Origin: a virus
Direction: 5' to 3' (one strand)
Length of the DNA: 21,400 nucleotides
Virus record (IMG/VR): IMGVR_UViG_3300021559_000175
Coordinates: 1-21,400 of that record
The notes beneath the pieces were generated by a model that saw only the letters and a list, made by a program, of their open reading frames with translations, did no database searches and was not told the DNA's origin. Position numbers and translations under genes: made by a program. Every line of letters begins with the position of its first letter. Within the stretch, counting starts at the first letter, position 1. Shown in pieces: positions 1 through 21,400 of this stretch.

Positions 1-146
1 CCGCGCGTCCCTGATGGATCGACGCCGACCACCACGCGCACCATGTCAGGCAACGCGCTCTGCTTCACCCTGCATCCGTCGAGCATCGCCCGCGTCCACA
101 GAGCGCCTGGCACATCGTCCGCCTTGATCTCTTCCCAGTCGCTCAT
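1..146 (-). CDS. Terminase large subunit, nuclease-domain fragment (partial, runs off left edge)
   Basis: Forty-eight codons are visible before the window edge. The residues after the ATG (acidic stretch, then GALWTRAML, then VRVVVGVDPSGT) match the segment that in phage large terminases links the ATPase domain to the RNase H-like nuclease domain; the Asp of VDPSG would be the first catalytic metal ligand. The nuclease cuts concatemeric DNA during head filling. The ATG overlaps the stop of the 288-aa gene upstream as ATGA, so translation is probably coupled; I see no clear Shine-Dalgarno site. A normal terminase would have about 200-250 ATPase residues before this point, but here the frame is closed by a TGA four codons upstream and the gene before it is not an ATPase. 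It is therefore either a split terminase, a terminase broken by insertion, or a free-standing nuclease relative. The family call rests on a short stretch. Confidence 0.55.
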   Translation of the reverse strand, partial: MSDWEEIKADDVPGALWTRAMLDGCRVKQSALPDMVRVVVGVDPSGTR

Positions 147-1009
147 TGCAGATCAGGCGCAATCGCTGGCAACCGCCCGTTAGCAGGACCCTTGCGGCTT
201 CCGTTGGGATTGCCGCTGCGGCGCTTGCGCTCTTGCGCCTGCCCTTGCGGGGCGCGCTCCTGCCGACGACGCGCGACCTCTGCGTTGAACCAGGACAGCA
301 GCTCGGCCGTATCTTCGTCGCGCTCGATCGGGTCGTAGTAGCGCTTCTCCTGGGGCTTGCGCCCCATCGTCTTGGTGATCTCCAGGAATTCATGGTCATC
401 GGGACCGCAGATGCGGAACTTGCCATAGCGCCGAGCTTTCTGAGGGCGACCGTCGCCCATCCCCACGATCTGCCCGGCCGATGCGAGCAGATTCATGATC
501 TGCTCATCGGTCAGGGGATTGACCTTGTATTCGATCTCGACCGTGCACGCCCATTGCGGGAAAAAGGGCCGGGTGCGCACGTCGGGGGTGCGCGCCGCGT
601 CGCTGGAGCGCACCATATCCATGCCCAGCACCGGCAAGCCATAGAGGTTGATGTTCTCGCTGACGACATTCGTCCATCGCTCGATCTGCGCCTTGGCCGG
701 CCCGTCGACATCGAGAGCCGAGGACGAGAGGCACCCATGCACCATGCCATCGGGGAGATGGAAGAGGGTCGGGGTCTTCGGGTCGCGGTTCAGATAGAAG
801 CTGCCGCGATATTCCTCGACTGGATCGTGCTTCAGGCTCGTCGCCCGCTCATTGCGGTTCTTCCTCTGCGAGGGGTAGAGCAGCTCGCGCCAGGCTTTGG
901 CGTTGAACCGATGCATGATGAACGGGGTCGTTCCGACGATGTCGATGATGATCCGACGCATCTTGATCGGCTGGATTTCGACGACGGCCTTCTTCGCTGC
1001 AAATGCCAT
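143..1009 (-). CDS. Conserved phage protein with RAMP/Cas7-like sequence pattern
   Basis: A 288-aa protein. The N-terminus reads as a beta strand followed by VGTTPFIMHRF (about residues 25-35), a pattern I associate with a phage family of unknown function. Near residues 180-200 a glycine-rich stretch, VGMGDGRP followed by YGKFRI, resembles the Gly-rich loop of RAMP-type (ferredoxin-fold, Cas5/Cas7-like) RNA-binding proteins. The last 45 residues are Arg/Gln/Gly-rich, probably disordered and nucleic-acid binding. The ATG at 1009 has an AGGGAG Shine-Dalgarno site about 9 nt upstream. The stop overlaps the ATG of the terminase-like gene. A putative promoter with the GGAAATTTCC palindrome lies about 40 bp upstream. 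The gene itself is certain; the RAMP-fold link is inference from pattern and the function is unknown. Confidence 0.85.
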   Translation of the reverse strand: MAFAAKKAVVEIQPIKMRRIIIDIVGTTPFIMHRFNAKAWRELLYPSQRKNRNERATSLKHDPVEEYRGSFYLNRDPKTPTLFHLPDGMVHGCLSSSALDVDGPAKAQIERWTNVVSENINLYGLPVLGMDMVRSSDAARTPDVRTRPFFPQWACTVEIEYKVNPLTDEQIMNLLASAGQIVGMGDGRPQKARRYGKFRICGPDDHEFLEITKTMGRKPQEKRYYDPIERDEDTAELLSWFNAEVARRRQERAPQGQAQERKRRSGNPNGSRKGPANGRLPAIAPDLQ

Positions 1010-1044
1010 CTGCGTGGCTCCCTGTGGGGTTACGGTGGAGCTTC

Positions 1045-1073
1045 ATGGTGGCGGAAATTTCCACCATGCGCAA
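1045..1073 (-). promoter_or_regulatory. Putative promoter with palindromic operator, copy A
   Basis: Read on the minus strand: TTGCGC (-35, 1073-1068), a 17-nt spacer holding GGAAATTTCC (1053-1062), then CACCAT (weak -10, 1050-1045). It points at the 288-aa gene starting at 1009. The spacer is identical to that of copy C near 17808. A degenerate half-copy (GTGAATTTCCGCC, around 1089-1101) lies just beside it. The promoter role is inferred; the repeat itself is plain in the sequence. Confidence 0.5.
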
Positions 1074-1102
1074 GTCGAAAGGCGAGATGTGAATTTCCGC
1101 CA

Positions 1103-1363
1103 TCATCGCGGCTTGGGACGCAGATGCAAGAGTGCCTGCCCCATCGCTTCGAGCGCAGCCGCGAAGTCCATCACCGTCTTGTCATTCGCCTTGGCGAGCG
1201 CCGCACGTAGGCCTTCGGCGTTGCCGCGTCCTTCGGTCAGCAACTGCGCAAAGGGCTTCGTCGCCGCGATGATCGGGGCATAAGCGCCGAACACCGACCA
1301 GTCGACATATGTCCCGGCCTCGCGCTCGCTCTTCGCCTCCTCAAGTCGATCGAAGTTACTCAT
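1103..1363 (-). CDS. Hypothetical phage protein, 86 aa
   Basis: The start is MSNFDRLEEA at 1363, because AGGAGAGG sits about 9 nt upstream; the frame is open 12 codons further upstream but without such a site. The protein has a charged N-terminus (residues 1-15), a small hydrophobic stretch around AYAPIIAATKPF (about 25-36) and an Ala/Leu-rich amphipathic helix toward the end, followed by a short basic tail. There are no cysteines, no catalytic motif and no membrane segment long enough to span a bilayer. It lies upstream of the 288-aa gene with a 93-bp gap holding promoter copy A, so the two may be transcribed separately. I do not recognise the family. Confidence 0.7.
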   Translation of the reverse strand: MSNFDRLEEAKSEREAGTYVDWSVFGAYAPIIAATKPFAQLLTEGRGNAEGLRAALAKANDKTVMDFAAALEAMGQALLHLRPKPR

Positions 1364-1468
1364 GACGTCCTCTCCTGTGTTTGGACCGCTGTCTTTCATT
1401 CTTGTCCCCGGTCTTTCTCTCTTTAATGATTGGTGGAGAGGGGTGGAGCTTTCCCATAAACCCCCCTC

Positions 1469-1492
1469 CCCTTAGGCCATGGGCCTGAAGGG
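1469..1492. other. Strong GC hairpin
   Basis: CCCTTAGGCC pairs with GGCCTGAAGGG through ten base pairs with one bulged base and a tiny loop. No U-tract follows on either strand, so it is not a standard terminator. If transcribed leftward it would lie in the leader of the 86-aa gene about 105 nt before its start. Confidence 0.55.
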
Positions 1493-1648
1493 TTAGGGGA
1501 TCGATGGGAGCAATGATCGGCCGAGCCGGGGCATCGCGATCCCAGCCGTCCTTGCGGATACGGCGTCCGACGTTCAACCCGCATGAGCCCGCTCGGATGT
1601 TTAACCCCGGCTGCCGCCCGCATGCGAACGAGTTCCGACCCAGAAACA

Positions 1649-1666
1649 GGACGTGCTGACACGTCC
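1649..1666. repeat. Perfect inverted repeat GGACGTG-CTGA-CACGTCC
   Basis: Seven-base arms around a 4-nt centre, 37 bp upstream of the -35 of the putative plus promoter at 1704. The position suits an activator or repressor site; it could also be a small hairpin. Confidence 0.6.
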
Positions 1667-1703
1667 GGCGACTTTCTTGTCCAGGCGCATCGGAGAGCGG
1701 GGT

Positions 1704-1732
1704 TTGCACAGCGGAAATTTCTACGCTATATG
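1704..1732 (+). promoter_or_regulatory. Putative promoter with palindromic operator, copy B
   Basis: TTGCAC (1704-1709), a 17-nt spacer holding GGAAATTTCT (1713-1722), then TATATG (1727-1732). This is the best sigma-70-like match of the three copies. Transcription would begin near 1739 and meet the terminator at 1795-1832 with no gene between. Confidence 0.55.
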
Positions 1733-1738
1733 TGCATC

Positions 1739-1833
1739 TCGCTCCGCTTGACACCGATCCGCCTGGACAGCTCAGTTCGGTAACAAGCATTCAGAAAGAG
1801 CCCTGGCCTCCCGGTCGGGGCTCTTTGCTTTTG
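1739..1833 (+). ncRNA. Candidate small RNA, about 95 nt
   Basis: This span lies between a good promoter match (copy B) and an intrinsic terminator, and has no reading frame with a usable start. The only frame across it would begin at a GTG at about 1733, before the predicted transcript start. A tRNA-like string (CAGCTCAGTTCGGTAA) occurs in it, but no acceptor, anticodon or T arm can be folded around it. The RNA is inferred from promoter and terminator placement alone. Confidence 0.4.
1795..1832. terminator. Intrinsic terminator, probably bidirectional
   Basis: AAAGAGCCC (1795-1803) pairs with GGGCTCTTT (1818-1826) and is followed on plus by GCTTTTG. It would end the candidate small RNA from the left and, reading leftward, the two small minus-strand genes ending at 1867. 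Confidence 0.75.
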
Positions 1834-1866
1834 TGCGCCTGACTCGGCCGTTCCGTCAACGCCAAA

Positions 1867-2073
1867 TCAAAGCTGTGGATAACTCTGTGGATTGTGGCTG
1901 AGCGAGAGGGGAGAGCGCTTGGGCCGTCGATACACAGCATCGCCTGACGGGAAGATGCAGCCCTGGTGCGTGTAGATGATGTGCTCGTGGATGATGGTCG
2001 CTGGCGGCTCATCGCGCTTGTTGAACTCCAGCTCTGCCAGCTTCCCGTCACGCTGGACGATGACGAGCTTCAT
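1867..2073 (-). CDS. Small hypothetical protein, 68 aa
   Basis: It begins MKLVIVQRDGKLAELEF at 2073, with AGGGG about 11 nt upstream and a 26-bp overlap with the preceding membrane-protein gene. The first half looks like two short beta strands; the middle (TIIHEHIIYTH) is His/Ile-rich and could bind metal, but there is only one cysteine and no recognisable motif. The C-terminal 20 residues are Pro/Ser/Gln-rich. The last codons contain two DnaA-box-like sequences, so the DNA may have a second role here. The downstream hairpin at 1795-1832 is a likely terminator. Family not recognised. Confidence 0.6.
   Translation of the reverse strand: MKLVIVQRDGKLAELEFNKRDEPPATIIHEHIIYTHQGCIFPSGDAVYRRPKRSPLSLSHNPQSYPQL
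1874..1894. promoter_or_regulatory. Two DnaA-box-like sites
   Basis: TGTGGATAA (1874-1882) is a perfect match, on the reverse strand, to the DnaA consensus TTATNCACA. TGTGGATTG (1886-1894) is a weaker copy 12 bp away. They lie inside the 3' end of the 68-aa gene. Binding is inferred. Confidence 0.4.
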
Positions 2074-2272
2074 TGCAGGCGAGCCCCTGTTCCCTGGCGC
2101 GCTTCGGGCCTTCGGTCTCGATATGGTCGATGGTCGCGCGAAGGTCGATGAGTTTCGCCATCGCAAGAAGCGCGTTGCGCAGATGATCGATGCGCTTGCC
2201 CATGAAGTAGAGCGTGGCCCAGTTGGCGGCGACGGCCACAAACAAGGCCCAGAACCCGAATTCATCCGTCAT
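2048..2272 (-). CDS. Small single-pass membrane protein, 74 aa
   Basis: The start is MTDEFGFWALF at 2272, supported by GGGGA about 7 nt upstream; a longer frame to 2332 lacks a site. Residues 5-24 form one hydrophobic segment (FWALFVAVAANWATLYFMG), followed by a charged helix (about 25-50) that looks like a coiled coil facing the cytoplasm. Small phage proteins with this plan include holin accessory, spanin-like and superinfection-exclusion proteins, but nothing here decides between them. The next gene overlaps its 3' end by 26 bp. It is divergent from the HTH gene at 2354 across an 81-bp spacer. Confidence 0.65.
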   Translation of the reverse strand: MTDEFGFWALFVAVAANWATLYFMGKRIDHLRNALLAMAKLIDLRATIDHIETEGPKRAREQGLACNEARHRPA

Positions 2273-2284
2273 CGCGATTCCCCG

Positions 2285-2313
2285 TTGCCAAACTCGCTTG
2301 GTCGGGTCTATAG
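2285..2313 (+). promoter_or_regulatory. Weak candidate promoter for the HTH gene
   Basis: TTGCCA (2285-2290), a 17-nt spacer and CTATAG (2308-2313) lie in the 81-bp gap between divergent genes. TATAG read on the other strand (CTATAGAC) could also serve the leftward gene. Low certainty. Confidence 0.3.
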
Positions 2314-2353
2314 CAGAAATCTCCTGCATCACAGAGAGGCTTGCTCACCACGA

Positions 2354-2740
2354 ATGAGCCAGTGGTTCAAACCGATCAGCGCCATCGCGTTCGAGGCCTT
2401 CAAGGTCTACCTCAAGGAATTCTTTGAGGCTTGCCCGGAATGGACGAGAGCGTCATTATTGCGCTCGGCGAAGATGGACCCAGGCTTCATCCGCAGAGTC
2501 GAGCGGGGGCAAGGCTACAATGTGAAGAGCCTCGACCGGCTGTTGCGGTTCATGGGCCGCGCCGTCAGCGGCAAGGTGCAAATGGCGGCGGCCCCAAAAC
2601 AAGTGCATCGAAAGGGCAATGGGCATGAACGATATGGCTCGAAGCGAGGACCTGGGCGATCTGCCTCCAGCAGCGGCGCCGTCCAAGGGCAAGCGCGGCG
2701 CCGGCAAGGCAAAGGCGAAGAAACCCGCCAAGGCCGCTAA
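2354..2740 (+). CDS. Small HTH (Cro/CI-like) DNA-binding protein
   Basis: A 128-aa frame starting MSQWFKPISAI at 2354. Residues about 33-68 (ASLLRSAKMDPGFIRRVERG followed by SLDRLLRFMG) have the spacing of a Cro/CI-type helix-turn-helix: a helix, a turn at MDPG, a recognition helix FIRRVERG and a closing helix. The tail from about residue 85 is Arg/Gly/Ser/Gln-rich and overlaps the next gene by 116 bp in another frame, so it is shaped by the overlapping gene and may be disordered. A GAGAGG sequence lies about 15 nt upstream, farther than ideal. It may be a transcriptional regulator of the divergent 2272/2354 pair or of the palindrome-bearing promoters; that link is only positional. Confidence 0.6.
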   Translation: MSQWFKPISAIAFEAFKVYLKEFFEACPEWTRASLLRSAKMDPGFIRRVERGQGYNVKSLDRLLRFMGRAVSGKVQMAAAPKQVHRKGNGHERYGSKRGPGRSASSSGAVQGQARRRQGKGEETRQGR

Positions 2741-3344
2741 GGCGAAGGAAGCCAAGGCCCCTTCGAAAAGGTCGACGAAGACCACGACCGAGGTGGTGGC
2801 CGAGTTCGAGCAGGACCAGCGCGTGCAGGCGCGCGAGGGCCGCAACACGCAAGGGATCGAGGGGCGCGAGAATTCGATCCGGGCCTTCATCGTCGACTGG
2901 CGCGGTCTCATCGGCGACAAGAACAAGATCATCTCGAAGATGGGCGTGCGCGCCGCCGATGCGAAGAATGCAGGCGTTCCGGTGAAGCTCGTCAAACAGC
3001 TCCTGAAAGAGCTGGACAAGCCGGAAGAGGCAGCGACCATGCAGAATATCATGAACCAGCTGCGCGGCCTGGTCTCTCTCCCGCATGGTGAGCCGATCGA
3101 CGACATGTCCACCTATGAGGGCGACGACACCGCCGATGCGCGTGCCTACAAGGCAGGCCGCATGCATGTGTGGCGCGGCGGTCGCTCGCAGGACAATCCG
3201 TATCACGGCGACGTGAAGCGCGGCCAGGAATGGTTGCGCGGGTTCAATGACGCCTATGCCGAGGCCGAGGCGTCGTCCTCTGCTCACGCCATGAAAAAGC
3301 TCCACGCGCTCGCTACCGAGGCTGCAAAGTCCGCGACTGCGTAG
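2625..3344 (+). CDS. Ala/Lys-rich protein with GapR-like region and Rmf/CrpP-like C-terminal domain
   Basis: The start is MNDMARSEDL at 2625, because AAGGG lies 8 nt upstream; the ATG at 2619 is too close to it. The 239-aa protein has a low-complexity Ala/Lys/Pro tail (residues 15-50), likely to bind nucleic acid. A helical region (about 80-135, with IRAFIVDWRGLI and later GVPVKLVKQLLKEL) resembles the pattern of GapR/DUF2312 DNA-binding proteins. A C-terminal segment (about 172-212, with AYKAGRMHVWRGG, NPYH and WLRGFNDA) fits the ribosome-modulation-factor/CrpP family well. Rmf dimerises ribosomes; some phage and plasmid Rmf-like proteins act otherwise, so the job here is open. An intrinsic terminator follows at 3438. 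Confidence 0.75.
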   Translation: MNDMARSEDLGDLPPAAAPSKGKRGAGKAKAKKPAKAAKAKEAKAPSKRSTKTTTEVVAEFEQDQRVQAREGRNTQGIEGRENSIRAFIVDWRGLIGDKNKIISKMGVRAADAKNAGVPVKLVKQLLKELDKPEEAATMQNIMNQLRGLVSLPHGEPIDDMSTYEGDDTADARAYKAGRMHVWRGGRSQDNPYHGDVKRGQEWLRGFNDAYAEAEASSSAHAMKKLHALATEAAKSATA

Positions 3345-3437
3345 AGAGAGATGATCCAAGGGACCCGCACAGCGCGGTAAGGGTGGGGAAGTGCGAGCGC
3401 TCGTCACGCGAGCTAACCCCAAAGACGGCCCTCGGAT

Positions 3438-3469
3438 GCGCCTTCCTGCTGGAAAGGCGCCTTCGTTTT
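3438..3469 (+). terminator. Intrinsic terminator after the Rmf-domain gene
   Basis: GCGCCTTCC and GGAAAGGCGC form a stem with one bulge and a TGCT loop, followed by CTTCGTTTT. It lies 94 bp after the stop of the Rmf-domain gene. Confidence 0.7.
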
Positions 3470-3474
3470 GAGAG

Positions 3475-3568
3475 ATTGGTCTGGCTCTGCCGCTTCGCAA
3501 TCGTCTGAGCCAGCCAATAGACCCCGAGGGCGTTCGGTTTGCCCCCCACGCCACGCGCCTTCGGGGTC
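3475..3568 (+). other. Two further tandem hairpins in the RuvC-gene leader
   Basis: Hairpin one pairs ATTGGTCTGGCTC with GAGCCAGCCAAT (3475-3518; 12 bp with one bulge and a 19-nt loop). Hairpin two pairs GACCCCGAGGGCG with CGCGCCTTCGGGGTC (3520-3568), allowing G-U pairs. Together with the terminator at 3438 this makes three stems in 130 nt ahead of the start at 3586. They could be further terminators, RNase processing sites or a structured leader. Confidence 0.5.
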
Positions 3569-3585
3569 GCTTTGAAGGAAGTCAG

Positions 3586-4155
3586 ATGCGCGCGCTCGCT
3601 CTTGATCCCGCAACCATCACAGGCTTCGCCTTCGGCATCTTCGGCGAGCGCCCGAGGAGCGGCACGATCCGGCTGCCGACCGTCGATCCTGATGATGTGG
3701 GCCATCGTTTCTCCGTCCTCGAAGGCGCCGTGCGCGATCAGATCAGCGGCAACAAGGCCGAGAAGCTGATCATCGAAGACATCTATCTCAACCCCATGAA
3801 CAAGTTCTCCCCGAGGCAGGACTTCCTGCTGAAGGGTTATCGGGCCGCGATCATCATGGCCGCGCACAAGTGCGGGCTTCACGGGAAGAGGGACTGCGTC
3901 TGGGTCTATCCGGGCTCGTGGCGCAAGACGTTCGGGACGAGCCACGTGCCGAAGGAAGTGCGCGACTCGAAGAAATCAGACGCCATCCGCAAGTATCTCA
4001 AGACGGCTGCCTTCGAGCGCTGCCGCGAGCTGGGATGGGACCCGCGCAACGAAGACGAGTCTGACGCGTTGGGACTTTGGTCTCACGGAGAGACGCTGTT
4101 CAGCCAGGGCGATTCGAACGAGCGCATGCCGCTGTTCGCGGCGACGCCGCTGTGA
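3586..4155 (+). CDS. RuvC-like Holliday-junction resolvase
   Basis: A 189-aa protein starting MRALALDPAT, with AAGGAAG about 5 nt upstream. Asp7 in the first strand (LALDPATITGFAFG), Glu63 in LIIEDIYL, and Asp156/Asp159 in NEDESDALGLW occupy the places of the catalytic carboxylates of the RuvC/RNase H-like fold. Length and order fit phage resolvases that cleave four-way junctions during recombination and packaging. A VYPGSWRKTFG segment before the last acid cluster is also usual for this group. The next gene overlaps it as GTGA. The position ahead of the replicative helicase suits a replication/recombination operon. Confidence 0.85.
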   Translation: MRALALDPATITGFAFGIFGERPRSGTIRLPTVDPDDVGHRFSVLEGAVRDQISGNKAEKLIIEDIYLNPMNKFSPRQDFLLKGYRAAIIMAAHKCGLHGKRDCVWVYPGSWRKTFGTSHVPKEVRDSKKSDAIRKYLKTAAFERCRELGWDPRNEDESDALGLWSHGETLFSQGDSNERMPLFAATPL

Positions 4156-4343
4156 GCTACCAGCGCGAAAGCTACGTCAAGGCCGAGCCGAAGGCGCGCA
4201 GGCTTTACGAGGAGCACATGCACGGAATGCGCAAGGCGGCGCGGTGGGACAAGCTGCCGATCGCCACGCGCAACGCCTGGTATGAGATTTACGTCCGCAG
4301 CCGCGAGGAAAAGGCGGCAGCGGACAGGAAGCGGTCGAAGTGA
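4152..4343 (+). CDS. Small hypothetical protein, 63 aa (GTG start)
   Basis: GTG at 4152 overlaps the stop of the resolvase gene (GTGA), so translation is probably coupled; there is no Shine-Dalgarno site of its own. The protein is highly charged and helical (YVKAEPKARRLYEEHMHGM, then RSREEKAAADRKR). An alternative ATG lies at 4077 inside the resolvase, but that upstream stretch reads as shadow sequence. I do not recognise it. It ends in a further GTGA overlap with a possible gene at 4340. Confidence 0.5.
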   Translation: MSYQRESYVKAEPKARRLYEEHMHGMRKAARWDKLPIATRNAWYEIYVRSREEKAAADRKRSK

Positions 4344-4597
4344 CAGCCGATCCGATCATCCGCGAGCTGCCCTCCGGCCAGCGCATCTTTACGCGCAGGC
4401 CGGTGCGGGCGGCGAATCGCACTGGCGGCAGACCACATGGAGAGCTTCATGAGCGAGATCGTGCGGACGGCCCTGCCAGGCACAGCGGCTCACACTTTGA
4501 TGAAGGCGATCATCCGCGAGGCACGCGGCATGGACCAGAGCGACGTGATCAACGCGACGCTGTCCGTGATGCTCGAAGCGTTCTTCCAGAAGCATAA
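4340..4597 (+). CDS. Possible small protein, doubtful
   Basis: GTG at 4340 overlaps the preceding stop as GTGA, the same arrangement as its neighbour. The first 30 residues (TADPIIRELPSGQRIFTRRP and on) look coding, but the second half overlaps the better-supported gene at 4449 by 149 bp and has Arg/Asp/Gly/His-rich shadow composition. It may be a real overlapping gene, a gene truncated by the arrival of the next one, or chance. Confidence 0.3.
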   Translation: MTADPIIRELPSGQRIFTRRPVRAANRTGGRPHGELHERDRADGPARHSGSHFDEGDHPRGTRHGPERRDQRDAVRDARSVLPEA

Positions 4598-4724
4598 TCG
4601 GCGCGCCCAGGTCGAGCCGCACTTCGACGAGACGATCGCCCGCGTGAAGTCGACGCTCATGGCGAAGTATGATCCCGTCAGCGGTAAGCGCCGCTCGACC
4701 GAACGGATCATTCTCAGCTCATGA
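4449..4724 (+). CDS. Hypothetical helical protein, 91 aa
   Basis: The start is MSEIVRTALPG at 4449, with GGAGAG about 7 nt upstream; the ATG at 4437 has no such site. Predicted mostly helical (HTLMKAIIREARGM, then SDVINATLSVMLEAFF), with a basic C-terminus. Phage helicase-loader-like and small regulatory proteins can look like this, and it lies just before dnaB, but there is no motif to support a loader. It is separated from dnaB by an 87-bp spacer with a DnaA-box-like site and a promoter, so the helicase may be expressed independently. Confidence 0.65.
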   Translation: MSEIVRTALPGTAAHTLMKAIIREARGMDQSDVINATLSVMLEAFFQKHNRRAQVEPHFDETIARVKSTLMAKYDPVSGKRRSTERIILSS

Positions 4725-4737
4725 CCGAGAAAAAAGC

Positions 4738-4746
4738 TGTGGACAA
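4738..4746. promoter_or_regulatory. DnaA-box-like site upstream of dnaB
   Basis: TGTGGACAA, one mismatch from the DnaA consensus, in the same AAGCTGTGGA context as the perfect copy at 1874. It lies 13 bp upstream of the predicted dnaB -35. Confidence 0.3.
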
Positions 4747-4759
4747 GTAGCGGCTTTCA

Positions 4760-4787
4760 TTGAGGCCAGCGCGCATCGGCCTACGGT
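4760..4787 (+). promoter_or_regulatory. Putative dnaB promoter (TTGAGG-N16-TACGGT)
   Basis: TTGAGG (4760-4765), 16 nt, then TACGGT (4782-4787), 24 bp before the dnaB ATG. The same hexamers and spacing (TTGAAG-N16-TACGGT) occur at 17864 before the NusG-like gene, which supports both. Confidence 0.5.
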
Positions 4788-4811
4788 GGGGTCTCCAGTC
4801 CAGGCGGCCCC

Positions 4812-7289
4812 ATGTCCAATCGCAAACGAGAGGCGGCATCGACCGCCGACATGAATATTCCGGCCGAGCAATCGCTCCTCGGCTGCGTGCTGCGGCGCGA
4901 CCAGGTGTTCTTCGAGGTCCACAACGATCTTGAGCCCGCAGACTTCGCCGATCCCCGCCATCAACTGATCTGGAAGACGATCGAGAAGATCGCCAGCCGG
5001 GCGCAAGGACGCTTCGATGCGGCGACCGTCGCGGACTTCCTGCAAGGGACAGACGAGAGCGTGCCTCGCGACTATCTCGACGCTCTCGCCGACGCCGTCT
5101 CCGATCCCTCGGCTATCCAGCAATACGTCCGCACCGTGGTCGACCTCTCGCGCCAGCGTGCCATGGTCCAGGCGATGCAGGACGGGATCACCAGGCTTCG
5201 CATGCGGGCTCCCGACGAGGCGCTTAACGAAGTTGTCGACGAGATCAATGGCAATGTGCTCGACGCAGGTCGCGCGGATTCATCGACCCAAAAGACCCTC
5301 GGTGAATTCGCCGAGCTGAGCTACCGGCGCATAGAGGCTGTGCGCTTCGGCCACACCAAGAGCGTCAATCTCAGCTGGGGCCTGTCCGCCATGGATGAGG
5401 CATGCGGCCCGGCAATCCCCGGACATCTGCATGTCATCGGTGGTCGGCCGGAAATGGGCAAGGCATTAAGCCTCTGCGCTCGGGTGCTCTTGGCTGATGG
5501 CCAATGGAAGGCAATGGGCGAACTGATGCTTGGCGACCGCCTCGCATCGATTGACGGCGCAGCATCCCGCATATCGGGAATTTTCCCGCGAGGGAGACGA
5601 CAAGTTTTCAATGTTCGGTTCCGTGACGGAAGGACAACGCAGGCATGCGGTGAACATCTGTGGCGCGTTCATCATCGCCATTGGGACGAGCCGCGCATAC
5701 TGACGACGGACGCTGTCGCCAGCTTGCTACAAAGAAAGCGCTATCAGCGACGCCTCTATATCGATCTAGTCAGCGGCCACTTCGGCGATCCTAAGTTGCA
5801 GTTACCGATCGATCCCTATGTTCTAGGGTGTTTGCTAGGGCACAGCTCGTTTAGAGAAAGCTCATTGAGGATAGGGTCCGTTGACCATGAAGTTATCGAG
5901 AGGATGCAAGCGAGAACAGGCGAGGCCAAAATAAGCGCTACTGCGGGAGACCGCCATGTTTATTCCATCAGATCCTCAGTTCCCGGTCCGCCGATTAACT
6001 GGCTTATGGATGCCCTTGCGCGCATGGGTTTGGAGGGCAAGCGGTGTGACGAGAAATTCGTTCCCGACATCTATCTTCAGGCTGATCGCCAGAGCCGCCT
6101 TGAACTCCTGCGAGGGCTCATGGATACGGACGGTCACGCCTCTTACGGCGCCGTCGAATTCAGCTCGACCAGCGAGAGACTGGCTTTGGATGTGCAATCG
6201 CTGGCGCGATCCCTTGGTGCCGTAGCCCGGATCGAGCGCAGAAAGACGCGGTGTTTCTACAAAGGTGAGATGCGCGGACAGGATTCCTTCCGCTGCCGTA
6301 TTAGGCACGAGCAGGCCCAGGACTTCTTCACCCTTCCGCGCAAGATGGCCGGTGCGACTCGGGTCGGTCACAACACAGTGACACTTACCTTTGACAGCAT
6401 CGAGCCTGTCGGTATCCGCGAAACGCGCTGTATTGCGGTTACACATCCTTCCAGTCTGTATGTGACGGACGGATACATAGTCACGCACAACACGGCGCTC
6501 GCGACCACCATCGCCCTCGCCCTTGGACGCCAGGCACCGGGCGGCATCATTCAGCTGGAAATGCGCGGCGAGGCCGTGGCCGATCGCTCTCTCTCCCATC
6601 TGACCGATATCCCGGCCTGGAAGATCACACGCAACGAGGCGCACAACTCCGGTTATCTGGAGAAATATGCCGATGCAATCGCCGAGCTGCACCGGCTGCC
6701 GATCCGGGTAGAGGCGAGGCCAGGGCTCACCACCGCGCAGATCAGGGCGAAGTGCATCGGCATGAAGCGCCGCTATGGATGCGTCTGGTTCATCTTCGAC
6801 CATATCCAGATCGTGCAGGCCGCGATGCGCCGCGCTGATCCGAGCGACACGATCGACGAGTTCTGCCGCACCACGGCCGCTCTCGCGAAAGAGCTGGACG
6901 CGGTGATGATCGCGCTCAGCCAGGTCAATTCGAAGAACCGCGATCGGGACAATGACCGGCCGCAGCCGCGCGACCTCATGTATTACAACTCGATCGAGCC
7001 GCACGCGGACGTGATCGCGTTTCCCTACCGACCGGAAGTGGCGCTGCGGGAACGCAGGCCTCCAGAGCCGATGAAGGACGATACCAAGGCCGAGAACCTA
7101 TACTTCGACTGGCAACAGCGCATGGAGGCCGCGAAGGACAAGGCCGAGATCATCTGCGGCAAGAACCGCCATGGCCCATCCGGCGAATTCCGACCGTGCC
7201 TCTGGGATGGTCCCACCATGCGCTTCAAGCCGCTCGAAAGCGCGCTGCGCAGCGCCGACGATAACCAAGCCTATCTTCCGGAGATGTGA
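4812..7289 (+). CDS. dnaB: Replicative DNA helicase, DnaB family, interrupted by an intein
   Basis: An 825-aa precursor. The first 110 residues are the DnaB N-terminal helical domain (IPAEQSLLGCVLRR), followed by the linker and the RecA-like motor. The Walker A motif GGRPEMGK-T is split after Lys217 by a 343-aa intein; extein sequence resumes at Thr561. After it come the Glu of LEM (583), Walker B with Asp663 (VWFIFDHIQIV), SQVN (703-706) and a C-terminal KNRHGPSGEF segment, all usual for DnaB. Without the intein the helicase is 482 aa, the normal length. It unwinds DNA at the phage fork as a hexamer. The ATG at 4812 follows a good promoter match; a second Met lies at residue 14. The stop overlaps the start region of the next helicase. 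Without splicing the ATP site cannot form. Confidence 0.95.
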   Translation: MSNRKREAASTADMNIPAEQSLLGCVLRRDQVFFEVHNDLEPADFADPRHQLIWKTIEKIASRAQGRFDAATVADFLQGTDESVPRDYLDALADAVSDPSAIQQYVRTVVDLSRQRAMVQAMQDGITRLRMRAPDEALNEVVDEINGNVLDAGRADSSTQKTLGEFAELSYRRIEAVRFGHTKSVNLSWGLSAMDEACGPAIPGHLHVIGGRPEMGKALSLCARVLLADGQWKAMGELMLGDRLASIDGAASRISGIFPRGRRQVFNVRFRDGRTTQACGEHLWRVHHRHWDEPRILTTDAVASLLQRKRYQRRLYIDLVSGHFGDPKLQLPIDPYVLGCLLGHSSFRESSLRIGSVDHEVIERMQARTGEAKISATAGDRHVYSIRSSVPGPPINWLMDALARMGLEGKRCDEKFVPDIYLQADRQSRLELLRGLMDTDGHASYGAVEFSSTSERLALDVQSLARSLGAVARIERRKTRCFYKGEMRGQDSFRCRIRHEQAQDFFTLPRKMAGATRVGHNTVTLTFDSIEPVGIRETRCIAVTHPSSLYVTDGYIVTHNTALATTIALALGRQAPGGIIQLEMRGEAVADRSLSHLTDIPAWKITRNEAHNSGYLEKYADAIAELHRLPIRVEARPGLTTAQIRAKCIGMKRRYGCVWFIFDHIQIVQAAMRRADPSDTIDEFCRTTAALAKELDAVMIALSQVNSKNRDRDNDRPQPRDLMYYNSIEPHADVIAFPYRPEVALRERRPPEPMKDDTKAENLYFDWQQRMEAAKDKAEIICGKNRHGPSGEFRPCLWDGPTMRFKPLESALRSADDNQAYLPEM
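5463..6491 (+). mobile_element. Intein in the DnaB P-loop, probably class 3, with degenerate LAGLIDADG endonuclease
   Basis: Residues 218-560 of the precursor. It begins with Ala (ALSLCARVLLADG), not Cys or Ser, and ends THN before the +1 Thr. The class 3 signature (Trp, Cys, Thr) can be placed: W284 in GEHLW of block B, C540 in TRCIAV of block F, and T558 beside the final His-Asn. In class 3 inteins, known from mycobacteriophage DnaB, the block F Cys attacks first. A LAGLIDADG endonuclease lies between: the second motif LLRGLMDTDG (432-441) keeps its acid, but the first, VLGCLLGHSS (337-346), has His/Ser where Asp/Gly is usual. The DNA is visibly richer in A/T and rarer codons than its flanks, which suggests acquisition by transfer. 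Confidence 0.85.
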
Positions 7290-7291
7290 AA

Positions 7292-8713
7292 ATGGCGCTC
7301 GCAATGGCGGCTACCGACAGCGATTACGCGACTTTTCTTGAAAGTCGCCTTCACAGTTCCGAGCATGGGTTTGATCCGACTTTCATGCCCGACTGCCTTT
7401 TTGATTTCCAGGTATCGCTAGTCGAATGGTCGGTGCGCAAGGGACGGTCGGCGATCTTCGCGGACTGCGGCATGGGCAAGACACTCTGCCAGCTCGTCTG
7501 GTCTGAAAATATCGTAAGGAAGACCAATCTCCCGGTGCTGATCACGACGCCTCTCGCCGTAGCGAGGCAGACGGCGCGCGAGGCCGAGAAGTTCGGGATC
7601 GAGGCCCATGTCTCGCTCGACGGCAAGATCAGGCCAGGCATCAACATCACGAACTATGAGCGCCTGCATTATTTCAGCCCGAGCGATTTCGTCGGAATGG
7701 TCTGCGACGAGAGCGCGATCTTGAAGTCCTTCGATGGAACGCGCCGCCAAGAGATCACGGACTTCATGCGCAAGATGGCCTATCGGCTTCTCTGCACTGC
7801 GACGCCTTCGCCGAACGAGTATGTCGAGCTTGGCACCAGTTCCGAGGCTCTCGGCTATCTCGGCTACATGGACATGCTGTCGCGGTTCTTTAAGAACGAC
7901 CAGGGCAACAGCATCAGGGCCTTCCGCTCGCGGTACAAAGGCCGTGATTTCCGGCAACTCGATGACAATGCCAAATGGCGGTTCAAGGGACATGCCGAGA
8001 CGCCATTCTGGAAATGGGCTTGTTCCTGGTCGAGAGCGGTGCGGAAGCCGTCTGATCTCGGCTTTGACGATGGGTCTTTCATTCTGCCGCCGCTGATCGA
8101 GCGCCAGCATGATGTCGAGAGCCGCAGAAATCCCAGCGAAATGCTGTTTGCGCTTCCCGCATTCGGGCTTGCCGAGCAGCGCGAGGAGCGGCGCCGCACC
8201 ATTGACGAGCGCTGCGAGCAAGCAGCACTTCTCGTTGATGATGGGGAATCGGCGATCATCTGGTGCCATCTCAACCCAGAAGGCGACATCCTGGAGAGGC
8301 TAATTCCCGATTGCGTCCAAGTGAGCGGGCGCGACAGTGACGAGGCCAAGGAAGAAAAGTTCCTGGCCTTCATCGACCAGAAGCCAGGCGCGCGGCGGCT
8401 TATCACCAAGGAGCGGATCGGCGCTTGGGGAATGAACTTCCAGCACTGCGCCCATTCGGTGCATTTCCCGACGCACAGCTTCGAGGGCTACTACCAGAGC
8501 ATTCGCCGCTGCTGGCGTTTCGGGCAAACGCGCCCTGTTGTGGTCGATATCGTGACCACCGAAGGCGAGAAGGACGTCCTGCGAAACCTGCAACGCAAGT
8601 CGGCTGCGGCCGACAGGATGTTCTTGGGCCTTGTCCGGCACATGCGCGAGGTGCTCCACATTGATCGCGCCAACAATTTCACACAGGAAGCAGAGATCCC
8701 CTCATGGCTGTGA
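7292..8713 (+). CDS. SNF2/DEAD-like superfamily 2 helicase
   Basis: A 473-aa protein. The ATG at 7292 is preferred over the GTG at 7286 because GGAG lies 8 nt upstream. Domain 1 has Walker A DCGMGKT (58-64), the motif II variant DESA (139-142) and motif III TATPS (169-173). Domain 2 ends in QSIRRCWRFGQ (402-412), the arginine-finger motif VI in the form typical of SNF2 proteins. This ATPase presumably translocates on double-stranded DNA or remodels protein-DNA complexes. It is short for the family and lacks extra binding domains. It overlaps the methyltransferase gene by 10 bp, so the two are made together; such pairs occur in phages, and the helicase might aid replication or act with the methylase. 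Confidence 0.88.
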   Translation: MALAMAATDSDYATFLESRLHSSEHGFDPTFMPDCLFDFQVSLVEWSVRKGRSAIFADCGMGKTLCQLVWSENIVRKTNLPVLITTPLAVARQTAREAEKFGIEAHVSLDGKIRPGINITNYERLHYFSPSDFVGMVCDESAILKSFDGTRRQEITDFMRKMAYRLLCTATPSPNEYVELGTSSEALGYLGYMDMLSRFFKNDQGNSIRAFRSRYKGRDFRQLDDNAKWRFKGHAETPFWKWACSWSRAVRKPSDLGFDDGSFILPPLIERQHDVESRRNPSEMLFALPAFGLAEQREERRRTIDERCEQAALLVDDGESAIIWCHLNPEGDILERLIPDCVQVSGRDSDEAKEEKFLAFIDQKPGARRLITKERIGAWGMNFQHCAHSVHFPTHSFEGYYQSIRRCWRFGQTRPVVVDIVTTEGEKDVLRNLQRKSAAADRMFLGLVRHMREVLHIDRANNFTQEAEIPSWL

Positions 8714-9702
8714 TCGATCAAAGGCTCTCGTCTCGCTATGCTCTGATCAATGGCGATTGCATCGAATACATGAAAAGCCTTCCGTCCGAGCGCGTGCATC
8801 TCTCGATCTATTCGCCGCCGTTCGGAGGGCTGTTCTGCTACTCATCCTCGGAGCGCGATCTCTCGAACTGCGTCAGCTACGATCAGTTTTTCGAGCACTA
8901 TGAGTTCTGCGTGAAAGAGATTTTCCGCCTCACGCTTCCTGGCCGCATGACCTGCGTGCATTGCATGGATGTGCCGTCCGGCAACACCGGGACTGATTTC
9001 CTGATCGACTTTCCGGGTGATCTGATCCGCCTGCACAAGGAAATCGGCTTCGATTACATCGCTCGCTATGCGATCTGGAAAGAGCCGCTCGCAGTGCGCA
9101 ATCGAACAATGGCGAAGAACCTAGCTCACAGAACCATCGTGGAGGATTCCTCGCGGTGCAGCTCGGCCGCCGCTGATTATCTCCTCGTCTTTCGCCGCAA
9201 GGGACAGAACAAGGTCCCGATCGCTCATCCGCATGGGCTACTCGATTATGCCGGCTCCCGACCGCTCCCGGCCGAACTGCTCAAATATCGCGGCTGGGGG
9301 GGCAATCAGATCGAGAACCGCTATTCGCATTGGATTTGGAGGCAATACGCTTCGGCTTTCTGGGATGACATCCGCATAGGCCGAGTGCTTCCGTTCCGCG
9401 ACAGCCGCGATGAGGATGACGAAAAGCATGTTCATCCTCTTCAGCTCGACGTAATCGAGCGTTGCCTGACGCTTTGGTCCAATCCGGACGAGACGGTGCT
9501 AACGCCATTCATGGGCGTAGGTTCCGAGGTCTATGGCGCTCTTAACCTCGGCCGTAAGGGCATCGGTATTGAGCTGAAACCGTCCTACTTCCAGCAATCA
9601 ATCCGCAACATCGAGGCCGTAGGAAAGGCCGATATCGAGCAACCCGCTTTTGATCTCGGCGACGATATCGCCTGGGCAGAAGCAGAAGCGGCAGCCGAGT
9701 GA
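8704..9702 (+). CDS. DNA methyltransferase, beta-type motif order
   Basis: A 332-aa protein. Catalytic motif IV is SPPF (37-40), near the N-terminus; the AdoMet-binding motif I is TPFMGVGSE (267-275), followed by GIGIEL, near the C-terminus. Catalytic motif before AdoMet motif is the beta-class order of amino-methyltransferases (N6-adenine or N4-cytosine). SPP is more usual in N4-cytosine enzymes, but that is not decisive. The HPLQ segment (244-247) before motif I is also standard. The region between (about 90-240) would carry target recognition. No restriction endonuclease gene is adjacent, so it is probably an orphan phage methylase that protects phage DNA from host restriction. It starts inside the helicase stop region and ends against the gene at 9708. 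Confidence 0.92.
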   Translation: MAVIDQRLSSRYALINGDCIEYMKSLPSERVHLSIYSPPFGGLFCYSSSERDLSNCVSYDQFFEHYEFCVKEIFRLTLPGRMTCVHCMDVPSGNTGTDFLIDFPGDLIRLHKEIGFDYIARYAIWKEPLAVRNRTMAKNLAHRTIVEDSSRCSSAAADYLLVFRRKGQNKVPIAHPHGLLDYAGSRPLPAELLKYRGWGGNQIENRYSHWIWRQYASAFWDDIRIGRVLPFRDSRDEDDEKHVHPLQLDVIERCLTLWSNPDETVLTPFMGVGSEVYGALNLGRKGIGIELKPSYFQQSIRNIEAVGKADIEQPAFDLGDDIAWAEAEAAAE

Positions 9703-9707
9703 TCACC

Positions 9708-10037
9708 ATGTCGACCGTCAGCGATGCAAAACTGCGCGAGACGATCGCAGATGGTCTCGCCGTGATGGGCACCTACGCCGAGAACGCCATCAACTTCCTG
9801 ACGATCGGCGACGACAAGGGGGCCGAGTATGCGATCAAGAAGGCTGCCGCGCATTTCAAACAGGCGGTCGATTTCCTGTCCGAGTTGAAGAAACGAAACA
9901 TGACCCAAGCCAAGGAGGAACTGTATGCTGTCGCGCAGCCCGCAAGACGATCCATTCGGGATCAGCAAGCTCGACCAAATGGAACCTCCTCACCAGAGCC
10001 ACGCGACGCTGGAGCGGCTGGAGACATCGGCGACTAG
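9708..10037 (+). CDS. Hypothetical protein, 109 aa
   Basis: The start is taken as MSTVSDAKLRE at 9708; a GTG at 9699 overlaps the methyltransferase stop and could serve instead. The first 65 residues look like two or three amphipathic helices (LRETIADGLAVMGTYAENAI, then IKKAAAHFKQAVDFL), a plan seen in small four-helix-bundle or TPR-like proteins. The last 40 residues overlap the next gene by 113 bp and are low-complexity, so only the N-terminal part is probably ordered. Function not recognised. Confidence 0.55.
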   Translation: MSTVSDAKLRETIADGLAVMGTYAENAINFLTIGDDKGAEYAIKKAAAHFKQAVDFLSELKKRNMTQAKEELYAVAQPARRSIRDQQARPNGTSSPEPRDAGAAGDIGD

Positions 10038-10362
10038 CGAGCCGATCCCAGGGCGCGAAGCTGCCATCGCCTACGCCGTTGCCATTGAGCCACGATATCT
10101 CGACGCCTGCGCCGACCAGCTCGGAAGCCTCGGATGGGTCGCGCCTCTCGTCGGATCGATTGTCGGGCTCGCTCTCAATTCGGCCGCTGGCGGCGCGACA
10201 CTGGACGCCGGCACCATCTCGCGCGATCTCGCGGTGCTGCGCTCCTGTATCATCGAGCCGTCGCCGTCCTATCTCGCGAGCTTCAACCCGGCGAGCTTCG
10301 CCGAAGCCTTGGAAGTCCAGGGCGAGCAGGAGCGCAGGCGCCGGTTGCGGGCTCTCTCATGA
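9925..10362 (+). CDS. Hypothetical protein, 145 aa
   Basis: AAGGAGG lies about 6 nt before the ATG at 9925, one of the strongest ribosome sites in the block, although the gene starts inside its neighbour. The N-terminal 40 residues are polar and probably disordered. The middle (about 65-90, LGWVAPLVGSIVGLALNSAA) is a hydrophobic Gly/Ala-rich stretch that could be one membrane segment or a buried helix pair. The end is Arg/Glu-rich. Its stop overlaps the next start as ATGA. Function not recognised. Confidence 0.6.
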   Translation: MLSRSPQDDPFGISKLDQMEPPHQSHATLERLETSATSEPIPGREAAIAYAVAIEPRYLDACADQLGSLGWVAPLVGSIVGLALNSAAGGATLDAGTISRDLAVLRSCIIEPSPSYLASFNPASFAEALEVQGEQERRRRLRALS

Positions 10363-10451
10363 GCGAACGTCACGACAAGCGCACAGAAGAGAGCTTCACC
10401 TTCGATGGCGTGAAGTATCAGAGGCGCGAGGATGTCATCGCCGCCCTATGA
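10359..10451 (+). CDS. Very small protein, 30 aa
   Basis: The ATG at 10359 overlaps the previous stop (ATGA). The sequence starts MSERHDKRTEE and has FTFDGVKYQRREDVIAAL, which looks like a beta-hairpin followed by a short helix and is a natural protein end. The overlap and composition favour a real gene despite its length. No function can be given. Confidence 0.5.
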   Translation: MSERHDKRTEESFTFDGVKYQRREDVIAAL

Positions 10452-10487
10452 AGTGTGCAACGTATGAGGCGATCCTGGAGGCACGTC

Positions 10488-10685
10488 GTGGACGATGACG
10501 AAGGAAATAGTTCAGCTGCGGCGCGTCGAGCCAGCTATCATGTCGAGGAGCGTGATGCGCATGCCAAGCTTGCGGCGGCGGCTTATTGGCAGATCGCGAT
10601 GCGCAAGCGCAGGCTCTACCGCGAGGAGTCAGAGCGCCATGCGAGTGAAGAGGGCATCCGGCCGCACAAAGCTGTGAGTGCCTGA
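10488..10685 (+). CDS. Small hypothetical protein, 65 aa (GTG start)
   Basis: GGAGG lies about 6 nt before GTG at 10488. The frame is open upstream to a GTG at 10455, but without a site. The protein is charged and helical (VDDDEGNSS, then HAKLAAAAYWQIAMRKRRLY), with a basic and acidic C-terminus. An ATG in another frame at 10495 yields only Arg/Ser-rich shadow sequence. Not recognised. Confidence 0.45.
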   Translation: MDDDEGNSSAAARRASYHVEERDAHAKLAAAAYWQIAMRKRRLYREESERHASEEGIRPHKAVSA

Positions 10686-10733
10686 CCATCTTGGGTTGCG
10701 GGGGCTCCTCCAGCGTCCTATTTCAGGCCGACC

Positions 10734-10991
10734 ATGAAAACCCAGACCAAGCTGCGCATGGTGGAAATCCAGTGCGCTCACCGAGCTGCGGTCACTGCTA
10801 CGCTCAAGCTCATGAAGACGGCCGACCGCGTGCGCGAGCAAGAGCCTGACGGGCCGGTCGCGGCGATCCTCGTCGGCGCCTACGCGGATATCCGTCTCGC
10901 GGCCGAGATGCTGGAGGCGATCATCCTCGATCGGCGCGAGGGGAGACACGGGTGTGGCGAAAGGGACCACGCAGCTGGTCAAGCCTATTGA
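10734..10991 (+). CDS. Hypothetical helical protein, 85 aa
   Basis: It starts MKTQTKLRMVEIQ at 10734, with only a weak ribosome site. A possible promoter (TTGCGG 10696-10701, 17 nt, TATTTC 10719-10724) would give an almost leaderless transcript. The body is two long helices (HRAAVTATLKLMKTADRV, then AILVGAYADIRLAAEMLEA). It is the last gene of the rightward block; its final 71 bp overlap, antisense, the end of the leftward gene at 10921, so the two operons converge here with no terminator that I can see. Confidence 0.5.
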   Translation: MKTQTKLRMVEIQCAHRAAVTATLKLMKTADRVREQEPDGPVAAILVGAYADIRLAAEMLEAIILDRREGRHGCGERDHAAGQAY

Positions 10992-11136
10992 GCGCCCGGT
11001 GAAGATCGCCGGCCTGGCGGAACGGCTGGAAGCGCTTCGTGGCTCCCATCGCCTTCGCCTCCGAGCCCATGACCCTCATCAAGGCTCTCGCGGTCCGTTC
11101 GATGCGCAACAGAGCGCCGATCTCTTCGTCAGTCAT
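10921..11136 (-). CDS. Small hypothetical protein, 71 aa
   Basis: The start is MTDEEIGALLRIE at 11136, with AAGGGA about 8 nt upstream. The first 40 residues form a plausible helix-rich fold; the last 25 are Arg/Pro-rich and lie antisense to the rightward gene ending at 10991. It is the last gene of the leftward operon. A competing plus-strand frame (GTG at 10954 with GGGGAG upstream) covers part of the same DNA, so this call is moderate. Function unknown. Confidence 0.45.
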   Translation of the reverse strand: MTDEEIGALLRIERTARALMRVMGSEAKAMGATKRFQPFRQAGDLHRALNRLDQLRGPFRHTRVSPRADRG

Positions 11137-11201
11137 GATGGTTTCCCTTGCGTGCCCCCGCGAGGGGTTTCCCCAAGTCTTAGGACGGCCAAGGGCGGCC
11201 G

Positions 11202-11414
11202 TCACTGGTCGGCGTGGGCTCTCAGAGCCTCCAGGGCCTCGATCGCCTTCTCAGCCCTCCTGAGAGCCCGGACGAGCGTGCTGGTCCTGCGCCCATGCAT
11301 CCCCTGGATAGCGTCACGGCAGCCCTTGAGCGCGTCCTCGGCCTCATAGAGGACCGGGACAGTCTTCGCCATCCAGTCCTTCAGGTCGATCGCCCTGTCC
11401 ACGATGAGGCTCAT
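11202..11414 (-). CDS. Small helical protein, 70 aa
   Basis: The ATG at 11414 overlaps the preceding stop (ATGA) and has no separate ribosome site. The sequence is a heptad-like helix (IDLKDWMAKTVPVLYEAEDAL, then LVRALRRAEKAIEALEAL), suggesting a short coiled coil or helical bundle. No motif identifies a function. Confidence 0.6.
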   Translation of the reverse strand: MSLIVDRAIDLKDWMAKTVPVLYEAEDALKGCRDAIQGMHGRRTSTLVRALRRAEKAIEALEALRAHADQ

Positions 11415-11773
11415 AGCGGAGCCGAGAAGCGCTCGGACACAGCGGGCTCGGTGGTCTCGCCGCAGATCACACGAGCGTCGACGACATCGCCATCCTTGAG
11501 ATGGTCGAAGTTGTTGTTGATGTAGATGTGCGCGGCGAGCATTGTGCGGACGTTATGTCCCCACCGGTGCGGATCGATGTGGCCCTCATCGGTTGCTAGC
11601 TTGATGACCGCCACGCGGTAGGAGCCTTCCATGCCGAGGCCGCAGCGAGCAAGCAGGTAGCGCTGCGCTTCGTTCGGAATGCCGCCGAGCGCGTTGATGT
11701 CCGGCACCAGCTCGACCGCGATGACGGGAATAAACGTGTGATGGTCTCTGATCTCAAGGGCCTTGGCGATCAT
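11411..11773 (-). CDS. Conserved phage hypothetical protein, 120 aa
   Basis: It starts MIAKALEIRDHHTFIPVIAV at 11773 and overlaps the ParB-like gene by an ATGA. The order of segments (strand-rich N-terminus, NEAQRYLLARCGLG near 34-47, a DPHRWG segment, DGDVVDARVICGETT near the end) matches a hypothetical family I have seen in phages and prophages of alphaproteobacteria; none has a function known to me. No catalytic residues stand out. Confidence 0.75.
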   Translation of the reverse strand: MIAKALEIRDHHTFIPVIAVELVPDINALGGIPNEAQRYLLARCGLGMEGSYRVAVIKLATDEGHIDPHRWGHNVRTMLAAHIYINNNFDHLKDGDVVDARVICGETTEPAVSERFSAPL

Positions 11774-12192
11774 GGCAGTGTCACCCGTTGCTCGATGATG
11801 CGGTAACGCTTCTCCACGTCATGCGGAACGACGTAGGCCTCAAAGTCCTTGAGCCGAAGCTCCTGGCGCGCCGTGATGCGGTGCTGTCCGTCGACGAAGC
11901 ACAAGAACCGGTATGGTCGATGCGGCTCATTCTCGATCAGTATGACGGGCAGCGCGAGAGCGTGTGGCGTTCCCTTGATCTTGTCGACGCGGTCGCGGCT
12001 GACGTTGCCCGATTCCCAATCCGTATCGGCGACGAAGGCCATCGACAGGGTGATCTTCTGAAACTCGCCGCGATCGGCCGCGTCCTGGAGCCTGGTGACA
12101 TTCCAGGTGATCTCCTCGCCGAGGAAGCGCGCGTCGAGCGTGAAGACCGTGTCGGCGAGATTGCCGCCATTGAGGATGACTACTTCGGTCAT
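11770..12192 (-). CDS. ParB/Srx-like (DGQHR) domain protein
   Basis: The start is MTEVVILNGGN at 12192 with AGAGG just upstream; the longer frame to 12276 is rejected. The 140-aa protein contains CFVDGQHRITARQEL (about residues 98-112), the DGQHR/ParB-nuclease-like signature in which the Gly-x-His-Arg loop binds phosphate or CTP-like ligands. Relatives include ParB, sulfiredoxin and DndB-type proteins. It has no helix-turn-helix or partner-binding domain, so it is not a partition protein in the usual sense. Both its ends overlap neighbours as ATGA. The role is unknown. Confidence 0.75.
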   Translation of the reverse strand: MTEVVILNGGNLADTVFTLDARFLGEEITWNVTRLQDAADRGEFQKITLSMAFVADTDWESGNVSRDRVDKIKGTPHALALPVILIENEPHRPYRFLCFVDGQHRITARQELRLKDFEAYVVPHDVEKRYRIIEQRVTLP

Positions 12193-12524
12193 GGCTGGCC
12201 TCTCTTGGCGGCTTTGTTTGCTGCATTGAAGGCGCGTATGTCCGCTCTTCCACGCAAGCCGCCAGAGCTGACCCACTGATCGTAGGCAGCCTTCGATCCG
12301 TAGCTCAAGGGAGGGGCGTTGTTGCGCAGGAACCGGATGTAGCCGCGCAGCACTGGTAAGTTATTCTCATCGGCGTGCAGCACCGCCCTCTCCAGATCGT
12401 TCGACAGCACCGCTTCGAGGAAGGTCCCAACGGGCACGCCCTGATCAAGATATCGCAACAAGCCCTCGCGCATATAGCGCGGGATGCCAGTGCCGATCCA
12501 TTCCTTCTCGTCGATCTCGATCAT
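12189..12524 (-). CDS. Conserved phage hypothetical protein, 111 aa
   Basis: AGGAGG lies about 6 nt before the ATG at 12524. The central pattern YMREGLLRYLDQGVPVGTFL followed by EAVLSNDLERAVLHAD and IRFLRNNAPP belongs to a family common in phages (GVPVGxFLxAVLxNDL), always unassigned as far as I know. Mostly helical; no metal-binding or nuclease residues. It lies between the zinc-ribbon and ParB-like genes in the ATGA chain. Confidence 0.75.
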   Translation of the reverse strand: MIEIDEKEWIGTGIPRYMREGLLRYLDQGVPVGTFLEAVLSNDLERAVLHADENNLPVLRGYIRFLRNNAPPLSYGSKAAYDQWVSSGGLRGRADIRAFNAANKAAKRGQP

Positions 12525-12525
12525 G

Positions 12526-12750
12526 TCATCCTCCTATGTTGATGTGCGAAAGTAGCTCCTCGGCGCCAAAGACCTGATCGGCGCCGCATGATTCGCATTC
12601 GTAATTGCGGGCGTCTGGCTCGCAGCCGCCTCGCTCCTGGCCGCAGATCAGGCAGAACCCAGGATCGTCGAGATCGAGAATCCAGCGCTTCACCGCGTCG
12701 ACGATCACGTCGTCGGTAAGCGAGGCATGCCAGAGCCCGCGCGCCATCAT
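12526..12750 (-). CDS. Small zinc-ribbon protein, 74 aa
   Basis: Two CxxC knuckles are visible, FCLICGQ (about 33-39) and ECESCGA (about 51-57), with one extra Cys between, so a single structural zinc is likely. The rest is a short helical N-terminus (VIVDAVKRWILDLDD) and a GAEELLSHINIGG tail. Such small zinc ribbons in phages can bind DNA or host proteins; no target is evident. The start overlaps the preceding stop (ATGA). Confidence 0.75.
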   Translation of the reverse strand: MMARGLWHASLTDDVIVDAVKRWILDLDDPGFCLICGQERGGCEPDARNYECESCGADQVFGAEELLSHINIGG

Positions 12751-13019
12751 TGCTGCGGCCCTCCGCTGGCGCCCGGCATGAAGTCCGGCATGGACTGGTC
12801 CTTCGCCTTCACGTGCTCGCCGATTGCCGCGAGCACGCCATCAATCTGCCGATGTAGGGGGACTTGGGAGAGCACCATCTCCCTGGCCATGCGCTGCACC
12901 TCTGGCGTTGCCATGTGGTGCAGGCGGTTGATGATTACGCCATCGTTGACAAGAGACGTGCGCAGCGCCGCGAGAATCGCATGCAGCGAGACGATTGTGA
13001 TGTCGTCGCGGTTCATCAT
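12747..13019 (-). CDS. Hypothetical protein, 90 aa
   Basis: It starts MMNRDDITIVSLHAIL at 13019, overlapping the previous stop (ATGA). Helical throughout (AILAALRTSLVNDGVIINRL, then VQRMAREMVLSQVPL), with a Pro/Gly-rich end. No recognised family or catalytic residue. Confidence 0.65.
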   Translation of the reverse strand: MMNRDDITIVSLHAILAALRTSLVNDGVIINRLHHMATPEVQRMAREMVLSQVPLHRQIDGVLAAIGEHVKAKDQSMPDFMPGASGGPQQ

Positions 13020-13405
13020 CGCGCGGGCCTCCGCTGACGCAGCTGGCCCTGGCGGCCGAGCTTGATGAGCAGCGAGCGCACGGCCGCGCGTGTCCAGTTC
13101 GTGCCGCCGCGCTGCATGGGGATACGACGCCGCTCGAACTCGCGCACGAGCTGCCCGGTCCCGGTCTTGCCGGAGCCGGCGAGCTTCTCGACGATCGGCC
13201 GCATGGTCTCATGCCATGGCTTCGCAGGCGGCAGCGCGTCGCCGGCAGCCTTGATGATGGCGCGCGTCGCCGCGAAGGGCTTGGCGCTCTTCGAGGCGGC
13301 CTTGCTCGGCTTCGCCGGAAAGACCATGACTGCGCTCTGAAGCACGTCGAGGAAGCGCAGCAGATCGGCGTCTGACGCTTCGATGGTGATGTTGAATTTC
13401 GGCAC
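13016..13405 (-). CDS. Hypothetical protein with a possible C-terminal winged-helix, 129 aa
   Basis: AGGAGA lies about 7 nt before the ATG at 13405. The N-terminal 30 residues look like a beta strand and helix (FNITIEASDADLLRFLDVLQ), then an Ala/Lys/Pro linker (35-65). Residues about 75-125 (TGTGQLVREFERRRIPM, then WTRAAVRSLLIKLGR) have the helix pattern of a small winged-helix or resolvase-type DNA-binding module. DNA binding is inference. Confidence 0.65.
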   Translation of the reverse strand: MPKFNITIEASDADLLRFLDVLQSAVMVFPAKPSKAASKSAKPFAATRAIIKAAGDALPPAKPWHETMRPIVEKLAGSGKTGTGQLVREFERRRIPMQRGGTNWTRAAVRSLLIKLGRQGQLRQRRPAR

Positions 13406-13447
13406 GTCGGTTCTCCTGGTGTGGGGTGTGATCAGGCGCCGGCTGGG

Positions 13448-14110
13448 TTACGCTGCGACCTTCTCCCTTCTCCGCTTCACGGGCACAGGCGCCGAGTGCC
13501 ATGCTGGCGCCTCGGCATTGGCATGCCCGCGAATGGGCATGAGGACGCCGATCGTGTAGGGGCCGCCGGCTGATTCGGGGAAGGTGACGAGCGCGGCATC
13601 GTCTCCATTCGGGGCGATGTAGGTCTTGCCCATGCACCCGTTCATGTGGCCGAGCTTGCGCGCCACCTGGTTGAAGCTCGCTACATAGTCGCCGTCGAAG
13701 TAGGCTCGTTTGAGGTTGACCTCGCGCGGCATGACGCGGCGCCAGTCCGGGAACGTGCCGTCGATCGGGGCGAAGTTGTGCATGTCACCCCACAGGAAGA
13801 GGCTGAGCTGATCGTCACCGCGTCGAGAGAGACGCGCGTCATCGCCAGTCTCGCGCGTCTTGAGCTTGAAGTGCCGGCACGACAGCGTCGGGATGATGAA
13901 CGTGCCGGTGAGCGTGTTGCGCTCGTCCTTCTCGCCGAGCGGAGCGTAGTGCGCCACGAGGCGATGCCCATCGGTCGCGACGTAGATGGTCGCGTCCTCG
14001 GTGATCTCAAGGCAGACGCCGCAGAGATAGTGGCGCGTCACGGTCTCGCTGCTCGCCACGAGCGAGACGGCCGCGAGCGCGCGCAGATTGATGCGTGCTT
14101 CATCAGGCAT
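13448..14110 (-). CDS. DNA polymerase III beta-subunit-like sliding clamp, shortened
   Basis: A 220-aa protein with GGAGG about 9 nt before the ATG at 14110. ATDGHRLVAHY (45-55) matches the conserved TDGxRL segment of bacterial beta clamps; PIDGTFPDWRRVMP (115-128) matches the clamp's FPDYxRVxP; TIGVLMPIR (186-194) matches the C-terminal MPMR. A full clamp has three domains and about 370 aa; at 220 aa only about two can be present, so it would need more subunits per ring or may act as a trimer, as T4 gp45 and PCNA do. It would tether a polymerase to phage DNA, yet no polymerase gene lies in the window. Confidence 0.75.
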   Translation of the reverse strand: MPDEARINLRALAAVSLVASSETVTRHYLCGVCLEITEDATIYVATDGHRLVAHYAPLGEKDERNTLTGTFIIPTLSCRHFKLKTRETGDDARLSRRGDDQLSLFLWGDMHNFAPIDGTFPDWRRVMPREVNLKRAYFDGDYVASFNQVARKLGHMNGCMGKTYIAPNGDDAALVTFPESAGGPYTIGVLMPIRGHANAEAPAWHSAPVPVKRRREKVAA

Positions 14111-14143
14111 TGGATAATCCTCCGGGTGGACAAGCCCACCATG

Positions 14144-14167
14144 GGCCGGCGCCTCGCGACGCCGGCC
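14144..14167. other. Intergenic GC hairpin
   Basis: GGCCGGCG and CGCCGGCC, a perfect 8-bp stem with an 8-nt loop, between the gene at 14178 and the clamp gene. No U-tract follows, so processing or mRNA stability is likelier than termination. Confidence 0.5.
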
Positions 14168-14177
14168 GGTGCTGGGC

Positions 14178-14663
14178 TCAGAGCGAGCAGTAGAGCGGTT
14201 CGTTCAACTCTATGGAGCGCTTCAAGAGAGCGATGAGCCTGGCGTGGTCGCCCTGGTAGCCCTTGAGCCATTCCTCGAATGGGTCTTGCGAGGTGTGGCC
14301 TTCAAGACGCCAGCGTTCGAGGCGCGCTTTCACGGCTTCGGCTGTCACCGGCTTTGCTTCCAGCATCGCGATGAATTCGTGCGCCTTGGGGATCGGCAGG
14401 AAGCCATCGTCGAGCATCGGGACGACGTCCTGCCACCATGAGAAGCCGATCAGGCTCGCGAGGTTGCCGCCGTTGTAGGCGTCGCGGAAGTAGCCCCTGC
14501 TCCGCATGTGCGTGAAGGCCGCGTCGACTTCCTTTTGTGCCTCCCTGGCCTGCTCGCTGTCGCGCGGGAGGCCATCGCGCTTGCTGACGGCCGCCTCGAA
14601 TATCGGCTGCCACTGTTTCAGGTGAGGCTCGTATTCGCTGTTCAGATAGATATCGGCTCCCAT
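14178..14663 (-). CDS. Conserved phage hypothetical protein, 161 aa
   Basis: The start is MGADIYLNSEYEP at 14663 with AGGAGA about 6 nt upstream; the longer frame to 14726 is rejected. The opening M-G-A-D-I-Y-L followed by a polar segment is characteristic of a family often annotated as hypothetical in phages. The protein is rich in Trp/Tyr (SWWQDVVPMLDDGF in the middle) and helical at the C-terminus (EEWLKGYQGDHARLIALL). No catalytic motif is recognised. Confidence 0.75.
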   Translation of the reverse strand: MGADIYLNSEYEPHLKQWQPIFEAAVSKRDGLPRDSEQAREAQKEVDAAFTHMRSRGYFRDAYNGGNLASLIGFSWWQDVVPMLDDGFLPIPKAHEFIAMLEAKPVTAEAVKARLERWRLEGHTSQDPFEEWLKGYQGDHARLIALLKRSIELNEPLYCSL

Positions 14664-14688
14664 GTGAATCTCCTGTCGGTGATGGGAA

Positions 14689-14714
14689 CCGGCCACGCAT
14701 GAGCGCGAGGCCGG
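14689..14714. other. Intergenic GC hairpin
   Basis: CCGGCC and GGCCGG around a 14-nt loop in the gap before the gene starting at 14663. Similar in base content and position to the hairpin at 14144. Confidence 0.4.
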
Positions 14715-14722
14715 CAGGCGTA

Positions 14723-15064
14723 TCAATGGCCGTGGTGCCAGGTCTTCCCGCCATCATGGCTGTGATGGCCGTGGGCGAGCGCCTTACGGTCGACAGAGCG
14801 GCCGGCAAGCTGCTCGGCCCTGGCGATAGCGGCCTTGGCCAGCGCCGAGCCTGTGACCATCAGGCGGCGATAGGCGCAGGAGTCGGTGACGCCGTCGCGA
14901 TCCTCGTCGGGGAGGCCAACGAAGGTGATGGCGCCTTGCGGGCCGACCTTGGGTTTGATGGTGCCGCTGGCGAGGCCCTTGGAGATGCGCTCGACCGCAG
15001 CACGCACTTCACTGGCGCGCTGTTGGATCGTCTGGCGCGGCTTAAGTCTGGTGTCGCAGGGCAT
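14723..15064 (-). CDS. His-rich conserved protein in the Ycf46-like cassette, 113 aa
   Basis: It starts MPCDTRLKPRQTIQQRA at 15064, four bases after the stop of the 267-aa gene. The middle (IKPKVGPQGAITFVG, then DGVTDSCAYRRLM) reads as a small beta domain, and the end HGHHSHDGGKTWHHGH is a likely metal-binding tail. MPCDT is a recurrent N-terminus in a family I associate with prophage regions. Ycf46 ATPases elsewhere travel with small DUF1257 and DUF2997 proteins; the central beta pattern is faintly like DUF2997, but I would not assign it. Confidence 0.7.
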   Translation of the reverse strand: MPCDTRLKPRQTIQQRASEVRAAVERISKGLASGTIKPKVGPQGAITFVGLPDEDRDGVTDSCAYRRLMVTGSALAKAAIARAEQLAGRSVDRKALAHGHHSHDGGKTWHHGH

Positions 15065-15067
15065 GGC

Positions 15068-15871
15068 TCAATCTCCCAATTCGATGGCAGGCGCGATGGC
15101 GCTCACGCCCATGGCGAAGTCGTCGTCATAGCCCTCTGGCACGAGGTCGAGCCCGCGCCCGCTCTCGGCGACCGGGGCCTGAACCTCGGTTGCCTCTCCG
15201 ATATCGAGGAAGGCGGTGCGCGCCTCGGTGATCTTGCGGATCGCGGCCGTGTCGATCTCCTGTGCCGCCTGCTCGCCGGCCTTGACGATTTGCTTGGCGC
15301 TGTTGCGCGCCGCGTCGATCGCGATCTGGATGCGCGCCTGGGCATCGGGGGAGAGCATTTCCCCCAGGCCCTTGGCCCTCGATGCCGCGTCGCGCACCAC
15401 CTTGACGTCGAGCTTGGCGATGCCGTCCGCCATGTCCGAGAGCAAGTCGCGGACTTCCGAGTTGATGGCCTTGACCGCCTCGACGTCGTCGGGGGCGATG
15501 CGGCCGGTCATCACGTAGCAGCTCACGCGGGTGAGCTTGGCCGTGGCGTTGAAGGTATCGGCCACGCGCCGCGCTTCCGCGATGGCGCGCTCCAGGTTCT
15601 CGGCTTCCGCTTCCGGGCAGAGCAGCCCGAAGGCCGAGTGAGCGCACACGCTGGTGATGATCGTCCTGATCTTCGAGCGCGCCTTGGTTGCCGCTTCGTG
15701 CTCGACGGGATCGGCGATTACCCGCTCCGTCTCCCATTTGGCGCGCTCGGCCCCGTCATCGGTGACGTGGAGGGCTTCGACTTCGACGGTGCGATAGTTG
15801 ACGTTGCCGCGCAGGCCCGTCTTCAAGCTGACGAGCAGGCCGGGGCGAAGGGTGCTGGTGGAAATGGTCAC
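15068..15871 (-). CDS. Helical companion protein of the Ycf46-like ATPase, 267 aa
   Basis: GTG start at 15871, with AGGAGA about 8 nt upstream. The N-terminal 60 residues (TLRPGLLVSLKTGLRGNVNY and on) look like a beta domain; the rest is Ala-rich helix, probably coiled coil, with regular charged repeats (KINS/VRDLLSDMADGIAKLD and on). Residues about 165-215 (MLSPDAQARIQIAIDAARNS) may be a further bundle. I have seen close relatives annotated as hypothetical in phage genomes next to AAA+ ATPases, so it is probably a substrate adaptor or scaffold for the ATPase, but this is inference. Confidence 0.7.
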   Translation of the reverse strand: MTISTSTLRPGLLVSLKTGLRGNVNYRTVEVEALHVTDDGAERAKWETERVIADPVEHEAATKARSKIRTIITSVCAHSAFGLLCPEAEAENLERAIAEARRVADTFNATAKLTRVSCYVMTGRIAPDDVEAVKAINSEVRDLLSDMADGIAKLDVKVVRDAASRAKGLGEMLSPDAQARIQIAIDAARNSAKQIVKAGEQAAQEIDTAAIRKITEARTAFLDIGEATEVQAPVAESGRGLDLVPEGYDDDFAMGVSAIAPAIELGD

Positions 15872-15900
15872 GATGGTTCTCCTGTCGGGGTTCTGGATGA

Positions 15901-17487
15901 TCAGAGGTCAAGGCTGCCGCGAGCCAAGCCGGTCTTGGCCTCGGTGGTCTCCGTCACGGCCGTCGCCGGCCGGGCACGTCCTTCCGCCCACTTGCGCAGG
16001 CCGCCGATTTTCTCGGCCGAGGTCTTGCTGAGCGGGACTACGGTCGTCGCCGCCGCGAGCAAATCCTCCGTGGTGATCTCGCGCTCGCCATCCGCGAAGG
16101 CGGTGAAGAGCGCGTCGGGCACGATCGCTGCGATCTCGGCCCCGGTGAAGCCGGCGCAGACGGTCGCCACCTTGCGGTGGAGGATCGTCTCGACGCCGCG
16201 TCTGTGAGCCTTGAGCGTCGCCTGGAGGATCGCTGCGCGCTCATCCTCCGTGGGGAGGTCGACCCACCACACTTCGTCGAAGCGGCCTTTGCGAAGCAGC
16301 TCCGGTGGCAGGCTCGATACATCGTTCGCTGTCGCGATCACGAAGGCCTCGCCCTGACGCTCCTGCATCCAGGAGAGGATGCCGCCAAGAGCGTCGGATG
16401 AGACGCCACCATCGGCTGAGCCGCTGGTCGCGCCCTGGAGGGCCTTCTCGACCTCGTCGATCCAGACGACGCAGCGACCAATCGCCTCGATCACCCGGAA
16501 GGCCTTGCGGAGATTGCCCTCGCTCTCGCCGACGAATTTCGACTTGAGCGCGCCGAGGTCGAGCCGCAACAGGGGCACGCCCCAGGCCGTAGCAATGGCC
16601 TTGGCGGTCATGGACTTGCCGCAGCCAGGGACGCCCACGAGAAGGGCGCCCTTGGGCGCAGGAAGGCCGTAGGCGCGGGCCTTGGGGCTGTAGGCGAGGC
16701 GCCGGGAGGCGAGCCACGCCTTGAGGTTGTCCAGGCCGCCGACGCTGTCGAGCCCGCCAGGGAGCGGATCGTGCCATTCGAGCACGCGCTCGCGGGCGAT
16801 CACGCGGCGCTTCTCTTTCGCCACGGCGACCGGGTCGATGCGCCTGAACTGCACAAGGCTCTTGGCGTAGCAGGCAGCCGCCTCCTCGCCGCTCAGACCG
16901 ACCGCCGCATCGATCGCGGAATCACGGGCGCCATTGGGCGCTGCGGTCGCTTGCAGCTCCTCCGGCAGTCCGTTGATGGCGGCGTCGAGGATCGAGGCGA
17001 TCTCCTCGCGATCCGGGAGAGGCCACTCGATCACAGTCGCATGAGCCGACAGCTCCTGCGGGACATCGCCAGACGGCGAGATCACGATCACGGCCTGGGC
17101 GCGTTCCCGCTGCACGCTGGGGAGCAACCGGGCGAGGTTGCGCAGCTGGCGCAAGGTGGTGATGCCGCCAGGCCCGGACAGCCATGCCGGCAGGTCACGC
17201 ATGACCCACACGCAGCGGTCGCCGTTGTCCTTGGCGCGATCGGCGATGAGGTTGAGGGTGTCGGCAGGATCGGCCGAGCCGCCGACCGTCGAGCGCGCGC
17301 CGCCAAGCTCGGTGACGCCCTGCGCCACATCCCAGAAGCGCGCGATGTAGCCGGCCGCTCCCGCCGCCTCGAAGAGATAGCGCTCGGCCCTCGCCTCCTC
17401 GCGCGTCACGATCCAGAGCAGCGGGTTGCGGGCTCTGAGCAGCGCCGCGACATCCGCCGCGACGATCTGGCTTCTACTTTTCGTCAT
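15901..17487 (-). CDS. Ycf46-like AAA+ ATPase
   Basis: A 528-aa protein with AGGAGG about 5 nt before the ATG at 17487. It has a degenerate N-terminal ATPase-like domain (about 1-210; [27 protein letters not shown]) and one complete AAA+ module. Walker A is GVPGCGKS (285-292), Walker [10 protein letters not shown] (342-350), sensor 1 ATAND (385-389), arginine-finger segment RKGRFDEVW (399-407), then GFTGAEI as sensor 2. [13 protein letters not shown] before the P-loop and the VVPLS segment after it are characteristic of Ycf46, a chloroplast/cyanobacterial and bacterial family of uncertain role. The ATPase would remodel a protein or complex; neighbours 15068 and 14723 are its likely partners. 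Confidence 0.88.
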
Positions 17488-17514
17488 ATGGTCCTCCTAT
17501 CCAGGAATGCGGAA

Positions 17515-17540
17515 AGCCCGCGCAGGGATTTGCGCGGGCT
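17515..17540 (-). terminator. Hairpin between the first two genes of the leftward operon, possible weak terminator
   Basis: AGCCCGCGCA and TGCGCGGGCT make a perfect 10-bp stem with a 6-nt loop. On the minus strand only TTTCC follows, so it is probably a partial terminator or a processing/stability element that tunes expression of the ATPase gene downstream. Confidence 0.55.
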
Positions 17541-17546
17541 CGGTTG

Positions 17547-17729
17547 TCACTGGTGAGCGGCCTTCCAGGCCTCGATGTAGTTGGTCAAGGCCAAGCGCCG
17601 GAAGGCCTGCGCCTGCTCGCGGTTGAAGAGCCATTCGGCCTCGGTCGTGGACTTGGCCCTGGCGAATTTGCCAGCGACCTCGTCGAATTTCGCGGCCTTG
17701 GCGATCTTGGCGACGTTGAAGTGTTGCAT
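17547..17729 (-). CDS. Small protein leading the leftward operon, 60 aa
   Basis: It starts MQHFNVAKIAKAAKFDEVAG at 17729, with AGGAG about 7 nt upstream. Entirely helical with basic N-terminus and aromatic C-terminus (EAWKAAHQ). It is the first gene after the palindrome-bearing promoter at 17808, a place where phages often keep a regulator or early protein. Its ribosome site sits in a short self-paired element identical over 13 bases to that before the ATPase gene. Family not recognised. Confidence 0.6.
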   Translation of the reverse strand: MQHFNVAKIAKAAKFDEVAGKFARAKSTTEAEWLFNREQAQAFRRLALTNYIEAWKAAHQ

Positions 17730-17735
17730 CTAAGG

Positions 17736-17748
17736 CTCCTATCCAGGA
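17736..17748 (-). repeat. 13-bp repeat containing the ribosome-binding site (copy also at 17494-17506)
   Basis: TCCTGGATAGGAG on the minus strand occurs before both the 60-aa gene and the ATPase gene. CCT and AGG around GGAT can pair (five bp here, four bp in the other copy), which would mask the Shine-Dalgarno site. Confidence 0.5.
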
Positions 17749-17755
17749 GGTGGCG

Positions 17756-17773
17756 CGGCGCCCCATAGCGCCG
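17756..17773. other. Leader hairpin CGGCGC-N6-GCGCCG
   Basis: A 6-bp stem in the predicted 70-nt leader of the leftward operon, just before its first ribosome-binding site. Confidence 0.4.
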
Positions 17774-17807
17774 GGAGAGGCGGATGCCTCAAACGGGCAT
17801 GTAGGGA

Positions 17808-17836
17808 TTGGTAGCGGAAATTTCCACCATCGGCAA
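17808..17836 (-). promoter_or_regulatory. Putative promoter with palindromic operator, copy C
   Basis: Minus strand: TTGCCG (17836-17831), a 17-nt spacer holding GGAAATTTCC (17816-17825), then TACCAA (17813-17808). The spacer is identical base for base to copy A. It points at the 14-gene operon beginning at 17729. Confidence 0.55.
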
Positions 17837-17863
17837 GAACTGTTGAAAACGCCGCGTAAGCCC

Positions 17864-17891
17864 TTGAAGCCGCACGGAAGGCCGCTACGGT
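17864..17891 (+). promoter_or_regulatory. Putative promoter of the NusG-like gene (TTGAAG-N16-TACGGT)
   Basis: TTGAAG (17864-17869), 16 nt, then TACGGT (17886-17891), with the ATG at 17920. It shares hexamers and spacing with the dnaB promoter candidate at 4760. Confidence 0.5.
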
Positions 17892-17919
17892 GTCGGCTTT
17901 CCAGGTTCGGAGGCAGGAA

Positions 17920-18423
17920 ATGGCGGCAACATGGTGGTGCGCTGTCTATACCGATGCGCAGAAAGAGGATCAGGCAAGGGAGGGCCTGGTCGGGCTCGCC
18001 TACAATGTGTTCCTGCCGGTCGAGCGCTATTTCAGCCGGCGCCTCAAGGAAGTCCGCGAGCGTCCGCTCTTCTCGCGCTACCTCTTCGTCGGTCTGGAGG
18101 AAGGCCAGGCGTTCGGGCCTATCAAGGCAACCGAGGGCGTGCGCCAGCTCCTGACCTACGCGGACGGCGCCGGAGGCCGCAAGCCGCTCGTGGTCAAGAC
18201 CAAGGTGATCGAGGAGCTGCAACGCGCCGAATCGAATGGCGTCTTCGACAACGTGCCGGATCGGCTCAAGGCCGGTGACGAGGTCGCGGTAGACGGGCCG
18301 ATGTCCTACCTGATCGGCAAGATCAAAGGCTCCAGCAAGCGCGACCGCATGAAGGTCCTGTATTCGGTCATGGGGCGACAGATCGAGGCTGACGTGCCAC
18401 TTTCAAGTATCAAGAGAATATGA
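17920..18423 (+). CDS. NusG/RfaH-like transcription antitermination factor
   Basis: A 167-aa protein starting MAATWWCAVYTDAQKEDQAR at 17920, with GGAGG about 6 nt upstream. Residues 1-80 have the NGN-domain pattern: aromatic-rich first strand (WWCAVYT), GLAYNVFLPVERYF, then RPLFSRYLFVGLEEGQAF and TEGVRQLL. About residues 115-167 (LKAGDEVAV, then MKVLYSVMGRQIEADVPLSSI) look like a KOW domain. NusG binds the RNA-polymerase clamp and suppresses pausing; RfaH acts on operons such as LPS synthesis. Here it has its own promoter, lies divergent from the 14-gene operon, and is followed by heptose genes, so it may control phage late genes or the heptose set. Which one is inference. Confidence 0.85.
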   Translation: MAATWWCAVYTDAQKEDQAREGLVGLAYNVFLPVERYFSRRLKEVRERPLFSRYLFVGLEEGQAFGPIKATEGVRQLLTYADGAGGRKPLVVKTKVIEELQRAESNGVFDNVPDRLKAGDEVAVDGPMSYLIGKIKGSSKRDRMKVLYSVMGRQIEADVPLSSIKRI

Positions 18424-18514
18424 TAATTCTGTCCACCGATCAGACCGGCGTGCGATGATTTAGCGATTTGATCACCTAGGCGGAGCCCTGCCTACACTCC
18501 GAAATTTCAACCCC

Positions 18515-18871
18515 ATGATAATCTGCTCTGTTGAAGGCTGTCTGGCGCGGGCCAAGAGCTTCGGACTATGCGGGAAGCATTACATGCGCGCGCGCCGTCA
18601 CGGCGGCGATCCGAAAGCCGTTGTCGTCGAGACTGATCCTCTCAAGCTGGCGTATTCCAAGTTGCTCCGCACACTCTCGCTCTCGAAACTTCGAAGATAT
18701 GCGAAGCGACCGCCTGTCGGTTTCGACGTTGCTGACATCCAATTCGAGATAGTCAGGCGCTCACGTCCAAATGGCATCGCTCCTATTCATGATATGCCCC
18801 TACCGTCATTCTTCCACCTGGCCCCGCGCCGGAGTCGCAATGGAAGAAGGCCTTCGCCAGAAAATCGATGA
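18515..18871 (+). CDS. Zinc-finger protein, HNH-nuclease-like N-terminus, 118 aa
   Basis: It starts MIICSVEGCLARAKSFGLCG at 18515. The pattern C-x4-C-x9-C-x2-H (residues 4, 9, 19, 22) followed by RARRHGGDP is the zinc-finger head found in phage HNH endonucleases and related DNA-binding proteins. The HNH core itself is absent, so this may be a truncated nuclease or a finger-only regulator. No Shine-Dalgarno site is visible; GAAATTTC lies 8 bp upstream. Base composition is less GC-rich than its neighbours, suggesting a more recent arrival. Confidence 0.6.
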   Translation: MIICSVEGCLARAKSFGLCGKHYMRARRHGGDPKAVVVETDPLKLAYSKLLRTLSLSKLRRYAKRPPVGFDVADIQFEIVRRSRPNGIAPIHDMPLPSFFHLAPRRSRNGRRPSPENR

Positions 18872-18967
18872 TTAACGTTCCGGCGAGCGCCATCGACCGC
18901 AATCCCATTATACCCAGAGGCCCATCTGGCACGGCTCGCAAGGCCTCCAGCACTCTTTGAGGACGGC

Positions 18968-19564
18968 ATGACCGTAGGGACGCAGTCCGTGGGCCGCCCC
19001 ACCTTCGCCGACGATCTGAGGGCGTTCATCACGCTTCTCGACAGGTGTCATCCCCTCGCCGATCGGCTCGAAGAAGCGATCAGGGTTCTTGGCCGCGCCG
19101 TCTATGAGGGGCGACCGATTCTCATCTGCGGCAATGGCGGGTCAGCGTCGGAAGCAGAGCACATGACGGCCGAGCTGGTGGGGCGATTCCTGATCAAACG
19201 CGAGCCAATCAACGCGATCTGCCTCAATAGCAATAGCGCGATGATGACGGCCTGGGCGAACGATGTCGCCTACAAGACTATTTTCGAGCGCCAGGTGCAG
19301 GCACACGGTTCACCTGGCGCCGCGCTCGTTTGCTTCTCGACCAGCGGCGACTCAATCAACGTCGTCAAGGCAGCGCGGATGGCGCACATTCACGGAATGC
19401 CGGTGATCTCGCTCACAGGCGAAGGCGGCGGCAGACTTGCAAACGAGACGGATGTGCTTCTCTCTGTCCCGTCACGCTCGACGCCGATGATCCAGCAAGT
19501 CCACCAGCTGCTCATGCATCACATCTGCGGCGCGCTCGAAGCTTCCTTAAGCGAGGTGATATAG
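18968..19564 (+). CDS. gmhA: Phosphoheptose isomerase (sedoheptulose 7-phosphate isomerase)
   Basis: A 198-aa SIS-domain protein starting MTVGTQSVGR at 18968, with GAGGA about 5 nt upstream. CGNGGSASEAEHMTAEL (54-70) holds the substrate loop with His65 and Glu69; FSTSGDS (123-129) is the second sugar-phosphate loop; QQVHQLLMHH carries His179, the partner catalytic base. It converts sedoheptulose 7-phosphate to glycero-manno-heptose 7-phosphate, the first step to ADP-heptose for the LPS core. Length is normal. It converges with hldD and overlaps it antisense by 46 bp. Confidence 0.92.
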   Translation: MTVGTQSVGRPTFADDLRAFITLLDRCHPLADRLEEAIRVLGRAVYEGRPILICGNGGSASEAEHMTAELVGRFLIKREPINAICLNSNSAMMTAWANDVAYKTIFERQVQAHGSPGAALVCFSTSGDSINVVKAARMAHIHGMPVISLTGEGGGRLANETDVLLSVPSRSTPMIQQVHQLLMHHICGALEASLSEVI

Positions 19565-20490
19565 GCCGATACGCCGGCCCGCACGTCTCGTAAATACCGG
19601 TGATACCCGGCCAGCCAAAGCTTCGTGATGTCAGCCCGCGTGTAGTGCTGATATCGACCGCGTAGCTCCTCCGGCATATCGACCATCTCGACGCAGTCGC
19701 TCCAGGCTCTCTCGTCGGACGGGATGATGGCCGAGATGACTTTCCCAAAGCTCGTCGCCCTGCCGCTGCCGACGTTGTAGATGCCGCTCACCGGCCTCGC
19801 CTGCATCAGCCAGAGCATCACGTCGACGGCGTCGTCGACATGGACCCAGTCGCGCGTGCTATACCTGGCATTGCCGAAGAGCTTGATCTTGCCGCCCGAG
19901 CGGAACGCGTCGACCGACTTGGTGATGAAGCTCTGCATCTTGCCCTTGTGCTGCTCGCCTGGGCCGTAGACGTTGAAGAACTTCAAGCCATACCAGTGCG
20001 ACGGCACATCGCTGTCATGTGCTAATGCCTCGATCGCCACATCTGCGTTGTGCTTCGATCCGGCATATGGGTTCAGCGGCCGGAGATCATTGAGCGGTGT
20101 CGATTCGGAGAAGCCGTGCTCTCCGTCCCCGTAGGTTGAGGCCGAGGAGGCATAGACGATCGGCACATCGTGCATCCCGCACCAGCGCCAGAGCTTGATG
20201 GTGAAGTCGGTGTTCTGCCAGTAGAGCTTATTGACGTCGGTGCAGGTCGTGTCGGTGATTGCACCGAGATGGTAGACGGCGGTGATCTCGGAGGCGCGCC
20301 CATCAAGCCACGGTAAGACATCGAGCCACGACAGAAGATGATGCGCATAGCTCTTGAGCGCATTGCATCTGCCCCACATATCGCGCGGCGCCATATCTTC
20401 GACGATGGCGATCTCGTCACCAGACAGCCGCGCGAGCGCCTTCACGAGATTCGAGCCGATGAAGCCGGCGCCTCCTGTCACGATGATCAT
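19519..20490 (-). CDS. hldD: ADP-glyceromanno-heptose 6-epimerase
   Basis: A 323-aa short-chain dehydrogenase-like protein. The start is MIIVTGGAGFIGSN at 20490, with AGGA about 8 nt upstream; the frame continues to 20598 but that part belongs to hldE. TGGAGFIGS (5-13) is the NADP loop, HLGAITDTT (74-82) the family signature, SSASTYG (115-121) the Ser/Thr site and Y142-x3-K146 the catalytic pair. It inverts C6 of ADP-D-glycero-heptose, the last step of the pathway. Its ATG overlaps the true hldE stop as ATGA. Family length is about 310-330, so it appears complete. Confidence 0.93.
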   Translation of the reverse strand: MIIVTGGAGFIGSNLVKALARLSGDEIAIVEDMAPRDMWGRCNALKSYAHHLLSWLDVLPWLDGRASEITAVYHLGAITDTTCTDVNKLYWQNTDFTIKLWRWCGMHDVPIVYASSASTYGDGEHGFSESTPLNDLRPLNPYAGSKHNADVAIEALAHDSDVPSHWYGLKFFNVYGPGEQHKGKMQSFITKSVDAFRSGGKIKLFGNARYSTRDWVHVDDAVDVMLWLMQARPVSGIYNVGSGRATSFGKVISAIIPSDERAWSDCVEMVDMPEELRGRYQHYTRADITKLWLAGYHRYLRDVRAGVSAYITSLKEASSAPQM

Positions 20491-21400
20491 GCCTTGGTCC
20501 TTTCGATGATGGCGCTCGACGAGACGCCTTTGACGCTTTCCACGATGAGAACCTTCCGCCGTAGTTCGACACGAACGGCGCGCCCACGATCCGCTCATAG
20601 TCGTAGTCCGCTCCCTTCGAGAGCACGTCCGGCCGCAAGTCCATGATGAGCGGCATCGGACCCTTGTCGAAGACCACTACGAGGTCGACAGCATTGAGCG
20701 CGGTGAGCATCTTCGCCCGCGTCTCGACCCCGTTCACCGGGCGACCATCGCCCTTCAACTCCCGCACAGACTGATCAGAGTTGAGACCGACGATGAGCCG
20801 GTCGCAGTGCTTCCTTGTCTCTTCGAGCAGATGCACGTGGCCGTGGTGCAGGATGTCGAAGCAGCCGTTGGTGAAGCCGATGCGCTCGCCCTTCGCGCGC
20901 CAGCGGGCGACACGATGGGCAGCCTCGCCAACGCTGACCAGGTTCACGCCGTCGCCAAGCACATCATGCATCTCGGCCGGCGTGACGGTCGCTGTGCCGC
21001 GCTTGCCGACCACGATCCCCGCCGCGACATTTGCGATCTCGGCAGCTTCTGACGGGTCGCAGCCGGCAGCGATGGCAGAGGCGAAGACGGCGATCACCGT
21101 GTCGCCAGCGCCGGAGACGTCGAACACCTCTCGTGCGTGAGAACGAATGTGGTAATTGGCGCTGCCGAATCGAGCGACAGTCATGCCGTGCTCGGCTCGC
21201 GTGAGGAGAACATTGGCGTCGGTCAAGTTGAAGATAATCTGAGCGGCTTGGGCGGCTGCCTCATCATCATCAGCATCGACGAGGGTTGCCTCTAAGGATT
21301 CCTTACGGTTCGGCGTGATCCAATCCGCGCCCTGGTAGAAGCTGAGGTGTGAACGCTTCGGGTCGACGAAGACGAGCTGCCCCGGCCTCTTCGCTTTGAC
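20487..21400 (-). CDS. hldE: Bifunctional heptose kinase/adenylyltransferase, partial, with a one-base frame disruption
   Basis: The frame is open to the right edge. Visible kinase-domain parts are VDPKR, GADWITPNRKE, VLLTRAEHGM and VSGAGDT (PfkB signature 2, catalytic Asp). The nucleotidyltransferase domain follows with TNGCFDILHHGHV (HxGH) and LNSDQSV, through YGG. HldE phosphorylates heptose 7-phosphate at C1 and then adenylylates it. Near 20555 the straight frame leaves the family pattern (YGGRFSSWKAS and on); stepping back one base gives YGG-KVLIVESVKG-VSSSAIIERTKA and a stop at 20487-20489, overlapping hldD as ATGA. That is the expected HldE ending, so a base has been lost, misread, or is skipped by frameshifting. 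The first part of the kinase lies outside the window. Confidence 0.85.

Follow-up and report, generated by a model that had tools for sequence, protein, structure and literature searches.

Ycf46-type AAA+ ATPases usually travel with small partner proteins in a system of uncharacterised biochemistry, and the locus described here raises the question of whether a phage-borne relative forms a genuine unit with the two genes directly behind it and, if so, what that unit might do during infection. The window (the whole stretch of DNA analysed, 21.4 kb) is the first part of a 60.9-kb IMG/VR record in which terminase, portal, head protease and major capsid genes are present; it agrees with that record at 100% over the first 20 kb and at 99.9% over the last 1.4 kb. 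The context is thus that of a tailed phage, and the "phage operon" label of the original prediction is right. The ATPase and both partner ORFs, here called HEL and HIS, were found where they had been predicted:

15901-17487, minus strand: ATPase, assigned to the Ycf46 type of AAA+ proteins, 528 aa, with an N-terminal domain (~1-245), an AAA module (~250-480) and a C-terminal tail ending in GSLDL
16612-16635, minus strand: Walker A region of the ATPase, GVPGCGKS, with G285, G288, G290 and K291 invariant in 35 homologues
16444-16473, minus strand: Walker B region of the ATPase, containing WIDEVEK, with D344, E345 and K348 invariant in 35 homologues
15904-15918, minus strand: short C-terminal motif GSLDL of the ATPase, a motif found at the extreme C-end in 58/59 ATPases of this type
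15068-15871, minus strand: HEL, 267 aa, GTG start, probably a remote DUF3150-like protein with a beta meander, helices and a disordered tail (phrog_11021)
15143-15157, minus strand: RGLDL in the tail of HEL, matching the C-terminal motif of the ATPase and found in 46/57 HEL tails
14723-15064, minus strand: HIS, 113 aa, small Cys/His protein with the pattern MPCDT...DxC...HSHDGGxTW (phrog_11784)
14738-14761, minus strand: single Asp-box, SHDGGKTW, near the HIS C-end, recognised from pattern counts in HIS sequences (Pfam BNR, E 0.007, below the cut-off)

The three ORFs are separated by gaps of 29 and 3 nt, and a Shine-Dalgarno-like stretch is found at each of their starts. Just downstream of the cassette, on the same strand, lies an ORF resembling the beta subunit of DNA polymerase III (13448-14110).

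Conservation of the trio

The trio is a genuine conserved unit in phages. The original prediction had left it to the neighbourhoods of homologues to decide whether the partners ever co-occur with the ATPase, and they do so consistently: HEL and HIS are each found in all 31 Corndogvirus records with the ATPase, and together at 81 loci, 55 of them with a non-identical HIS. With HIS as the starting point, a scan of viral contigs recovered 45 loci, almost all of them with the ATPase and HEL alongside; a second, independent scan that began from the ATPase was the source of most of 34 further three-gene loci. The usual order is AAA-HEL-HIS, while permuted orders occur as HEL-HIS-AAA (L016, L020, L120) and HIS-AAA-HEL (L052, L095). 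These permuted loci are spread over different parts of the tree, and the linkage therefore survives rearrangement. The proteins also diverge together, with distance-matrix correlations of 0.78 (AAA-HEL), 0.58 (HEL-HIS) and 0.48 (AAA-HIS), all above every one of 1000 permutations. Phage genomes are mosaic, and three unrelated genes could in principle be ordinary neighbours that came to be adjacent by chance; this explanation is scarcely credible, contradicted as it is by a survey with 55 non-identical loci, linkage kept through permutations of gene order, and co-divergence.

No flanking genes are conserved across the HEL/HIS loci and no convincing fourth member was found; Corndog relatives share a ParB-like gene, and most other recurrences look like shadow ORFs. 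Among 84,980 prokaryote genomes scanned with the HIS pattern, only two MAG contigs were retrieved, both carrying the whole trio and probably of phage origin, and no HEL was found on plasmids.

The ATPase and its alternative partner sets

Assignment of the ATPase to the Ycf46 type, as originally proposed, is supported by its sequence and by the neighbourhood of its relatives. The protein matches Pfam AAA (E 7e-29) and, over its whole length, phrog_8638 (E 3e-174), and shares 34-38% identity, over ~92% of its length, with ATPases of plasmids from cyanobacteria, Treponema and Rhodococcus. DUF1257 and/or DUF2997 adjoin most of these plasmid genes (Treponema L062 shows neither), in agreement with the earlier statement that Ycf46 elsewhere travels with these partners. 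The likeness to DUF1257/DUF2997-linked ATPases covers both the N-domain and the AAA module, in an alignment that has the characterised Synechocystis Slr0374 outside it. Both Walker motifs are intact, including their invariant positions. In a 110-row tree made by a quick method, all 60 ATPases from HEL/HIS loci fall in a single clade (SH-aLRT 99), which also holds L107, a short contig with neither partner and the only such row. The next branches outside are a long Javan368 row and L127, which lies just outside (SH-aLRT about 82).

The HEL/HIS loci with an ATPase, 93 including duplicates, contain no DUF1257, DUF2997, DUF3150 or radical-SAM-like gene (0/93 each), whereas the other 53 Ycf46 loci have DUF1257 in 41, DUF2997 in 38, DUF3150 in 12 and a radical-SAM-like gene in 6. 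There are therefore two mutually exclusive partner sets, HEL/HIS on the one hand and DUF1257/DUF2997, with or without DUF3150, on the other. The Pfam models for DUF1257 and DUF2997 also had no match in 20 whole HEL/HIS records. As positive controls, the DUF2997 model matches phage proteins in L071, L079 and L003, the DUF1257 model matches in L079 and L003 and falls just below the cut-off in L071, and the DUF3150 model matches in L092, L093, L108 and L117. The original prediction of a phage version with different partners thus holds in that this phage cassette has its own set; it does not hold for phages in general, since the canonical DUF1257/DUF2997 partners are also present in other phages. 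The partners are unlikely to be entirely different ones, given the probable remote likeness of HEL to DUF3150.

What is new here is the partner set and the clade of an existing, uncharacterised Ycf46 ATPase module. The Ycf46-DUF1257-DUF2997 module of cyanobacterial and plasmid loci, Rhizobium phage L338C and Pseudomonas phage SM1 has a full-length homologous ATPase, dedicated small partners, module-like inheritance and uncharacterised biochemistry in common with the phage trio, which differs in having HEL/HIS instead of DUF1257 and an HMM-detectable DUF2997, and in its separate ATPase clade. Also close are phage systems in which DUF3150 lies beside or near Ycf46, as HEL does, together with DUF1257/DUF2997 and sometimes a radical-SAM-like gene (L108, L092, L127). 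In L108 and the related L096, L101, L115 and L143, Ycf46 has a Pfam-true DUF3150 as its immediate neighbour, and L127 encodes a radical-SAM-like protein (1126-1779), DUF3150 (1931-3232) and the ATPase (4665-6239), with DUF1257-like and DUF2997-like ORFs discernible by eye. Such systems share paired hydrophobic C-terminal tails with the HEL/HIS cassette, but the latter lacks DUF1257 and radical SAM, and while their DUF3150 is clear by Pfam, the likeness of HEL emerges only from profile-profile alignment and from comparison of folds.

On plasmids, DUF3150 is flanked by a MoxR-type AAA+ gene on one side and by a vWA or NorD-like gene on the other, and this module has an AAA+ motor with a DUF3150 protein in common with the phage cassette, although the AAA+ clade differs. 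No vWA partner was matched among the window proteins scanned or among 87 ORFs neighbouring the cassette at HEL/HIS loci, and a viral scan for the plasmid-type DUF3150 returned nothing. Pairs of an AAA ATPase and a subtilisin-like protease (IetAS/SgiAT type) share the broad SpoVK/Ycf46/Vps4 kind of AAA+ module; the similarity is limited to the AAA domain, and no subtilisin-like serine protease was matched by Pfam in the window or its neighbours. DUF2997 was absent from 150 genomes of the same order as the Rhizobiales MAG. Our literature search returned no paper naming DUF3150, and the papers naming DUF1257 or DUF2997 apparently do not include a study of their function.

HEL matches phrog_11021 (E 8e-63), had no Pfam match at E <= 1, and so none above the gathering score of DUF3150 (PF11348); it is therefore not filed as a member of that family. 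It had been described as a long helical protein. Long helices are indeed predicted by its AF2 model (pLDDT 84), but they follow an N-terminal three-strand beta meander and precede a disordered tail, so that the protein is not purely helical. In a Foldseek comparison with viral models, the best match after the Corndogvirus orthologue was a phage protein labelled DUF3150 (E 4.4e-4, prob 1.00, TM about 0.4). Profile alignment with hhalign paired HEL and DUF3150 from N-terminus to N-terminus over 92 columns (score 36.3, P 4e-4, probability ~35%), against a null in which the best of 72 families scored 26.1 (P 0.014), and a second, weaker C-terminal segment was colinear. From these comparisons, and from its position next to the ATPase where DUF3150 sits in other phages, HEL is very probably a remote member of the DUF3150 kind. 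HEL was also considered as a DUF1257 relative and rejected (hhalign prob 0.1).

HIS matches phrog_11784 (E 3e-42), gave an AF2 model with a pLDDT of 86, and has invariant residues at C3, G44, D61, C63, G99, H101, S102, H103 and G106. The strict Asp-box pattern S-x-D-x-G-x-T-W is present in 43 of 54 sequences and a loose form in 52; single Asp-boxes occur in several folds, often as hairpins supporting domain contacts (consensus in PMC2716378). In profile-profile comparison DUF2997 ranked first of 76, a weak match (P 0.004 against 0.014 for the best null) confined to the beta hairpin before a Cys-headed helix, where a 19-column hairpin is in register. Judged by this alignment HIS may be a remote DUF2997, or it may replace DUF2997 rather than descend from it. 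Its identity as a clear DUF2997 was not established, with no HMM match in the loci or in 20 records. The HIS fold search recovered its own orthologue only, and no convincing relatives of HEL, HIS, DUF3150 or DUF1257 were found among solved structures.

A C-terminal motif in ATPase and partner

The tails of the ATPase and HEL carry a shared peptide. The C-end pattern [L/I/V/M]-[D/E]-[hydrophobic] accounts for the 58 of 59 ATPases listed above, with 0.6 expected when the last 30 residues are shuffled, and R-x-[L/I/V/M]-[D/E]-[hydrophobic] for the 46 of 57 HEL tails, with 1.06 expected in shuffled tails; the motif was noticed post hoc in related sequences, and these counts overstate independence. 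The C-end motif is carried by 5 of the 126 Catdawg proteins, a background that counts the cassette members too. Paired tails recur in distant modules, with RRIDF on the ATPase and RTLDL on the partner in L064, RTFEF and RRLEF in L063, and TLDL and MLEL in L127. Among the other window proteins, a single loose match was seen, eight residues from the end of the ORF at 14178-14726.

The shared tail suggests that the ATPase and HEL dock on the same surface. A broader and more tentative idea, which we consider rather doubtful, is that a C-terminal docking peptide is common to phage Ycf46 ATPases and their DUF3150-type partners and is read by a third small component, HIS or DUF2997. If true, it would amount to a tail-coded assembly rule, in spirit like the HbYX tails of proteasomal ATPases, and to an undescribed family of phage AAA+ machines that would take as clients further phage or host proteins bearing this tail. 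Cyanobacteria, algal plastids, plasmids and phages have all retained Ycf46, a protein of uncharacterised biochemistry, and the interchangeable partner sets, the HEL-DUF3150 link and the shared tail provide testable handles on the tail-binding protein and the target of the motor.

Possible functions of the cassette

We lean, if only somewhat, towards a single machine in which the Ycf46-type ATPase, probably a hexamer, would act during infection to remodel or mature a client protein, HEL serving as its adaptor or as a subunit that loads the client, and HIS as an accessory protein, small and presumably abundant. HEL would take the place that DUF3150 has next to Ycf46 in other phages, and HIS would fill the DUF2997 slot and may descend from its occupant. 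Carrying the same C-terminal peptide (x-L/I-D/E-L/I/F), the ATPase and HEL would dock on one surface, perhaps that of HIS or of the ATPase N-domain. A phage DNA-metabolism protein is our first guess for the client, from genome position: beta clamp, ParB-like, recombination and replication genes lie nearby, and DNA metabolism is therefore the first place to look. In Synechocystis, according to Jiang et al. (2015) as cited in PMC7496141, loss of Ycf46 lowers the activity of the carbonic anhydrase EcaB, which was interpreted as pointing to a part in the regulation of carbon fixation, and the Ycf46 operon responds to stress.

The original prediction had named replication and counter-defence as possible roles. 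In the former case the cassette would serve replication or genome maintenance, and its ATPase and adaptors would remodel specifically the replisome, the clamp or ParB-like proteins of the phage on DNA. This is a possibility, if on the unlikely side, and the evidence for it is circumstantial: the polymerase III beta-like ORF just downstream, the Catdawg block that also contains beta clamp, Ku and ParB-like genes, the matches of other flanks to ParB-like, ERF, endonuclease VII and replication-initiation families, and a 407-aa replication-initiator-like gene (by eye) 3-5 kb downstream in 16 of 31 DUF-type loci. However, no neighbour is kept with the cassette across HEL/HIS loci, and such genes are generally common in phage early regions. 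As for counter-defence or another form of host takeover, some AAA+ proteins do act in phage-host conflict and the AAA module of the ATPase, though no other part of it, is similar to that of the anti-phage ATPase IetA (PADLOC E 4e-22). No anti-defence homology was found, however, the cassette is present in all sequenced Corndogvirus records rather than patchily, and the whole unit is conserved across many phage lineages; the suggestion has gained no positive evidence, and we regard it as very unlikely.

The associations of relatives with MoxR-vWA, radical-SAM and ferredoxin genes keep another rival in view, namely that the machine inserts or repairs a metal or iron-sulfur centre in a client, with HIS as the metal-binding part. 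MoxR-vWA systems, between whose two genes DUF3150 lies on plasmids, are thought to act in this way; a 4Fe-4S/radical-SAM-like protein is encoded in Ycf46 modules L062-L065, L127 and L135, the cyanobacterial DUF2997-DUF1257 pair is clustered with the ferredoxin gene fed7 (PMC4284462), and HIS offers invariant C3, D61, C63, H101 and H103. We nevertheless judge cofactor maturation unlikely, as the radical-SAM-like gene is missing from all HEL/HIS loci and the His cluster coincides with the Asp-box, elsewhere mostly a structural hairpin. Assembly of the virion is a distinctly improbable purpose. A role as chaperone for head or tail proteins has a precedent in proposals for some viral MoxR-vWA pairs, as cited in PMC7824862, and lysis and tail genes are close to the DUF-type relatives in SM1, L338C and JP1, but the HEL/HIS cassettes are found among non-structural genes and their products are absent from twice-purified Corndog virions (PMC4351075), although a chaperone could do its work without becoming part of the particle.

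For the preferred reading of a client-remodelling machine, Corndog-type phages of M. smegmatis offer orthologues in a manipulable laboratory system. In Corndogvirus (mycobacteriophage cluster O) the orthologous trio, gp93/gp95/gp96, has the same order, about 59%, 43% and 51% identity, a mycobacterial host and small genes inserted in the block (Catdawg), and is recorded only as an AAA ATPase and hypothetical proteins. The correspondence of gp93, gp95 and gp96 to HIS, HEL and the ATPase was derived from the coordinates and lengths given in the proteomic study of Corndog (PMC4351075) and from aligned Catdawg orthologues. That study reported, for particles banded once in CsCl, virions banded twice and infected cells, respectively, 52, 0 and 15 peptides of gp93, 5, 0 and 1 of gp95, and 0, 0 and 3 of gp96. 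All three proteins are thus made, and none is a part of the virion. The small protein gp93 appears to exceed the motor gp96, with peptide counts as a rough guide.

Partner genes across Ycf46 loci

The most complete Ycf46 module among the loci surveyed lies on one phage contig (L127:1126-6934), where radical-SAM-like, DUF3150, Ycf46, DUF1257-like and DUF2997-like genes are found together. A further family, of 121 aa (L077:7783-8148 and relatives), accompanies the ATPase in 21 of the 31 loci with DUF-type partners, its gene lying ~2.8 kb downstream. The Ycf46-like ATPase of the Streptococcus satellite phage Javan368 (L004:3944-5521) is without any partner type found in the survey. Within the clade of ATPases partnered by HEL (the 267-aa DUF3150-like protein) and HIS (the 113-aa Cys/His protein), one member, on the short contig L107 (1785-3548), lacks both genes and is adjoined by an HNH-like ORF, representing either a true exception or a truncation.

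The x-L/I-D/E-L/I/F motif in the C-terminal tails of the ATPase and HEL has a similar counterpart outside the cassette, in the HNH endonuclease gp27 of the Corndogvirus Catdawg (L157:11974-12327), which terminates in ...MRNLDFET. Gp27 is a possible client, or else the likeness of the tails may be due to chance.

Heptose genes and other contents of the window

The following features were identified in the window:

4812-7289, DnaB-like helicase, split by an intein-like insertion bearing a LAGLIDADG domain
13448-14110, short ORF resembling the DNA polymerase III beta central domain
17890-18423, NusG-like antiterminator, transcribed divergently to the cassette
18968-21226, heptose (LPS precursor) pathway genes: phosphoheptose isomerase, ADP-heptose epimerase, HldE-like

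The heptose pathway genes suggest a Gram-negative host; HldE is shortened in the window, compared with 461 aa in the longer record (L159:466-1851). Annotations of the short ORF disagree, with the polymerase similarity set against a PHROGs label of RusA-like resolvase. The 241-aa protein at 2619-3344 carries a C-terminal segment resembling ribosome modulation factor, under the Pfam cut-off. Positions 1-119 are an exact inverted duplicate of L159:3398-3516, a segment internal to the longer record's terminase gene, and look like an artefact of the contig end or of amplification.
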